Shown in pieces: positions 1 to 64,000 of a stretch of DNA of 64,000 nucleotides. The notes under the pieces were generated by a model. It was not told the origin of the DNA. It did not search any database and was given only the letters and a program-made list of their open reading frames with translations. Source of the DNA: Paraburkholderia phenazinium (GTDB taxonomy: Bacteria > Pseudomonadota > Gammaproteobacteria > Burkholderiales > Burkholderiaceae); assembly GCF_900141745.1 (NCBI RefSeq), contig NZ_FSRM01000001.1, forward strand, positions 3,410,001 through 3,474,000, read 5' to 3'. The translations under genes were made by a program, and so were the position numbers. Within the stretch, counting starts at the first letter, position 1. Every line of letters begins with the position of its first letter.

Positions 1-160
1 TCGTGCCGCGGCCTCGCTGGGCACTGTCTGATTGCGCCAATGGGCTAGCCGGCACGCCAACCAGGATTGCCACGATGCTGCCGGTACGAAACAGCATGTA
101 CGTATGCCTCGCCCGTCCGTATTCGCTCCTGGCCTCGTTGGCGGCGTGCCGGACGTCCCT

Positions 161-1153
161 TCAAACCCTGCCCTTGACAACGGAAGAAGGCCCGCCCAAA
201 CGGCGGAAAACCTCACCCCCTTGCCATGAGAGAAGCGCGGCACACCCAAATAAAACCTCGCGCATGCGCTTGACGAGAGCTAAAGAAAGCGCAACGTCCC
301 GATCGACCCCAAACAATTGCGCAAGCAGTACAACCGCCGCGTCCTGCACCCCCACCCCAGCGGGAACAAAAAACGCAGCATGCCTGACAGCCTGAGTGAG
401 GCCTTCAATAGCCAAAGCCCCGCTCAAAGAAACAGGATGCCCCAGTAACGCTAAAGCCCAATAAGTCTCAAGCGCGCCAAGCAGATACCCACTCAGTTGC
501 CAGAGAAACGCCCTCAGTAAAAGCCCGCTGCGAGACAAAAGCGCATCGATATCGGCATCAAGCTGGCGCCCATCGACCGCCGGCAGGAGCGAACCCGTGG
601 AGCCTAACAACCTCCCAGCCCACCGCTCGATGGCATAAAAAACCCCGCCCCGCCTAATGAGGACCACAGCGATAACAGGCAAAGGCAACGACAGAAGCAA
701 AGCCATTCCAATCGTGCGCACGACCCCAGCCTGATGCGTAGCCGCCACGATCAACACCAGCCCGAGCGCCGAATAAACATACTGCACGGCCATGGTCACC
801 ATGACCTCGACGACAACTGAGGCACTGACTCCGCTCAGATCGTTCACACGCCAGGCGGCAAGCCGAATCCCGACAATCTCCCCGCCAATCCCCGCTGCGG
901 GCAACAAGCGGCTCACGGCTTCACGAACCGTCGCCACCCACCAAAGAAATATCAGCGATGCCCGCTTACCCAGCAACAGATGCCACGCATACGCATCGAG
1001 CAACAACGGCAGTGCATGAAACGGCACAAGCCACAGCAACGCAAACCCCGCTTGCCCAATGATCTGAATCAGACCGCCGACACCCTCGTGCAGCACGAGC
1101 CCAATCAGGATCGCGATCCCGATCGGCAAACCGGCCCATTGCAGGCGCTTCAT
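161..1153 (-). CDS. hpnL: Hopanoid-associated membrane protein HpnL
   Basis: A 330-residue integral membrane protein with about seven to eight hydrophobic segments, resembling the flippase-like/lysylphosphatidylglycerol synthase transmembrane family, to which HpnL belongs. Seen: hydrophobic stretches from residue 6 onward and a conserved-looking polar block WWVATVREAVSRLLPAAG near residue 75. The start ATG at 1153 overlaps the TGA of hpnK as ATGA, which favours it over an in-frame start 27 bases upstream. It is the last gene of the hpnIJKL run. The exact biochemical role of HpnL is unsettled in the literature; transport or flipping of modified hopanoids is an inference. Confidence 0.88.
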   Translation of the reverse strand: MKRLQWAGLPIGIAILIGLVLHEGVGGLIQIIGQAGFALLWLVPFHALPLLLDAYAWHLLLGKRASLIFLWWVATVREAVSRLLPAAGIGGEIVGIRLAAWRVNDLSGVSASVVVEVMVTMAVQYVYSALGLVLIVAATHQAGVVRTIGMALLLSLPLPVIAVVLIRRGGVFYAIERWAGRLLGSTGSLLPAVDGRQLDADIDALLSRSGLLLRAFLWQLSGYLLGALETYWALALLGHPVSLSGALAIEGLTQAVRHAAFFVPAGVGVQDAAVVLLAQLFGVDRDVALSLALVKRMREVLFGCAALLSWQGGEVFRRLGGPSSVVKGRV

Positions 1154-2013
1154 GACGCTTGCGCACCGCGGCGATGCCACTCGCCGAACACGTCGGCAAA
1201 GCCGCCGCGCGTCGCCCCGGCCGCCTCGATAGCCGCCGCCACGCGCGGCGACAGCAACGCGGCCAATTCGTCCGCATGCCGATAGTCGCGCATGCCGGCG
1301 CTCAACGCGCCCTCACCCGCCGTGGCCGGATGGCAATAGATCTCGCCCACGCCGTCCGGCAAGCGCGCCAACGCATCGAGCAGGACACCCTCGGTCATCT
1401 GCCCCGTCCTGGAGATGCCGACCACATAGTCGTTGTGCGCGATACCGGCATGATCGAGGCGGTCCCGCACCAGGCCAATCCACGGTTTAAGCCACAGCGG
1501 TTCGTTGGATTCGTATGGCAGACGCACCGCACGCATGCCGTAGTCGGGGCCAATTTCGAGGATCAGCCCGAGCACCGTCGGATGCAGATGGAAGTGCTTA
1601 TGGGTATTGACGTGATCGAGCGGCAGCCCGGTCTTCGCGAATGCTTCGAACTGCGCGCGGATTTCCAGTGCGAGTTGCTTGCGCACGGACGGTAGACAGA
1701 AAAATCGAAAGCCGTCGCGCACCATATCGTCGCCGAAACGGCCCTCCGGACCGACCAGCGCCGGAATCGCCTCGCGCGGCAGGAGCGCCGCGCCATCGGC
1801 CAGCACCAGATGCAGGCCGACCCGCAATTCCGGCAGCCGCCGCACGCGCGCGAGCGCATCGCGCGCGGCCGGCGCGGCGACCATCAGGCTCGCTGCCGTC
1901 AGCACACCGTACAGATGCGCACGCTCGACTGCCTCGTTGACCCGTTCGTGCAAACCGAAATCGTCCGCAGTGAAGATCAGCGTGCGCTGCGAAAGCCGAG
2001 CCTCGTACGCCAT
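1150..2013 (-). CDS. hpnK: Hopanoid biosynthesis deacetylase HpnK (YdjC/ChbG-like)
   Basis: A 287-residue YdjC-family carbohydrate deacetylase. In hopanoid producers HpnK removes the N-acetyl group that HpnI adds with the sugar on bacteriohopanetetrol, giving glucosaminyl-BHT. Seen: the metal-site motif FTADDFG (Asp17-Asp18) near the N terminus and the histidine cluster NTHKHFHLHPT in mid-protein, both typical of the family. The ATG at 2013 shares a base with the hpnJ stop (TGATG); a GTG at 2016 is also possible. The tight coupling on both sides shows one transcript with hpnJ and hpnL. Confidence 0.92.
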   Translation of the reverse strand: MAYEARLSQRTLIFTADDFGLHERVNEAVERAHLYGVLTAASLMVAAPAARDALARVRRLPELRVGLHLVLADGAALLPREAIPALVGPEGRFGDDMVRDGFRFFCLPSVRKQLALEIRAQFEAFAKTGLPLDHVNTHKHFHLHPTVLGLILEIGPDYGMRAVRLPYESNEPLWLKPWIGLVRDRLDHAGIAHNDYVVGISRTGQMTEGVLLDALARLPDGVGEIYCHPATAGEGALSAGMRDYRHADELAALLSPRVAAAIEAAGATRGGFADVFGEWHRRGAQAS

Positions 2014-3434
2014 CACGCTTCGTGAGCGCGCAGGAAGCGGAAAAACTCCACGCCTTCGCGCAGACGCCGCTTCATCATGTCCCAGCTCAGCAGCATCTCG
2101 CGCACGATCTCCCAGATCTTCGAGGGCCGGAAATAGAAGCGCTTGTAGAAGCTCTCGACATGGTGATAGATCTCTTCACGCGACAGATGCGGATAGCCGA
2201 TCGCCGCGAGCTGCACCCCTTCCTTGCTCACCAGGTTGATCACCTTGTTCTCCTGCAGCCAGCCGTTTTCCACCGCCTGGTTGTAGAGCGTCGTTCCCGG
2301 ATAAGGTGCCGCGAGCGACACCTGGATCGTGTGCGGGTTGATTTCCTTTGCGTACTCGATCGTCTTTTCGATCGTCTCCTGCGTCTCGCCCGGCAGCCCC
2401 AGGATAAAAGTGCCGTGAATCTTGATGTCGAGCTTGCGGCAGTCTTCGCTGAAGCGTCGTGCGATATCCGTGCGCAGGCCCTTCTTGATGTTCAGCAGGA
2501 TCTGGTCGTCGCCCGATTCATAGCCCACCAGCAGCAGACGCAGGCCGTTTTCCTTCATGATCTTCAGCGTCGCATACGGCACGTTGGCCTTTGCGTTGCA
2601 GGACCATGTCACGCCGAGCTTGCCCAGCCCGCGTGCGATCTCTTCGACACGTGGCTTGAAGTCGGTGAAGGTGTCGTCGTCGAACATGATCTCCTTGACT
2701 TCAGGCATGTTGTCGCGGATCCACTTCACTTCTTCGAGCACGTTCTCTACCGAGCGCGTGCGGTAGCGGTGACCGCCCACCGTTTGCGGCCACAGGCAGA
2801 AGGTGCACTTCGAGCGGCAGCCGCGGCCCGTGTAGATCGACACGTACGGATGCTTCAGATAGCCGATGAAGTAGTTTTCGATTTTCAGGTCGCGCTTGTA
2901 GACAGGTGCTACAAACGGTAGCTCATCCATGTTCTCGAGGATCGGGCGCGCCTCGTTGTGCTCGATCGAACCGTCCGCAGCGCGATAGCTCAAGCCCTGG
3001 ATCTGCGCAAGCGGTTTGCCCGCCGCCACTTCCTGGCAGGTGAAATCGAATTCTTCACGGCAGACGAAATCGATCGCTTCGCTTGCGGTCAACGAGTTGT
3101 GCGGATCGACGGCGACCTTTGCGCCCACCATGCCGATCATCACCGACGGTTTGCGCTTCTTCAGATCCTGCGCAAACATCGCATCCGTTGGAAACGACGG
3201 TGTACTCGTATGAATGATGACGAGGTCATACTGCTGCGCGATATCGAGCGAAGCCTCCACCGAGAGACCATCCGCCGGCGCGTCGAGCACGCGGCTATCC
3301 GGCACCAGCGCCGCGGGCTGCGCGAGCCATGTCGGATACCAGAACGAACGGATCTCACGCTTCGCCTGATAGCGCGACCCCGCGCCGCCATCGAAACCGT
3401 CATACGACGGGGCCTGCAAAAACAGCGTCTTCAT
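2013..3434 (-). CDS. hpnJ: Hopanoid biosynthesis radical SAM protein HpnJ
   Basis: A 473-residue radical SAM enzyme with an N-terminal B12-binding-like region (about residues 1-150) and a radical SAM core. The [4Fe-4S] ligands are Cys206, Cys210 and Cys213 in the motif GCRSKCTFCLW, matching the CxxxCxxC signature. The family converts glucosaminyl-BHT to BHT cyclitol ether by ring contraction, as established for HpnJ in Burkholderia. It lies directly upstream of hpnK with one shared base and 126 bp downstream of hpnI, so it is probably co-transcribed with both. Length and motifs are normal for HpnJ. Confidence 0.94.
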   Translation of the reverse strand: MKTLFLQAPSYDGFDGGAGSRYQAKREIRSFWYPTWLAQPAALVPDSRVLDAPADGLSVEASLDIAQQYDLVIIHTSTPSFPTDAMFAQDLKKRKPSVMIGMVGAKVAVDPHNSLTASEAIDFVCREEFDFTCQEVAAGKPLAQIQGLSYRAADGSIEHNEARPILENMDELPFVAPVYKRDLKIENYFIGYLKHPYVSIYTGRGCRSKCTFCLWPQTVGGHRYRTRSVENVLEEVKWIRDNMPEVKEIMFDDDTFTDFKPRVEEIARGLGKLGVTWSCNAKANVPYATLKIMKENGLRLLLVGYESGDDQILLNIKKGLRTDIARRFSEDCRKLDIKIHGTFILGLPGETQETIEKTIEYAKEINPHTIQVSLAAPYPGTTLYNQAVENGWLQENKVINLVSKEGVQLAAIGYPHLSREEIYHHVESFYKRFYFRPSKIWEIVREMLLSWDMMKRRLREGVEFFRFLRAHEA

Positions 3435-3560
3435 ATGTGCTCCGCTATCTGCCTTGATTCTGATTTCTGGAAAGTCGTTAAAGCCGATGATACTGTTCTA
3501 CCGCCGCAGCGCCACAACACCAGCGTGACGCCGCACCAGGTGCCCAATCCGCAGACGTTT

Positions 3561-4787
3561 TCATCCACGATCGGAGAGTTCCACAATCGACGCACGCGTC
3601 TGCGCCACGCGATTGACGACCGACATCCGCGCGCCGCGCCAGACGACATGCGAGCCGAACACCGCGCCGAGCCATTGCAAGGCGAGCAGCGTGTCGCGCA
3701 GCGGCACGAGCGGCAGATCGCGCCAGAAGGTGCGCGAAATGCGAGCGCTGCGGGCATGCAACAGCACGCGCGCGAACAGGCCGGTTGCCGCACTGATCGA
3801 CAGCGTCAGCGCCATCAATGGATGAGTGCCCGCCCCGCCAGTAGTTCCATCGATCAGTCCATTACCCAGCCCGACCGCCAGCAGCGCGCTGACCAGCAGC
3901 CACGGCGTCGTAAACGTAATGATCAGCGAGGCGAACCCCGAGCGATTCACCGAGCGGATCGTACGCAACCAGCGCAATTCGCGCAGCCACAAGGTGGTGA
4001 AAGTGGGCTCGATCACGTCAGTGGCGACCATCACCGACGAAAGCACCGTATTCAACCCAAGCGCGCGTGCATGTTCGGCGAGCCAGTAGTCGTCGGCCAG
4101 GCAATCCTTGAGGGTCTCGAAGCCGCCGATGTTCTCGAGCGTCGTGCGTCGCAACGCCAGCGTCGCACCGAAGCCGAAACGGCGCGAGCCACCCGCATGC
4201 GCGACGCGCACCGACGGCGCAAACCATTCGTTGATGAACAGCGCCCCCACCCTCGGCCAGAAGCCACCCACGCTCTGCGCCCGGTACAGGCAGGTGACGA
4301 CGCCCGTGTCGGGGTCGGCGAGCGGCGCGGTGACGGTGTCGAGGTAGTCCGGTTCAACGGCGATGTCGCTATCGGCAAGCACAATGATGTCATGGCGCGC
4401 ACGCTGCGCCATGTTGATGAGGTTGCTGACCTTCAGGTTGCTGCCGTGCACGCGCGAATCGATCACGAGTTCGATGTCGCAATGCGGATACGCCGCCTGC
4501 AGCCGCCGCACTACGCCGATGGCCGGGTCGACCGGCGACGAAACCCCGCACAGTAACTGAAAGCAGGGATGCGCCTGCTCGCAAAACGTCACCAGGTTTT
4601 CGTACAGACGCGGCTCGGTCCCGCACAGCGGTTTGAGCACGCTGACGGAACTCCAGCCCACATGACGCACAGCAGCACGCTTGCTAAAAAACGGCATCGC
4701 GACAGCGGCAACACCGGCATACACCGTGGCGGCACAGCACGTCAGAACCAGCAGCCACTCCAGACCAGATAGCGAATGCACCGTCAT
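3561..4787 (-). CDS. hpnI: Hopanoid biosynthesis glycosyltransferase HpnI
   Basis: A 408-residue membrane glycosyltransferase of the ceramide glucosyltransferase (GT21) type, expected to attach N-acetylglucosamine to bacteriohopanetetrol. Seen: an N-terminal membrane anchor, the sequence SVLKPLCG followed by LADSDI (substrate/metal aspartates), a later DDYWLAEHARALG, the LRWLRT motif equivalent to Q/RxxRW, and C-terminal membrane helices. The ATG at 4787 is chosen because a GGAGAGG ribosome binding site lies just upstream; an in-frame start 51 bases further out lacks one. It is the first gene of the hpnIJKL unit and is followed by a 126 bp gap before hpnJ. Confidence 0.92.
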   Translation of the reverse strand: MTVHSLSGLEWLLVLTCCAATVYAGVAAVAMPFFSKRAAVRHVGWSSVSVLKPLCGTEPRLYENLVTFCEQAHPCFQLLCGVSSPVDPAIGVVRRLQAAYPHCDIELVIDSRVHGSNLKVSNLINMAQRARHDIIVLADSDIAVEPDYLDTVTAPLADPDTGVVTCLYRAQSVGGFWPRVGALFINEWFAPSVRVAHAGGSRRFGFGATLALRRTTLENIGGFETLKDCLADDYWLAEHARALGLNTVLSSVMVATDVIEPTFTTLWLRELRWLRTIRSVNRSGFASLIITFTTPWLLVSALLAVGLGNGLIDGTTGGAGTHPLMALTLSISAATGLFARVLLHARSARISRTFWRDLPLVPLRDTLLALQWLGAVFGSHVVWRGARMSVVNRVAQTRASIVELSDRG

Positions 4788-5824
4788 TGGCCACCTCTCC
4801 CGCTGCCGGTAGCACGCAACCCGGCGATAGCAGGACAAATCGACAAAAGATGCATGGATACGCTCGCTCGCAAGATCGGAACTCCTTCTGCCTGCGTCGG
4901 AACAATTGGCATCGGAATGAGCCGCATTGTCGAAGCAACGTGTGCGAATGCTTTACTGTAATTTCCCGTAATACTTGATCGGCTTTATGACAGATAATCG
5001 AAAGCGAATAGACAGAGATCTATCGGTCAATAATGACCGACCGCTCTGGTTGCGCTTCTGTCAGCGACCGCAGAGATCAAACCTACGGGCGTACAAAACC
5101 ATGACCAGCAAGGCTGACAGCCCGGTGTCCGGCCTTTGAAAGGCAATCGCCTGCACGTTCATGGTCGGAAAAATTGTAGCAGTCCCCGTGAAAACTTGCT
5201 TCATTACCGCCGTTCGCTCTAAACCGCCTTTTACAGGACTAGCAGGGATCTTTTACAGTTTTATAAAGCTGTGTTATTTGACTGACAATAATCGCGGCAT
5301 TCTGGGGATACGCGCGGTACTTTCAGATAATGATCTGCTCAATGAGGCGAATTGCACTGGCTTGCCTCATTCGACTGGTCTGAACAAATGGTGCGTGGCG
5401 CATGCGACCGACGGCAGGCCAGGGTCCGATGACCCGGCCGGTCCGCTGCGTCCGGAGGTACTTTGCGTAGCCGACCTACGCGTGACGCAACGAACCGGCT
5501 GGCATCACGATCGCCGCCTGCCGCAGCGCAGCACGGATGCGTGGTCCGGCGCACCGACGGTGCGCCGTGCATCTGCTGTGCAGCAGCCATCTCACGCTAG
5601 CCCCAGCCGGACCTGCGATCTGTGCGACGTCACACGCAGACACCGCACGATTCACCACAACGACACCCTCACCCTGTCGGCGGTGTGGACTTGTTCACCG
5701 CGTCAGCGGGAATCGAAGCGCTTTGGCACAATCGATCTTTGCCTTTGCTGTCGACGGACTTACAGGCGTGCGAGCACATCGCTCCGCGCGAGCCGCGCGA
5801 CGCACGGCTTCGGACGAACTTGCC
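4788..5824. other. Long intergenic region between hpnI and the LLM oxidoreductase
   Basis: About 1 kb between divergent genes without a convincing coding region. The part 4,950-5,400 is visibly less GC-rich than the flanks and should hold the hpnI promoter. A perfect 8 bp inverted repeat, AATGAGGC at 5341-5348 and GCCTCATT at 5364-5371, is present without a T-run, so it is more likely an operator or RNA hairpin than a terminator. Reading frames crossing 5,161-5,824 are open only because they run in phase with the downstream gene. Confidence 0.5.
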
Positions 5825-6820
5825 ATGATCCCTTTCTCGGTCCTCGACCTCTCTCCTATCACCGCCGGCGCGAGCGCGGCGCAGGCCTTCGCCAACACGC
5901 TCGATCTCGCCCAGCACGCGGAACAATGGGGATACCGGCGCTTCTGGCTCGCCGAGCATCACAATATGACCGGCATCGCCAGCGCCGCGACGTCGGTAGT
6001 GATCGGCCATGTGGCCGGTGGGACCAAAACGATACGCGTCGGCTCGGGTGGCGTGATGCTGCCCAACCATGCGCCGCTAGTGATCGCCGAACAGTTCGGC
6101 ACGCTCGCATCGCTCTACCCGGGGCGGATCGATCTGGGTCTGGGCCGCGCGCCCGGCACCGATCAGACCACCTCGCGCGCCTTGCGTCGCGAGTTGCACG
6201 GTAGCGCCGACACGTTCCCGGACGATGTGGTCGAACTGCAGCGCTACTTCGCGGATCCGGTGCCCGGTCAGCGCGTGCGAGCAGTACCAGGCGCGGGGCT
6301 GCATGTGCCGCTGTGGCTGCTCGGCTCGTCGCTTTTTAGCGCGCAACTGGCCGCGGCGCTCGGTCTGCCGTTTGCGTTCGCGTCGCACTTCGCGCCGGAC
6401 CATATGCTGACCGCGCTGCGCTTGTATCGCGCGCAGTTCCGCCCCTCGGCGGCGCTCGACAAACCCTATGCGATGGTTGGCGTGAACCTGTTCGCGGCCG
6501 ACACCAACGAAGCGGCCTATCGCCTGTTCACTTCGCTGCAGCAGCAGTTTGTAAATCTGCGCCGCGGCACGCCTGGGCAGCTGCAACCGCCGGTGGACCG
6601 GATCGAAGCGGCGGAGATGGAACTGAACAGTGTCGCGCAATCGCTCGCATGCTCGGTGATCGGCGATCCGGCTACCGTTCGCGAAGGCCTGCTGTCGGTG
6701 ATCGAGCAAACCGGCGCGGATGAGTTGATCCTGACCGCGCAGATTTACGATCACGCCGCGCGGTTGCACTCGTTCGAGATCGCCGCGCAGGTGCGCGATG
6801 AGATTGCCGGCGGTCAGTAA
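5825..6820 (+). CDS. LLM-class flavin-dependent oxidoreductase (YhbW-like)
   Basis: A 331-residue luciferase-like monooxygenase-fold protein. The N terminus [12 protein letters not shown] and the blocks [19 protein letters not shown] and [14 protein letters not shown] are hallmark positions of the group that includes E. coli YhbW, which binds reduced flavin. Substrate unknown. The ATG at 5825 is selected because the conserved domain begins immediately there, although the ribosome binding site is weak and the frame stays open far upstream. It converges with the alpha/beta hydrolase gene, only 32 bp away. Confidence 0.9.
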
Positions 6821-6852
6821 GTAAAAAGAGGCCGCGCGGTCGGCTCACCCCC

Positions 6853-7941
6853 TTACTGATTCGCCGGTACCGCCGCCAGCCCGTCGAGCAGCGCCTTATG
6901 AAACGCCTGCGGGTCCTGCATCTGCGGCGCGTGCCCCAGGTCCGCGAACTCGACGAGCGTGGCATGCGGAATCGTCCGCGCCGCGAGACGGCCCAGTTCC
7001 GGATAATGACCGATCTGCGCCCGCACCTCTGGCGGCGCAGCGTCCTTGCCAATGGCCGTCGTGTCCTTCTGGCCGATCATCAGCAACGTCGGCATCTGCA
7101 GTTCGCCCAGTTCATATACCACCGGCTGCGTATAGATCATGTCGTAGAGCAGCGCCGAATTCCAAGCGACGATCTGCTTGCCCGGCCCGCGGTACATGCC
7201 CGCCAGCATCTGCACCCACGGCTCGTAGTCGGCGCGCCAATGGCCCGCGTAGTAGGTGGACTGTTCGTAGCGGCGAATGCCGTCGGCCGTCGTCTTCAGC
7301 TCACGCTCGTACCATTGATCGACGGAGAGCGAAGGCACCCCTTTCGCTTTCCAGTCCTCGAGGCCGATCGGATTGACGAGCACCAGTTGCTGCGTCTCTT
7401 GCGGATACATCAGCGCATAGCGGATCGCGAGCATGCCGCCGGTCGAATGGCCGATCATCGTGACGCGGCTCACGCCGAGCGCGTCGAGCAGCGCATGCGT
7501 ATTGCGCGCCAGTTGCTGGAAACTGTACTGATAGTGCTCGGGCTTGCTGGACTTGCAGAAGCCGATCTGGTCCGGCGCAATCACCCGGTAGCCGGCATCG
7601 CTCAGACGCTGGATGGTCGGCTCCCAGGTGGCCGCGCAAAAGTTCTTGCCATGGAGCAACACCGCCGTCCGGCCGTTGGGATGCACTGGCTTGATGTCCA
7701 TATACGCCATATGCAAGGCAACGCCTTGCGAAGTGAAGTCGTATTGCTCGACTGGCGCCGGATAGTCGAAGCCTTGCAGTTCGGGGCCGTAGGCGGGACC
7801 GTCGTTGCCCGCGGCAGCGCCTGCTGTGGCAGGCCCGCTGGCGGCGCTATCGCCCTCGGCCCACGCTACGTGGGACGCGGCGCACACCGTCAGCACACAG
7901 GCGCTGAACAGGGCGAGCATAGAGGTTCGACTAACTTTCAT
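6853..7941 (-). CDS. Exported alpha/beta hydrolase
   Basis: A 362-residue alpha/beta hydrolase with a signal peptide (positively charged start, hydrophobic core, cleavage probably near the AWA-E junction around residue 28). The nucleophile elbow is GHSTGG with Ser166; LLHGKNFC supplies the oxyanion-hole HG, and a C-terminal LGHAPQ provides the catalytic His. This resembles epoxide hydrolase or haloalkane dehalogenase-like and proline iminopeptidase-like enzymes, but the substrate cannot be read from sequence. The ATG at 7941 is chosen because it gives a clean signal peptide; upstream in-frame codons would put about 45 polar residues before it. Confidence 0.87.
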   Translation of the reverse strand: MKVSRTSMLALFSACVLTVCAASHVAWAEGDSAASGPATAGAAAGNDGPAYGPELQGFDYPAPVEQYDFTSQGVALHMAYMDIKPVHPNGRTAVLLHGKNFCAATWEPTIQRLSDAGYRVIAPDQIGFCKSSKPEHYQYSFQQLARNTHALLDALGVSRVTMIGHSTGGMLAIRYALMYPQETQQLVLVNPIGLEDWKAKGVPSLSVDQWYERELKTTADGIRRYEQSTYYAGHWRADYEPWVQMLAGMYRGPGKQIVAWNSALLYDMIYTQPVVYELGELQMPTLLMIGQKDTTAIGKDAAPPEVRAQIGHYPELGRLAARTIPHATLVEFADLGHAPQMQDPQAFHKALLDGLAAVPANQ

Positions 7942-8410
7942 ACGCAATGGGTTCCGGCAGAATGGTTGAGCAAAATCAGCTTCGACGCGAACGCCCCCAC
8001 AGCTCAACCCCTGGCGGCCTGCAATCGAGTGGCCGATTCTACGTTCCCCATCCGAATCCTGCTCCGACGCCCGCATCGGCCATCCGAAACCCGGCGCCGC
8101 CCATATTGCGCCGCACCATTCGTACCGCTATGCGCCGTTCCGCACGGACACCGCGAGCCTCGACTGCGATCTTGCGCAGGACACCGATAAGTTTGGCATC
8201 CACATAATCCAGACTATTCGCCGGCGGTAGATCAGTGCTAGAAATAGCAAACAATTGTCAATCGGAGGGCGACAGCAGCGCATATCTGGACCAGAATCAA
8301 TAGAAAAACAAACCAGCAGATCCAACCGGGGTACAACATCAGCAACCACGTTGCATGGGACAGGTGTCAGCGCAAAAGCGTGAACGCCGCCCGAAACATG
8401 GAGACAAAAA
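7942..8410. other. Intergenic region upstream of glgC
   Basis: 470 bp between the divergent hydrolase and glgC genes. The right half (8200-8410) is AT-richer and should contain the glgCA promoter. A GGAGA ribosome binding site precedes the glgC ATG by 8 bases. A short hairpin GCTA-GAAA-TAGC sits at 8237-8248. I see no coding sequence. Confidence 0.5.
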
Positions 8411-9682
8411 ATGGAAACTCCGGCAAGCCTCAACGATCTGCAACGCGCCACTCTGGCCATCGTCCTCGCAGGCGGACGCGGCACGCGGCTCGGGCCGCTC
8501 ACCAACAAACGCGTCAAACCCGCCGTGCACTTCGGCGGCAAGTACCGGATCATCGACTTCGCGCTGTCCAATTGTCTGAATTCGGGCATTCGCCGCATCG
8601 CGGTCGTCACGCAGTACAAGGCGCACTCGCTGATCCGGCATGTGCAGCGCGGCTGGGGCTTCCTGCGCGGCGAGTTCAACGAGTTCATCGACCTGTGGCC
8701 CGCGCAGCAACGCGTCGAAGGTGGTCACTGGTACCGCGGCACGGCGGACGCCGTGTTCCAGAACCTCGACATCATCCGTTCGATCCGGCCGAAATACGTC
8801 GTCGTGCTGGCCGGCGATCACATCTACAAGATGGACTACACGCGCATGATCCGCGACCACGTCGAGAGCGGCGCGGACTGCACGGTGGGCTGTATCGAGG
8901 TGCCGCGCATGGACGCGGTGGCCTTCGGCGTGATGCACGTGGATGAGAACCGCCGCGTGACCGGCTTCGTCGAAAAGCCTGCCGATCCTCCCGCGATGCC
9001 GGGGCGCCCCGACATGGCGCTGGCCAGCATGGGCATCTACGTGTTCAACGCGGACTACCTGTACACGCTGCTCGACGAGAACATCACCACCGAAGACACC
9101 GACCACGACTTCGGCAAGGACATCCTGCCGCGCGTCGTGACGCAAGGGCATGCGATCGCCCATCCATTCAGCATGTCGTGCGTCTCCTCGGATCCGAACG
9201 TCGAGCCGTATTGGCGCGATGTCGGCACGGTCGACGCTTACTGGTCCGCCAATCTCGACCTCGCCTCGACGATCCCGACGCTCGACCTGTACGATCCCGA
9301 CTGGCCCATCTGGACGCAACAGCAGCAGTTGCCGCCGGCCAAATTCGTGCGCGACATGAATGGCCTGCAGGGCTCGGCCACCAACCTGGTCGTGTGCGGC
9401 GGCTGCGTCATCTCCGGTTCGCAGATTTCGCGCTCGGTGCTGTCGTCGAATGTGGTTGTGAATTCTTTCTGTAACATCAATGAGGCAGTCTTGTTGCCGC
9501 AGGTCACGATTGGCAACAGTTGCCGGTTGCGCCGCGTGGTGATCGACCGCGGCTGTACGATTCCGGACGGCACGGTGATCGGTGAAGATCCGGTGCAGGA
9601 CGCCGAGCGCTTCTACCGCACCGAAACCGGCATCGTGCTCGTGACGCCGGATGCGCTACGCGGCCAGAAGCCGGCGCAGTAG
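8411..9682 (+). CDS. glgC: Glucose-1-phosphate adenylyltransferase
   Basis: A 423-residue ADP-glucose pyrophosphorylase that makes ADP-glucose from ATP and glucose-1-phosphate, the first committed step of glycogen synthesis. Seen: the nucleotide-binding loop [13 protein letters not shown] at residues 19-31, [20 protein letters not shown], the GDHIYKMDY block, the FVEKP substrate lysine motif and a C-terminal left-handed helix domain. Length matches the bacterial enzyme. It is 95 bp upstream of glgA on the same strand, forming the expected glgCA pair. Confidence 0.97.
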
Positions 9683-9777
9683 GATTGCGCGGTGGGGCAA
9701 CCCAGTCGTCGAACCGCGCAGCCGGGCCGGTAACCTGCAAACCCGAACCAACACGCGCCATAACCGGAAACCTGCCC

Positions 9778-11244
9778 ATGACGATTCGCGCCCTGCACGT
9801 CGCAAGCGAGCTGTATCCCCTCCTGAAGACAGGCGGTCTTGCCGATGTGGCGGGCGCCCTTCCCTCGGCGTTGATCGAGCTCGGTGCCGATGCGAGGGTG
9901 CTGTTGCCGGGCTTTCCATCGGTGGTGGCGGGCCTCACCGATCTGCGCCCGGTGGCCCAACTGGGCCGCCGGTTCGACTCGCCGAACGTGACGCTGGAAC
10001 AGGGCACGCTGCCGGCCAACGGCCTCGTGGTCTACGTGATCCGCGCCGACACGCTCTACAACCGCCCGGGCAACCCCTACCTCGACGCGGAACACGTGCC
10101 GTACGGCGACAACGCCCAGCGCTTCGCACTGCTCGGCTGGGTCGCAGCGCAACTGGCGCAGCATCTCGATCCGGAGTGGGCGCCACAGATCGTCCACGCA
10201 CACGACTGGCACGCGGGCCTCGCTCCCGCTTACCTGCGAGCGGCCGAGCGTCAACACGGCCGGGCCTTCGCACGCAGCGTATTCACGGTGCATAACCTGG
10301 CCTATCAGGGCGTGTTTCCGGCTCATCTGTTCGGCCAGCTTGGGTTGCCGGCCGACTTCTTCCATATGCAAGGCATCGAGTTCTACGGGCAGATGTCGTT
10401 TCTGAAAGCAGGCCTGTTCTATAGCAACCGCATCACCACCGTGAGCCCCACCTACGCGCGCGAAATCCAGACGCTCGCCCAGGGCGGCGGTCTCGACGGG
10501 CTGCTGCGCAACCGTTCGCACGATCTGTCCGGGATCCTCAACGGCGTCGACTACACGGTATGGAACCCGGCGACCGATACCCTGCTCCCCGAGCACTACA
10601 CCTCGACGTTGCTGTCGGGCAAGCACGCCTGCAAGGCCGCGCTGCAAAAGCGTTTCGGTCTGGCCGGCAAAAGCGATGCGCTGCTGTTCGGCGTGGTGAG
10701 CCGTCTCACCGAACAGAAGGGCCTCGATCTGCTGCTCGCCGCGCTGCCGGAGATCGTCAGGCGAGGCGGACAGCTGGTCGTATTCGGCACCGGCGATGCC
10801 GCACTCGAGAAAGGCCTGCAGCGCGTGGCCCATTCCCATCCGGATTCGGTGGCGGTCGAACTCGGCTTCGACGAGTCGCTCGCGCACGCGATCATCGCCG
10901 GCAGCGACGTGGTAGCCGTGCCGTCACGCTTCGAGCCGTGCGGCCTCACGCAGCTCTATGCGCTCGCTTATGGCTCGCTGCCGCTCGTGCATCGCGTCGG
11001 TGGCCTCGCCGACACGGTGGTCGACGCATCGCTGGAAAATCTCGCCGACGATCTCGCCACCGGCTTCGTCTTCGAACGCTTCGAGCCGGACGCGCTCGGC
11101 GCCGCGATCCGCCGCGCCTTTGCGCTGCACGCGCGCTCCACGGAGTGGAGGGCGACCCAGCGGCGCGCCATGCGCCAGGACTTCGGTTGGGGCGCTTCGG
11201 CGCAACGCTACCTGGCGCTGTACCGCGAACTGGCGGTGCCCTGA
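9778..11244 (+). CDS. glgA: Glycogen synthase (ADP-glucose type)
   Basis: A 488-residue GT5 glycogen synthase elongating alpha-1,4-glucan from ADP-glucose. The diagnostic KTGGLADV motif begins at Lys17, which fixes the start at the ATG at 9778 rather than a longer upstream frame. Other matches: HAHDWHAG, VHNLAYQG, the SRLTEQKGLDLL donor site and the C-terminal PSRFEPCGLTQ with its conserved catalytic Glu. Follows glgC on the same strand. No branching enzyme or phosphorylase gene is in this window. Confidence 0.97.
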   Translation: MTIRALHVASELYPLLKTGGLADVAGALPSALIELGADARVLLPGFPSVVAGLTDLRPVAQLGRRFDSPNVTLEQGTLPANGLVVYVIRADTLYNRPGNPYLDAEHVPYGDNAQRFALLGWVAAQLAQHLDPEWAPQIVHAHDWHAGLAPAYLRAAERQHGRAFARSVFTVHNLAYQGVFPAHLFGQLGLPADFFHMQGIEFYGQMSFLKAGLFYSNRITTVSPTYAREIQTLAQGGGLDGLLRNRSHDLSGILNGVDYTVWNPATDTLLPEHYTSTLLSGKHACKAALQKRFGLAGKSDALLFGVVSRLTEQKGLDLLLAALPEIVRRGGQLVVFGTGDAALEKGLQRVAHSHPDSVAVELGFDESLAHAIIAGSDVVAVPSRFEPCGLTQLYALAYGSLPLVHRVGGLADTVVDASLENLADDLATGFVFERFEPDALGAAIRRAFALHARSTEWRATQRRAMRQDFGWGASAQRYLALYRELAVP

Positions 11245-11363
11245 CCCGCTCCCCGCCCATCCAATGATGGCTTGACGCAACACCACGGGGACGGATCATG
11301 CCGGCCCTGCGAAAACTCATGTATTGTTGATTGATCGGCGCACGGTGCGCCACTCGACACATC

Positions 11364-12227
11364 ATGAAAAACGTCCTGAGCATCCAGTCGCATGTCGTTT
11401 TTGGGCACGCCGGCAACAGCGCGGCGGTATTTCCCATGCGCCGCCTCGGCGTGAATGTCTGGCCGCTCAACACCGTGCAGTTCTCGAATCACACGCAATA
11501 CGGTCACTGGACCGGCAGCGCGATCGACGGCTCGCAGATGCAGGATCTGCTCGACGGCATCGGCGCGATTGGCGTGCTACCGCGCTGCGACGCGGTGCTA
11601 TCCGGCTTTCTCGGCGCCCCCGATCAGGCCCAGGCGGTGATCGAAATCGTCAAGGCCGTGAAGGCGGCCAATCCGCGCGCCTGGTATTTCTGCGATCCGG
11701 TGATGGGCAACACGACCGGCTGCAAGGTCGAGCCTGGGATTCAGGAATTCCTCGTGCGCTCCATGCCCGAGGTGGCTGACGCCATGGCGCCGAACCACAG
11801 CGAATTGCAGCGTCTCGTGGGGCGGGAGATCGAGACCATGGAAGAGGCGGTCGAGGCGTGCCGCGAGATCATCCAGCGCGGCCCGAAGCTCGTGCTGGTC
11901 AAGCACCTGCTCGACCGCAACAGCCCCGCCGACCGTTTCAACATGCTGGTGGTCACGCCCACTGAAGCATGGATGGGGCAGCGGCCGCTCTACCCGTTTG
12001 CCCGTCAGCCTGTCGGCGTGGGCGACCTGACGAGCGCGGTGTTCGTCGCCCGCACGCTGCTCGGCGACCCGCTGCGGGTGGCCTTCGAACATACGCTCGC
12101 CGCCGTGAATGCGGTCGTCAAGGCCACCTGGCAGGCAGGCCGCTACGAACTGGAACTGGTCGCCGCGCAAAATGAAATCGCGCAACCACACGAGTGGTTC
12201 GATGCCTGGACGGTCGAAACGGTGTAA
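11364..12227 (+). CDS. pdxY: Pyridoxal kinase PdxY
   Basis: A 287-residue ribokinase-fold kinase phosphorylating pyridoxal in the PLP salvage pathway. The N terminus [20 protein letters not shown], the FCDPVMG block and the C-terminal [12 protein letters not shown] (anion hole with catalytic Asp) are typical. The length is identical to that of E. coli PdxY. The ATG at 11364 starts directly at the conserved strand; an upstream in-frame codon would add 11 unrelated residues. It appears monocistronic. Confidence 0.94.
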
Positions 12228-12301
12228 CCCGCGCAACGAACCCGCCGTGCCTCAAGGTTTCGCGCAACGACTGCTGACCCGGCATTGTCAGCCGCTCGTC
12301 C

Positions 12302-12307
12302 TATAAT
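12302..12307 (+). promoter_or_regulatory. Consensus -10 hexamer upstream of the acidic unknown gene
   Basis: A perfect TATAAT lies 61 bp before the ATG at 12368. No good -35 is found at 17 bp spacing (a TTGTCA is present but only 11 bp away), so this is a tentative promoter call. Confidence 0.35.
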
Positions 12308-12367
12308 GCGTGCCGCGTGGTGCACGCAACTCTTTTCAAGCACCCGCTACAGGCAAGCGAGGCACAG

Positions 12368-12829
12368 ATGGACGGTCATATCCGCAGCGAGCGGGAAGAA
12401 TATTTCGAGGAATTGTGCATTAGCGTCGACGCCGACGAAGCGCACGAACAGGAAGCAATCGAGTACTTCGAGAAGCAGTTCGACGAGGCCGATTTCGATC
12501 CGACGCAGTGGCTCGATATCGCGCTCTACTATTCGCCGGCGGTGGCACGCGGCATCATCGATCTGGTCGCGCCCGACGACAAGGCGCGCAGCAACATCGC
12601 CGAAGTGATCGCCGACAACCTCGATATCTCGTACGGCGAAGACGAGTGCCAGCAGTTTGCGGAGACGATCCAGTTCGCGCTCAACAACGGCGTGCCGATC
12701 GACCTCGATCTGATCCTCGACGGCTGCCAGCGCGCCATCGACGATCTCGAAACCTGGGCCGACGACGACACCAAAGAACCGTTGATGCGCCTGCGCGAAG
12801 AAGTGCTGCGCCTGCAGGGCGAACAGTAA
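12368..12829 (+). CDS. Conserved-looking acidic protein of unknown function
   Basis: A 153-residue soluble, strongly acidic protein; about a quarter of its residues are Asp or Glu, with few basic ones. I do not recognise a family. It has no signal peptide or membrane segment and looks mostly helical. Coding is supported by in-phase codon use, a TATAAT box upstream and a clean end before an intergenic gap. The start is uncertain: 12368 is used because the frame upstream (from 12317) runs through the likely promoter-proximal leader. Confidence 0.7.
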   Translation: MDGHIRSEREEYFEELCISVDADEAHEQEAIEYFEKQFDEADFDPTQWLDIALYYSPAVARGIIDLVAPDDKARSNIAEVIADNLDISYGEDECQQFAETIQFALNNGVPIDLDLILDGCQRAIDDLETWADDDTKEPLMRLREEVLRLQGEQ

Positions 12830-13371
12830 CAACAAGCCCCTTCCCACCGGGCCGGCGCAGCCGCGCCGCCCGCCTCACGTGTGCCGGCATCCGCACGCAT
12901 CAAACGCTTAAGACCTGCCCGCCGCCCGCCCCGTCCGGGGCCTGTGCTGAAATGCTCATTCCAGGCGCTGCGAACTGCCAAGACGACTGCAAATTGGCTT
13001 TCTATATTCGCGCCAAGCTGATGGAGACATGATGCACGTCCGGCCGCGGGCGTTCGGGGTCGGTCGCGCGTAGTCACGCCGCCTTCCGGGACGCTCACCA
13101 GGGCTTGCCCGCAATGCCGGTGTCACCGTGTTTTCCATCATTGTTTCTGGCGTAGGATCATCCCTACCCTGAAATACTTCGGACCCCTTGAAGGAGACCA
13201 CGCCGCACGCATCGAACCACGCGAGTTTCATCGCACCGTTTGACCGCCCGCGTCTGTAAGTTTGCTGCGCGCGGCGCATTGCTTCAGCGTGACAGCCGTA
13301 CCCGGCCGTATCTGGCCGGCTGCACCTTGCCCGATTTTCATACCGTGAACCTGTCGATGGAAGGAGAGACC
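12830..13371. other. Intergenic region before the binding-protein gene
   Basis: 540 bp without a supported gene. It holds a GC hairpin GCCCCG-TC-CGGGGC at 12928-12941 that could help terminate the upstream gene, although it has no T-run. The promoter of the downstream binding protein must also lie here. An AAGGAGAG ribosome binding site sits immediately before 13372. Confidence 0.45.
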
Positions 13372-14526
13372 ATGAGTCTTCGCAAAACGCTGAAACCCCT
13401 CGTTGTGATGCTGGGCGCGCTCCTCGCAGTCGCGCCGCTGTCCGGCTTCGCGGACGACCTGCCGGTCAAGATCGGCTTCGCAGCCCCGCTGACGGGCGTG
13501 AATGCCGGCTACGGCAAAGACCTCGAAAACGGCGTGCGGCTCGCCATCGAGGAAGCCAACGCCCAGAAGATCAAGATCGGCAACCAGGTCGCCGACTTCC
13601 AGCTCGTCTCCGAGGACGATCAGGCCGACCCGCGCGTCGGCGTGCAGGCGGCGCAGAAGCTGGTGGACGCAGGCGTGTCGGTGGTGGTGGGCCACTTCAA
13701 CTCCGGAACGACGATTCCCGCCTCGCAGCTTTATGAAACGGCCGGTATTCCGGTCATCGACCCGGCGGCCACCAACCCGATCATCACCGGCCGCGGCTTC
13801 GCCAACGCGTTCATGGTGATCTCCACGGATGCGCAGAACGCGGGCAACGCGGGCGTCTACGCAGTCGAGGTGACCAAGGCCAAGCGCATCGCGATCCTCG
13901 ACGACCGCACGGCGTTCGGCCAGGGTGAGGCGGATGAGTTCGAGAAGGCGGTGAAAGCACACGGCGGCAATATCGTTGCGCACGAATACACCAACAACCA
14001 GGCGGTCGACTTCAGCACGCAGCTCACCGCGATCAAGGCTACCAATGCGGACCTGATCTTCTTCGGCGGTCTGGATACGCAGGCGGCAGGCGTCGCGAAA
14101 CGCATGAAGCAGCTCGGCCTTACCGCGCAACTGGTTGGCGGTGGCGGCGTGATGGATGAGGATTTCATCAAGCTCGCAGGCGACGCGGCCGAAGGCGCGA
14201 TGGCGTGGGAATATGGCCGGCCGCTCTCGCAGTTGCCAGGCGGCAAGGACTTCTCGGCCAAGTTCAAGAAGCGCTTTGGCGTGGACATCCTGTCGTATGC
14301 GCCGTTCGGCTACGACGCGGCATGGGCGGCAATCAAGGCCATGCAGCAGGCCAAATCGAGCTCGCCGGCGGTGTATCGGCCGGTGCTCAAGGCGATCAGC
14401 TTCGACGGCGTGACCGGTCCGATTGCGTTCGAGGCCAATGGCTCGCTGAAGAACGCCGGCTCGACGCTGTATCAGGTCAAGAACGGCGCATGGGTGCCGA
14501 TCGTCACCAAGGGCGGCGGCAATTGA
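13372..14526 (+). CDS. Branched-chain amino-acid type ABC substrate-binding protein
   Basis: A 384-residue periplasmic binding protein of the LivJ/LivK type (peripheral binding protein fold I). It has a signal peptide ending near Ala27 (GFA-DD), followed by KIGFAAPLTG and a family-typical GVRLAIEEAN. Later blocks VVGHFNSGTTIPAS and IDPAATNPIITGRG form the ligand pocket, where a Ser/Thr pair normally binds the amino-acid alpha group. The upstream AAGGAGAG ribosome binding site fixes the ATG. No permease or ATPase genes lie beside it, so it is an orphan that probably serves a Liv transporter encoded elsewhere. Confidence 0.92.
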   Translation: MSLRKTLKPLVVMLGALLAVAPLSGFADDLPVKIGFAAPLTGVNAGYGKDLENGVRLAIEEANAQKIKIGNQVADFQLVSEDDQADPRVGVQAAQKLVDAGVSVVVGHFNSGTTIPASQLYETAGIPVIDPAATNPIITGRGFANAFMVISTDAQNAGNAGVYAVEVTKAKRIAILDDRTAFGQGEADEFEKAVKAHGGNIVAHEYTNNQAVDFSTQLTAIKATNADLIFFGGLDTQAAGVAKRMKQLGLTAQLVGGGGVMDEDFIKLAGDAAEGAMAWEYGRPLSQLPGGKDFSAKFKKRFGVDILSYAPFGYDAAWAAIKAMQQAKSSSPAVYRPVLKAISFDGVTGPIAFEANGSLKNAGSTLYQVKNGAWVPIVTKGGGN

Positions 14527-14583
14527 GCTGAGAAGCGGTTGAGGGGTTGAGCGGCCAGGCGCTCGCGCCACCGGCGCCGCACG

Positions 14584-16581
14584 CTACGAAGGACGCGTGT
14601 TTGACACGTTGTTCGGCGCAGGCGTGCGGCTGTACCGATTGGCGTTTGCGCCATCGATACGGCCGGGCTGCGCGAAACGATAATCCGCTGGCGTTGCACG
14701 CACAACCACTTGCGACGACGCATCGCGCTCGATCCTGACGAGCGAGGCCTGCGCTTCGTTGAAGGCATCGGCCGAGCACACCTGATGCACGAACTTCGTA
14801 TGCAGGTGGCGGGTGATCTGCAGCACCCGCGTGCCTGGATCGAAGACGTAGTGCGACGTGTAATCGAAGTAACTGTCCTGCACGTTGGCATCCACCGGCA
14901 GATCGGTTACGCGAACCGTCGCGGGCAACGTGATCTGCGCGGTCTCGTCGAAGTCGCCCCCAACACAGACCCACGGCTGCGTGCGTTGCGGCTCGGCGAG
15001 CCACGACTGCACCTGGCTGGCAATGCCGCCCGAAAGACTCGACAGCGCAGGCAGCGCGGTCGTGCCATCAGTCCAGGTGAAGTGCTCGAGCGTGCCTTGC
15101 ATGGTGGTCGTGAACGGTCCCTCGGTCGTCGCGACGTCGCTCGTGCTGAGCTTTGCCGTACCGTGCAGGTTTGTCTGCAACAGCCGGCCCGCGGCAATCT
15201 GCTGCGCCCGCTGATGGGTGGCACGCCGGAACATGTTGCGTTCGAGCTCGGCCGTCGCGCCCGAGTCTTCCACGCGGTACGCGTACGACGCCGCCCCACT
15301 CTCGTCCACATCGATCTGCAAGCGCACGGCACGGCCCCGCGGCTGCACGGGTGGCGTGCGCGACATCACGCCATCGTCGACCAGCAGGACCGGCCGGTCC
15401 ATCACGACCAGCGGCAGATAGCCGAAGGCGATGCCGCCGGCGGTGGTATCGGCATAGAGACCGAGTTGTGGAATCCAGACGATCGCATGATTGATCGCGC
15501 TGTCTCCATAGCCGGGCACGTCCGGCAACGTGTAGTACGGACCGAGGTTGAGCAGCACTGCTTCGCTGCGAATGCCGACCGCCGCCAGCAATGCGCTGTA
15601 CAGCGCGACGTGATCCTTGCAGTCGCCATAGCGATTGCGCAGGATATCGATCGCCTTGTGCGGCACCGCCGCGGTCTCGCCGAGAAAGAGCGCCACGTAG
15701 CGCACGTTCATGCGCACCCAGTCGTACAGGATGCGCGCCTTTTCACGTGGATCGGCGCTTGCCGCCGTCAGCGATTGCGCGAGCTGGACAATCGCCGGAT
15801 CGCTCATGGTGGCGTCGACGGCCGGCGCCCTGTAGCGCGCCGCGAAGGTGGCATAGTCGGGCACCGTCGATACCATCAGCCGGTCGCCCCACGTTTCGTA
15901 ACCGACCGCGCCGGATTCGATGGGGGCATACGGCCCATGTTTGTAGTCGAACTCGTAGCGCGTGCGGCCGTTCTGCGTCACCGGAGGCACTTCCACGTAA
16001 CCGCGCGTGTCCGCGTATAGCGGCACGTCGGCGGGCAGGTCGAAGATGAGGCGCTGCTGCTCGACCGGATCGCGCGTCGGTTCGACGAGGTAGGCGAACG
16101 TGCCGGCTTGCAGCGCCTTGCTGCGTGTCTTGCGAAACGCCAGGTGCACGCGCGAGCCCGGCTCCACGCCAGGAAAAATCACGGTACGCAATACACCGTC
16201 CTCGAAGGTCGGCGCGCCGGCGGAGCGCGGCTCCTGCACGTCGCGGATGCCATCCGGTCCGACCTTGCGTACGGTGCCGTCTGGGTCGATGGTCTCGGCG
16301 GCGAGCAGTTGCACCTGCTCGATATCCTTGTTGAACCAGACATAGCGTTGCGCGATGTCGTCGACGCCGCTCGTTGTATTGGCGCGCATGATCGTGTCGT
16401 CGCGCTCTTCGACCGAGCCGTCTTTCTGGATCACAAAGTAATGGACGTCGCTCTCGACGGTGAAGGGCGCGAGGTCGTCGCTCGCCGCGGGACCGTCGGC
16501 CCACGCTGCGGACGCGCTGAGTGCGGTGCCTGTCAGCAGGCATGCCATGGCGGCGCACCTGCGCCGTGTAGGGCGCTTCAT
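14584..16581 (-). CDS. Exported DUF3857/transglutaminase-like protein
   Basis: A 665-residue exported protein: signal peptide (residues 1-28, ending AWA-D), a DUF3857 beta domain to about residue 220, then a transglutaminase/cysteine-protease-like domain. The catalytic triad is visible: Cys321 in YGDCKDH, His365 in INHAIVW and Asp378 in LYADTT. The remaining C-terminal third is beta-rich. Members occur widely in the proteobacterial envelope, but their substrate is unknown. It converges with the binding-protein gene and is 117 bp downstream of the MFS gene on the same strand. Confidence 0.88.
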   Translation of the reverse strand: MKRPTRRRCAAMACLLTGTALSASAAWADGPAASDDLAPFTVESDVHYFVIQKDGSVEERDDTIMRANTTSGVDDIAQRYVWFNKDIEQVQLLAAETIDPDGTVRKVGPDGIRDVQEPRSAGAPTFEDGVLRTVIFPGVEPGSRVHLAFRKTRSKALQAGTFAYLVEPTRDPVEQQRLIFDLPADVPLYADTRGYVEVPPVTQNGRTRYEFDYKHGPYAPIESGAVGYETWGDRLMVSTVPDYATFAARYRAPAVDATMSDPAIVQLAQSLTAASADPREKARILYDWVRMNVRYVALFLGETAAVPHKAIDILRNRYGDCKDHVALYSALLAAVGIRSEAVLLNLGPYYTLPDVPGYGDSAINHAIVWIPQLGLYADTTAGGIAFGYLPLVVMDRPVLLVDDGVMSRTPPVQPRGRAVRLQIDVDESGAASYAYRVEDSGATAELERNMFRRATHQRAQQIAAGRLLQTNLHGTAKLSTSDVATTEGPFTTTMQGTLEHFTWTDGTTALPALSSLSGGIASQVQSWLAEPQRTQPWVCVGGDFDETAQITLPATVRVTDLPVDANVQDSYFDYTSHYVFDPGTRVLQITRHLHTKFVHQVCSADAFNEAQASLVRIERDASSQVVVRATPADYRFAQPGRIDGANANRYSRTPAPNNVSNTRPS

Positions 16582-16698
16582 GCTTTACACGCCCTCACTG
16601 ATACAAGCGACAGTTGCAGCGTTACGGCAATTTTCCCCAAGATGGCACCTCGTCCCGATCGGTAGTGTGTTTGTAGCACATCGGAGGTTCACCTGGCG

Positions 16699-18081
16699 CT
16701 ACCGTAGCTCCGCCCCTTCGTCGTGGGAGAGCCTGGTAAAGAAGAACAACGAACTCAACGTCAACGCGCCGATCACCACGAACGCGGGCGAAAAGTCGCG
16801 CGCCATCAGATGCGCGGCACTGCCGCCGTGCAGATGCGCCGTCAACGCCAGCAGCGAGGCCGCAAACGCCACCCCGATACTGATCGAAAGTTGTTGCGCC
16901 ATGCTCGAGAGAGCCGTTGCCCGGCTCATCATCGGCTTGGGCATATCCGAGTAGCCGAGCGTGTTGAGCGTCACCATGCCGAGCGAGTTGAACAAGCCGC
17001 CGAACAGCAGTACGACAAAGATCAGCAGATGCGGCGTGCTCGGCCGGAACAGTCCATAGCATGCATAGAAGCATCCAGTGAGCGAAGTCGCGCCGATCAG
17101 CAGCGTGCGAAAGCCGATCCGCCGGATAGCCTGCTGCATCACCGCGCGCACGCTGAGCGAACCGACCGCCGTCGCCACGCTAAGCGAGCCGGACTGCAGC
17201 GGCGACAAGCCGAAGCCGAGCTGCAACATCAACGGCATCAGAAACGGCGAGGCGCCGATCGCGACACGCAACGGCATACCACCGACCACCGCGGTCCGGT
17301 ACGCCTTGTAACGCAGCAGGTTGGGATCGATGATCGCGTCATCGTGGCGGCGGCTATAGGCCCAGTACGCAAGGATCGACAGCGCACCGAGCCCTGCGAG
17401 CGCAAAGGTGACTTCCTGCGGCACCAGCCCACGGCCGGCCGTATCGAGACCGCCGACCAGGCCGACCAGCCCGCTCGAAAGCAGAATGAAACCGGCGAGA
17501 TCGAAGCGTTGAAAAACCGGTTCGTGGGTATCGTCGATGAAGCTCATCGCCATCAGCACGCCCAGCACACCGAACGGGATGTTGAGCAGAAAGATCCAGC
17601 GCCATGAGGTAATCGTGACCACCAGGCCGCCGAGCAGCGGTCCTGCGAGCCGCCCGATGGCGCCGGGCACGGTGAACCACACCATGGCCGCGACCATCCG
17701 CGCGGGCGGGATGCTGCGTAACAGGATCAGCCGCCCGACCGGCACCATCATCGCCCCGCCCATGCCCTGCAGGACGCGGAACAGAACCAGTTGCGGCATC
17801 GATTGCGCCAGCCCGCATAAGGCCGAGCCGAGCGAGAACAGCGCGATGGCGGAGCAGAACACGCGGCGCGCGCCGAAGCGGTCCGCGAGCCAGCCGCTCG
17901 CCGGTAGAAACACCGCAAGGCTTAGCAGATAGGAGGTGATCGCCAGGTTCAGATGCAGCGTTTGAACCTGCAGCGAGCGGGCGATCGACGGCAACGCCGT
18001 CGCCATGATCGACGTGTCGAGGTTTTGCAGGAACAGCGGACAGGCGACGATAAGGGGAATCAGTCGGGAGCGATCAGTCAT
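16699..18081 (-). CDS. MFS transporter, DHA2-like drug exporter family
   Basis: A 460-residue major facilitator protein with about 14 predicted membrane segments, as in the DHA2 (14-TMS) drug/proton antiporters. Seen: LDTSIMATALPSIARSLQ in helix 1, the motif-A-like GWLADRFGARRVF after helix 2, and LFRVLQGMGGAMMVPVGR (motif C/B region). The ATG at 18081 has an AAAGGGAGC ribosome binding site just upstream. No adjacent membrane-fusion (EmrA) gene is present. Substrate unknown. Confidence 0.9.
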   Translation of the reverse strand: MTDRSRLIPLIVACPLFLQNLDTSIMATALPSIARSLQVQTLHLNLAITSYLLSLAVFLPASGWLADRFGARRVFCSAIALFSLGSALCGLAQSMPQLVLFRVLQGMGGAMMVPVGRLILLRSIPPARMVAAMVWFTVPGAIGRLAGPLLGGLVVTITSWRWIFLLNIPFGVLGVLMAMSFIDDTHEPVFQRFDLAGFILLSSGLVGLVGGLDTAGRGLVPQEVTFALAGLGALSILAYWAYSRRHDDAIIDPNLLRYKAYRTAVVGGMPLRVAIGASPFLMPLMLQLGFGLSPLQSGSLSVATAVGSLSVRAVMQQAIRRIGFRTLLIGATSLTGCFYACYGLFRPSTPHLLIFVVLLFGGLFNSLGMVTLNTLGYSDMPKPMMSRATALSSMAQQLSISIGVAFAASLLALTAHLHGGSAAHLMARDFSPAFVVIGALTLSSLFFFTRLSHDEGAELR

Positions 18082-18141
18082 GCGCTCCCTTTTACAACAA
18101 AAGCGTGACGGCCGCAAAAAGCGTGGGCCGAACGCCCGCCG

Positions 18142-19353
18142 TCAGCGCTCTTCCAGCGCCCGCCGCAGCGACAGCGCAATCCCCACCGCCGCGAGCCGTA
18201 CTGCATCGAGTGACGGGAAGGTGGGCGCGATCCGCAGATGCCGGTCGTCCGGATCCCGTCCATACGGATAAGCGGCGCCCGCCGGCGTCAGCACGAGGCC
18301 GGCCTCCGCGGCAAGCGCCACGGTGCGCTTCGCGAACCCAGGCGGCGTGTAGAGGCTGATGAAGTAGCCGCCCGCCGGCGCATTCCACCTCACATTCTCC
18401 AGGCCACCGAGATGCTCGTCGAACGCCGCCGCGATCGCCGCGAATTTCGGCTCCACCAGCGCGCGGTGACGCTCCATCAGCCGCTCGAGACCAGCGCGGT
18501 CGCGCAGGAAACGCACGTGGCGCAACTGGTTCAGCTTGTCCGGGCCGATCGTTCGTACCGATACGCGCTGCTGCCACCAGTCCACATTGCGCTTCGATGC
18601 GGCCAAAAACGCCATCGCCCCGCCGCCGAACGTCACTTTCGAAAGCGACGCGAATATCAGCGCGCGATCCTCGTGTCCGGCTGCCGCGCAGGCGTCGAGC
18701 ACATTAAGGGTGGTGTGCTTCCGAGCAGTCAGATGATGGAAGCGGTAAGCGTCGTCCCACAACAAGCGGAAATCCGGCGCGGCAGCCGGCATGGCAGCGA
18801 GACGCCGCACCACATTGTCCGAGTAGATCGCGCCGCTCGGGTTGCTATAGAGCGGCACGCACCAGATGGCCTTGATGGATGCGTCGCTCGCCACCTGGGC
18901 TTCGACGAAATCCATATCCGGGCCGTCGTCGTTCATCGGCACGTTGATCATGCGGATGCCGAGCGCCTCGCAGATCGCAAAGTGCCGGTCATAACCGGGC
19001 ACCGGACATAGCACGGCAATATCGCCTTGCTTGCGCCAGGGCTCGCCGCCCGGCACACCGAACAGCATCGCAAACGCCAGCACATCGTGCATCAACTCGA
19101 GGCTCGAATTGCCGCCCGCCACCACCTGCGCCGCCGGCACCTCGAGCAACGCCGCGCCCAACTCGCGGGCTTCCGGCAGGCCGAGCAGGTGCCCGTAGTT
19201 GCGGCAGTCGATGCCGTCGCGCGACAGAAAGCCCGTCGTGCCCGCCTCCTCCAGCAAGGCACGCGAGAGCTCGAGCTGCTCGGGCGCGGGCTTGCCGCGC
19301 GACATGTCGAGGCGCATGCCCAGTTGCTTGAAGTCATCGTAGGTCATCGGCAT
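18142..19353 (-). CDS. PLP-dependent aminotransferase (aspartate aminotransferase-like, class I fold)
   Basis: A 403-residue fold-type I aminotransferase of the compact 'putative aminotransferase' group related to the class Ic aspartate transaminases. The PLP-forming lysine is Lys239 in SLSKVTFGG; NPSG at 171-174 and LLWDDAYRF (Asp contacting the pyridine nitrogen) are also present. The start at 19353 follows a GGAGACC ribosome binding site. It is divergent from a LysR gene, which may regulate it. Donor and acceptor substrates cannot be assigned. Confidence 0.87.
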   Translation of the reverse strand: MPMTYDDFKQLGMRLDMSRGKPAPEQLELSRALLEEAGTTGFLSRDGIDCRNYGHLLGLPEARELGAALLEVPAAQVVAGGNSSLELMHDVLAFAMLFGVPGGEPWRKQGDIAVLCPVPGYDRHFAICEALGIRMINVPMNDDGPDMDFVEAQVASDASIKAIWCVPLYSNPSGAIYSDNVVRRLAAMPAAAPDFRLLWDDAYRFHHLTARKHTTLNVLDACAAAGHEDRALIFASLSKVTFGGGAMAFLAASKRNVDWWQQRVSVRTIGPDKLNQLRHVRFLRDRAGLERLMERHRALVEPKFAAIAAAFDEHLGGLENVRWNAPAGGYFISLYTPPGFAKRTVALAAEAGLVLTPAGAAYPYGRDPDDRHLRIAPTFPSLDAVRLAAVGIALSLRRALEER

Positions 19354-19495
19354 CGTGGTGGTCTCCGGTTTCAGTGCAGTGTTGCATAGCTTCAGAAAGG
19401 TCGCAGGAGCAAGCGAACCTCGCCCGTCGCCCGTGACCAGCCGCAGTATGCCGGTCACCCTGTGTTCAGACAAACGCGTTATATTGAACCTTTCG

Positions 19496-19510
19496 ATCAG
19501 CTTTTCTGAT
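19496..19510. promoter_or_regulatory. Possible LysR box (T-N11-A dyad)
   Basis: ATCAG-CTTTT-CTGAT, a 5 bp dyad fitting the T-N11-A pattern of LysR-type regulators, ends 5 bp before the LysR start codon. It would suit autoregulation and control of the divergent aminotransferase, but the dyad is short. Confidence 0.4.
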
Positions 19511-19514
19511 ACCT

Positions 19515-20369
19515 ATGAAAGCCCTGGATCTCGACGTGCTCGCGATGGTAGTCGCCATCGCCGATGCCGGCAGCTTCGTGCGCGGCGCCGCGCTCGTGCA
19601 TCGCTCGCAGTCCGCGCTCAGCATGCAGATTCGCACGCTGGAGAACGCGCTCGGCAAGCCGTTGTTCGTACGTGGAGCGCGCAGCGTCACGCCGACTGCC
19701 GACGGTCAGGTGCTGCTCGCCTACGCCCGCCGGATGCTGGCCCTGCGTGACGAAGCGTGGGCGTCGATGGTGCATCCGGAGGTAAAGGGCCGTGTCGCGA
19801 TCGGCGTGCCGGACGACTACGCGGCATCGTTGCTGCCTGCGGTGCTGCGCAAGTTTTCGGCGAGCTACCCGAAGGTCGAGATTCAGGTGATCGGCCTGCC
19901 GAGCCATGCGCTCGCGCCACTCGTCAAGGACAACAAGGTCGACCTCGCCTGCGTGACGCGCCTGAAAAATCTGAACGGCGAGTTCATCCGCTTCGAACCG
20001 ATGACGTGGGCAGGCGCGTCGACCAGCGGACGCGAGATCTGGAAAGAGCGGCCATTGCCGGTTGCGCTGTTCGGTGCGGGCAGTGTCGCGCGGGCGAACG
20101 CGATCCACGCGCTCGAGCGTGCAAAAATCGCCTATCGCACGTCGTATGAGAGCCCGAGTCTGATGGGTCTCTTCAGCATGGTCGAAGCGGGGCTCGCAAT
20201 CGCGCCGCTTGCGCGCTGCGCGGTGCCTGGCCACTTCGTGCAACTCGGGCGCCCACACGGCCTGCCTGCTCTGCCAGAACTGGAAATCGTGCTGGCACGT
20301 AGCGCCCGCTCCAACCGTCCTCCATGTGACTTCCTCGCTGAACAGATTCTGACTGAACTCAGGCTGTGA
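19515..20369 (+). CDS. LysR-family transcriptional regulator
   Basis: A 284-residue LysR-type regulator: winged helix-turn-helix at residues 1-60 (GSFVRGAALVHRSQSALSMQIRTLE is the recognition region) and a C-terminal periplasmic-binding-like effector domain. It is transcribed divergently from the aminotransferase gene with a 161 bp shared region containing a T-N11-A dyad, the usual arrangement for a LysR regulator and its target. Effector unknown. Confidence 0.9.
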   Translation: MKALDLDVLAMVVAIADAGSFVRGAALVHRSQSALSMQIRTLENALGKPLFVRGARSVTPTADGQVLLAYARRMLALRDEAWASMVHPEVKGRVAIGVPDDYAASLLPAVLRKFSASYPKVEIQVIGLPSHALAPLVKDNKVDLACVTRLKNLNGEFIRFEPMTWAGASTSGREIWKERPLPVALFGAGSVARANAIHALERAKIAYRTSYESPSLMGLFSMVEAGLAIAPLARCAVPGHFVQLGRPHGLPALPELEIVLARSARSNRPPCDFLAEQILTELRL

Positions 20370-20476
20370 GCATGCATCGGCGGCCCGTACCTCTGTAAAA
20401 TGTTGCGCCGTGCGCTTACCGATTATGGCGCAACAGAATCCCCTCTCGCGCATCCCGCAAAACACCCACGAACTGA

Positions 20477-21517
<1,041 letters not shown>

Positions 21518-21552
21518 GCGCTTCAGGCGAGCCCGTCAACTACGCGCCCGCC

Positions 21553-22233
21553 TCACTCGCTTTCACCTAGCCTGACAAGCAGCGCCTGAAGTTTCTCCAC
21601 ATGCCGCATCAGCAGATTGCGATGCTTTTCGATCTGCTCGAGCCGGCCGGTCAGATCGGCGTGGTCGGTGTCCTCCAGTTCGGTGGCGGCGATCACGTCC
21701 TCCACCTTGGCGCGCAACGCGGCCAGTTCGACAGGCGGACTCGCCAGATGCCGCTCGAAGCGGCGCACGTCCTGCACCGCCAGATCGCGCACCTTGCGAA
21801 ACAGCACGTGACGCCGGTGCGCCTCGGCGTCGAACATCTCCTCCTCCGCGCGCCGCGCGGGCGCCGGTTGACCGAAGATCGGCTCGGGCGGACGCAGCAC
21901 CGTTTTCTTGCGCACCGGATGCGCCGTGCCGCGAAAGCGCGCCAGCGGCATCTCGTTGTCGATCGCCTCGCGGGCGTTCGCGGGAATCTCGCCCGCCTCA
22001 TGCGGCGTGTTCATCCAGCCGGCGGGCAAGCCCGTCACCGCCTCGACACCGCGCACGAACTCCTCGCTGAATTCGCGTTGGCCGGACAACATCAGTTTCA
22101 GATAGCTTGCAGAGAACGTCATCATCCGCGCGAGGCGGGTTGCCGCGCCGACCTCCTGGGTCAGCACCACCAGATTTGCTCGCCAGATCGAAAGCAGGAA
22201 CTCGTCGGAATCTTCCATTGCTGGGTCTTCCAT
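21553..22233 (-). CDS. Unknown protein with repressor-like N terminus and helical C terminus
   Basis: A 226-residue protein. Residues about 10-70 look like a lambda-repressor-type helix-turn-helix: residues around RMMTFSASYLKLMLSGQREFSEEF resemble the Cro/CI recognition segment, followed by TGLPAGWM. After a basic/proline linker (KKTVLRPPEP) the last 100 residues form a charged, heptad-like helix, possibly a coiled coil. I cannot name the family. An alternative start at 22218 has an equally plausible ribosome binding site (GGAAG). It converges with the ddl-like gene 35 bp away. Confidence 0.65.
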   Translation of the reverse strand: MEDPAMEDSDEFLLSIWRANLVVLTQEVGAATRLARMMTFSASYLKLMLSGQREFSEEFVRGVEAVTGLPAGWMNTPHEAGEIPANAREAIDNEMPLARFRGTAHPVRKKTVLRPPEPIFGQPAPARRAEEEMFDAEAHRRHVLFRKVRDLAVQDVRRFERHLASPPVELAALRAKVEDVIAATELEDTDHADLTGRLEQIEKHRNLLMRHVEKLQALLVRLGESE

Positions 22234-22544
22234 CTTTTCTCGCCCGATTAGTGTATGACGTGCCGGCGGGCTTCAGCCCGCGCGCGCCGTTTTTGTCAAA
22301 GGGTAGTCGCTTCGCCGTGCGGCACGCAACCGGTATGTCCCGTAAGGGTGCGGCGTGGCGTATCTGGCGACCGGAACAGGGGGGCGTGGATACGCCCTCG
22401 CGCATACGCCCTTTCTGTTGACATGCCCTGAACGGGTGCGTTCCGCAGACGGGATAGCATCTCGCGCGGGATTGGTCAGACTTATGCGGCACGTATTGTG
22501 CTGGTGTAAGGTTTCCGTTCCCCCAACCTGAGAAGGGTAATTCG
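22234..22544. other. Intergenic region upstream of the His-rich peptide gene
   Basis: 310 bp between divergent genes. It contains a TTGACA at about 22417 and a possible TTGGTC/TATTGT pair at 22471-22499 that could drive the small gene, plus an AGAAGGG ribosome binding site just before 22545. No other coding signal was seen. Confidence 0.4.
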
Positions 22545-22679
22545 ATGAAGAAGATCATACTTGCCTTGAGCACAGCACTCGTTACTCTCGGCGCCATTGC
22601 GCCCGCGCACGCCGACGACCACCATCGCGTGTGCCATAAGGTCCACGTCCATGGACACTGGGAGAGACACTGTCATTGA
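22545..22679 (+). CDS. Exported histidine-rich micropeptide (HHHH-motif-like)
   Basis: A 44-codon gene with a strong AGAAGGG ribosome binding site and a textbook signal peptide (MKKIILALSTALVTLGAIAP, cleavage after AHA at residue 23). The predicted mature peptide is only 21 residues but contains eight His and two Cys, with Cys-His pairs at 30-31 and 43-44, suggesting transition-metal binding in the periplasm. Similar tiny His-rich exported peptides are annotated in Burkholderia genomes; their function is not known. A strong hairpin follows 31 bp downstream, so the gene looks like an independent unit. Confidence 0.75.
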   Translation: MKKIILALSTALVTLGAIAPAHADDHHRVCHKVHVHGHWERHCH

Positions 22680-22710
22680 TGCCGGCGGCTAGCCCCGCTA
22701 CAAGGCAAAA

Positions 22711-22746
22711 CGGTCCCCGCCCGTCGTGACAGACAGGCGGGGACCG
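22711..22746. terminator. Hairpin terminator between the His-rich peptide gene and hutG
   Basis: Perfect 11 bp stem CGGTCCCCGCC / GGCGGGGACCG with a 14-base loop. On the minus strand it is followed by TTTTG, so it best fits termination of the hut operon, but it also lies at the right place to end the convergent micropeptide transcript. Confidence 0.7.
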
Positions 22747-22828
22747 TCGCATTCAGCGGTGTTTCAAGCGTTTCCGTATCTGGCACGTACAACCGGAAAG
22801 GCAGTTTGTACCGATCGACGCGCCATTC

Positions 22829-23641
22829 TTACGCGGCGGCGACGCGCTCGAGCGCGGTTTGCACCAGCGTCTTCAGAAGCGGTTCGACCTGCGCGGCGAG
22901 CGTTTCGTCATACGCGTACGGCATCTGCTCTTCCATGTACGTAATCTGCGTGAGTTCGAGCTGCACTGCATGAATGCCCTCGGACGGCTGACCGTACTGG
23001 CGTGTGATATAGCCACCCTTGAAGCGGCCATTCGCAACTGCCGAGTAGCCGCCGTGGCGTTCGACCACGTCCACCAGCGCTTCAGCCAGTCCCGCCACGG
23101 CGCTCGCGCCGTTTGAGGTGCCGAAGTTGAAGTCCGTCAGCCGCCCCGGGAAGAAACGCGGTACGTGCGAGCGGATCGAGTGCGCCTCCCATAGCAGTAC
23201 CTTGCCGTGTTTTGCCTTCAACGCCGCCAGATGCGCTGACAGCGCCTCGTGGTACGGCTTCCAGTAGAGTTCGCGGCGGCGTGCGACCTCGGCATCGTCG
23301 GGCAAATGTCCGTCGAGATACAGGGGCTCCTTGTCGAACGTGTCGACGGGCAGAAGGCCTGTCGTGTCCTGACCCGGATAGAGATTCGCGCCGTCGGGCG
23401 GACGGTTCAGGTCGATCACGTAGCGCGCGTTGCTCGGCATCAGAAACGAGGCGCCGAGCTCGCGCGCAAACGCGTACAGGCGGTCGAGATGCCAGTCGCA
23501 ATCTTCGGTGCGCTGGGCGAGGGGTGTCATCGTCGCGGCAATGTCGGCGGGAATGTTCGTGCCCACGTGGGGAATCGAAATCAGCAGGGGCGCACTTCCC
23601 TCGTGCAGCGAAAAAACCGGCGGAGTGTTCGAAGCAGTCAT
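22829..23641 (-). CDS. hutG: N-formylglutamate deformylase
   Basis: A 270-residue N-formylglutamate amidohydrolase releasing formate and glutamate, the last step of the five-step histidine pathway. Seen: LLISIPHVGTNIP at the N terminus, the DCDWHLD block (reads TEDCDWHLDRLY here), and LLWEAHSIRSHVPRFFPGRLTDFNFGT, which carries likely zinc ligands. It is the last gene of the hut operon, 79 bp after hutF and followed by a strong hairpin at 22711-22746. Confidence 0.95.
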   Translation of the reverse strand: MTASNTPPVFSLHEGSAPLLISIPHVGTNIPADIAATMTPLAQRTEDCDWHLDRLYAFARELGASFLMPSNARYVIDLNRPPDGANLYPGQDTTGLLPVDTFDKEPLYLDGHLPDDAEVARRRELYWKPYHEALSAHLAALKAKHGKVLLWEAHSIRSHVPRFFPGRLTDFNFGTSNGASAVAGLAEALVDVVERHGGYSAVANGRFKGGYITRQYGQPSEGIHAVQLELTQITYMEEQMPYAYDETLAAQVEPLLKTLVQTALERVAAA

Positions 23642-23720
23642 GTCAGTCCAGAATCAGTGGGATCGGGGCGTCATCTGACAGCTTACCCGAGTCGCCCGTT
23701 GACGTTGTTTCAAACCGGCA

Positions 23721-25127
23721 TCACTTGAGCAGCTCGGCGAGCGCGACCCGATATTGCGCGTACGCACGTTCTTCATCGCGATGTCTGCGATTCTCGACCA
23801 CCTTTTCGCCGCCGGTATAGACATCGCGAATCGGCGTCTCGCCATGCTCGCAGAAAACCACGCCCGAGAGCCATGCTTGCGGCGTGTGTTCGGCGATGCC
23901 CGGATGATCCGCGTCGAGCACCAGCCAGTCGGCCCGCTGCCCTACTCTCAACGCGCCCACGGCACGACCGGTGGCGTGCGCACCGCCGTCGAGCGCGGCG
24001 GCGAACAGGCGGTCGGCGACAAACGGCGCGTCAGTCGAGGCGAGCACATTGCGCTGGCGGCGCGAGAGGCGCTGACCGTACTCCAGCAGCCGCAGTTCGG
24101 CACGCCAGTCGACGCCGATATGGCTATCCGATCCGATACCAAAGCGTCCCTGCGCGTCGAGATAGGTGTGCGCCGGAAAGATGCCGTCACCGAGGTTGGC
24201 TTCGGTCGTCAGGCACAGCCCCGCCACCGCGCCGCTCCTGGCAAGCGCGAGCGTTTCGTTGGCATCGACGTGGGTCGCATGCACGAGACACCAGCGCGAA
24301 TCGACATGGAATCGCTCGAGCAACCACTGCACCGGGCGGGCGCCTTCGGTCTCGAGACAGGCATCGACTTCCGCGGTCTGTTCGGCGATATGAATGTGCA
24401 CCGGTGCACCCGGCAGGTCCGTATCGAGCCCGTCGAGCAGCGTGCGCAGCGATTGTTCCGAGACCGCACGTAACGAATGCGGCGCCACACCGTAGCGCAG
24501 GGCCGAGCTTTCGGGGCGTGCGTCACGCAGTTTGCCGAGCAGATCGAGCAGGCTTTCAGGCGTATTGATGAAGCGCTGCTGATCGGCCCGCGGCGCGCGC
24601 GCGCCGAAGCCGCCGTACTGGTAGAGCACCGGCAGCATCGTCATGCCGATGCCGCTCGTCTGGGCCGCATCCACGACGCGTTCGGCCAGTTCGGCCGTAT
24701 TGACGTAACGGCTGCCGTCCGGCGTGTGATGCACGTAGTGAAACTCGCACACCGACGTATAGCCCGCCTTCAGCATCTCGATGTAGAGCCACTGCGCAAC
24801 AGCGGCGAGTCCTTGCGGCGTGATCTTCGCGGCAAAGCGGTACATCAGGTCGCGCCAGCTCCAGAAGTTGTCCGTGGCGTTCGCACGATATTCGGTCAGA
24901 CCCGCCATCGCGCGCTGGAAGGCGTGCGAATGCAGGTTCGGCATGCCGGGCAGGATGGGGCCCGCTGCGCGGCTCACGCCCACCGGCGGCGCGGACGTAT
25001 CCGGGCTCACGTGCGTCAGCGTGCCAGTGGCATCCCACGTCAGCAGCACGTTGCGGCGCCAGCCATCGGGCAGATACGCGTGCTCTGCAAACAATGCGTG
25101 GGGCGACGTTCGAGTGGGTTCAGTCAT
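23721..25127 (-). CDS. hutF: Formimidoylglutamate deiminase
   Basis: A 468-residue amidohydrolase-superfamily enzyme converting N-formimino-glutamate to N-formyl-glutamate and ammonia. Metal ligands are visible as PNLHSHAF (His-x-His), HIAEQ, HATHVD and GIGSDSHIGVDW. Together with hutG it defines the HutF/HutG route rather than the one-step HutE-type formiminoglutamase. It starts 22 bp after hutI within the operon. Confidence 0.95.
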   Translation of the reverse strand: MTEPTRTSPHALFAEHAYLPDGWRRNVLLTWDATGTLTHVSPDTSAPPVGVSRAAGPILPGMPNLHSHAFQRAMAGLTEYRANATDNFWSWRDLMYRFAAKITPQGLAAVAQWLYIEMLKAGYTSVCEFHYVHHTPDGSRYVNTAELAERVVDAAQTSGIGMTMLPVLYQYGGFGARAPRADQQRFINTPESLLDLLGKLRDARPESSALRYGVAPHSLRAVSEQSLRTLLDGLDTDLPGAPVHIHIAEQTAEVDACLETEGARPVQWLLERFHVDSRWCLVHATHVDANETLALARSGAVAGLCLTTEANLGDGIFPAHTYLDAQGRFGIGSDSHIGVDWRAELRLLEYGQRLSRRQRNVLASTDAPFVADRLFAAALDGGAHATGRAVGALRVGQRADWLVLDADHPGIAEHTPQAWLSGVVFCEHGETPIRDVYTGGEKVVENRRHRDEERAYAQYRVALAELLK

Positions 25128-25149
25128 CTTCAGACCTTGATGGATTCAA

Positions 25150-26376
25150 TCAACTGGCGGAGTCGCACCGCGTATAGACCGTCTCGCCTGCGCGCACCAC
25201 GCGCGCGCACAGCGGACGACCGATCCAGTAAGCCAGTTCGGCCAGCGTCTCGACCTGCCAGACCGCGAAATCCGCCGCGCGGCCCACTGCCAGCGAACCA
25301 TGACGACCCACCTGACCCAATGCGCGCGCCGCATGTTGCGTGACGCCTTGCAGCACCTCGGGGACGGTCATGCGAAACAGCGTGGTCGCCATGTTCATCA
25401 TCAACAGGAGCGAGGTGGTGGGCGACGTGCCGGGGTTGCTGTCGGTGGAAATGGCGATGGGCACTTCGTAGCGGCGCAGCAGATCGAGCGGCGGCAACTG
25501 CGTCTCGCGGATGAAGTAGTACGCGCCGGGCAGCAGCACGGCGACCGTGCCGCTCTCCTTCATGGCGGCCACGCCGGCTTCGTCGAGAAACTCGAGATGA
25601 TCCGCGGACAACGCATGATGACGCGCGGCAAGCGCCGTACCGCCGCAGTTGGACAACTGCTCGGCATGCATCTTCACCGGCAGCTTGTAGCGCTCGGCCG
25701 CGGCGAAGACGCGCTCGCTTTGTGCGAGCGAAAAGCCGATGCGCTCGCAGAAAACATCGACTGCATCCACGAGACCTTCGTCGGCCAGCGTGGGCAGCAT
25801 GCGCTCGCAGACTTCGCTGATGTAGTCGTCGGCACGACCGGCAAACTCAGGCGGCAACGCGTGCGCACCGAGAAACGTCGTATAAACCGACACCGGATAC
25901 TGTTCGCCGAGACGGCGCGCGACGCGCAGCATCTTGCGCTCGCTGGCGAGGTCGAGCCCATAACCGGATTTGATTTCGATGGCAGTCACGCCTTCGGCAA
26001 GCAGCGGTTCGAGGCGAGCAGCCGACTGGCGCAACAAGCTCTCTTCGTCGGCGGCGCGGGTCGCGCGTACCGTCGAGACAATGCCGCCGCCCTGGCGCGC
26101 AATTTCTTCGTAGCTGACACCGGCGAGGCGCTGGGCAAACTCGTCGGCGCGCTGGCCGCCGTACACGAGATGCGTATGACAATCGACGAGGCCAGGTGTG
26201 ACCCATGCACCACCGAGGTCTTCGCGCCGCCAAGCGGCATAGTCGGGCGGCAGTTCGCTGGCCGCACCGAGCCAGACGATGTGGCCGTCGCGCACGGCGA
26301 TCGCGGCATCGTCCAGCGTGTTGTGCGGATCGCCCTGCGGGCAAAGCTTCAGGTGATGCCAGACGGTTTGCTTCAT
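25150..26376 (-). CDS. hutI: Imidazolonepropionase
   Basis: A 408-residue amidohydrolase opening the imidazolone ring of 4-imidazolone-5-propanoate to formiminoglutamate. Seen: the metal motif [16 protein letters not shown], the [12 protein letters not shown] block, [18 protein letters not shown] and the C-terminal [10 protein letters not shown], which all match HutI. Length is normal. It follows hutD by 57 bp and precedes hutF by 22 bp. Confidence 0.96.
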
Positions 26377-26433
26377 CGCGTGCTCGTTGCAGCTTGTTGC
26401 GGTCTGTGGATGTGAGGGCCGATCGGCTTCAGC

Positions 26434-27063
26434 TCACGCGTAATGCAAGCGGATGGCGAGCAGTGCGCCTTCGCCGCTCACCTTGCACGCCAGGCCATCA
26501 GGCGACTGGATATGCAGCGTGTCGTCTATTGCGAGGGTCACTGGAGTGGCATCGCCGAGTGTCACCTCGATCGAACCGGCCGCGCAAAACAGCAGTACGG
26601 CATCGGCCGACAAATGACGTATTGACGCAGAACCCATAGCACCCGCGGCGCCCTCGGTCTGGACTTGCCATACCTCGGCCTCGCCCGTCGCCGCACCCCG
26701 CCGCACCATCAGGTTGAAATCGCGCGTCGCGCCATCGACCAGCCGCGCGTCGATCGCGGTCTCACCTGCGAAGCGCGCCATCTCTAGCGGTTGCTTGAGA
26801 GCATGTGTCGGACCGTTCGCTTCATCAAGCAGCATACCCGCGCCCGACAGCAACACCAGCGTCCGGTCGATCCCGTCAAAGCGCGAGAACGGCCCCGGCT
26901 GCGCGACGTCTGCAATGCTCACACGCCACACGAAACCATCGAGCTTCGCGCCTTGAGGAAAAGCCGCCACCTCGCGCGTGACGCCGCCGCCGTTCTTCCA
27001 CGGCGTCGCCACGAGATCGGCACCGCGGATCAATGTCGTGCCGCTATCCGGCGTCACGATCAA
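26434..27063 (-). CDS. hutD: HutD family protein
   Basis: A 209-residue bicupin of the HutD family. The diagnostic N-terminal segment [17 protein letters not shown] is present. In Pseudomonas HutD has been proposed to limit hut operon expression by binding urocanate or a related intermediate; that role is taken from the family, not shown here. The first codon is TTG at 27063, overlapping the hutU stop by four bases; a GTG at 27057 is a plausible alternative. Translational coupling with hutU is likely. Confidence 0.88.
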
Positions 27064-28748
27064 CGGCCCAGCATCGGCAGATTAAGCCCCACCTCACGGG
27101 CCGTTTCCTGCGCGAGTTCATAGCCGGCGTCCGCGTGACGCATCACGCCCGTGGCCGGATCGTTGAACAGCACGCGGCCGAGACGCTCGCGGGCGGCATC
27201 TGTACCGTCAGCGACGATCACCACGCCGGAGTGCTGGCTAAAGCCCATGCCCACCCCGCCGCCGTGATGCAGCGATACCCATGTCGCGCCGCCCGCTGTG
27301 TTGAGCAGCGCGTTGAGCAACGGCCAGTCGCTGACAGCGTCAGAGCCGTCCTTCATCGATTCGGTTTCGCGGTTCGGGCTCGCCACCGAACCCGTATCGA
27401 GGTGATCGCGCCCAATCACGACCGGCGCCTTCAATTCGCCATTCCTGACCATCTCGTTGAACGCCTGGCCGAGGCGATACCGGTCCTTCACACCCACCCA
27501 GCAAATCCGCGCCGGCAGACCCTGGAACGCAATCCGTTCGCGCGCCATGTCGAGCCAGTTGTGCAGGTGTGCGTCGTCGGGGATCAGCTCCTTGACCTTC
27601 GCATCGGTCTTGTAGATATCCTCAGGATCGCCCGACAGCGCAACCCAACGGAACGGGCCCTTGCCCTCGCAGAACAGCGGACGGATATACGCCGGCACGA
27701 AGCCCGGGAAATCGAACGCGTTTTCGACGCCCATTTCCAGCGCCATCTGGCGGATGTTGTTGCCGTAGTCGAGCGTCGCGGCGCCACGTTCCTGCAGCGT
27801 CAGCATGGCCTGCACCTGCCTGGCCATCGACTGCTTGGCCGGTTTGGTGATGCTGTCCGGCGCCGTCTTCTGGCGTTCGCGCCAGTCTTCGACGCTCCAG
27901 CCTTGCGGCAGGTAGCCATGAATCGGATCGTGGGCGCTCGTTTGATCTGTCACGCAGTCCGGCGTGATGCCGCGCTCGACGCATTCGGCAAACACGTCGG
28001 CCGCATTGCCGAGCAGACCGACCGACACGGGCTTGCCCGTCTTCTTTGCCTCTTCGACAATCGCAAGCGCTTCGTCGAGCGTCTTCGCTTTGCGATCGAC
28101 GTAACGGGTCTTCAGACGGAAGTCGATGCGCGTCTCATCGCACTCGACAGCGATCATCGAGAAGCCGGCCATGGTGGCAGCGAGCGGCTGCGCGCCGCCC
28201 ATGCCGCCGAGACCGCCCGTCAGAATCCAGCGGCCCTTCGGGTCGCCGTTGAAATGCTGGTTCGCTACCGAGAAGAAAGTCTCGTAGGTGCCCTGAACAA
28301 TCCCCTGGCTGCCGATGTAAATCCAGCTCCCCGCCGTCATCTGGCCGTACATCATCAGGCCCTTGCGGTCGAGTTCGTGGAAGTGTTCCCACGTCGCCCA
28401 GTGCGGTACGAGATTCGAGTTCGCCAGCAGCACGCGCGGCGCATCGGCATGCGTCCTGAACACGCCAACCGGCTTGCCCGACTGGATCAGCAGCGTCTCG
28501 TCGTCGTTGAGATCTTTCAGCGTGGCGAGAATCTGGTCGAAGCAATCCCAGTTGCGCGCAGCGCGGCCGATGCCGCCGTACACCACGAGCGCATGCGGAT
28601 GCTCGGCGACTTCCGCGTCCAGGTTGTTCTGGATCATGCGATAGGCGGCTTCCGTGAGCCAGCTCTTGCAGGTCTTTTCGGCGCCACGCGGGGCGCGAAT
28701 CGTACGGGTCGGGTCGAGACGCGGATCGATGTGCTTGGGGTTGTTCAT
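27060..28748 (-). CDS. hutU: Urocanate hydratase
   Basis: A 562-residue urocanase, which converts urocanate to imidazolonepropionate using tightly bound NAD+ as an electrophile. Glycine-rich [13 protein letters not shown] for NAD binding and the C-terminal [17 protein letters not shown] signature are visible. The start at 28748 ([10 protein letters not shown]) follows a GAGGG ribosome binding site and matches the usual N terminus; a longer frame upstream is not needed. It sits 78 bp after hutC. Confidence 0.97.
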
Positions 28749-28826
28749 GGTGGCCCTCGGAGGCGGAAAAGTACTCAAAAAATCACGTCAAATGCGCAGG
28801 TTGAAAGCGCAGCTCAGGAAGCAAGA

Positions 28827-29522
28827 TCAAAAGTGTCCAGTGAAGCGGTAACGACTGCCGGGATGCCACAGATTCGCCACCGATGCGACCAGACTCTGCG
28901 ACCACGTGCGTCGATGCAGCACGAGGCAGGGCTCGAGTTCATCCATCGTCAGCAATCGACGCGTATCGGCATCGGCCAAAGCCGCCTCGATACGGTATTC
29001 GACGCGCTGCAGCGGCGCGACGCGCACCAGATACTGGTTCGGCGTGGTGCTGGTGAAGTCCTGCAACGCATAATCGGGGGCGACCGCCGGGTTGACCCAG
29101 CGTTCTTCGAGTTGCACCGGCTCGTCGTTTTCGAAATGCAGCACGCGCGAATGAAACACCGGACTGCCGGCGCTCACCTGCATCTCGTCGGCAAGCGCTT
29201 CGTCGGCAATCGCCGCGCCGATGTGCAACACCTTCGCCTGATAGCGATGACCGCGCGCCACGATCTCGTCGGAGATACTGCGGATCGCCACCAGGGTCGA
29301 TTCGTATTTCGGCCGCGCAACGAACGTGCCGGAGCCCTGCACGCGCGTCAGCACCTGCTCGGAGGTAAGTTCGCGCAGCGCACGGTTGACCGTCATGCGC
29401 GCCACGTTGAACTCGCGGGCAAGCTCGTTTTCCGAGGGAACCTGGTCGCCCTCACCCCATTCGCCCGCATAAATGCGGGAGAGGATGAAGTCCTTGATTC
29501 CCTGATAGGCCGGTGCGTTCAT
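28827..29522 (-). CDS. hutC: Histidine utilization repressor HutC
   Basis: A 231-residue GntR/HutC regulator: winged helix in residues 1-75 (QVPSENELAREFNVARMTVNRALREL is the recognition region) and a UTRA ligand domain after it. Known members repress hut genes and are released by urocanate. Its candidate operators are the three TGTATATACA-like palindromes upstream of hutH. It is the second gene of the operon, 30 bp after hutH, so it would be autoregulated. Confidence 0.95.
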   Translation of the reverse strand: MNAPAYQGIKDFILSRIYAGEWGEGDQVPSENELAREFNVARMTVNRALRELTSEQVLTRVQGSGTFVARPKYESTLVAIRSISDEIVARGHRYQAKVLHIGAAIADEALADEMQVSAGSPVFHSRVLHFENDEPVQLEERWVNPAVAPDYALQDFTSTTPNQYLVRVAPLQRVEYRIEAALADADTRRLLTMDELEPCLVLHRRTWSQSLVASVANLWHPGSRYRFTGHF

Positions 29523-29552
29523 GCCGGGTTTGCCGTTAATGGTGTCACGTGC

Positions 29553-31076
29553 TTACTGCTCGGACGGAAACGTCAGCGGACTGTGTGCAGCGATCGTGCC
29601 GTTCTGCACGAGATGCGTGACCGCCTCGATGTCCGGCGCGAAGTAGTGATCGAGTTCGTAGTGCGCGACTTCATGGCGTACCGTGTTCATCACGTGCTGC
29701 AATTTCGGGCTGGTTTTATGCGGTGCGCGCAGATCGACACCTTGCGCGGCGGCCAGCAGTTCGATCGAAAGAATATTGGCGGTGTTCTCGGCGATATCGC
29801 CGAGCTTGCGCGCCGCGAAGGTCGCCATCGACACATGGTCTTCCTGGTTCGCCGAGGTAGGCAGCGAATCGACCGAGGCCGGATGCGCAAGCGTCTTGTT
29901 CTCAGAAGCGAGCGCGGCGGCCGTGACGTGGGCGATCATGAAGCCGGAGTTCACACCGCCATCGCGGACGAGGAACGGCGGCAGACCGGAGAGCGTCGAA
30001 TCGATCAGCAGTGCGATGCGACGTTCGGCAAGCGCACCGATTTCGGCTGCGGCCAACGCCAGATTGTCGGCCGCAAAGGCGACCGGCTCCGCGTGGAAAT
30101 TGCCGCCCGAGAGCACTTCGCCCGTGTCCGGGAAAATCAGCGGATTGTCCGAGACAGCGTTCGCTTCGATCAGCAGCACGTCCGCAGCGTGGCGCATCTG
30201 GTCCAGACACGCGCCCATTACCTGCGGCTGGCAGCGCAAACTGTACGGATCCTGTACCTTGCCGCAATCGCGGTGCGACAGATTGATGCCCGAGCCTTCG
30301 AGGAGCGAACGGTAAGCCGCCGCGGCGTCGATCTGCCCCTGGTGGCCGCGCAGCTCGTGAATGCGATGGTCGAACGGCGCCACCGAACCGGCCGCCGCGT
30401 CCACCGACAACGCGCCCGCCACCAGCGCGGTGCGGTACAGGTCTTCGATCGCGAACATGTTGTAGAGCGCGAGCGCGGTCGATGCCTGGGTGCCGTTCAA
30501 CAGCGCCAGACCTTCCTTCGCCTGCAGCGTGAGCGGCTTGAGGCCGGCGAGGCGCAAGCCTTCGGTTGCGGCCATGCGCTCGCCCTTGGCGAGCACGTCG
30601 CCGACGCCCAGCAGCGCTGCCGACATATGCGCGAGCGGCGCGAGATCGCCCGAGGCGCCAACCGAACCCTTGACGGGAATCACCGGCAGCACGTCGGCAT
30701 TGAACAGCGTGATCAGCGCGTCCATCACTTCGCGGCGGATGCCAGAATGACCGCGGCCGAGGCTCGACAGCTTGAGCGCCATCAACAGACGCACGACCGG
30801 ACGCGACATCGGCTCGCCCACGCCAACCGCGTGCGAGAGCACCAGATTGCGTTGCAACAGTTCGAGCTGGTCGTGCGGGATATGGGTGCTGGCGAGGCGG
30901 CCAAAACCGGTGTTGATGCCGTAAGCGGGCTCACCCTTCGCGGCGATATCGGCCACGGCCTGGGCGCAGGCGTCGATCGCAGCGAAGCTGGCGGGATCGA
31001 GCTGCAGCGTGACCTGTTCGCGGGCGATCTGGCGCAGTTGCTGGAGAGTCAGGTGACCGGGCTTGAGAATCATCAT
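29553..31076 (-). CDS. hutH: Histidine ammonia-lyase
   Basis: A 507-residue ammonia-lyase making urocanate from histidine. The Ala-Ser-Gly triad that cyclises into the MIO prosthetic group is at residues 141-143 within [24 protein letters not shown] supplies the catalytic Tyr. Two ATG codons in tandem (31076, 31073) are possible starts. It is the first gene of the hut operon and lies directly downstream of the putative HutC operators. Confidence 0.97.
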
Positions 31077-31086
31077 GGAAGAGTCC

Positions 31087-31096
31087 TGTCTATACA
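31087..31096. promoter_or_regulatory. Putative HutC operator, site 1 (imperfect)
   Basis: TGTCTATACA, one mismatch from the TGTATATACA palindrome found twice further upstream. It lies 11 bp before the hutH start codon, a position suited to repression. Confidence 0.5.
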
Positions 31097-31123
31097 ATTT
31101 GAGAGAAGTCTAGCGTCGACGGC

Positions 31124-31135
31124 TTGTATATACAA
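31124..31135. promoter_or_regulatory. Putative HutC operator, site 2
   Basis: Perfect 12 bp palindrome TTGTATATACAA. HutC proteins characterised in other proteobacteria bind TGTA-N2-TACA type sites, which this matches exactly. Its centre is 38 bp from site 1. Confidence 0.65.
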
Positions 31136-31277
31136 CTTGTTTTTAATGATCTGATATCAGGGATTTCCATTAAATCCCGAATCATGACTGGCATGGTTTT
31201 CGCAGGCATTCACAAGCGCGGTGCGGGTTCCTGCGTCAGATGCGGGCACGGGCCAGCGCTGTCACTTCGCAATGACT

Positions 31278-31287
31278 TGTATATACA
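31278..31287. promoter_or_regulatory. Putative HutC operator, site 3
   Basis: A second perfect TGTATATACA palindrome, 153 bp upstream of site 2, close to the 3' end of the convergently placed LysR gene. The distance would allow DNA looping or a second hut promoter. Confidence 0.5.
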
Positions 31288-31389
31288 CGTTGGACGGGTT
31301 GAGTGGCAAGTGGACAAAATGAGATGTGGTCTCGCGGGCAGCGGGGCGACGCGAGGCAGGAAGGCAAGCTGAATGACGTCGGGACGCGC

Positions 31390-32277
31390 CTAAAGCTGCA
31401 AGCGCGTCCCGATAAAATCCAGAAACGCCTGCACCCTCCCCGCGAGCGCCGCGCTCTGATAAAACACCGCGCTAACCGGCTGCCGTTCGTCGACAAGCGC
31501 GTCGGCGAGAATCGGCACCAGCCGCCCGCTGCGTACATCGGCGAGCGTCATGAAATCCGCAAGGCAGGCGATGCCGCTATCCGCCAACGATAGCTGCCGG
31601 ATCGTCTCGCCGCTCGACGCCGTCATGACCGGCGCGATCTTCAACCATGCACGCGCGCCGTCCCGCAACGGCCAGCGGTTCAGATGCTCCGGCGCGGTAA
31701 AACCGATCAGGCGATGCGTGCGTAACGCCTCGACAGAATCCGGTTCGCCGCACTCGCCAAGATAGCCAGGGCTCGCCACGATACGCAGCTTGCTGCTGCC
31801 GAGCGAACGCGCATGCAGCGTCGAATCCTGCAATGCGCCAATTCGAATCGCGATGTCCACTTTCTGCTCGAGCAGATCGACGATCCGCTCGTTGCTCGTC
31901 AACTCGAGCCGGATCTCCGGATACAGCGCCGAAAACGCTTTCATGTGCGGGGCGATGCAGTGGAGCATGAACGGCGACGCCGCGTCGACCCGCAAACGTC
32001 CGCTTGGGCGCTCGCGCCGGCGCGCCACCGATTGCTCGGCCTCCTCCATCGCATCCAGAATCGCCCGCGCCCGGTCGAGGTACAGCACGCCCTCTTCCGT
32101 GAGCTGCAAGCGCCGCGTCGTCCGGCGAATCAACGCTGTATCCAGCTTTTTCTCCAGCCGCGTCAACGCACGGCTCACGCCGGAGACGGTCTGCTGCAGC
32201 TTTTCGGCGGCAGCCGTAATCGAGCCGCTGTCGATCACGGTTACGAATACCAGCAGTTCGTCGGTGGATGTCTTCAT
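31390..32277 (-). CDS. LysR-family transcriptional regulator
   Basis: A 295-residue LysR-type regulator of the AaeR/DsdC-like 'YafC' kind: N-terminal helix-turn-helix (GSITAAAEKLQQTVSGVSRALTRLE) followed by an RRTTRRLQLTEEG wing and an effector domain. The ATG at 32277 is preferred; an in-frame TTG at 32289 lies inside a palindrome and is unlikely. The gene is divergent from an NAD-dependent epimerase-type gene, its probable target. Regulators of this subgroup often sit beside an SDR gene. Confidence 0.9.
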   Translation of the reverse strand: MKTSTDELLVFVTVIDSGSITAAAEKLQQTVSGVSRALTRLEKKLDTALIRRTTRRLQLTEEGVLYLDRARAILDAMEEAEQSVARRRERPSGRLRVDAASPFMLHCIAPHMKAFSALYPEIRLELTSNERIVDLLEQKVDIAIRIGALQDSTLHARSLGSSKLRIVASPGYLGECGEPDSVEALRTHRLIGFTAPEHLNRWPLRDGARAWLKIAPVMTASSGETIRQLSLADSGIACLADFMTLADVRSGRLVPILADALVDERQPVSAVFYQSAALAGRVQAFLDFIGTRLQL

Positions 32278-32285
32278 TGTTGATT

Positions 32286-32305
32286 TCAAATCAAGATTGA
32301 TTTGA
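32286..32305. promoter_or_regulatory. Perfect 9+9 bp palindrome in the LysR/SDR divergent promoter
   Basis: TCAAATCAA-GA-TTGATTTGA, beginning 9 bp upstream of the LysR start codon. The perfect symmetry and the LysR-type T-N(11)-A content suggest an operator used for autorepression and for activating the divergent SDR gene. Confidence 0.65.
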
Positions 32306-32422
32306 GACTAACACGCTTTTTGCCAGAATCAAGACGGCGGATACTCACGGTATGCCATCGCCGATCCGATGATCGGGCCGATGCCAATCAATGCAGTTGT
32401 TCCAGCAAGCAAGGAGAACATC

Positions 32423-33319
32423 TTGAAGATTTTCGTTACTGGTGCCAGCGGTTTCATCGGCGGCTCGATCGCCGCGGGACTCGTGCGCGCCGGACATCGC
32501 GTGCGCGGCCTGATCCGCAATCCTGAACACGCCGCCGAACTCGAGCGCCTCGGCATCGAACCGGTGATCGGCACACTCGACGACCGCGCGTTGCTTGTCG
32601 CGCAAGCGCAGGCTGCCGACGCCGTCATTAACGCCGCCAGCAGCGATCACCGCGCGGCAGTCGAAGCGCTGATCGAAGGGCTCGCCGGCTCCGGCAAGCC
32701 GTTTCTGCATACGAGCGGCTCGAGCATCGTCGGCGATGCGTCGGGCGGCGAAGCCGGCGCGGCCAGGATTTATAGCGAAGACGCGCTGCCCGAACCGACT
32801 GCGGATAAAGCGGCGCGTGTCGCAATCGACCGTCTGGTGCTCGAAGCAGCGCAGGAAAATATCCGCTCAGCAGTGCTATGCAACACGCTGATCTACGGTC
32901 ATGGTGCTGTTGCCGGCAGCGCCAGCGTGCAGTTGCCGCGCCTCGTGCGCCAGGCGCAGAAAAGCGGTGTGGTCCGGCACGTGGGGAGTGGCGGCAACAC
33001 CTGGTCCAACGTGCATATCGACGACGTGGTCGAGTTATATCGCCTCGCGCTGGAGAAGACCCCAGCCGGCACTTTCTACTTCGTCGAAAGCGGCGAGGCG
33101 TCGTTTCGCGACATGACCGCCGCCATCGCCCGCGCGACGAAACTAGGTCCTGCGCAAGACTGGCCGCTCAAGGACGCCGAACAGGAATGGGGTTATGAAA
33201 TGGCGAACTACGGGCTTGGTTCGAACAGCCGGGTACGTGGCGAACGCGCTCGCAAACTGCTGGGTTGGCAGCCGCAGCGCACGTCGGTGATCGAGTGGAT
33301 TGAGCGGGAGATGATGTAG
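32423..33319 (+). CDS. NAD(P)-dependent epimerase/dehydratase (atypical SDR)
   Basis: A 298-residue extended SDR with the Rossmann motif TGASGFIGGSIAAGL at the N terminus. The start appears to be TTG at 32423: AAGGAGA lies 7 bases upstream and the Rossmann strand (KIFVTG) follows at once, whereas an in-frame codon at 32369 has no ribosome binding site. The active-site YxxxK is not in its usual form: HTSGSSIVGD occupies the Ser region and the Tyr/Lys pair is unclear, so it may be an atypical SDR that binds cofactor without classic chemistry. Divergent from a LysR regulator. Confidence 0.85.
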   Translation: MKIFVTGASGFIGGSIAAGLVRAGHRVRGLIRNPEHAAELERLGIEPVIGTLDDRALLVAQAQAADAVINAASSDHRAAVEALIEGLAGSGKPFLHTSGSSIVGDASGGEAGAARIYSEDALPEPTADKAARVAIDRLVLEAAQENIRSAVLCNTLIYGHGAVAGSASVQLPRLVRQAQKSGVVRHVGSGGNTWSNVHIDDVVELYRLALEKTPAGTFYFVESGEASFRDMTAAIARATKLGPAQDWPLKDAEQEWGYEMANYGLGSNSRVRGERARKLLGWQPQRTSVIEWIEREMM

Positions 33320-33331
33320 CGTCAAAGGTTA

Positions 33332-33363
33332 CTCCAGGGCGTCCACCGAAGGGCGCCCTGGAG
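33332..33363 (+). terminator. Stem-loop downstream of the SDR gene
   Basis: Perfect 10 bp stem CTCCAGGGCG / CGCCCTGGAG with a 12-base loop, starting 12 bp after the stop codon. There is no T-run, so termination is probable from position but not certain. Confidence 0.5.
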
Positions 33364-33481
33364 AGCAAGTAATCTCTGTAAGCGAAGCTGTTGCGAATCC
33401 GTAAGATCAACTCGTTAGAATGCCGCCCAATTGATGGGCCGATTCGACAAAGCGAGTGGCCCCCTGAGCCCGGATTCTTCG

Positions 33482-33664
33482 ATGAGCATCGCGCTAAATT
33501 TCGATTGGCTGACCAACCTTCTCGCGATTCTCTTCATCGTGGCTTGCCTCTATGACGCGCGCTACGACGAATACGGCACGCTGACCCTCGCGGCGGCGGC
33601 GATGGGACTGGTGGTCATGGCCATCGAGCTGTTCCTCAGGCCTGCTTTCGAAATGTCCTTATAG
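33482..33664 (+). CDS. Small membrane protein of unknown function
   Basis: A 60-residue protein with two hydrophobic segments (about residues 10-22 and 33-50) separated by a short polar loop, DARYDEYG. It therefore looks like a two-span inner-membrane peptide. I do not recognise a family. The ATG at 33482 directly precedes the first segment; the frame upstream lacks a better start. The ribosome binding site is weak. The gene stands between the SDR terminator and the convergent DUF899 gene. Confidence 0.6.
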   Translation: MSIALNFDWLTNLLAILFIVACLYDARYDEYGTLTLAAAAMGLVVMAIELFLRPAFEMSL

Positions 33665-33726
33665 CGAGCGGCGCGGATGCCGTCCGCTCAACCGCACGCC
33701 GCCTGCTCCACCGCCCTATCCCCTCA

Positions 33727-34458
33727 TCACGAACCGCATGCCGGACAACCGCGCGGCGCGTCCTCGTAGCGATCATGGTGCTTGACCCACTCGCCGAGAT
33801 TCCTGACTTCGTTACGCCCCTTCGGCGCGATATCCAGATGCGTGTACGTGCCGATAAACGGCTCGCCACCGCGCGCGTAGCTTGAATACGTGTGGAAAAT
33901 ATTGCCGGCCTCGTCCTTGTAGAAAACGCTGTGGCCGGGTGCCTCGTCACCGGAAATCTCCTGCTCTTCGAAGTTGTAGAAGCCTTTGCCGTTTGCGACC
34001 TGCTCCGGCGTAAACGATACGTGATAGTCGAAGTTGAAATCGCTCTCATGCGACGAGACCCAGCGAAAGCGCCAGCCCATGCGCTTTTTGAACGCCTCGA
34101 TCTTCTCGAGCGGTGCGCGCGAAACGGCCATGTACGAAACGTCGTGATGCTCGAGATGCGGCAACACGCCATCGACACTGTCCGAGAGGAACGAGCACCC
34201 GGGGCAGCCCTCTTTCCATTCCGGGCCCAGCATGAAGTGATAGACGATCAGCTGGCTGCGCCCGTCGAACAGCTCCGCGAGCGTCTTGCGACCCTGCGGC
34301 GTATCGAAGGTATAGGTCTTGTCGACCTTGACCCATGGGAGCGCCAGACGCTTGCGGTTGAGCTCGTCGCGTGCGCGTGTGAATGCCTTTTCTTCAGCCA
34401 GCAGCGCGCGGCGCGCAGCCAGCCATTCTTCTCTTGAGACAGTGCTATGCGGTTCCAT
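33727..34458 (-). CDS. DUF899 thioredoxin-like protein
   Basis: A 243-residue DUF899 protein, a thioredoxin-fold family of unknown biochemical role. Hallmarks: LPWVKVDKTYTFDTPQG, LIVYHFMLGPEWKEGCPGCSFLSD with a CPGC pair placed like a redox site, and the C-terminal LDIAPKGRNE. The ATG at 34458 is set by AAGGAG 6 bases upstream; the ATG 6 bp earlier would sit on the ribosome binding site itself. Last gene of an ArsR-SRPBCC-DUF899 operon. Confidence 0.88.
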   Translation of the reverse strand: MEPHSTVSREEWLAARRALLAEEKAFTRARDELNRKRLALPWVKVDKTYTFDTPQGRKTLAELFDGRSQLIVYHFMLGPEWKEGCPGCSFLSDSVDGVLPHLEHHDVSYMAVSRAPLEKIEAFKKRMGWRFRWVSSHESDFNFDYHVSFTPEQVANGKGFYNFEEQEISGDEAPGHSVFYKDEAGNIFHTYSSYARGGEPFIGTYTHLDIAPKGRNEVRNLGEWVKHHDRYEDAPRGCPACGS

Positions 34459-34479
34459 CTGCATCTCCTTCCTCAGTGG

Positions 34480-34908
34480 TCAGGCAAGGTAACGCTCGAG
34501 TCCATCCAGCGTGGACGTCCAGCCCTCTGCGTGCTGGTCGCGCGTCTCTTCGTCAAGGAACTGGGCATGCGTCAAGGTAAGCAGCGTGCCGCCACCATCG
34601 GGGCGCAACGCCACCGTCACGAGCGACTCGCTCTCCGGCGCCGAGCGCCAGCTCCACGTGAAAACCAGCTTCGCGTCCGCCACGACTTCCAGATAGCGGC
34701 CACTGGCTTCGTGTTCCGCGCCGTCCGTGCCGCGCATCACGAGCCGGAAACTGCCGCCCTCCCGCGCATCGACTTCAGCATGAATCATCTCGTTGCCGCT
34801 CGGGTGCATCCACTTCAGGATTTGCGCCGGCTGCGTCCAGGCCCGGAAGACTTTGCCGGGCGACGCGTTGAGACGGCGCTGGAGCGTGAGACTGGGACGG
34901 GCGGACAT
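34480..34908 (-). CDS. SRPBCC / AHSA1-type protein
   Basis: A 142-residue START-like (SRPBCC) protein of the Aha1-homology group: SLTLQRRLNASPGKVFRAWTQPAQILKW at the N terminus and GWTSTLDGLERYL at the C terminus are typical. These proteins have a hydrophobic cavity and are often coupled to ArsR regulators; the ligand is unknown. The conserved domain begins within the first ten residues, so the 94 bp overlap with the upstream ArsR gene is real in this reading. It precedes the DUF899 gene by 21 bp. Confidence 0.88.
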   Translation of the reverse strand: MSARPSLTLQRRLNASPGKVFRAWTQPAQILKWMHPSGNEMIHAEVDAREGGSFRLVMRGTDGAEHEASGRYLEVVADAKLVFTWSWRSAPESESLVTVALRPDGGGTLLTLTHAQFLDEETRDQHAEGWTSTLDGLERYLA

Positions 34909-35240
34909 GCCTCCTCCTGTTCGACAAAAGCGGCGAGACGATCGAGCTGCTCGCTCCAGAAGCGTTCATAGCGGTTCAGCCACAGCATGGCCTGCTCCAT
35001 GGGCCCCGCGGACAACCGGCACGCCACCGTGCGGCCGGTTTTCGTGCGCGTGACGAGACCGGCCTCGGACAGTACGTCGAGATGCTTCATCACCGCCGGC
35101 AACGACATCTCGAACGGCTGCGCGAGTTCGCTGACCGACAGGTCGTGATGGGTGGACAGGCGCGCGAGCAACGCCCGCCGCGTGGGGTCGGAAAGCGCGG
35201 CAAACGTGCGGTCGAGAAGATCTTCTGAAAACTTAACCAT
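34815..35240 (-). CDS. ArsR-family transcriptional repressor
   Basis: A 141-residue ArsR-type winged-helix protein: RTFAALSDPTRRALLARLS then the recognition helix LAQPFEMSLPAVMKHLDVLSEAGLV. It lacks the metal-binding ELCVCD motif, so it belongs with the non-metal regulators that accompany SRPBCC genes. The core ends near residue 110; the last 30 residues, rich in Ser, Arg and Pro, are encoded where the gene overlaps the SRPBCC start and look like a tail forced by the overlap. The start codon lies inside a perfect inverted repeat. Confidence 0.88.
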   Translation of the reverse strand: MVKFSEDLLDRTFAALSDPTRRALLARLSTHHDLSVSELAQPFEMSLPAVMKHLDVLSEAGLVTRTKTGRTVACRLSAGPMEQAMLWLNRYERFWSEQLDRLAAFVEQEEACPPVPVSRSSAVSTRRPAKSSGPGRSRRKS

Positions 35241-35250
35241 AAGGTTAAGT
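35231..35250. promoter_or_regulatory. Putative ArsR operator spanning its own start codon
   Basis: ACTTAACC-ATAA-GGTTAAGT, a perfect 8+8 bp inverted repeat. The ATG of the ArsR gene (35238-35240) falls within it, so bound repressor would block transcription start or elongation of the operon. Confidence 0.65.
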
Positions 35251-35482
35251 GTAGTCGCGCGATTGTGGATGTCAAGGCGACAGTGCTTGAGGTGCGGGAA
35301 AAGATGCTGGAGATGCGCGCAGACCCGTGAGGGTAGCGTGGAGGAAAAAAAGACACGCGGCGCATCACAGCCCAAAAGACTGCAACACGCCGCGTCAAGG
35401 GTGGAGATTAAAGCGACTACTTACGCAAGCAGGGCTGCCCAGACCACCCTGCTCACGCGTCAAAACAAGGACTACCAGGGAC

Positions 35483-35498
35483 CGCGGCAAGAGCCGCG
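35483..35498 (-). terminator. Small stem-loop after the NCS2 permease
   Basis: CGCGGC-AAGA-GCCGCG immediately after the permease stop codon. No adjacent T-run; a weak or partial terminator at best. Confidence 0.3.
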
Positions 35499-35499
35499 A

Positions 35500-36882
35500 T
35501 CAGATCGCCCAGCCACCAAGATAGAACGCGGCCAGAACAACTGCGATCGCTACCGTGCCGACGTTCAGCTTGCGATACTCGCCGCTCACGACACGGCCGA
35601 TCACCAGCGTGCTGAAGCCGAGCATGATGCCGGTCACGATGTTGGCGGTCAGCACGATGAACACCGCGCACACCAGACCCGACATGGAATCGACCATGTC
35701 GTCCATATTCAGCTTGCTCACGCTCGACAGCATCAGCAGACCGACGTACATCAGCGCAGGAGCCGTCGCATATGAAGGCACCAGACCGGCGAGCGGCGAG
35801 AAGAACATCACGACGAGGAACAGCAGACCGACGACAGCCGCGGCCATCCCCGTCTTCGCGCCTGCTGCGACACCGACGGTCGATTCAATGTAGGCCGCAG
35901 CCGGCGCACCGCCGAGGAAGCCCGAGAAGATCGAGCTGAGTGAGTCCGCCGTCAGCGCACGGCCACCGTTGATGATTCGGCCGTTGGCATCGAGCTGCCC
36001 GGCCTGCCCTGCGACAGCGCGGATCGTGCCGGTCGCATCGAACACGGCTGTCATCACCAGCGCCAGCACACTAGGCAGTACCGCCAACGACAAGGCACCC
36101 TTGATGTCCATCGCACCGATCAGCGAAGCATGACCCGGCGCGCTCAGCGACGGCAGCGCAAACACGCCGTGATACGTCACCGCCGGATCGATCAGCAGTC
36201 CAAGCGCGGAGATCGCGACGATCACGATCAGGATCGAGCCCGGCACGCGACGGCGCACCAGCCCGAAGATCGCAGCCAACCCCGCCACCGACATCAGCGC
36301 CGGCAGCGCCGTGATATTGCCGAGCGAAACCGGCAGCCCCGCACCCGGGTTCTTGACCACGAGCCCAACGTCGTTGGCCGCAATCAGCAGCAGAAACAGC
36401 CCGATGCCGATGCCCGTGCCGTGCGCCACGCCCGAGGGCAGGTTGCGCAGGATCCACGAACGCACGCCCGTCACCGAAATGCCGGTGAAGACGATCCCCA
36501 TCAGGAACACGGCGCCGAGCGCCACGGTCGGATGCAGGCCCTTGCCGAGCACGAGACCGAAGGCGGTGAAGGCGGTCAGCGAGATCGCGCAGCCAATGGC
36601 GATCGGCAGCCTGGCCCAGATGCCCATCAGCAGCGAGCCGAATGCCGTCGTCAAGCACACGGCCACGAATACCGCGCTGGTGTCGAAGCCCGCCTTGCCG
36701 AACATGCCCGGCACGACGAACACCGAATAGACCATCGCCAGAAAAGTGGTGACGCCGGCAATGATTTCCTGGCGCTGCGAACTGCCGCGCGAGGAGATTT
36801 CAAAGTACCGGTCGAGAAAGCCCTTGGAGTCGAAGCGTTCGACGCCGACATCGGAAATCGGCTGGGCGTGGGGTTCCATCAT
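35500..36882 (-). CDS. NCS2-family purine permease (AzgA-like)
   Basis: A 460-residue NCS2 permease with about 13-14 membrane segments, of the adenine/guanine/hypoxanthine type. Seen: an N-terminal cytoplasmic [35 protein letters not shown], which is the AzgA-like signature, [17 protein letters not shown], and the central [13 protein letters not shown] in the DATGT region. The start at 36882 follows AAGGAGG. A hairpin and a palindrome lie in the short leader. No purine catabolic genes adjoin. Confidence 0.92.
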
Positions 36883-36900
36883 GATGAGTGCCTCCTTTAT

Positions 36901-36932
36901 CAGCATGCTGAAACAGCCGGGGCACCGGCTGT
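36901..36932 (-). promoter_or_regulatory. Leader hairpin and palindrome before the NCS2 permease
   Basis: A perfect hairpin ACAGCCGG-GGCA-CCGGCTGT (36913-36932) is followed in the direction of transcription by a 10 bp palindrome CAGCATGCTG (36901-36910) and then the AAGGAGG ribosome binding site. The arrangement could be an operator or a translational control element. It is too short for a purine riboswitch. Confidence 0.45.
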
Positions 36933-37470
36933 CATCAGGTTCGTCTCGTTGCGTTTATGTAATGTGGTGGGCAAGGTTTTGAACGTTCGTCGCGGCGGAT
37001 AGTCTGTGTTTCAGGCCGGCCCGCTTTGATCCGAAGATTCCCGACATCCCTTACAATCGGCCATCTGCTCATCGCGTTAAACCGGCAAAGTCAAACCCGC
37101 GTTAGCACCGTTCGTCATTTGCTGTCCCGAAATGTAGGCGAATACCAATATGTCTCCCATCGCATGAATGGCATGCCGGTCATGTCGCGATGCTTATATC
37201 GTTTAAGGCACGGCGGCACGCGGCTTCGGCCCGCGTGTTTACACCTACGGTCTGTAACGCACGTGTCGTATGCCTGTGGTCCCGCTTTGCGCGGACCGCA
37301 GACCGGGAGATGTCCCGTCGACGTCGCCGGCCGACTGCTTTGCAGTGGCCATGTGCCGGAACGCAGCGTGCAGCGGGTTAAACTCTGAGCCATTCGCCGT
37401 TTCAATTGCAGCGGTGGAGAGTGCGGCAAGCCAATCGCACCCTTCGCTCGCGCCCATGGAGTCTTTCTTG
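36933..37470. other. Intergenic region between NCS2 permease and PRC lipoprotein genes
   Basis: 540 bp between divergent genes, of lower GC than the flanks at 36950-37200. It holds both promoters. Several short GC-rich hairpin-forming stretches (37205-37240, 37270-37310) were noticed, but no gene and no recognised regulatory RNA. Confidence 0.4.
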
Positions 37471-38466
37471 ATGAGTGGCGGTTTTCGACGTCCAGCTTTC
37501 CGTTACCCGATCCTTCTCGTCCTCGCGGCTGTCGCCCTGTCGGGTTGCAGTCTGCTGCGCGGACCGCAGCAGGCGCCGATCACCGAGGCCGTCCCGGATC
37601 TCGTCGAACCCGCCAGTTCCACCCTCGTAGCCGGACCGCCTGAGACGACGGTGCAGACGGAAACCAGCAAGCCCGAAACGCCGGCCAAACCCAAGCGACC
37701 GCCTGCGCCGCCGCCGAAGAAGGAGGAACCGCCTCCGCCGCCGGTCGCCACGCCCGCCCCGCCGCCGCCCACGCCTGCGCCGCTGATCGTGACGCGGGTG
37801 ATCGATCGCAACCAGGCGCACGGACTGCTCGACAGCGAAGTGCAGAAGCCCGACGGCAAGGTCGTGGGACGCGCCGTCGATCTCGTCACCGACCCGAGCG
37901 GCAAGCCGATCGAGATGATCGTCAATCTGCAGGGCTTCCTCGGGGTCGGCGACCGCAAGGTCAATTTCCCATGGAACGTATTCCGCTTCACGCCGGGCGC
38001 GAAGACCGCGCCCATCACGCTGAATCTCGCTCCGGGTCAGGCGCCGCCGGCCGACCGCGCAAAGGCCGCCGCGGCAGCGGCCGGCACCGCAACCGCCACA
38101 CGTTTGCCGTTGCTCGACGCCACCGTTGAGCGCCCTAACGGCGCGAAAGTCGGCCGCGTGATCGACGTGCTGATCGACGCCAATGCCCAGCCGCAAGCAG
38201 TCGTGCTCGACGTGAGCGGCATGGTGAGCGCCGACCGCCGCACGATTGCGGCGAACTGGTCGGCGCTGCGATTTGCGGTAAAAGACAAGACGCTCTATCC
38301 GCTGATGGACCTGAGCGATGCAGCGATCGCCGCGTCGCCGCCGTATGCGTCGGATCAACCGATCCGCGCCGTTTCGCCTGCCCCACCCGCGCCGCCGGCC
38401 ACGCCTGCGCCCGCCGCCGCTGCATCATCTACCGCGACTGCATCTACCGCACGGGCGGCCCGATGA
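37471..38466 (+). CDS. Lipoprotein with two PRC-barrel-like domains
   Basis: A 331-residue predicted lipoprotein: signal peptide with lipobox LSGC (Cys26), a Pro/Lys/Glu-rich linker (about residues 60-105), and two repeats of a PRC-barrel-like domain. The first begins GLLDSEVQKPDGKVVGRAVDLV, the second LLDATVERPNGAKVGRVIDVLID; they align over some 60 residues. PRC barrels usually mediate protein-protein contacts. A low-complexity Ala/Pro tail follows. The stop codon overlaps the start of the MFS gene as ATGA. Confidence 0.8.
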   Translation: MSGGFRRPAFRYPILLVLAAVALSGCSLLRGPQQAPITEAVPDLVEPASSTLVAGPPETTVQTETSKPETPAKPKRPPAPPPKKEEPPPPPVATPAPPPPTPAPLIVTRVIDRNQAHGLLDSEVQKPDGKVVGRAVDLVTDPSGKPIEMIVNLQGFLGVGDRKVNFPWNVFRFTPGAKTAPITLNLAPGQAPPADRAKAAAAAAGTATATRLPLLDATVERPNGAKVGRVIDVLIDANAQPQAVVLDVSGMVSADRRTIAANWSALRFAVKDKTLYPLMDLSDAAIAASPPYASDQPIRAVSPAPPAPPATPAPAAAASSTATASTARAAR

Positions 38467-39707
38467 CAGGCCGGCTTATGGTGACAACACGCAGCCTGCG
38501 CGCGCTCGACTGGATGAATTTCTTCGTCGCGAACGTGCAGACCGGCTTTGGTCCGTTCATCGCGTCCTACCTCGCCTCGCACAAGTGGACCCAGGGTGAG
38601 ATCGGCATGGCACTCTCGGTGGGTACGATCAGCGCGATGGTGAGCCAGGTGCCGGCAGGCGCCGCTGTCGACGCAATGAAGAACAAGAAAGGCGCTGCCG
38701 CCTGGGCGATCTTCGCGATCATCTTCTCCGCGGTGCTGCTCGCCAGCAGTCCAACCGTGCTGCCCGTGATCGCCGCGGAAGTCTTCCACGGCTTCGCGAG
38801 CTGCATGCTGGTGCCGGCCATGGCCGCGATCTCGTTCGCTTTGGTCGGACGCCAGAACCTTGGCGACCGGCTCGGGCGCAATGCGCGCTGGGCGTCTATC
38901 GGCAGTGCGATTGCGGCCGGGTTGATGGGGTTATTCGGCGAGTACTTCTCGTCGCGCGCGGTGTTCTGGTTGACCGCTGCGCTCGCCATGCCCGCGCTGA
39001 TTGCGCTGAGCATGGTGCAGAACACTGGCACCGTCGACGCCATGCCCCAGGCCAAGCCAGTTCCGGACGCGGATGAAAAGCGCGAGAGCCTGCGCGAACT
39101 GCTGCGCGACAAGCGCATGCTGATCTTCGCGGCCTGTATCGTGCTGTTCCACCTGTCGAATGCGGCGATGCTCAACCTCGCGGCCGGTGAAGTGACTGCC
39201 GGCATGGGAGACAACGTGCAGCTCGTGATTGCGGCCTGCATCATCGTGCCGCAGGCGATCGTGGCGATGATGTCGCCGTGGGTAGGACGTTCGGCACAAC
39301 GCTGGGGACGCAGGCCGATCCTGCTGTTCGGCTTCGCTGCGCTGCCGGTTCGCGCGCTGCTGTTTGCCGGAATCAGCAGCCCTTATCTGCTGGTGCCGGT
39401 GCAGATGCTCGATGGTTTGAGTGCAGCTGTGTTCGGGGTGATGCTGCCGCTGATCGCTGCGGATGTCGCTGGCGGCAAGGGTCGCTATAACCTGTGTATC
39501 GGGCTGTTCGGTCTGGCGGCCGGGATCGGCGCGACGTTGAGCACGGCAGCGGCGGGTTTCATTGCGGACCGGTTCAGCAATACGGTCAGCTTCTTTGGGC
39601 TCGCCGCGGCTGGGGCGCTGGCGGTGCTGCTCGTGTGGGCGGCCATGCCGGAGACGCGTGAGAGCGAGACTGTGCCGGAGGCGGAAGGGGTGCCCGAGGC
39701 GCGGTAA
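38463..39707 (+). CDS. MFS transporter
   Basis: A 414-residue, 12-span major facilitator protein. Seen: the N-terminal DWMNFFVANVQTGFGPFIASYLASHKWTQGEIG region, a long central loop (PVPDADEKRESLRELLRDKR), WVGRSAQRWGRRPILLFG as the second-half motif A, and a short polar tail. The start ATG shares ATGA with the lipoprotein stop, indicating translational coupling. Substrate unknown. A good terminator follows at 39730. Confidence 0.88.
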   Translation: MTGRLMVTTRSLRALDWMNFFVANVQTGFGPFIASYLASHKWTQGEIGMALSVGTISAMVSQVPAGAAVDAMKNKKGAAAWAIFAIIFSAVLLASSPTVLPVIAAEVFHGFASCMLVPAMAAISFALVGRQNLGDRLGRNARWASIGSAIAAGLMGLFGEYFSSRAVFWLTAALAMPALIALSMVQNTGTVDAMPQAKPVPDADEKRESLRELLRDKRMLIFAACIVLFHLSNAAMLNLAAGEVTAGMGDNVQLVIAACIIVPQAIVAMMSPWVGRSAQRWGRRPILLFGFAALPVRALLFAGISSPYLLVPVQMLDGLSAAVFGVMLPLIAADVAGGKGRYNLCIGLFGLAAGIGATLSTAAAGFIADRFSNTVSFFGLAAAGALAVLLVWAAMPETRESETVPEAEGVPEAR

Positions 39708-39729
39708 TTACAGCGGGTCTGTTGCACAG

Positions 39730-39766
39730 AAAGGCCCGTGTCGCGCGAGCGATACCGGCCTTTTTT
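39730..39766 (+). terminator. Rho-independent terminator after the MFS gene
   Basis: AAAGGCC ... GGCCTTT stem with a short extension and six T residues. It lies between the MFS gene and the convergent argP gene; on the minus strand three T residues also follow the stem, so it may work both ways. Confidence 0.75.
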
Positions 39767-39786
39767 GTTTGCATCAACCAGCCGGT

Positions 39787-40680
39787 TCAATCCAGTAACT
39801 CCGCTGCCCGCTTGCGCAACTCCGTGCCGAAATCGTCCAGCCATCCGATCGACAAGCGCCAGCTCTGCCAGTACAGATCCACATCGACGGGCTTACCGGG
39901 CGCCATATCCACGAGTTCGCCGCTCTCGAGATGCGAGGCGATCATCCGCTCCGGACACAGGCCCCACCCCATTCCCGTGGCGCACGCTCTGAGAAAGCCC
40001 GCAACGTGAGGAATCCAGTGCAACGGCGGATCGACCTCCGCGCGAGTAATCCGGCGCATAAAGCGCTTCTGCAGCTGATCCTTCGGATTGAAGTCGATGC
40101 AAGGCGTGCGCCGCAGCGAATCGCGCGTGACCCCATCGGCGAAGTAGCGCTCGAAGAAATCCGGCGCACACACGGCCAGATAACGCATCCGTCCAAGCCG
40201 TACTGACCGGCAACCCTGCACCGGCTCCGCCTGCGTGGTCACCGCGCCCTGCACGCTGCCATCGCGAATCCGCTGTGCCGTATGATCCTGATCGTCGATG
40301 ACGAGATCGAGCAGCATCTCCCGCTCCACACAGAACCCAGCCACCGCATCGATAAACCACGTGCCGACGCTGTCATCGTTGACCGCCACGCGCAAGGTCG
40401 GCCAGGACTCGACCAACGCTCCCGGCAGCGCAGGCAATCGCCCCGTCAGTTCCGATTCGAGCAACTGCACCCGCTCCGTATGGCGGCACAGCAGCGCGCC
40501 CGAAGTCGTCGCCACACACGGCTGGCCGCGTTTGACGAGCACGCTGCCCACCCGCTCCTCCAGCAATTTCACACGCTGCGACACCGCCGACGGCGTCACG
40601 TTCAGCTCGCTCGCCGCGCGGTCGAACGATCCGTGGCGCACTACAGCAGCCAGCGCATCCAGCAAAGCATAGTCGAGCAT
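39787..40680 (-). CDS. argP: LysR-family regulator ArgP
   Basis: A 297-residue LysR-type regulator of the ArgP/IciA family, the same length as E. coli ArgP. The N terminus (MLDYALLDALAAVVRHGSFD) with recognition helix NVTPSAVSQRVKLLEERVG is characteristic. ArgP activates the lysine/arginine exporter gene argO, here divergent at 98 bp. The ATG at 40680 is chosen because AAGGA lies 6 bases upstream; an ATG 6 bp earlier abuts the ribosome binding site. Confidence 0.93.
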   Translation of the reverse strand: MLDYALLDALAAVVRHGSFDRAASELNVTPSAVSQRVKLLEERVGSVLVKRGQPCVATTSGALLCRHTERVQLLESELTGRLPALPGALVESWPTLRVAVNDDSVGTWFIDAVAGFCVEREMLLDLVIDDQDHTAQRIRDGSVQGAVTTQAEPVQGCRSVRLGRMRYLAVCAPDFFERYFADGVTRDSLRRTPCIDFNPKDQLQKRFMRRITRAEVDPPLHWIPHVAGFLRACATGMGWGLCPERMIASHLESGELVDMAPGKPVDVDLYWQSWRLSIGWLDDFGTELRKRAAELLD

Positions 40681-40778
40681 TAGCATTCCTTAATCGGCAT
40701 TAACTGAATTAGCTTCTCTTACGAGCTGGAAAACCGCAGACTAGCGCCAATTCGTCTCATCCGTCTACTGGATCTCTC

Positions 40779-41423
40779 ATGGATTGGCTTGCTTTCTCCC
40801 ACGGAGCGGCGCTGTGCGCGTCGCTGATCGTCACCATCGGCGCCCAGAACGCCTTCGTGCTGCGCCAAGGCATCATGCGCTCGCACGTCGGCAAGATCGT
40901 GCTGCTGTGCGCGGTATCGGACTTCATCCTGATCGGTGCGGGGGTGGGCGGCGCATCGGCGCTGGTCGAGCGCTATCCGGTGTTCGTCCATGCCATGCTA
41001 TATGTTGGGCTCGCCTACCTTGCCTGGTTCGGCATCAACGCGCTGCGTCGCGCGGTGCGTCCCGGCCATGCCGTGCTCGACGTCAGCGTCTCCGGTGACC
41101 CGACCAACGCGCCGGCAACCACAGCGACGTCCGCACAACGCACCATGCCGATCATCCTGATGACGCTCGCTTTCACGTGGCTCAACCCGCATGTGTATCT
41201 CGACACCTTCCTCCTGATCGGCACAGCCGGCGCCCGCGAAGCACAAACCGGCCGGGTGGCCTTCGCGCTCGGTGCGATGGCGGTCAGCGGCGTGTGGTTC
41301 GTCGGCCTCGGCTACGGCGCGCGAGCACTCGCCCCCCTGTTTCGCCGTGCGACGGCCTGGCGCGTACTCGACGGCGCGATCGGCAGCATGGTTCTGCTGC
41401 TTGCCGTCACGCAATTGCGCTAA
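40779..41423 (+). CDS. argO: LysE/ArgO-family amino-acid exporter
   Basis: A 214-residue LysE-superfamily exporter with about six membrane segments: GAALCASLIVTIGAQNAFVLRQG, the family signature near the N terminus, and LTLAFTWLNPHVYLDTFLLIG later. It should export arginine or lysine out of the cytoplasm. Divergent from argP, whose product is the expected activator. A very strong terminator follows at 41492. Confidence 0.92.
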   Translation: MDWLAFSHGAALCASLIVTIGAQNAFVLRQGIMRSHVGKIVLLCAVSDFILIGAGVGGASALVERYPVFVHAMLYVGLAYLAWFGINALRRAVRPGHAVLDVSVSGDPTNAPATTATSAQRTMPIILMTLAFTWLNPHVYLDTFLLIGTAGAREAQTGRVAFALGAMAVSGVWFVGLGYGARALAPLFRRATAWRVLDGAIGSMVLLLAVTQLR

Positions 41424-41491
41424 GCGAACGCCAGGCAGAGCGAAGCACTCGGCAAACACAAGGACCACTACAGGGCAAACAAAGGACAATC

Positions 41492-41536
41492 AGCGGGACA
41501 GGAAGCCGTAGAATCGTGCTTCCTGTCCCGCTTTTT
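41492..41536 (+). terminator. Strong rho-independent terminator after argO
   Basis: Perfect 15 bp stem (AGCGGGACAGGAAGC paired with GCTTCCTGTCCCGCT), 11-base loop, followed by a T-run. It ends 17 bp before the next LysR gene, insulating it. Confidence 0.88.
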
Positions 41537-41553
41537 GCCTATTCGCCGCCCTC

Positions 41554-42465
41554 ATGGTCAATCCGACGCACTTCGATCTGCATTCCCTGCGCGTGTTTCT
41601 GACGGTCGCCGAAACCGGCAGCCTGACCCGCGCGGCCGAACGCAGCCACATGACGCTCTCCGCCATCAGCAAGCGCATGGCCGATCTCGAACGGGCCACC
41701 GACTGCGCCCTCCTCGTGCGCCATCCGCGCGGCGTCGAACTCACGCCGGCGGGCCACGGGCTGCTGAATCACGCGCTTCAGGTGCTCGACCAGGTCAACC
41801 GCATGGCGAGCGAAATGAGCGACTTTGCCGTCGGCGTACGCGGTCATGTACGGATCTGGGCCAACACATCGGCCATCGTGCAGTTCCTTCCCACCGATCT
41901 GCAGCGCTTTCTCGCCAACAACCCGAGCGTCAAGGTCACGCTCGAAGAACGCCTGAGCGGCGAGGTGATCGAAGCGCTCGGCGCGGGCCGCACCGATCTG
42001 GGCGTATTCGCGGACAACGTCCCCGCGCCGATGGTGGACAAGCGCGTCTACCGGCGCGATCGGTTGATCATACTGGTCCCCGCGGACCATCCGCTGGCGG
42101 GCGTCAAAGAGATCGCCTTTGCCGACACGCTCGAATACGACTACGTCGCCCTGAACGCCGGCAGCTCGTTGCTGCTGCGCATGATGGACGCCGCGCTCGC
42201 CGCCGAAAAGCCGCTGCGGCTGCGCATCCAGATGCGCAGTTTCGACGGCATCTGCCGGATGATTGAAGCCGGCCTCGGCATCGGCATGCTGCCCGCCGCG
42301 GCAGTGCGCCCGGAAATCCTCGCAGCGGGCCTGCGCGCCGTGCAATTGACCGACACCTGGTCCGAACGCACGCTGTGGATCGGTGCGAAGGACGCCAAGG
42401 CGCTCACACCGGAGGCAGCCAGGCTGTTCGATTTCATGGCGGCCATGCCGGCGGCGGCAGGCTGA
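41554..42465 (+). CDS. LysR-family transcriptional regulator
   Basis: A 303-residue LysR-type regulator; DNA-binding segment GSLTRAAERSHMTLSAISKRMADLE in the first 50 residues, then the effector domain. It lies 132 bp upstream of the CaiB-type CoA-transferase gene on the same strand, so it may be the local regulator of that pair. Confidence 0.9.
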   Translation: MVNPTHFDLHSLRVFLTVAETGSLTRAAERSHMTLSAISKRMADLERATDCALLVRHPRGVELTPAGHGLLNHALQVLDQVNRMASEMSDFAVGVRGHVRIWANTSAIVQFLPTDLQRFLANNPSVKVTLEERLSGEVIEALGAGRTDLGVFADNVPAPMVDKRVYRRDRLIILVPADHPLAGVKEIAFADTLEYDYVALNAGSSLLLRMMDAALAAEKPLRLRIQMRSFDGICRMIEAGLGIGMLPAAAVRPEILAAGLRAVQLTDTWSERTLWIGAKDAKALTPEAARLFDFMAAMPAAAG

Positions 42466-42597
42466 GCGGAGCCTGGCCGGCAGGCGCCGCCGCGCCCTTT
42501 CCACCCGGGAAAGGGTCCGTGAAGAATCCGACATTCCCAGCGCCGCCGCGCTGCGTCACTATCCTGTTCAACGGAACACACTCGATGGAGACGCAGC

Positions 42598-43788
42598 ATG
42601 GCTGGACCGCTCGACGGGATCCGCGTCCTTGAACTCGGACAACTGATTGCAGGCCCGTTCGCGAGCCGGATGCTCGCCGAATTCGGCGCCGACGTCATCA
42701 AGATCGAAACGCCCGTGACGGGCGACCCGCTGCGCAAATGGCGCATGCTGCATGAAGGCACCTCCGTATGGTGGGCAGCGCAATCGCGCAATAAACGTTC
42801 GGTGACGCTGAACCTGAGAGACCCTGAAGGCCAGGATATTGCACGACGCCTCGCCGCCGAGGCCGACGTCGTCATCGAAAACTTCCGCCCTGGCGCACTC
42901 GAAGGCTGGGGCCTCGGCTGGGACACACTGCATACGCTGAACCCCAGGCTCGTGATGCTGCGCGTCTCCGGCTACGGCCAGACTGGCCCGTATCGCGACC
43001 TGCCTGGCTTCGGCGTGATCGGCGAAGCAATGGGCGGCCTGCGTCACCTGAGCGGCGAACCGGGCCGCACGCCGGTGCGCGTCGGCGTGTCGATCGGCGA
43101 TTCGCTCGCTGCCCTGCATGGCGTGATCGGCATCCTGCTGGCGTTGCGTCATCGCGACCAGAACGGCGGTGAAGGCCAGATGGTCGACGTCGCCCTGTAC
43201 GAATCGGTCTTCAACATGATGGAGAGCCTGCTGCCCGAATACTCCGTGTTTGGCGCGGTCCGCCAGGCGGCGGGCAGCAGCCTGCCAGGCATTGCGCCGA
43301 GCAATGCCTATCGCTGCCGCGACGGCAAATTCGCGCTGATTGCCGGCAACGGTGACAGCATCTTCCGACGTCTGATGGAAGTGATCGAGCGCTCCGACCT
43401 TGGTGAGGATCCGGCGCTCGCGCAAAACGATGGCCGGGTCGCGAACGTCGAACGGATCGATGCAGCCATAAGCGCCTGGACGGAACAGCGTTCGCTCGAC
43501 GAGGTGCTGGCGCATCTGAACGAAGCGCGCATTCCGGCCGGCAAGATCTACGATGTCGCCGACATTGCTGCCGATCCGCACTACCGTGCCCGCGAAATGA
43601 TTGTGGATAGCACGCTCGCCGACGGCACACCGGTGCAAGTCCCCGGCGTTTTGCCGAAACTGAACGCCACTCCGGGCACGATCCGCACACTCGCGCCCGA
43701 ACTCGGCCAGCATACCGATGAGGTGCTCGCCACCCTCGGCCTGGACGATGCCAAACGCGCCGCGCTGCGCGAACGCGGCATCATCTGA
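42598..43788 (+). CDS. CaiB/BaiF family CoA-transferase
   Basis: A 396-residue class III (family III) CoA-transferase. Seen: MAGPLDGIRVLELGQLIAGPFASRMLAEFGADVIKIE at the N terminus, NKRSVTLNLRDPEGQ, and Asp168 in GVSIGDSL, the residue that forms the acyl-aspartyl anhydride. It moves CoA between carboxylic acids; the partner acid is not given by sequence. The HMG-CoA-lyase-like gene follows at 22 bp, so the likely substrate is a branched hydroxy-dicarboxylate such as hydroxymethylglutarate or citramalate (inference). Confidence 0.92.
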   Translation: MAGPLDGIRVLELGQLIAGPFASRMLAEFGADVIKIETPVTGDPLRKWRMLHEGTSVWWAAQSRNKRSVTLNLRDPEGQDIARRLAAEADVVIENFRPGALEGWGLGWDTLHTLNPRLVMLRVSGYGQTGPYRDLPGFGVIGEAMGGLRHLSGEPGRTPVRVGVSIGDSLAALHGVIGILLALRHRDQNGGEGQMVDVALYESVFNMMESLLPEYSVFGAVRQAAGSSLPGIAPSNAYRCRDGKFALIAGNGDSIFRRLMEVIERSDLGEDPALAQNDGRVANVERIDAAISAWTEQRSLDEVLAHLNEARIPAGKIYDVADIAADPHYRAREMIVDSTLADGTPVQVPGVLPKLNATPGTIRTLAPELGQHTDEVLATLGLDDAKRAALRERGII

Positions 43789-43810
43789 ACAAGTATTCAG
43801 GAGACCTTCG

Positions 43811-44761
43811 ATGAGCGCCACCCGCCCTCGCCTGTACATCCAGGAAGTCGCCACCCGCGACGGCTTCCAGAACGAAGCCCGCTTCATTGAAACCGACGAC
43901 AAGGTTGCCTTGATCGATCGACTGAGTGCCTGCGGTTTCGCCAAAATCGAAGTGACTTCGTTCACCTCGCCGCGCGCCATTCCGGCGCTGCGCGATGCCG
44001 AAGCGGTAATGCATCGCATCGAGCGCCGCGCCGGTGTGGTCTATACCGTACTGGTGCCGAACGTGCGCGGTGCCGAACGCGCGTTGTCATGCGATGTCGA
44101 CGAAGTCAATCTGGTGATGTCGGTCAGCGAAAGCCACAATCGGGCAAATCTGCGCATGAGCCGGGAAGAATCGTTCGCACAACTGCGGGATGTGATCGAA
44201 GTAGTGAGCCGCACGCGAGTAGCGATTAACGTGTCGCTGTCGACCGCGTTTGGCTGCCCCATGGAGGGCGACGTTGCGGAAGACGAAGTGCTGAGCTGGG
44301 TTGCGCGCTTCGCCACGCTCGGCGTGCACGGGGTCACGCTGTGCGACACGACCGGCATGGCGTATCCCAACCAGGTCCGGCAACTGGCACAACGCACGCG
44401 CGATGAATTCGCCGGACTGGAAACCACGCTGCACTTTCACAACACGCGGGGGATGGCGCTCGCCAACACGCTGGCTGCATTGGACGCAGGCATCGACCGC
44501 TTCGACGCCTCGCTGGGCGGCCTGGGCGGTTGTCCCTATGCACCGGGCGCGACGGGGAACGTGTGCACCGAAGAACTCGTGCATATGCTGGAACTGAACG
44601 GCTACGATACCGGTGTCGATCTCACCCAGGTGTTGCAGGCTGCCGCACATTTGCCAGGGCTGATCGGCCACGACGTACCGAGCCAGTTGCTCAAGGCCGG
44701 CCGGCGGCTCGATCTGCATCCGGCTCCGGATGCGGGTGAGCAGCGACCTTCCGCGGCCTGA
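43811..44761 (+). CDS. Hydroxymethylglutaryl-CoA lyase-like enzyme
   Basis: A 316-residue DRE-TIM metallolyase. The N-terminal EVATRDGFQNE carries the catalytic Arg-Asp; TLCDTTGMA and LHFHNTRGMALAN hold metal-binding His residues; and SLGGLGGCPYAPGATGN is the HMG-CoA lyase signature with its catalytic Cys. It cleaves a 3-hydroxy-3-methyl-acyl-CoA to acetyl-CoA or pyruvate plus a ketone or keto acid; true HMG-CoA lyase and citramalyl-CoA-type activity are both possible. Ribosome binding site CAGGAGACC precedes the ATG. Paired with a CoA-transferase. Confidence 0.9.
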   Translation: MSATRPRLYIQEVATRDGFQNEARFIETDDKVALIDRLSACGFAKIEVTSFTSPRAIPALRDAEAVMHRIERRAGVVYTVLVPNVRGAERALSCDVDEVNLVMSVSESHNRANLRMSREESFAQLRDVIEVVSRTRVAINVSLSTAFGCPMEGDVAEDEVLSWVARFATLGVHGVTLCDTTGMAYPNQVRQLAQRTRDEFAGLETTLHFHNTRGMALANTLAALDAGIDRFDASLGGLGGCPYAPGATGNVCTEELVHMLELNGYDTGVDLTQVLQAAAHLPGLIGHDVPSQLLKAGRRLDLHPAPDAGEQRPSAA

Positions 44762-44779
44762 ACGGCGGCGTTCCGCTCG

Positions 44780-45718
44780 TCAGGGCTGCGCGCCCGGTAT
44801 CTCGTCAGGGCAGATTCCCGCACGTCCGACTCCAACGGTCTGCAGCGCGCCGTCAGCCACATACGGCACCAACCCGTCCTTGCAGATTTTCAGCACGGTG
44901 TCGCGCGTGCATTGTTCGTCGCCGGGAGCACAGTAGTCGATTGCGATCACTGGCAACTCATATTTTTCGCTCACAACCCTCGCCTGCCCCAGCAGCCAGT
45001 CGCGGTCTGCCTGTGACACCGTCGTATAACGCTGGTTCGGCTGATCCCAGCCGCTGTAGAGCGATTCGAAGGCCACCGCGTACACGAGATCGTGCACCTG
45101 CGGCAGGATCTCGAAGCCGCGGTTAAACATCAATCTGGCTCGTGGATAGCGCTTCTTGATCGCGCGGATCACCTCCACCAGTCCTGCTTGCTGGCGGGCG
45201 CGGTCTGCATCGGTTTTGGCGATCAGTTGATACGAATCGAGCGTATCCAGAAAGAAGCCGCGATAGCCTTTACGCCAGAGCGGCGCAATCACCTGCTTCA
45301 CATAGAACGCTGGCCAGCCGGGTGCGTCCTGATCGACGACCTTCGACGCCCACGCGGGGTTATTGCCAGCCAGCCAGTCCTGCGGCATCGCAGCGTAGTA
45401 GGCGCGTTGCGGCGTGACTTCGCCGACGCTGACGTATGCGAACCAGGCGATATGGCGATTATGTTGGATTGCAGGATCGAGGTTGCTATCCGGCTCGACC
45501 ACCACCACATCGAATCCGGACAGTGCCTCGACAGGTACCTTGTCGCCGTAAAAGAACGCCACTGAGGGCTGCATGGAAGCATTCGCCGCCGTGGCGGAGT
45601 GACTCCCCGCGCTGGCGGCGCTCTGGGCTTGCGCGAGAGGTCCCAGTCCGGCGGCCGTGCCGAAGCAGGCCACCCAGGCAGCGAAGCGGCACAGCGCGCG
45701 CACCATAAACATTCGCAT
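44780..45718 (-). CDS. Stand-alone PelA-type glycoside hydrolase (endo-alpha-1,4-polygalactosaminidase-like)
   Basis: A 312-residue exported TIM-barrel hydrolase resembling the GH114-like (now PelA hydrolase/GH166-like) domain, predicted to cut partially deacetylated alpha-1,4-galactosaminoglycan (Pel). Signal peptide to about residue 32. Catalytic candidates are Asp158 in GFFLDTLD and Glu218 in VAFESLYSGWD; the YVSVGE element (95-100) and FNRGFE are also intact. It lies 9 bp after pelG on the same strand, so it is the eighth gene of the pel operon. P. aeruginosa pel has no such gene; there the activity resides in PelA. The PelA of this locus has lost these motifs. Confidence 0.88.
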   Translation of the reverse strand: MRMFMVRALCRFAAWVACFGTAAGLGPLAQAQSAASAGSHSATAANASMQPSVAFFYGDKVPVEALSGFDVVVVEPDSNLDPAIQHNRHIAWFAYVSVGEVTPQRAYYAAMPQDWLAGNNPAWASKVVDQDAPGWPAFYVKQVIAPLWRKGYRGFFLDTLDSYQLIAKTDADRARQQAGLVEVIRAIKKRYPRARLMFNRGFEILPQVHDLVYAVAFESLYSGWDQPNQRYTTVSQADRDWLLGQARVVSEKYELPVIAIDYCAPGDEQCTRDTVLKICKDGLVPYVADGALQTVGVGRAGICPDEIPGAQP

Positions 45719-45727
45719 CCCGCACTA

Positions 45728-47101
45728 TCAGTTATGCAGCATGTAGGTTTCGTATTCGAGTTTGGCGAACTTGCGATCCAGCGTCAGCACCGCGCCGACT
45801 ACCAGAATCAGCAGCGCCAAAGCAAAACCATACCCATACGTATTGGGACTCATCTGCAACGTGATCCACGTCAGCGCGCCGTTGAGCACCACAAACGCCA
45901 CACACAGCTTCAACACCGTACGTCGTGCATCCAGATAGAAGAACACGTTCAGGAGACCCAACAGCACCACCTGCAGACTGGCCGCAATCACGTCGACGGT
46001 GAGAAGCGGCATGTATAGCGGCGAAATATTCAGCGCCGCGAGCACGTTCGACCCAAAAGCGAAAATCAGCAGCAGCACGACAACCTGAATCTTGATGATC
46101 TCATACAGACCCGCACGCACGCTGCCCACCATCATGTCGCGCATATCGTTGATGTGGCGCAGCGTCGCGCCGCTGCGCACGGCATCGTAGAACGCGTCGT
46201 AATACTCGACGAAGTCCGCCTCGATACGCACCAGGAAGGTCGCCATGCCAGGCATCACGCACACATAGGCGATGAACACCGGGATATCGTAGATCACCGA
46301 TGCATGCAGCGGCCCGATGACCGGCGCGCCCGTGCCTGGCGAATACCAGAACATGAACTTGTCGAGCCACACGCCGAGATTGAAGAACAGCCCCACCAGC
46401 GCGAGCGTCGGATAAGCGAAGCGCTTGTCGAACACCTCGAAGGAAATCAGCCGGCCGCTGCGGTAGTTACGGTAGATCAATCCGGACAGACCGCCCAGCA
46501 ACACCAGGTGGCCCGCAACAAAGCCGCCGAGCAGCCCCGACAGGCCGTGCCGGTTGAGCATCAGCGCGAACGCGACGGTGCAGCCGTAGCCGATCAGAAA
46601 CACAAACAGGATCTGCCGGTACTGCTTGACGCTGGAGAGAAAAATCACGGCGATCCAGATGTTGCTGATCACCACGAAACCCGCCACCATCAGCACGCGA
46701 TAGGCCAAAGGCTCGCTCTTGAACCCCACCAGCATTGCCACCACGCCCACCAGCCCGGAAGCGATCGTGCTGACCAGCACGACCCCGTTGTAGTTCGACA
46801 GCACCAGATCGTCGCGCTTTTCAAACAGGCGGTCGGAGATGAAACGCGTAAACGACAGTTGCAGCGGACCCGTCAAAATCAGGCTCAGCGCAATCAGATA
46901 CGTCACCGATATCTGAAACTGCACGATCGCGTATTTCGGTATCACGAACGCGAGGCTCATCACCCCGATGATCAGGATACCGAAGATCGACAGGATCAAC
47001 GGCCCCGAGCTGATCAGGCCAGCGTAGGCGTAAGCCCGCGCGACACCGAACAGCGTGTCGTGCTTGAGGATCTTGCGCAGTTCGAAACCAATCCCGGCCA
47101 T
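45728..47101 (-). CDS. pelG: Pel polysaccharide membrane protein PelG
   Basis: A 457-residue, about 12-span membrane protein of the PelG family (MOP flippase-like), expected to move Pel across the inner membrane with PelD, PelE and PelF. Start MAGIGFELRKILKHDTLFG is the conserved N terminus. It begins at 47101, sharing a base with the pelF stop (TAATG), so the frame open further upstream is not part of it. Length matches the family. Confidence 0.95.
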   Translation of the reverse strand: MAGIGFELRKILKHDTLFGVARAYAYAGLISSGPLILSIFGILIIGVMSLAFVIPKYAIVQFQISVTYLIALSLILTGPLQLSFTRFISDRLFEKRDDLVLSNYNGVVLVSTIASGLVGVVAMLVGFKSEPLAYRVLMVAGFVVISNIWIAVIFLSSVKQYRQILFVFLIGYGCTVAFALMLNRHGLSGLLGGFVAGHLVLLGGLSGLIYRNYRSGRLISFEVFDKRFAYPTLALVGLFFNLGVWLDKFMFWYSPGTGAPVIGPLHASVIYDIPVFIAYVCVMPGMATFLVRIEADFVEYYDAFYDAVRSGATLRHINDMRDMMVGSVRAGLYEIIKIQVVVLLLIFAFGSNVLAALNISPLYMPLLTVDVIAASLQVVLLGLLNVFFYLDARRTVLKLCVAFVVLNGALTWITLQMSPNTYGYGFALALLILVVGAVLTLDRKFAKLEYETYMLHN

Positions 47102-48729
47102 TAGCGTGTCTCCCCGGCTTGAGCGGTGCGCGGGCTCGTCTGCGCGCCATGGTGCACCGGGCAGCCGCCCGCGGCTGCGTTGCGCGAGCCGCGCGGAACA
47201 TCCGGGGCCGCTGCGAGCTTCTCGTACAGGGTCCGGTAGCTGTCGGTCATCTGCGCCTTCGTGTAATAGCGGCGCACCCGTGCGAGGCCAGCCTGCTGCG
47301 CGGCCTGCCAGCGGGCGTCGTCGTTCAGCAGCGCCACCACGGCCTGCGCGAAGGCGGCCGGATTGGCGATCTGCACCACTGCGCCCGCACTGCCGAGCGC
47401 GCGGTCTTCCGCATCGAGTCCTTCGATCATCTGGCGGCATGCGCCGACATCGGTCGTGATGGACGGAATACCGGCTGCAAACCCTTCCAGCACGACCAGT
47501 GGCAACGCCTCGCTGATCGACGTGAGGGCGATGACGTCGATTTTCGGCAGCACATCGTCGATGCGCTGAAAGCCGAGAAACTTCACGTTTGCGGCCAGCC
47601 CCAGACTCTCCACCAGCGCACGGCATTCGAGCGCGTAACCCGGATCTTCTTCTTCCGGCCCGATGATCCAGCCTTCGATCTCGGGCATGCTGCGGGAGGC
47701 CACGAACATGGCGCGAATAAACGTCTTGATGTCCTTGATCGGCACCACCCGGCCGATCAGCGCGACCACCTTGTGCGGCCCTGCCTTGCGCTGCTCGACA
47801 AGCGGTGCAAGGCCGTCGACGTCCACGCCATTCGGAATGCTGCGGGTGCGCTCGGCAACCGCGCCGTCTGCGACCTGGCGCAAGCGGTTCGTTTCGTACA
47901 GGGCGACGATGTCGTCGGCGGCGTCGTACGCGAGCTTGCCGATCGCCTCGAAAAAGCGCACCCAGAGTTCGCGGAAATAACTGATACGCGAGATGTCACG
48001 CTCGAATGCGCCGCGATTGTCGCGAATCCACTGACTCTGCAACAGATCGATCTTGCGCTCTTTCGTGTAGATACCGTGCTCGGAAATCAGCAGCGGCCGC
48101 CCCGTGCGGTAGTGCAGCAGCGCACCGAGAAAGCCTGCGTATCCCGTCGAAATCGTGTGATAGACCTTCGCCGGTATCAGCTTCTCAGCGACGTTCGCGA
48201 GTAACCACAACGGCTTGTGCATGATCCGCACGGTCCAGAAGTAGTCGGTAAACGACGGGTCGGTGCAGTGCTTTTCGTACTGCTCGACGATGAACTCCCA
48301 CGACTGGCGGCTCGCCAGAAACTGCGCTTCGTTGAGCGCGCCGTGTTCGCCGAGCGTCGGCACCATCTCGGCCATCAGCTTGCCCACATCCGCACCGCGC
48401 ACGTCGCGCAAAGCCGCGTGCAACTCGGCCGACTTCGCAAACGCCGCGGCGTCGCCTTCAATCTCGCGCGGCCGGCTGGCGTCTACGGAAGCCGTCTCAT
48501 ACAGGTAATGGGTCTCGAAGTGCACGACGTTGTCGGGCAACTTGTAGGCCGCACCGTGATAGTCCTGCTCGCGGCTGCCGATAAAGACAATCGCAAAGCG
48601 CGTCTGCGGGTACGCGCGCAGCATTTCGTTGACCCAGCTCGACACCCCGCCCCGCACAAACGGGAAGGTGCCTTCCAGCAGCAGGCAGACATCGGCATCG
48701 GCGGCACGCCGCATCAAGGACTCTTTCAT
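47101..48729 (-). CDS. pelF: Pel glycosyltransferase PelF
   Basis: A 542-residue GT4 glycosyltransferase, the cytosolic polymerase of Pel, using a UDP-sugar donor. Seen: LLLEGTFPFVRGGVSSWVNEML near the N terminus (PelF signature), ISEHGIYTKERKIDL, IGRVVPIKDIKTFI donor-site strand, and TSISEALPLVVLEGFAAG, the GT4 E-x7-E motif. The start at 48729 overlaps the pelE stop as ATGA. The C-terminal 40 residues beyond the GT4 fold are low-complexity. Confidence 0.95.
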   Translation of the reverse strand: MKESLMRRAADADVCLLLEGTFPFVRGGVSSWVNEMLRAYPQTRFAIVFIGSREQDYHGAAYKLPDNVVHFETHYLYETASVDASRPREIEGDAAAFAKSAELHAALRDVRGADVGKLMAEMVPTLGEHGALNEAQFLASRQSWEFIVEQYEKHCTDPSFTDYFWTVRIMHKPLWLLANVAEKLIPAKVYHTISTGYAGFLGALLHYRTGRPLLISEHGIYTKERKIDLLQSQWIRDNRGAFERDISRISYFRELWVRFFEAIGKLAYDAADDIVALYETNRLRQVADGAVAERTRSIPNGVDVDGLAPLVEQRKAGPHKVVALIGRVVPIKDIKTFIRAMFVASRSMPEIEGWIIGPEEEDPGYALECRALVESLGLAANVKFLGFQRIDDVLPKIDVIALTSISEALPLVVLEGFAAGIPSITTDVGACRQMIEGLDAEDRALGSAGAVVQIANPAAFAQAVVALLNDDARWQAAQQAGLARVRRYYTKAQMTDSYRTLYEKLAAAPDVPRGSRNAAAGGCPVHHGAQTSPRTAQAGETR

Positions 48730-49739
48730 GATGACCAGTAAGTCACAGCAGGTTTGAGCGTCGGCAGCGCTGCGGCATTGCCGAGCGTCGCGAGCCATTG
48801 ACTGGTTTGAGCGTAGTCGCCGCGCAGGAACGCCACTTCGGCGAGCCAGGGCGTCAGGCGTTCACGCGGAAAGCCCAGTTCGAGGGCGCGTTCCATGTAC
48901 TGTCCCGCTTCATCGGGGCGGCCCTCGGCAAGCGCGAGGCGGCCGCGAATCAGCCACAGCGCCGCGTCCTTGTCGTCGGTAGCGAGCGCGTCGCGTGCGT
49001 AGCGGTCGGCCTGCTCGAGCGTATGGCGATACACCGCGCCCTGCACGAGGTTCTGATAGACCAGCTCGAAATACAGTTCGGCGAGGCGCCGGTTGATCGC
49101 ATGGCGCTCGCTGTCGTCCTTCGCCTGTTCGAGGGCTTTAGCGGTCGTGAAGATCTTCTGCATGATCTCGTTCTCGGCCTGGTCCAGCGTGCCGTAAGCA
49201 ATCAGACGCACGTCCTCGATCGGATCGGCCAGCAGATCGCGCAACAGTGTGCCCGTGGTGCGGGTGGGCATGCTCTGGATTGCGACGAGTGCGGTAAGCC
49301 GGTCGGTCGAAGAGACCTGCGTGTTGATCAGGCGCGCCTGCAGCCGGGCTCCGCCACCGTGCGAAACGCGCGAGACGAGGTAGCTGACGAATTCAGGGCG
49401 CGGCACATCGGTCAGTTGATCGCTGTCTCTCGTGCCCGGGAACCACGCTGCCCAGATACAGCTTGCCAGCAGGACGAGGCCGGCGCCGAGCGGCACGAAC
49501 GTGCACAGCACCCACAGCAGCAGGAGCGTCCAGAAGCGCGGCTCGCGGTAACGCGACGGCAGCATCACGCGCAGCAGCAGCGCCTGCACGAGCGCAACCA
49601 GCGCCTGCGCGACAAAGCCGGCCAGCAGCGGATCGACGCCCGCAGGTGCGCGCAGGAAGCTCAGGTACGCGAAGTATTCCACCAGCACATAGCCGGCGAA
49701 CGACAGCACGTTGACGAGGGCGGAAATGAGCTTAGACAT
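48726..49739 (-). CDS. pelE: Pel inner-membrane TPR protein PelE
   Basis: A 337-residue protein with N-terminal membrane segments (residues about 5-25, 35-60, 67-95) and a cytosolic helical repeat (TPR-like) C-terminal half, including LWLIRGRLALAEGRPDEAGQYMERALELG. PelE bridges PelD to PelF/PelG in the inner-membrane complex. It overlaps pelD by 8 bp and pelF by 4 bp. Sequence is less conserved than its neighbours, so the name rests partly on position and architecture. Confidence 0.9.
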   Translation of the reverse strand: MSKLISALVNVLSFAGYVLVEYFAYLSFLRAPAGVDPLLAGFVAQALVALVQALLLRVMLPSRYREPRFWTLLLLWVLCTFVPLGAGLVLLASCIWAAWFPGTRDSDQLTDVPRPEFVSYLVSRVSHGGGARLQARLINTQVSSTDRLTALVAIQSMPTRTTGTLLRDLLADPIEDVRLIAYGTLDQAENEIMQKIFTTAKALEQAKDDSERHAINRRLAELYFELVYQNLVQGAVYRHTLEQADRYARDALATDDKDAALWLIRGRLALAEGRPDEAGQYMERALELGFPRERLTPWLAEVAFLRGDYAQTSQWLATLGNAAALPTLKPAVTYWSS

Positions 49740-51156
49740 CGAGGCCGCTACGCTTGAGAAGGCGCTGCAGCGCCGGACCGGGATCCATGGTGCCCAGATG
49801 CAGCGTATGCACGCCGACGCGGGCGCTCTCCAGATTCAGGTTGAACTGGGCCGAGAGGCTGCCTTCGATACGGGCGAGATAACCGTCGATGCCGGTCGTG
49901 TCCGTTGCAGGCATGAGGTTGACCAGCACCGACTGCGACGCCGTTTGCACCGGCCACATCAGGTCGAGCGCACGACGGCGGCGAATCACGTGTTCGAACA
50001 GCGAGTCGCCCGCTTCGTCGCGCGGGAACGCCAACGCGACCATCGACGAAGCGATTCCGGCGTCGCGCTGCAGACGCGTCAGGCGTCCAAGGTCGAGCGC
50101 GAAATCGTACGGACAGCCAGGCACAGCGGCAAGGATGCCCTGCACGAGGCCCGAGTGCTCCACGCCGTCCGCGTAATAGCCGAGCAGCACCAGCAGCAGT
50201 TGCAGGTTATCGAAGTTCAGCGACAGGAACGGCATGCGCTTGATCACCAGCACCGCCAGCAACTGGCCGTCGGCGCTGACAAGAGGCGCGCACACCAGGT
50301 ATTGCGACTGGGCGACGGGGATATCCTCGCTTTTCAGATGCGCGACGCTCATCGTGCTGATAGCGTGCGTGACAAGCTCGTCGTCCGGCGCGAGCGCGAA
50401 GTCATCGCCCACGCGGGCAGCAGCCTCGCGGCCGACCTGGCCGTTGCGCACCGGGAACAGCGCCGCGACTTCGATCTGGCATACCTGGGCGACAAATTCG
50501 AGCAGACCATGCGCGCCCGGCAACGCGCGCAACGAAGCAGGAGGTGTGACGGTGTCCTGAGCACCGCTCTCTCCCTGCACCGACAGGCGTCGCAACTCGG
50601 TAATCGAATCGCGCAGCGTGGTGGGCCGGGACAGCAGATCTTTTTCGAGCCGCTCGTGCGACAGGCGCATCAGATAGTGGCTGTTGGTGATCGCCACGAG
50701 ACGGTCGTTCAGGTAGTCATTGATGGTCGAAGCACGCGCGGCGCGATGGCCCCACGTATCGCCGAAGTGACCCGCGACGATGGTCTGCAGCAGCCCGCCG
50801 GTGAAGAACATCAGGGGCCACGGCTGGCCGTGGCTGCCGCCCAGCAGATACCATGCGCCCACCGTCATCGCGCTCGCCAGCAGTCCGAGCAACGTGCCGT
50901 AGCGCAGGGCGATCACGAACGGCGCGAACCACAACCACGGGAAACCCGAATTCAGCAGCAGCGGATCCGTACGGTCGAACGCCCAGCACAGCCCGAACAC
51001 CACGAGCATGAAGATGATCGTTTCGACAATAGCGAAGGGCCGTGTAACAGCGGGCGCGACCAGCCGACGCACGGCGCCAAGGTTGCCGAACGGGTTCGAG
51101 TGGCGCGGTTTCGACGCGGCGGCGCCGGTTTGCGCGGTAGCGGTAGCTGTATTCAC
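49732..51156 (-). CDS. pelD: c-di-GMP receptor PelD
   Basis: A 474-residue inner-membrane protein: four membrane segments (about residues 37-125), a short coiled region, a GAF domain (about 210-320) and a C-terminal degenerate GGDEF domain. The inhibitory-site motif that binds c-di-GMP is visible as Arg395-Ala-Leu-Asp398 (RxxD) within IRRRRALDLMWP. No intact GGDEF signature is present, as expected for a receptor rather than a cyclase. Binding of c-di-GMP by PelD switches on Pel synthesis in Pseudomonas. Confidence 0.94.
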   Translation of the reverse strand: MNTATATAQTGAAASKPRHSNPFGNLGAVRRLVAPAVTRPFAIVETIIFMLVVFGLCWAFDRTDPLLLNSGFPWLWFAPFVIALRYGTLLGLLASAMTVGAWYLLGGSHGQPWPLMFFTGGLLQTIVAGHFGDTWGHRAARASTINDYLNDRLVAITNSHYLMRLSHERLEKDLLSRPTTLRDSITELRRLSVQGESGAQDTVTPPASLRALPGAHGLLEFVAQVCQIEVAALFPVRNGQVGREAAARVGDDFALAPDDELVTHAISTMSVAHLKSEDIPVAQSQYLVCAPLVSADGQLLAVLVIKRMPFLSLNFDNLQLLLVLLGYYADGVEHSGLVQGILAAVPGCPYDFALDLGRLTRLQRDAGIASSMVALAFPRDEAGDSLFEHVIRRRRALDLMWPVQTASQSVLVNLMPATDTTGIDGYLARIEGSLSAQFNLNLESARVGVHTLHLGTMDPGPALQRLLKRSGLDV

Positions 51157-51205
51157 GGCGTGTTCCTCATGACGGAGCGAATTGCGGATGACGGCGTGCC
51201 GTCAC

Positions 51206-51757
51206 TCACGAATGCGCGTGCAGCGGTGCAAGCAGGCCACCGATCAGCGTCGTGGCGACACTCGAGAGACTCGAGCGGCTCCAGCCACTGCGCGTGCCCG
51301 TAGCACTCCAGACAACCTGGCCCGACGTCACGTCGATCAGCTGGAACGTAAGACCAGCCACCGGTTCGCCGTCGACACCGACCTTGTAGCGCCACTCTTC
51401 GACCGCACCGGTCAGCACGTACTTGATGTGCTGATCGCGCGCCCAGCCGAGTTGCTTCTCGCCCGTGTCGCGCTGCGCGGTGTCGAACATGGCGGTATTC
51501 GCGCCGTCGACCGGTGCAAGGCGCACGTCCGCGAAACCGTTCGCGCGCAGCACGTTCGCAGCGATCGCAGCTGCGCTGCCACCGGCGGCCGGCGTTTCGG
51601 TGAAGTTAGCCATCGACACCACCGCAACCGAATCCTGTGACGTCAAAGCCGGCATGCCGGTCTGCCGGATCGAGCTGCATGCGCCGAGCAACAGCGCGCA
51701 TGTCGCCAGCGCGGCGGACCAGCCGGCCATACGGGACCATCCTTTAGTCTTGCTCAT
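51206..51757 (-). CDS. pelC: Pel outer-membrane lipoprotein PelC
   Basis: A 183-residue lipoprotein; lipobox LLGAC with Cys27 after a short hydrophobic signal. PelC forms a dodecameric ring on the periplasmic face of the outer membrane that guides Pel to PelB. GAGGAG ribosome binding site directly upstream of the ATG. It lies 116 bp after pelB and 49 bp before pelD. Length and layout are normal for the family. Confidence 0.92.
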   Translation of the reverse strand: MSKTKGWSRMAGWSAALATCALLLGACSSIRQTGMPALTSQDSVAVVSMANFTETPAAGGSAAAIAANVLRANGFADVRLAPVDGANTAMFDTAQRDTGEKQLGWARDQHIKYVLTGAVEEWRYKVGVDGEPVAGLTFQLIDVTSGQVVWSATGTRSGWSRSSLSSVATTLIGGLLAPLHAHS

Positions 51758-51808
51758 CGAACCACTCCTCAGTTTATGTCGTCTTTCTTGCCGAATTCGT
51801 AGCTTGTG

Positions 51809-51826
51809 TCTACGTTATCTACGTTA
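51809..51826. repeat. Tandem 9 bp repeat in the pelB-pelC gap
   Basis: TCTACGTTA twice in direct succession, 52 bp before the pelC start codon in the only sizeable gap inside the pel operon. Could be an internal regulatory site or chance. Confidence 0.4.
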
Positions 51827-51873
51827 CATAAGCGTTGCGGCAACCCCGCCGCCCGCCCCCGACCTCGCCCGGA

Positions 51874-54800
51874 TCAATAAAACCAGTTGTAGCGCATACC
51901 CACCACCGTCTGCGGCGTACCCAGCCGCGACACGGACTGATGCTCGAAATACAGCGCGAGATGATCGCCGCCGAACACCGAACCCGCGAGTCCAACGCTG
52001 ACGTCAGGCCCCCACCCCTGGATCGAGTTGTGCACGATGCCGACATCGAGAAACGGCCGCCATGCATGCGTGTACTGATTGAGCAGGTCGTTGCCGAAGC
52101 CGAAGTACAGGCCATACTGCGTATAGCTCTGCGGTATGAAGTCGCTGGCGAGAGCCGGCTGCAAGGCCGCCGGCTCGAGCTGCGAAATCAGGCTGTCGGC
52201 CGAACCACTCGCACCGTAACCGCCGTGTTCGCCAACCAGACGGAACGTGTAATCGGGGTAGCCCGTGCGGATCCGGTAGCTGATTTCACCGGTTTCCAGC
52301 AGCCCGCTGCCGATGTAATCGCGCGCCTGGCTGTAGAAGCGGTCGCCTTCGACGCTACCGGTCATCGTGATTTGCTGGGTTGCGCGCCACGTGAAGTCGC
52401 CGACCAGGTTGTCCTTCATGCCGCCAATCTGGAGGAACTGGTCCTCGTCTGCGAGCTGATTGCGGCCAGCGTGCACGCCGAACTGCAGATCCGAGTTGCG
52501 GCCCGTTTCCGCTGCGAGTTGCACCGTGTAGAAACTGTCGAGCGCCTCGCGGCGGCCGATCGTCACGCTCGCCGTTGAATCCACCGTCTGCCGCTGCAGG
52601 AAAAAGCTGAGCGAGCGATCGACGGACGGAACATTGACGAGCTGGGTAATGTCCGTCGAGCGCTGGAAGTTCTGCACTTCCGTCGCGCCGATCAGGTAGT
52701 GGTCGGCGATTTTCTTGCTGCCGGCGAGCGTCTGCGCGACGTAGTCGAGCGGATGTTCGACATAGTTCACGACGCTCGCGTCGATCGACTGCGGCCAGTC
52801 GAGCGCTGTTTCGGTCAGGCGTGTATGTACGTCGTTGTTGTCGGGAGCGCCGTCGAGTCCGTCGAAGGCGAGCTGCTCTGCCCGGCCCTGCCGGTCGGTT
52901 GCCACCTCGGCGTCGATGCGATCGTCCAGCGGCAGGCGCGAGCGCTCCTGCGCGAGCAGTTGTTCCATCGCGCCGGTATCGTTTTCCGCGAGTGCGATCG
53001 TGAGACGCGCATCGGCTGGCTGAGCAAGGCGCGCCGCGTATTGCTGGGCCAGCCAGCGCTTCGCGAGCGGATTGCTCTCGTGCGACACACCCCAGGCGAT
53101 CGCTACGTCCTTGGCGACTGCATCGCGCAGGCGGTTATTCTGCGCGGTATCGATACCGGCTTCGGGCGCCGCGCCGGGCAAACCCTTGGCAGTACCGAGC
53201 AGCGAACGGCGGGCAAGCTTCACGCTCTCCGTCGACTGGGTGCCGGAGAGCAGATCGTTCAGCATGGCGGCCGAGTCGTCGCCGGTCTGGAAATCCGTCG
53301 AGAGCGTCACGCGCCGGCCACGAATGTCCGCGAGGGTTTCAGCGTCCTGGCCGGAACGGCCCCGCTGCGCGGCACGTGCCGCGCCGTGCAGTTTGGCCAA
53401 TGCCGCTTCATCCTGCTGCAGTTGCTGCCAGACCTTATGACGGATCGACCAGGCGAGATCGGGGCGGCCTGCCATTTCCTGGGCGTCGGCATACGTCATC
53501 AGCCACAGCGGATCCCGCGACAACGACGCGGATTCGCGCCGCAGATAGTCGAGCGCGCGCACCGGACGGTTCAGGCGCATCTCGGCGGCCGCGTACGGTT
53601 CCCATAACGCAGCACTCCTGTCTTCCGTGCCACGCCAGCGTTTCAAGGTCGCATCCAGCTGCGCGTCGGTGCCGTAGTCGACCAGGGTCCACAAATAGGC
53701 CGCGCGCAGGTCCGAAGTCGCACCCGGCAGATTGACCGCGTGCTTCAGATCGTCGAGCGCCTTCTCGGGCTGGTCGGTCAGGCGATAGTATTCGGCGCGC
53801 ACACCGAGTACGCCGGGCGACTGCAGCGCTTCGTCGCGCTCCTGCTCCGTGAGGCTCGCCAGCAGCGCGGCCACACGGTCGAGCGCCTGTGCGTCGGTGT
53901 AGTAGTAGATCGCGTTTTGCAGCGCACGCGGCGAATGATCGCGGCGGTACTGCAACTCGGCAACCCGTGCTGCATCGATCGGATACGGATCGAAGAAGTA
54001 CGTCATGTCACCAAGGTCTTCCGGCGTGCTGTCACCGCCCGCGAGCAGGTGACGGTACGCTTCGCTCGCCTCGGCGTCACGCTGCAACAGGCGTGCGAGT
54101 TCGGCGTAGTTGCGCCAGTAGTCGGTATCGCTGTCTTTCGCATTGCCGCGTGCGCTTTGCAGTGCTGCGAACGAGGCCTCGTAATTACCCTCGCGATACA
54201 GCACGCTCGCCGTACGCAGCGCAGCGCCCGCGTTGCCGGGATCGCGCGACTGCACGGCGCGGTACGCCGCGAGCGCCTGATCGTCGTGGCCCGCGCGTTC
54301 GGCGAGCGCGCCGATGCGCTGATCGATTGCATCGGCGTTGTGTCCGCGCGGCAAGCCTCGCAAAAACGCGAGGCCGTCGTCCGGCCGGCCGAGCCGCTCG
54401 TAAGTCGCGATCACGTTGTCGACCAGCTTCAGATCGTCGGGCGACGCCTGGGACGCGTGAACGAGGGCCGCAAGATACGCGTTGTCGTCGTCGAGCATCG
54501 GTGCGATGCGCAGGACGTTTTGCCAACCTACAGGGTCGTTCGACAGTCTTGCGTAGTCGAGCCAGGCATTCAACGCGAGCGACGGATTGCGGTCCCACTC
54601 GGCGGTCTGCGCGAGACGCTTCGTCCACAGGACCGAGCGCGGATCCCGCTGGACCTGCTGCTGGGCGATTTTCTCGGCATTTGCAAGGTCACCCGATTCG
54701 ACGAACGACTGGAATACGAGGTCGGCTACCTTCGGATCCTTGCCGCCGCCCGGCGCGGTGCCGTCGGAGGCCGGTGCGGGCGCCGCGGCGGGTGCCGGGT

Positions 54801-56013
54801 CGGCTGGCGCAACGGGCTTGGGACTGGCCGGCGCGGCGGGTGCCGGGCTGGGTGTCGCGGCGGCTGCCAGCGTAGCCGTAACGGCGGGCGCTGGGCTCGG
54901 CGCCGCAACGGGCTTCGTGCCCGGCGCCGGCGTGGGCACCGGGTTTGCACCCGTGCTCGCGGCAACCCGGATCACGCCCCACCACTCCGTCGCCTTGCGC
55001 ATGCTCACCGAGGCGAAACCATGGTGCGTCGGCAGCGGACCATCCATATAGGCATACGCCGACTGCGGCGTGTCTTGCGACACGTCTCGCTCCCCACCCT
55101 GCGGAGCGTCGGATGCGATTGCAGCCGTACCATCCTGTGCCAGAGCCGTGTCAGGCCCGGATGGCTGCGCCTGCGCGTAGCGCGCGAGCATCTTCGCGTA
55201 GTAATCGACGCGATCGGGCCGGTTGGCGGCGCGCGCGAGATTGAGCAACACGACCAGGGTTGCCGGATCGGTATCGAGCGCGCCGAGATGTTGATCGGCA
55301 GCCGTCAGCGCCTCGTTCAACAGATTGCCTGACTGCAGCGTGCGGATCGCCGCAATGAAACAGCGCCGCTGTTCTTCGCGCGTCTTCGCCGCGGCCTGCT
55401 GGCGGAACCAGGCATCGGCCCCAGCGCGGTAGTCGCCCGTCTGAATGGCGTAGCGTGTGATCTGCGTATCCCAACCGTTGCGCCCGCCCGGGTCGCCCGC
55501 CGAAAGACGCGTGTAGAGTTGCAACGCCAGATCGGGCAAACCAACCGCGGCGCAACGCTGCGCCAGCCATTCGAGATCCTTCGGCGCCCACGGCAAGCGC
55601 GCGGCCTGCGTCAACTGCGCACGCAGATTCGCAAGCGCGGCTTCGCGGCGGGGGTCGTCCTCGGGAATCGCAAACGTACGCTGTTCGGCGATCGACAGCC
55701 GCAGCATCATCGCGGCAAGCCGCATGTGAGTCGAACCGAGCGCCTCCATCCGCCGGGCTACCCGGGCGGCGTCGTCCATCCGCCCGAGCGACGTGTACTG
55801 CGCACCCAGCAGCGAGAGGAATTCCTCGTTGTTCGGCTGGACCTTCGACCAGGCTTCGAGGTAGGCAGCACTCAGATCGCTCGGCGCGCCTACTGATGCC
55901 AGCCGTTGCTGCAGGCCACCGCGCGGCGACGACGCGATCATCGTCAGCGGCACCACTGCAGCAAGCAGCAGGACGAGCTTGGTCGGAGCGATACGCGGAC
56001 GCTCAGCGCGCAC
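51874..56013 (-). CDS. pelB: Pel outer-membrane export porin PelB (TPR plus beta-barrel)
   Basis: A 1379-residue protein: a membrane segment near residues 11-28, then tetratricopeptide-type helical repeats through most of its length (for example LDDLKHAVNLPGATSDLRAAYLW), and a C-terminal outer-membrane beta-barrel from about residue 1130 to the terminal aromatic residue (NWFY). It is the secretin-like pore through which Pel leaves the cell and its TPRs bind PelA. Somewhat longer than the Pseudomonas protein; part of the excess is a Pro/Ala linker at about 350-425. It overlaps pelA by 11 bp. Confidence 0.95.
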   Translation of the reverse strand: MRAERPRIAPTKLVLLLAAVVPLTMIASSPRGGLQQRLASVGAPSDLSAAYLEAWSKVQPNNEEFLSLLGAQYTSLGRMDDAARVARRMEALGSTHMRLAAMMLRLSIAEQRTFAIPEDDPRREAALANLRAQLTQAARLPWAPKDLEWLAQRCAAVGLPDLALQLYTRLSAGDPGGRNGWDTQITRYAIQTGDYRAGADAWFRQQAAAKTREEQRRCFIAAIRTLQSGNLLNEALTAADQHLGALDTDPATLVVLLNLARAANRPDRVDYYAKMLARYAQAQPSGPDTALAQDGTAAIASDAPQGGERDVSQDTPQSAYAYMDGPLPTHHGFASVSMRKATEWWGVIRVAASTGANPVPTPAPGTKPVAAPSPAPAVTATLAAAATPSPAPAAPASPKPVAPADPAPAAAPAPASDGTAPGGGKDPKVADLVFQSFVESGDLANAEKIAQQQVQRDPRSVLWTKRLAQTAEWDRNPSLALNAWLDYARLSNDPVGWQNVLRIAPMLDDDNAYLAALVHASQASPDDLKLVDNVIATYERLGRPDDGLAFLRGLPRGHNADAIDQRIGALAERAGHDDQALAAYRAVQSRDPGNAGAALRTASVLYREGNYEASFAALQSARGNAKDSDTDYWRNYAELARLLQRDAEASEAYRHLLAGGDSTPEDLGDMTYFFDPYPIDAARVAELQYRRDHSPRALQNAIYYYTDAQALDRVAALLASLTEQERDEALQSPGVLGVRAEYYRLTDQPEKALDDLKHAVNLPGATSDLRAAYLWTLVDYGTDAQLDATLKRWRGTEDRSAALWEPYAAAEMRLNRPVRALDYLRRESASLSRDPLWLMTYADAQEMAGRPDLAWSIRHKVWQQLQQDEAALAKLHGAARAAQRGRSGQDAETLADIRGRRVTLSTDFQTGDDSAAMLNDLLSGTQSTESVKLARRSLLGTAKGLPGAAPEAGIDTAQNNRLRDAVAKDVAIAWGVSHESNPLAKRWLAQQYAARLAQPADARLTIALAENDTGAMEQLLAQERSRLPLDDRIDAEVATDRQGRAEQLAFDGLDGAPDNNDVHTRLTETALDWPQSIDASVVNYVEHPLDYVAQTLAGSKKIADHYLIGATEVQNFQRSTDITQLVNVPSVDRSLSFFLQRQTVDSTASVTIGRREALDSFYTVQLAAETGRNSDLQFGVHAGRNQLADEDQFLQIGGMKDNLVGDFTWRATQQITMTGSVEGDRFYSQARDYIGSGLLETGEISYRIRTGYPDYTFRLVGEHGGYGASGSADSLISQLEPAALQPALASDFIPQSYTQYGLYFGFGNDLLNQYTHAWRPFLDVGIVHNSIQGWGPDVSVGLAGSVFGGDHLALYFEHQSVSRLGTPQTVVGMRYNWFY

Positions 56014-58858
56014 AGTTGACCTCGACCGGTTGATAGTTCATCTGCAAATCCGCGCTCGCGGACGTGTCGAAACGCAGGGACGAGCCGTTGCGTTGTACAG
56101 CCACGGACCGGCCGGCAACCTCGACACTGCAGGTGCCAGCATTGGCCAGTTGTACGAACGGCTGGTAATAGCCACCAAACTCGAATGCCATCCCGCGCGC
56201 CGTACGTTTGAACTGACGGACGTAACCGTTGGCGACGGCGATGTAGGGCAGTTGTGCATTCGCCGTCTGCGCCGCATCGGCCTGGGTGATCGCAAATGAC
56301 GCGGCGCCATCCGCGAAATGAATGTATGTGCCGTCGGCGCCCACGTCGTAACCGGTGACACCGGCCGACGCGCGCAGATCCGGTACGCTGCCTGGAGGCG
56401 CACGCAGTTCGCGCACTTCGCCGTCGCCACGCACGATCCAGTTCGAATCAGGGCTGCGTGCGGCGCCCGCCGGCGCAATCGCACGCGCAACCGCGAAGTT
56501 ATGCCAGTCGAGCACCTTGTGCGTGTAATCCGTGATCCTGACCGGCAGCACCGGCTCTTTGAGCACCGTCGAGAAAATCTGGTCGAGCGCACGCAGTGAT
56601 GCGACCTTGGTACCGCTGTACATGTGGTAGTAAATGTCGATCGGCTTGAAGCGCAGCGGTTTGTCGGTCAGGTCGAAGGTCTCGAGTACGCGCGTAAAAC
56701 CGTAGAACGGGCCGAGCCAGTCGTTGGTGTAAACGTTCTCATCCTGATTCGGTGCGTACACCTGATACGCGCCCGGCCCTTTGTCGACACCGATCGGCGC
56801 GATATTGGTCCAGCTGTTCGCGCTCTTCGTGATGACCGTGTCCCCGCCATTGATGTTCTGGACGCCCGCCGCATAGGTTTTGCGCACGACGATCGCGGGC
56901 GGCTCGCAGTTGCCGGGCCACTGCAGGATGACCGTCTTCTTGCCCGGCGGCGCGAGGCGCGTGTTGATGTAGTCGATCGAGCCGGTAATCTCGCGATCGA
57001 TATTGAACTTGTAGTTCGGGATGTTCAGCGAAAACGCCGTATCGCCACCGCCGCGATCGATCCGCTCACCCGTCGTCGCATCAATGTCCTCCCACTCGAA
57101 CGGGTGAGAATAGGTGTGCGTACCAATCTCGACGTACGGCAGTGCGAACATTTTGCGAGCGATCTCTTCGAGACGCGGCGAGATCTGCGGATACAGGCCC
57201 TTCGGCCCCACTTCGCCTTCGATGACCGACAGGGTCATCGGGATCTTGTAGCGGCTGAATACCTGTTCATAGAGCGCTTCACCCGAGTAATCGGCCCCGG
57301 GGAATTCGACGCGTGACGCGAAGCCGTCGCCGTCCACGTGCGTCATGAAGAGGCGCCGGCCGTTTTCCGTCGTCACGTTGGGGGCCGGCATCTGCCGCAG
57401 GCGCAACGCTGCCGTGAGAAACGAAATGGGCTGGATCGCCCAGCGTTCCTGACCGATACCGTTGAGCGATACGATCGTGTATGGGTTCATCGCGTAGCCG
57501 CCCCACGGCGTGACCGCGACTTCATCGAGCGTGGCGTTGCCCGAGCGCACGCGCAGCAGCGAATGGCTCGCGGCGCCTACCTGAATACCGACGAGGTCGC
57601 GCGGCCCCGGTTTCGGGTCGATCTCGAAGCCGATCATCGGATCTCGCGAAACGATTTCCAGCGGATCGTTGAAGGGACCGGCAACGGCCAGCAGATCGAG
57701 CGCCGCGCCGTCGTCCTGCTCGGCGTCAAAACCGAACTGGCCAAGAAATGCGACCGGGACGTGCGCCGCCATGCGCGCCTCTACCCACGAGCGCCATGCA
57801 CTGCTGTCACGCAGATCGTCGCCCTGGAACCACGCGACGACACCGGCGTACCGATCCGGGGTGATGTCGCTGGGCAACTGGCCATTGGCGTCGGCGTATT
57901 CGACGTCATAGCCGAGATAGTTGAGCGGCGTCGCGAGATCGCGCACGCCCGGAGTTTCGTCCAGCGGCAGACCCGCAGCCGGATCTTGCACCACCAGGAT
58001 CTTGCGCGGCAGCACTTCGATTGCTCCCACGCCGACTACATCGGCGGCAGCGTCCGTCACATACGGCGCCACGCCCGTCGCCAGCACCGTGGCCGCCGTC
58101 GCGCGGGCGCACACGCGGTCGGCAGGCGGGCAATATTCGAGCGAAATGACCGGCACGCCGGTCTGCTGCGTGAAGGCGCGGTCAGCGGCGACACGGCTCG
58201 CGCGCGTGGCGTCCGGCACGTCGAGCAGCTGTGCACCGCCGTTGCCCAGCCCACGCACCAGCGAATCGCCAATCACCGCGTACAAGGCTTTGGCATGCGT
58301 TTGCGCCGCTTGCAGCGCGTCCGGGCCGGCGACGACGAGGCGTGCATCCGGATGGGCGGCACGAATAGCCTCGGCGGCCGCGATCGCCGCTGGCGTGTCG
58401 AGCAGGAAGCCGCGATAGCCCCGCTGCCACAGCGGCGCGAGGGATTGTGCAAAAGCGTTGGGTGTGACGCCCGGATCCGACGGGTGCGTGCGGGCTATCC
58501 ACACGGTATGCGCCAGCGGGTGCGCTGCGGGATCAAAACCACGCGTGGGATCTACCACCACGGCGTCGAATGCCTGCAGCAGATCGACCGGGACGTTCGA
58601 ACCGAAGAAAAGCGCCAGGTTCGGCTGTGCCGGATGGCCGGAGACGCCGGCAAGCGCCTCGCCGGCATGGGCCGGCGACGCTGCCTGCGCGTACGCAGCC
58701 TGGTTCGGCGCGAGGCTCGTTGCCAGAACGATGAGTGTAGCGGCGCAGCAACGCACCGCTCTCGTCGCCAGCGTACTCAGCTGTAGTCGTTTGATGAGCG
58801 CCACCACCCCCGGGGCCCCCACTTGCGCGCCGAATCTCGGCGCAATCCTCGTTCGCAT
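56003..58858 (-). CDS. pelA: Pel deacetylase PelA with degenerate hydrolase domain
   Basis: A 951-residue periplasmic protein. After a signal peptide (about residues 1-58) come a PelA hydrolase-like domain (about 78-285), a reductase/Rossmann-like middle region and a polysaccharide deacetylase domain with intact metal motifs: Asp509-Gly-Asp511 in THVDGDGF and His581/His585 in GTHTYSHPF. PelA partly deacetylates Pel. In the hydrolase-like domain the expected catalytic Glu is Asp198 (VIGDSL), the Y-x-S-x-G-E element and the NRGFE strand are missing, and only Asp154 in FLLDT remains. First gene of the operon. Confidence 0.93.
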   Translation of the reverse strand: MRTRIAPRFGAQVGAPGVVALIKRLQLSTLATRAVRCCAATLIVLATSLAPNQAAYAQAASPAHAGEALAGVSGHPAQPNLALFFGSNVPVDLLQAFDAVVVDPTRGFDPAAHPLAHTVWIARTHPSDPGVTPNAFAQSLAPLWQRGYRGFLLDTPAAIAAAEAIRAAHPDARLVVAGPDALQAAQTHAKALYAVIGDSLVRGLGNGGAQLLDVPDATRASRVAADRAFTQQTGVPVISLEYCPPADRVCARATAATVLATGVAPYVTDAAADVVGVGAIEVLPRKILVVQDPAAGLPLDETPGVRDLATPLNYLGYDVEYADANGQLPSDITPDRYAGVVAWFQGDDLRDSSAWRSWVEARMAAHVPVAFLGQFGFDAEQDDGAALDLLAVAGPFNDPLEIVSRDPMIGFEIDPKPGPRDLVGIQVGAASHSLLRVRSGNATLDEVAVTPWGGYAMNPYTIVSLNGIGQERWAIQPISFLTAALRLRQMPAPNVTTENGRRLFMTHVDGDGFASRVEFPGADYSGEALYEQVFSRYKIPMTLSVIEGEVGPKGLYPQISPRLEEIARKMFALPYVEIGTHTYSHPFEWEDIDATTGERIDRGGGDTAFSLNIPNYKFNIDREITGSIDYINTRLAPPGKKTVILQWPGNCEPPAIVVRKTYAAGVQNINGGDTVITKSANSWTNIAPIGVDKGPGAYQVYAPNQDENVYTNDWLGPFYGFTRVLETFDLTDKPLRFKPIDIYYHMYSGTKVASLRALDQIFSTVLKEPVLPVRITDYTHKVLDWHNFAVARAIAPAGAARSPDSNWIVRGDGEVRELRAPPGSVPDLRASAGVTGYDVGADGTYIHFADGAASFAITQADAAQTANAQLPYIAVANGYVRQFKRTARGMAFEFGGYYQPFVQLANAGTCSVEVAGRSVAVQRNGSSLRFDTSASADLQMNYQPVEVNCAR

Positions 58859-59634
58859 CTGATTTCTTATGATCGCTTTGAATGTTTTATTGGCGACCGG
58901 CGATACACGGCCCAGCTATTCAGGCCAAATCTACCGATTCGACTTCATAATGCTGACCACACTACCCCGCGGCATCCCCTCCCCGGGACAAAACAGGTAA
59001 CCGGATTCATGCTGCTACAGACAGGATCGATCGACGCGCAAAAGGCATCGTTTGATACGATGATTCGGCGCGCATTTTAGCGCGTTCGCCGAATAAAGTA
59101 AGTATTATTTTTGAGACAAGTGATAACGCCAATGCCAATTAGATCAACAGGTTGGCCGGCAATTATGAGATGAAGCCCCCGCCAATAGGCGCCCGCAAAC
59201 GTTTCCGCCAAGGTTAATAACCACCCAATCTCCGTTGTTAAAATTTAACGATCGTTGACTATTGAATGGCAACGTACGCCAGCGAACGGTCGCACTATTT
59301 AATTGATGATACGAATAGGCCGCAAACGTTATCGTCCGCATTCGCAAAGCGCTGACTTATTTTCTATGCCGGAATAAGCGGTGCGCGAATTGTGCTCTTT
59401 CTGATGTCATTCCGGACCCCATTCTCAATCGTCATTCGACCTCAGTGTCGTGGCGATCCTGGGCGCGCGTCAATTCCCAAATATTCGGCCATCCCATCCT
59501 TCCTTACGGGTACAAGCGTCGCCCAAACGCCACACCAGTCGATAGAATGCCCGTGGGACACAAGCCACGCCCTGCTTTCATACGTCTTTCAATATTCTTT
59601 CGCAGTCCAACTCATCACTTCACTCTAGCGTCGC
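58859..59634. other. AT-rich divergent promoter region of pelA and the diguanylate cyclase
   Basis: 776 bp, clearly poorer in GC than any neighbouring gene, with no supported coding sequence. Palindromes GTTAAA-A-TTTAAC (59237-59249) and AACGATCGTT (59247-59256) overlap each other in its centre. Expected to hold promoters for the pel operon and the cyclase and binding sites for a biofilm regulator. Confidence 0.55.
59237..59256. promoter_or_regulatory. Overlapping palindromes in the pelA/cyclase promoter region
   Basis: A 13 bp palindrome GTTAAAATTTAAC runs into a 10 bp palindrome AACGATCGTT, sharing three bases. Position midway between two divergent c-di-GMP-linked genes suggests an operator; the protein is unknown. 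Confidence 0.4.
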
Positions 59635-61041
59635 ATGAAGAGCAGCATCATGAGCCTGCCGGCCAGCCGGCGTCATCGCCTTGCGGCGTATGCCGTAGCG
59701 GGCCTTATTCTGAGCGTGGTTCTGGCCGTGCTGCCGGTGGCAAATGTCCGCGAGCCGAATATCGCGGCCTTCCTGCCGCTGTTCGCGATGGCCGTGTTCG
59801 TTACCGAGGGCCTCACCGCCTATTTGTTGTGGACGCAGTTCATGATCACACGTGGGCCGTTTCTCGCTGCATTGAGCGGCGCCTACGCGTACACGTCCGT
59901 CACGGTCGCGATCCAGTTGATGGTCTTCCCCGGCGTGTTCTCGCCGCAAGGGCTGCTCGGCGCCGGGCCACAGAGCGCGCTATGGATCTGGGCTTTCTGG
60001 CATAGCGGCTCGCCACTGCTGATCCTCGCCGCGCTGTTCGTGCGCCGCCGCTTCCAGGCTCCAGTGCCGCATGCGAAGACGCGTCTTGTCGGCCTGCTTT
60101 CGTTAGGTGTCCCGGTTTGTTTGTCGCTGCTGCTTTGCCTCATCGCGATCCGCGGGGATGCCTGGTTGCCCCAACTGGTCGACCCCCGGTCGTACCAACG
60201 GCTGCCGAACAGTCCCTCGGGTGTGAACATCGCCATCTTGACCGCCGGGACATTTCTCTACCTGGTCTACAGCACCCGCCTGCAGACCTTGCTCGAACTC
60301 TGGCTGGGCGTAGCCCTCTTTGCCGGACTTGGCGACGTGCTGGTGACGATTGCGGCGAACTCGCGCTATAGCATCGGCTGGTACGTGGCCCGGCTCGAAT
60401 CGGTGCTGGCTTCGAGCATGGTGCTCGGCGTGCTGATCTGGGAAATCAGTCACCTGTATCGCGAGTTGCACGCGGCCAATGCAAGGCTGAGCGAATTCGC
60501 GTCGCGCGACGGCCTGACCGGCATCTTCAATCGCCGCTACTTCGACGAGCGCTACCCCATGGCGTTGGGCCATGCCCAAACGGCGCGACGTGCATTGTCG
60601 ATCCTGATGGTGGACATCGATCATTTCAAGCGCTTTAACGACACGCTCGGGCATCTGCGCGGCGATGAATGCCTGGTCGCCGTTGCCGGTGCGCTGCAGG
60701 CCAGTCTGCGGCGCAGCGGCGATTTTGTAGCGCGCTTCGGTGGCGAAGAGTTCGTCGTCGTGCTGCCGGACTGCGACCACGAGATGGCCACGAAGCTTGC
60801 CGAAAACGTGCACGCGGCAGTCGCACGCCTCGCCGTCGCGGCCCCGTTCACCGACGCGGGCTGCGTAAGCGTCTCGGTGGGTGTCGCGACTTCGCAGCCC
60901 GAGGCGGCCATACCGGCCGCCGAGCTTCTTGCCCAGGCCGACGCCGCGTTATATCGCGCCAAGGAAGCCGGCCGCGACCGCGTCACGGCCTGGCAAGCAA
61001 CGCCGCTCGGCCTTGCCTCGATTCAGGCCCGTTCGCTGTGA
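59635..61041 (+). CDS. Membrane-bound diguanylate cyclase (GGDEF)
   Basis: A 468-residue protein: an N-terminal sensor of about eight membrane segments (residues 17-270, MASE-type) and a C-terminal GGDEF domain starting at SRDGLTGIFNRRYFD. The active-site signature is GGEEF at 369-373, and an intact inhibitory site Arg360-Ser-Gly-Asp363 lies five residues before it, so the enzyme should be active and product-inhibited. It is divergent from pelA and no EAL domain is present. The likely role is local c-di-GMP supply for PelD. Confidence 0.92.
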   Translation: MKSSIMSLPASRRHRLAAYAVAGLILSVVLAVLPVANVREPNIAAFLPLFAMAVFVTEGLTAYLLWTQFMITRGPFLAALSGAYAYTSVTVAIQLMVFPGVFSPQGLLGAGPQSALWIWAFWHSGSPLLILAALFVRRRFQAPVPHAKTRLVGLLSLGVPVCLSLLLCLIAIRGDAWLPQLVDPRSYQRLPNSPSGVNIAILTAGTFLYLVYSTRLQTLLELWLGVALFAGLGDVLVTIAANSRYSIGWYVARLESVLASSMVLGVLIWEISHLYRELHAANARLSEFASRDGLTGIFNRRYFDERYPMALGHAQTARRALSILMVDIDHFKRFNDTLGHLRGDECLVAVAGALQASLRRSGDFVARFGGEEFVVVLPDCDHEMATKLAENVHAAVARLAVAAPFTDAGCVSVSVGVATSQPEAAIPAAELLAQADAALYRAKEAGRDRVTAWQATPLGLASIQARSL

Positions 61042-61158
61042 CGGGCACAGGAGTTGCTGCCAGACGCTCAGTGGCACGCGCGTGCTGAGCCGTTGAGGCG
61101 CAGCGCAGACCGACGTCCGCCGCTTCGACCATTCCAGCCATCCAACGAGGAGACGCCC

Positions 61159-61320
61159 ATGCTTCGCTACGCTGCAATTTTCTTCATCATTGCCATCATC
61201 GCTGCAGTGTTCGGTTTCGGTGGCATCGCCGCCGGCGCCGCTGAGATCGCCAAGGTCCTGTTCTTTATCTTTATCGTGATCTTCCTCGTGACCTTGCTGA
61301 TGGGCGTGGTGCGACGCTGA
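61159..61320 (+). CDS. DUF1328 small membrane protein (YtjA-like)
   Basis: A 53-residue peptide made of two hydrophobic helices joined by [12 protein letters not shown], the DUF1328 signature ([20 protein letters not shown] at the N terminus). The GAGGAG ribosome binding site upstream fixes the ATG at 61159. Such peptides are common in Proteobacteria and often stress-induced; no biochemical role is known. Confidence 0.88.
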
Positions 61321-61349
61321 CGGCTAGCGAGGGCCAAAGGAACACCGGA

Positions 61350-61406
61350 CTGGGCCGTCGCGCATTGCAATTGTTGCGCCTCCGGATTGCAATAGTTGCG
61401 GCCCAG
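61350..61406 (+). repeat. Inverted repeat enclosing two near-identical direct repeats after the DUF1328 gene
   Basis: CTGGGCCG (61350-61357) pairs with CGGCCCAG (61399-61406). Between them ATTGCAATTGTTGCG (61364) and ATTGCAATAGTTGCG (61386) recur with a 22 bp period and one mismatch. It may terminate the DUF1328 transcript and that of the convergent membrane-protein gene. Confidence 0.5.
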
Positions 61407-61429
61407 TTTGCGACTGCGCCTCGATGAGA

Positions 61430-61819
61430 TCAGAGCGCCGCAGCCGCAGGATTAAGCTCGATATGCAGCACGACCAGCCAGCGCCGCGGACAATCGGCCG
61501 CGATGCGCGGCCCCGGTTGACCGTCGCGCGCGGCGGCGACAAAACCCTTCTCTTTGGCAAAGCTGAACGCGCGGCGCGCGTCGGCCTGCAGCCACATCGA
61601 AACGAGTCCGCAGGTCACGAAACCGAACACGGAAACAATCTGCGGCGAGATGCCCGCGTCGATCTGCCGTGCAAGCACCGTGAACGCAGTGGTCAGGATC
61701 TGGCTTGCCGCAATCGCGATCAACACGACCTTGAGCATGCCCCGGAACATCATCCCCGGTCTTGGGTGCACCATCTCTTTCTTCGGTCCTTCTGCTGGTT
61801 TGTTTAGGGGGTCTCGCAT
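61430..61819 (-). CDS. Small inner-membrane protein of unknown function
   Basis: A 129-residue protein with two hydrophobic segments (about residues 28-48 and 55-76) and a cytosolic C-terminal half of about 50 residues. I do not recognise the family. It starts 6 bp after the stop of the GNAT gene, so the two are probably co-transcribed. Confidence 0.65.
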   Translation of the reverse strand: MRDPLNKPAEGPKKEMVHPRPGMMFRGMLKVVLIAIAASQILTTAFTVLARQIDAGISPQIVSVFGFVTCGLVSMWLQADARRAFSFAKEKGFVAAARDGQPGPRIAADCPRRWLVVLHIELNPAAAAL

Positions 61820-61825
61820 GGCAGC

Positions 61826-62458
61826 CTATGCCGCGCGGGCAATCTGGCGGCGCGGCAGTTCGAGCCGCTGCGACCACGTGGCGAGGGTTCGCGCCGCCAC
61901 TGCGGGTTTGCTGAGAATCGCGCTGTCGTAGCGTTTGCCGTCAAAGCGCATGAAGTCGACAATGCGAAAGCCGTGGCCGCGATAAAACGCAACCAGATGT
62001 GCAGCGGGCTGCGGGGTATCCAGAGCGAGTTCCGCATAGCCGCGGGTGGCCGCCCAGTGATCGGCGAAGGCCAGCAGCAGCGTACCGATGCCGCGCGCCT
62101 GCCAGGCCGGTTCGACGCCGAACTGGCGCAGGCTCGCGATATCGTCGCGGCAGTACAGTTCGCAAGGCGACTCGCGATCGGGCGCATACAAGGTCATGGT
62201 GCCGACGATGCGGCCATCGCATACAGCCACGTAGCAATCGCCGCGTGAAGCCCGCGAACGCGTCACCGCGACGCTCTGATCGACGCAGCTACAGTTCAGG
62301 CCCATCGTGCCGAGCCGCTCAAACGCGCGATGCAGCATGGTTGTGAGCGCATCGAACGAATCGCGCGCCGGATCGAAGCGCCGCAGTTCGATACGGCCAA
62401 GGCCGCGCCGGACATACTCGATCCGCTGGGGCTGCTGCAGGGCTGCGCGCTGATTCAT
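61826..62458 (-). CDS. GNAT-family N-acetyltransferase
   Basis: A 210-residue acetyltransferase with the acetyl-CoA binding motif QFGVEPAWQARGIGTLLLAFAD (the V-x-P-x-x-Q-x-x-G-I-G-x-x-L element) and a following LALDTPQPAAHLVAFYRGHGFRIVD. The acceptor is unknown. The ATG at 62458 is preceded by AAGGTGAG; an in-frame start 21 bases upstream is less well placed. Confidence 0.88.
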   Translation of the reverse strand: MNQRAALQQPQRIEYVRRGLGRIELRRFDPARDSFDALTTMLHRAFERLGTMGLNCSCVDQSVAVTRSRASRGDCYVAVCDGRIVGTMTLYAPDRESPCELYCRDDIASLRQFGVEPAWQARGIGTLLLAFADHWAATRGYAELALDTPQPAAHLVAFYRGHGFRIVDFMRFDGKRYDSAILSKPAVAARTLATWSQRLELPRRQIARAA

Positions 62459-62560
62459 ACTCACCTTGACCATCCACATTCATCATCAGGTGATTGAAGT
62501 GTAGATTTGGCCTGTGAGCACCCGCAAGAAAAAATGTCGTAAAAACTGCATACATCGCCG

Positions 62561-62578
62561 GGCGGCCGGGTGGCCGCC
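62561..62578 (-). terminator. Hairpin downstream of the glycosyltransferase gene
   Basis: GGCGGCC-GGGT-GGCCGCC stem. On the minus strand a TTTTT follows, but only about 16 bases later, so termination is plausible rather than typical. Confidence 0.4.
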
Positions 62579-62610
62579 GCCAAGGCTTGCAGCAGGAAAG
62601 CGGGCGTGTA

Positions 62611-63705
62611 TCAAACGAAGTGACCACACTCGCGGACAATTTCGCCCGTGCTGCCGACGATCGCCGCGGCCGCGATTTCATCCATGCTTGCGCTCCACCT
62701 GTCACGCACGACCTTGTCGTGAGCTTGCGCCCCCTCCATGATTTCGCTTCGTTCGAAGTGAGCTTCTGCATGCTTTATATATGCGCCGTAAGCGGCACCT
62801 TGCGGCACCAGCACGCCGAAGCCACCGAAGTTCTCCCTGAAAGTTGCGCGGTCAGGAACGACCGGACGGCAGCCACACAGCGCCGCTTCGAGAACCGGCA
62901 TGCAGAAGCCCTCGAGGTCCGAGGTCGAAATGACCGTGGCGGAACGACGGTAAATACTCGAAAGTTCGTCATCGCTCAGGCCCGTGAATACCTTGATTCT
63001 CTTTGCGAGCCCTAGCGCCTCGACCTCTTGCGTCAGAACCGGCGCCGCCTCGCGCGGCACGACCATCGCGACAGTCCCCGTGCCCTCGGCGTCTTCCTTG
63101 ACGTATCCCAGCACGCGCTGATAGTTCTTGTGCTCAGCCAACGTCCCCACCCACACCGCTTCGTAGCGTTCACCGGCAGGCGCCTCGCCGACAGAGGACA
63201 GAAACTGCCTGTCTATCGGAACGCCGCAGATGTGGTACGGCAACTTTCCGTAGACCTGATTGATCATGCGTCCAGTCGCATGGGTCACGCTGTAAATAAA
63301 GCCCATTTTTCTGGAAGCCCATGGCAGGTAGTAGCGATAAAACAGAAGCGACTTTCTGTTGCGCGGATAGAAGTACTGGATGATGTCGTGATAGATCGGA
63401 ATCTGCTTTGAAAATGCGAACGGAACCACGTATTCCTGGGATGTCACGACAATCAACGGATAACCCGCCGAGCGCCACGCATCGAACACGAAAGCCCAGT
63501 AAATCACGAGCCAGGGAACGTGCAGCCTGCCGAGGATTCTCAATACGGCATGATTCCGCTGCGCGTCTTCCAGCTCCTTCGCCCCTAGCACGATGACTTC
63601 GCAACCGTGCGACCTGAGCGCCCCGGTCATGTGCGTCAGAAAGCGTGCCATGCTCCCCGGCCCACCCACATTGGCTCCTGGCCCGCATACCAAAACTGAT
63701 TTCAC
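62611..63705 (-). CDS. Group 1 (GT4) glycosyltransferase
   Basis: A 364-residue GT4-type glycosyltransferase. The N-terminal SVLVCGPGANVGGPGSMARFL is the acceptor-site glycine loop, and STSDLEGFCMPVLEAALCG carries the donor-site E-x7-E. The start appears to be GTG at 63705, with GGAGG 5 bases upstream; the open frame beyond it lacks a matching domain. Nucleotide-sugar donor and acceptor are unknown; surface polysaccharide synthesis is likely. Divergent from the gene cut by the window edge. Confidence 0.88.
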   Translation of the reverse strand: MKSVLVCGPGANVGGPGSMARFLTHMTGALRSHGCEVIVLGAKELEDAQRNHAVLRILGRLHVPWLVIYWAFVFDAWRSAGYPLIVVTSQEYVVPFAFSKQIPIYHDIIQYFYPRNRKSLLFYRYYLPWASRKMGFIYSVTHATGRMINQVYGKLPYHICGVPIDRQFLSSVGEAPAGERYEAVWVGTLAEHKNYQRVLGYVKEDAEGTGTVAMVVPREAAPVLTQEVEALGLAKRIKVFTGLSDDELSSIYRRSATVISTSDLEGFCMPVLEAALCGCRPVVPDRATFRENFGGFGVLVPQGAAYGAYIKHAEAHFERSEIMEGAQAHDKVVRDRWSASMDEIAAAAIVGSTGEIVRECGHFV

Positions 63706-63958
63706 CTGGCCTCCGCGCAATCGATAAACGTGCGATGAATTAATGGTCCACTGAGCTATACGCGCTCGCCCGCCAACATAGCGGCGTTCGCAGACAGGCC
63801 GTAGACGATCAACCTGACGAGTGTGCGCCACCGATCCGTGCGGCGCCGCCGAAAATTAGTCGTTTGACGCCGCGCGTCCGAATGGCGGGGTACCCACTGT
63901 TATATTCAGAAAAAAAGGGGGATACGGTCATGGCAAATACCATCTGCCGGGGCGATCC
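63706..63958. other. Divergent promoter region at the right edge
   Basis: About 250 bp between the glycosyltransferase and the edge gene. Contains an extended -10 element (TGTTATATT) at 63898-63906 for rightward transcription and a short open leader frame beginning at 63930. Confidence 0.4.
63898..63906 (+). promoter_or_regulatory. Possible extended -10 promoter element
   Basis: TG-T-TATATT, an extended -10 shape, 24 bases before a purine-rich ribosome binding stretch. No clear -35. Confidence 0.35.
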
Positions 63959-63983
63959 ATGTGGAACAAGAGAGAGCCCGTGA
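63930..63983 (+). CDS. Possible 17-residue leader peptide
   Basis: ATG with AAAAAAGGGGG upstream, 17 codons, ending in TGA that shares its last base with an ATG at 63983 (TGATG). It may be a leader frame coupled to the following gene, or a chance frame. Confidence 0.3.
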   Translation: MANTICRGDPCGTRESP

Positions 63984-64000
63984 TGCGCAATTTCTTCACT
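63959..64000 (+). CDS. Start of a gene cut by the window edge
   Basis: A frame open to the window end beginning MWNKREPVMRNFFT if it starts at 63959, or at the internal ATG at 63983. Only 14 codons are visible, too few to name a product. Which ATG is used decides whether the 63930 leader is coupled to it. Confidence 0.35.
   Translation, partial: MWNKREPVMRNFFT

Follow-up and report, generated by a model that had tools for sequence, protein, structure and literature searches.

A separate GH166-type hydrolase gene accompanies a PelA with an inactive-looking hydrolase barrel in a clade of Gram-negative pel operons

Results

Organization of the pel operon in Paraburkholderia phenazinium

We analyzed a stretch of 64,000 nt from Paraburkholderia phenazinium (NZ_FSRM01000001.1, positions 3,410,001-3,474,000 of the forward strand), hereafter the window, which belongs to an 8.3 Mb genome in two contigs. 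Seven genes, pelABCDEFG, lie in this order on one strand of the window and are followed by an eighth gene, named S here. We presumed the pelABCDEFG order in naming pelC and pelE, which were assigned by place only. The features are listed below in window coordinates.

44780..45718, minus strand: gene S, eighth in the operon, encoding a free-standing pelAH-like hydrolase of GH166 type, by homology to the PelA hydrolase
45065..45067, minus strand: codon of S Glu218 (PaPelA Glu218)
45245..45247, minus strand: codon of S Asp158 (PaPelA Asp160)
45728..47101, minus strand: pelG (Pfam PelG, 1.1e-152), with MAGIGFELRK as the assumed start
47101..48798, minus strand: pelF (NF038011, 5.6e-253)
48726..49739, minus strand: pelE, by place in the gene order; weak TPR matches only
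49732..51156, minus strand: pelD (Pfam PelD_GGDEF, 1.3e-45)
51206..51757, minus strand: pelC, by place in the gene order; no Pfam match
51874..56013, minus strand: pelB (Pfam PelB C-terminal barrel, 8.7e-66; TPR)
56003..58858, minus strand: pelA (9cgy match), encoding a deacetylase whose N-terminal barrel looks non-catalytic
58004..58624, minus strand: PelA N-terminal (beta/alpha)8 barrel, putative pseudo-hydrolase, about residues 79-285, bounds approximate
58265..58267, minus strand: codon of PelA Asp198 (PaPelA Glu218, now Asp)
58397..58399, minus strand: codon of PelA Asp154 (PaPelA Asp160, kept)

The S open reading frame encodes 312 aa and begins after a 9 bp spacer (45719-45727) that follows the pelG stop, which confirms both the frame and the spacing given in the initial annotation. 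A crude sigma-70 scan of positions 44500-46000 for a promoter of S's own found 0, with 0.3 expected.

S retains the hydrolase residues of PelA

S had been read as a homolog of the PelA hydrolase domain that keeps Asp158, Glu218, YVSVGE and NRGFE, and database matches and alignment agree on this. In PDB, S matched the PelA hydrolase domains of 9cgy (E 1.5e-47) and 5tcb (E 2.5e-44, S residues 50-301), the match to the founding GH166 member running across the catalytic domain, and in Pfam it matched Glyco_hydro_114 (6.3e-22). The motifs YVSVGE, FLDTLD (with Asp158), FNRGFE and AFESLYSGWD (with Glu218) were all found, and Asp158 and Glu218 align with the GH166 catalytic residues Asp160 and Glu218 of PaPelA, whose numbers were derived from the 5tcb index. 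Among aligned non-redundant rows, in which identical rows were merged, Asp160, Glu218 and the Asn and Arg of NRG were present in 65/65 S-type proteins and in 98/98 intact PelA. Judged by eye only, S carries a putative export signal with cleavage near residue 31. We infer that S leaves the cytoplasm and acts on Pel. Only S itself and PelA matched S at E 0.01 in the window genome, and the Pfam GH114 model picked out one further gene there, on the second contig.

PelA has lost most of the hydrolase site and keeps the deacetylase site

The window PelA keeps Asp154 within FLLDT and has Asp198 in place of Glu within VIGDS; both the glutamate at position 218 and the insertion after beta3, which characterize GH166, are missing. 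By phmmer, PelA matched 9cgy from residue 232 onward (2.1e-135), and its match to 5tcb was weak (1e-05, residues 195-284). When the profile of the N-terminal remnant was compared with that of S by hhalign, the probability was 100 and the E value 2.6e-44, with gaps of ~31 and ~18 residues, and the homology of the two is therefore not due to chance.

The initial annotation had PelA without about 45 residues and without the NRGFE strand. Residues are indeed missing, but in two gaps (~31 after beta3 and ~16 after the catalytic Asp), and the NRG residues are gone while strands beta3 and beta5 are still present in a predicted structure. This AlphaFold2 model of PelA, built with 42 PelA sequences (22 of them from operons with an intact hydrolase domain in PelA, the fused kind described below), had a mean pLDDT of 90.2 and a pTM of 0.92. 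Its N-domain was confidently predicted, with the eight strands of the GH166 (beta/alpha)8 barrel, Asp154 following strand 4 and Asp198 strand 6 (our strand numbering). Foldseek aligned the model with 9cgy over 905 columns (TM 0.81/0.87) and with 5tcb at TM 0.67 by target length (rmsd 3.4).

The metal motifs of the deacetylase (CE21), HVDGD and HTYSH, aligned with the His-x-Asp-x-Asp and His-x3-His motifs of 9cgy, and D444, D446, H516 and H520 (model numbering) were invariant in the 42 PelA rows.

A separate hydrolase occurs with degenerate PelA and not with intact PelA

We compared 230 PelF-bearing loci, consisting of the best 80 of 557 named loci, 149 family loci and the window; some genomes occur in both sets and are thus counted twice. 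The 149 loci were taken around PelF, among the matches listed, from genomes of the window's family, excluding the window's own locus; PelF was present in 145/398 genomes of this family. Loci with an intact hydrolase domain in PelA were classed as fused (n = 112) and those with a separate S and a degenerate PelA domain as split (n = 59). The remainder comprised 2 loci that have a degenerate PelA and lack an S of their own, 15 in which a separate hydrolase but no PelA was seen, 8 whose PelA runs off the end of the DNA, and 34 with neither. Two loci, L022 and L042, in which the PelA N-terminus lies outside the locus DNA, were classed as split by S and clade only and left out of residue counts; the degenerate domain was seen in the other 57 of the 59 split loci. 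An S-like fragment in L228, the 5' portion of a disrupted fused PelA gene, was dropped before counting, and the locus was counted as fused.

The combination proposed for the window, a separate hydrolase that looks intact and a PelA whose hydrolase site is degraded, was thus found in 57 of the 230 loci surveyed. The case that would speak against this division, a separate S (>200 bits) in the same locus as an intact PelA domain, occurred in 0/112 fused loci, of which 107 were covered for at least 1 kb beyond pelG (five end <1 kb after it) and 71 for at least 1 kb before pelA. Bit scores against S did not overlap between the two kinds of PelA (intact, at least 210; split, at most 132). Within the family sample, 118 of the 119 genomes with an S-like match also had PelF; the exception is 78% complete and carries a fused ORF.

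Relative to pelG, S lay downstream and in the same orientation in 57/59 split loci; in the other two (L191 and L202) it lay upstream of pelA. The PelA N-domain of these two is altered differently (AFDGLD), and they possibly have a separate history. As for the loci with degenerate PelA and no S, genome G051 has S on another contig than pelF; in G343 (locus L188) the degenerate PelA keeps Glu at position 218, no stand-alone S was found in the genome, and a second pel operon carries an intact fused PelA.

Several further arrangements were observed. A GH114-like gene, lipoprotein-looking by eye, stands as a ninth gene between pelG and S in L008, L018, L158, L170, L174, L192 and L204, that is, in 7/59 split loci as against 0/112 fused loci (>100 bits); two of these genes were run against Pfam PF03537 and gave 2e-9 and 1.2e-10, and a GH114-like gene is also linked to L007. 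Genome G017, which has the split operon L165, contains a second S-like match (60%) on another contig (C10:216198-217028), inside an ORF of 839 residues. L207-L227 and L229-L232 are PelF-PelG pairs without PelA or S, mostly of low PelF score and some cut by contig ends; they are perhaps a different PelFG system.

The degenerate PelA domain is under purifying selection

In 52 split-type PelA rows, position 218 was occupied by D (20), P (15), G (8), E (4), Q (2), H (1), A (1) or S (1), and position 160 by an acid throughout (D46, E6). The Asn of NRG was lost in 52/52 rows, with the Arg kept in one. The stretch after beta3 had shortened from a median of 56 to 25 residues (largest 29), none of the rows having it at full length, and that after the catalytic Asp from a median of 56 to 40. 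We infer that the window PelA does not hydrolyze Pel. Since position 160 is acidic and Glu218 is kept in 4/52 rows as well as in G522 (see below), some split PelA may have residual hydrolase activity.

Selection was examined in 22 pairs of split loci, hand-chosen as neighbors on the PelF tree; only these are cited because the set of all pairs held many near-saturated ones, and even here dS is near or >1 in a few (window-L005, L143-L204, L183-L187, L191-L202). The PelA remnant had a median dN/dS of 0.218 (largest 0.307), compared with 0.106 in the deacetylase portion and 0.141 in S. The PelA N-domain is under purifying selection, and on the values over the 22 pairs we rejected its neutral decay. 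The description of this domain as a decayed remnant is accordingly opposed by both the dN/dS values and the well-folded predicted barrel.

Split operons form one lineage

In a PelF tree of 150 rows, fused and split operons were separated by one branch (SH-aLRT 99). The same branch had an ultrafast bootstrap of 100 and SH-aLRT of 99 in a tree of 68 rows, where a single change was found in 100% of 200 bootstrap trees, and the same separation appeared in the PelG and PelA-deacetylase trees (SH-aLRT 100 each). As fused and split operons fall on two sides of one branch, one switch kept by descent, rather than many, is indicated, and the 59 split loci are therefore not independent of each other. If Alcanivorax (gammaproteobacterial) rows are assumed as the outgroup, the split operons fall within the fused ones. 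The tree of 163 hydrolase domains, which bears on whether S is a copy of its own PelA or derives from a different one, had a weak backbone.

The window operon looks mosaic: the deacetylase part of pelA clusters with L179, unlike pelF, pelG and S, which fall with L005 and L006. To judge from these groupings, pelA appears to have been exchanged within the split class.

The split lineage occurs mainly in Burkholderiaceae, sometimes in the same genome as the fused kind. Among the best 80 of 557 named loci, 21 were split: 12 from Paraburkholderia, 2 from Trinickia, 1 each from Burkholderia sp., Pandoraea, Chromobacterium, Xenophilus sp. AP218F and Paracandidimonas, and two from MAGs, the PelA N-terminus being out of view in the Paracandidimonas locus and in one of the two MAGs. 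By PelF, the closest loci of this set came from a Paraburkholderia MAG (97%) and from P. phenazinium and Burkholderia sp. 4M9327F10 (89% each). Both classes, with one operon of each, occur in five genomes belonging to the same genus as the window (G164, G219, G340, G355 and G384) and in Paraburkholderia sp. C35 (L009 and L049).

Outside the window's family, the link between S and degenerate PelA is looser. A scan of the order gave an S-like match in 43/399 genomes. A stand-alone S together with a weak PelA match was found in G522, G592, G650, G733 and G759, all of one genus in another family; G522, the one of the five that was read, has pelABCDEFG-S with PelF inside the split clade, and its PelA has lost the Asp and keeps the Glu. 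In a scan of the class, 21/369 genomes had an S-like match, and 13 of the 14 matches below 1e-50, own genome apart, lay in ORFs of at least 900 residues, as in fused PelA. In G1138, a fused PelA is accompanied by a distant stand-alone S-like ORF (305 aa). G664 and G711 combine PelF with an S-like ORF that stands alone, and PelA deacetylase was not found in them; G933, from outside the order, contains such an ORF too, with no match for PelF or PelA deacetylase.

Discussion

We consider it probable, judging from sequence comparison and the predicted fold, that Pel hydrolysis has been handed over from the N-domain of PelA to the separate, exported protein S, with the PelA barrel kept as a non-catalytic domain. 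Either in the periplasm or beyond it, S would cleave the alpha-1,4-GalNAc/GalN polymer and in this way determine how long the chains are and how much Pel is cell-free. PelA would act as a deacetylase with intact metal motifs that still carries its old barrel, now non-catalytic. The barrel probably holds or guides the Pel chain, or else keeps the four-domain shape in which PelA works with PelB.

Could the barrel instead still hydrolyze Pel, with Asp154 and Asp198 as its acid pair and S as an additional enzyme? Acids do stand at both catalytic positions of the window PelA, and the Asp160 position is acidic in 52/52 split rows; however, position 218 is non-acid in 28/52 of them, and a separate S was not seen in the 112 loci with an intact PelA, which makes this reading quite unlikely. 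We give still less credence to the idea that the N-domain is drifting neutrally towards loss. A domain in that state would display deletions, dispersed substitutions at the catalytic columns and a raised dN/dS, all of which are observed here, the ratio being about twice that of the deacetylase part; but it would hardly keep dN/dS at or below 0.307 in all 22 pairs, persist in 57/57 split loci where it is visible, and yield a confidently predicted barrel.

The remaining alternative concerns S, which could serve another role, such as dispersal of the matrix of others, nutrition or action on the related galactosaminogalactan, with Pel not hydrolyzed during synthesis. S is, after all, a separate protein; a cross-kingdom activity of GH166 PelAH is reported in PMC12054363, and the S-like ORF of G933 comes without PelF or PelA deacetylase. 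Against this, S-like genes accompany PelF in nearly all S-bearing genomes of the family, and S mostly sits directly after pelG and tracks the split operon clade. On balance we regard such a role as improbable and prefer the transfer of Pel hydrolysis from PelA to S.

The suggestion that this division would allow hydrolysis to be controlled separately is not supported as it was put, because S is the last gene of the same-strand run in the window. Separate control of S is possible: the gene can sit elsewhere, as in G051, while in the window it follows pelG after 9 bp.

Bacillus cereus ATCC 10987 already provides an example of a hydrolase encoded separately next to a pel operon, in its case pelDEADAFG with pelAH (BCE_5582) as the separate gene (PMC7112168; also PMC13254593). 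There PelAH disrupts Pel biofilms, and deletion of pelAH raises adherent biomass (PMC7112168). In the same accounts, the B. cereus deacetylase protein is without hydrolase activity, as the window PelA presumably is, yet it has no hydrolase domain at all, whereas the window PelA retains the whole barrel in the predicted model and lacks the site. Moreover, pelAH is divergently transcribed in B. cereus and S is last in its run, and the window operon has pelB and pelC, unlike that of B. cereus. PelA and S of the window may thus work like PelADA and PelAH within a different architecture.

With P. aeruginosa and P. thermotolerans (5TCB, 9CGY) the window shares the pelABCDEFG order and the four-domain PelA, and S matches the hydrolase domain of their PelA in sequence; both active sites are on one PelA in those species, unlike in the window (PMC12022489 and PMC9894940). 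According to PMC9894940, secreted Pel of low molecular weight is a product of the P. aeruginosa PelA hydrolase, which also lowers adherent biomass. From these reports on the P. aeruginosa and B. cereus hydrolases, S would be expected to trim Pel likewise in the window.

Hydrolase and deacetylase also reside on different proteins, as in the window, in loci with an Agd3-like CE18 deacetylase, which PMC7229062 notes near Pel-type genes; unlike in the window, the PelA deacetylase is absent from them. We observed an Agd3-like CE18 protein and a separate PelAH, with no PelA deacetylase, in L190 (7759-9762; PF25115, 5.9e-35), L058/L194 and L077 (13279-15309), and PelA deacetylase was not found in 4/4 genomes searched of a genus (g12) with the same layout. 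In L077 (Telluria antibiotica), pelB is directly preceded by a stand-alone PelAH (1981-2943) where pelA would otherwise be, and a transposase-like gene lies upstream of it. Rearrangements, gains and losses in pel operons are described in PMC7112194.

The arrangement had been put forward as undescribed. This does not hold for a stand-alone PelAH, which is known and tested in B. cereus (PMC7112168), and stands for the Gram-negative split class, of which we found no description in the open-access literature, subscription papers being mostly beyond that search. As far as the literature searched goes, what is new is the Gram-negative clade with its retained, inactive-looking barrel; the splitting of hydrolase and deacetylase is known in Gram-positives.

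A wider picture, which we offer only tentatively, is that the Pel machinery of Gram-negative bacteria comes in two classes, in the second of which the hydrolase was outsourced once. The PelA barrel might then be a pseudo-enzyme that grips Pel and guides it to the deacetylase and PelB, the freed hydrolase, sometimes with the GH114-like enzyme, might tune chain length outside PelAB, and genomes with both classes might make two differently trimmed Pel polymers.

A 2025 survey of PelA reports that the hydrolase residues are conserved in full-length homologs, including, from the betaproteobacteria, those of Neisseriaceae, Ralstonia and Cupriavidus (PMC12022489); the Ralstonia and Cupriavidus pel loci are fused in our comparison too. 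The split class qualifies the claim of that survey that full-length Gram-negative PelA keep both hydrolase and deacetylase residues. It also constitutes a natural experiment on why exopolysaccharide operons carry hydrolases: the selected, apparently non-catalytic barrel makes a structural role of the hydrolase domain testable apart from cutting, and genomes with both operon classes permit a comparison within one cell. The S-type proteins themselves are single-domain candidates for Pel-degrading enzymes.
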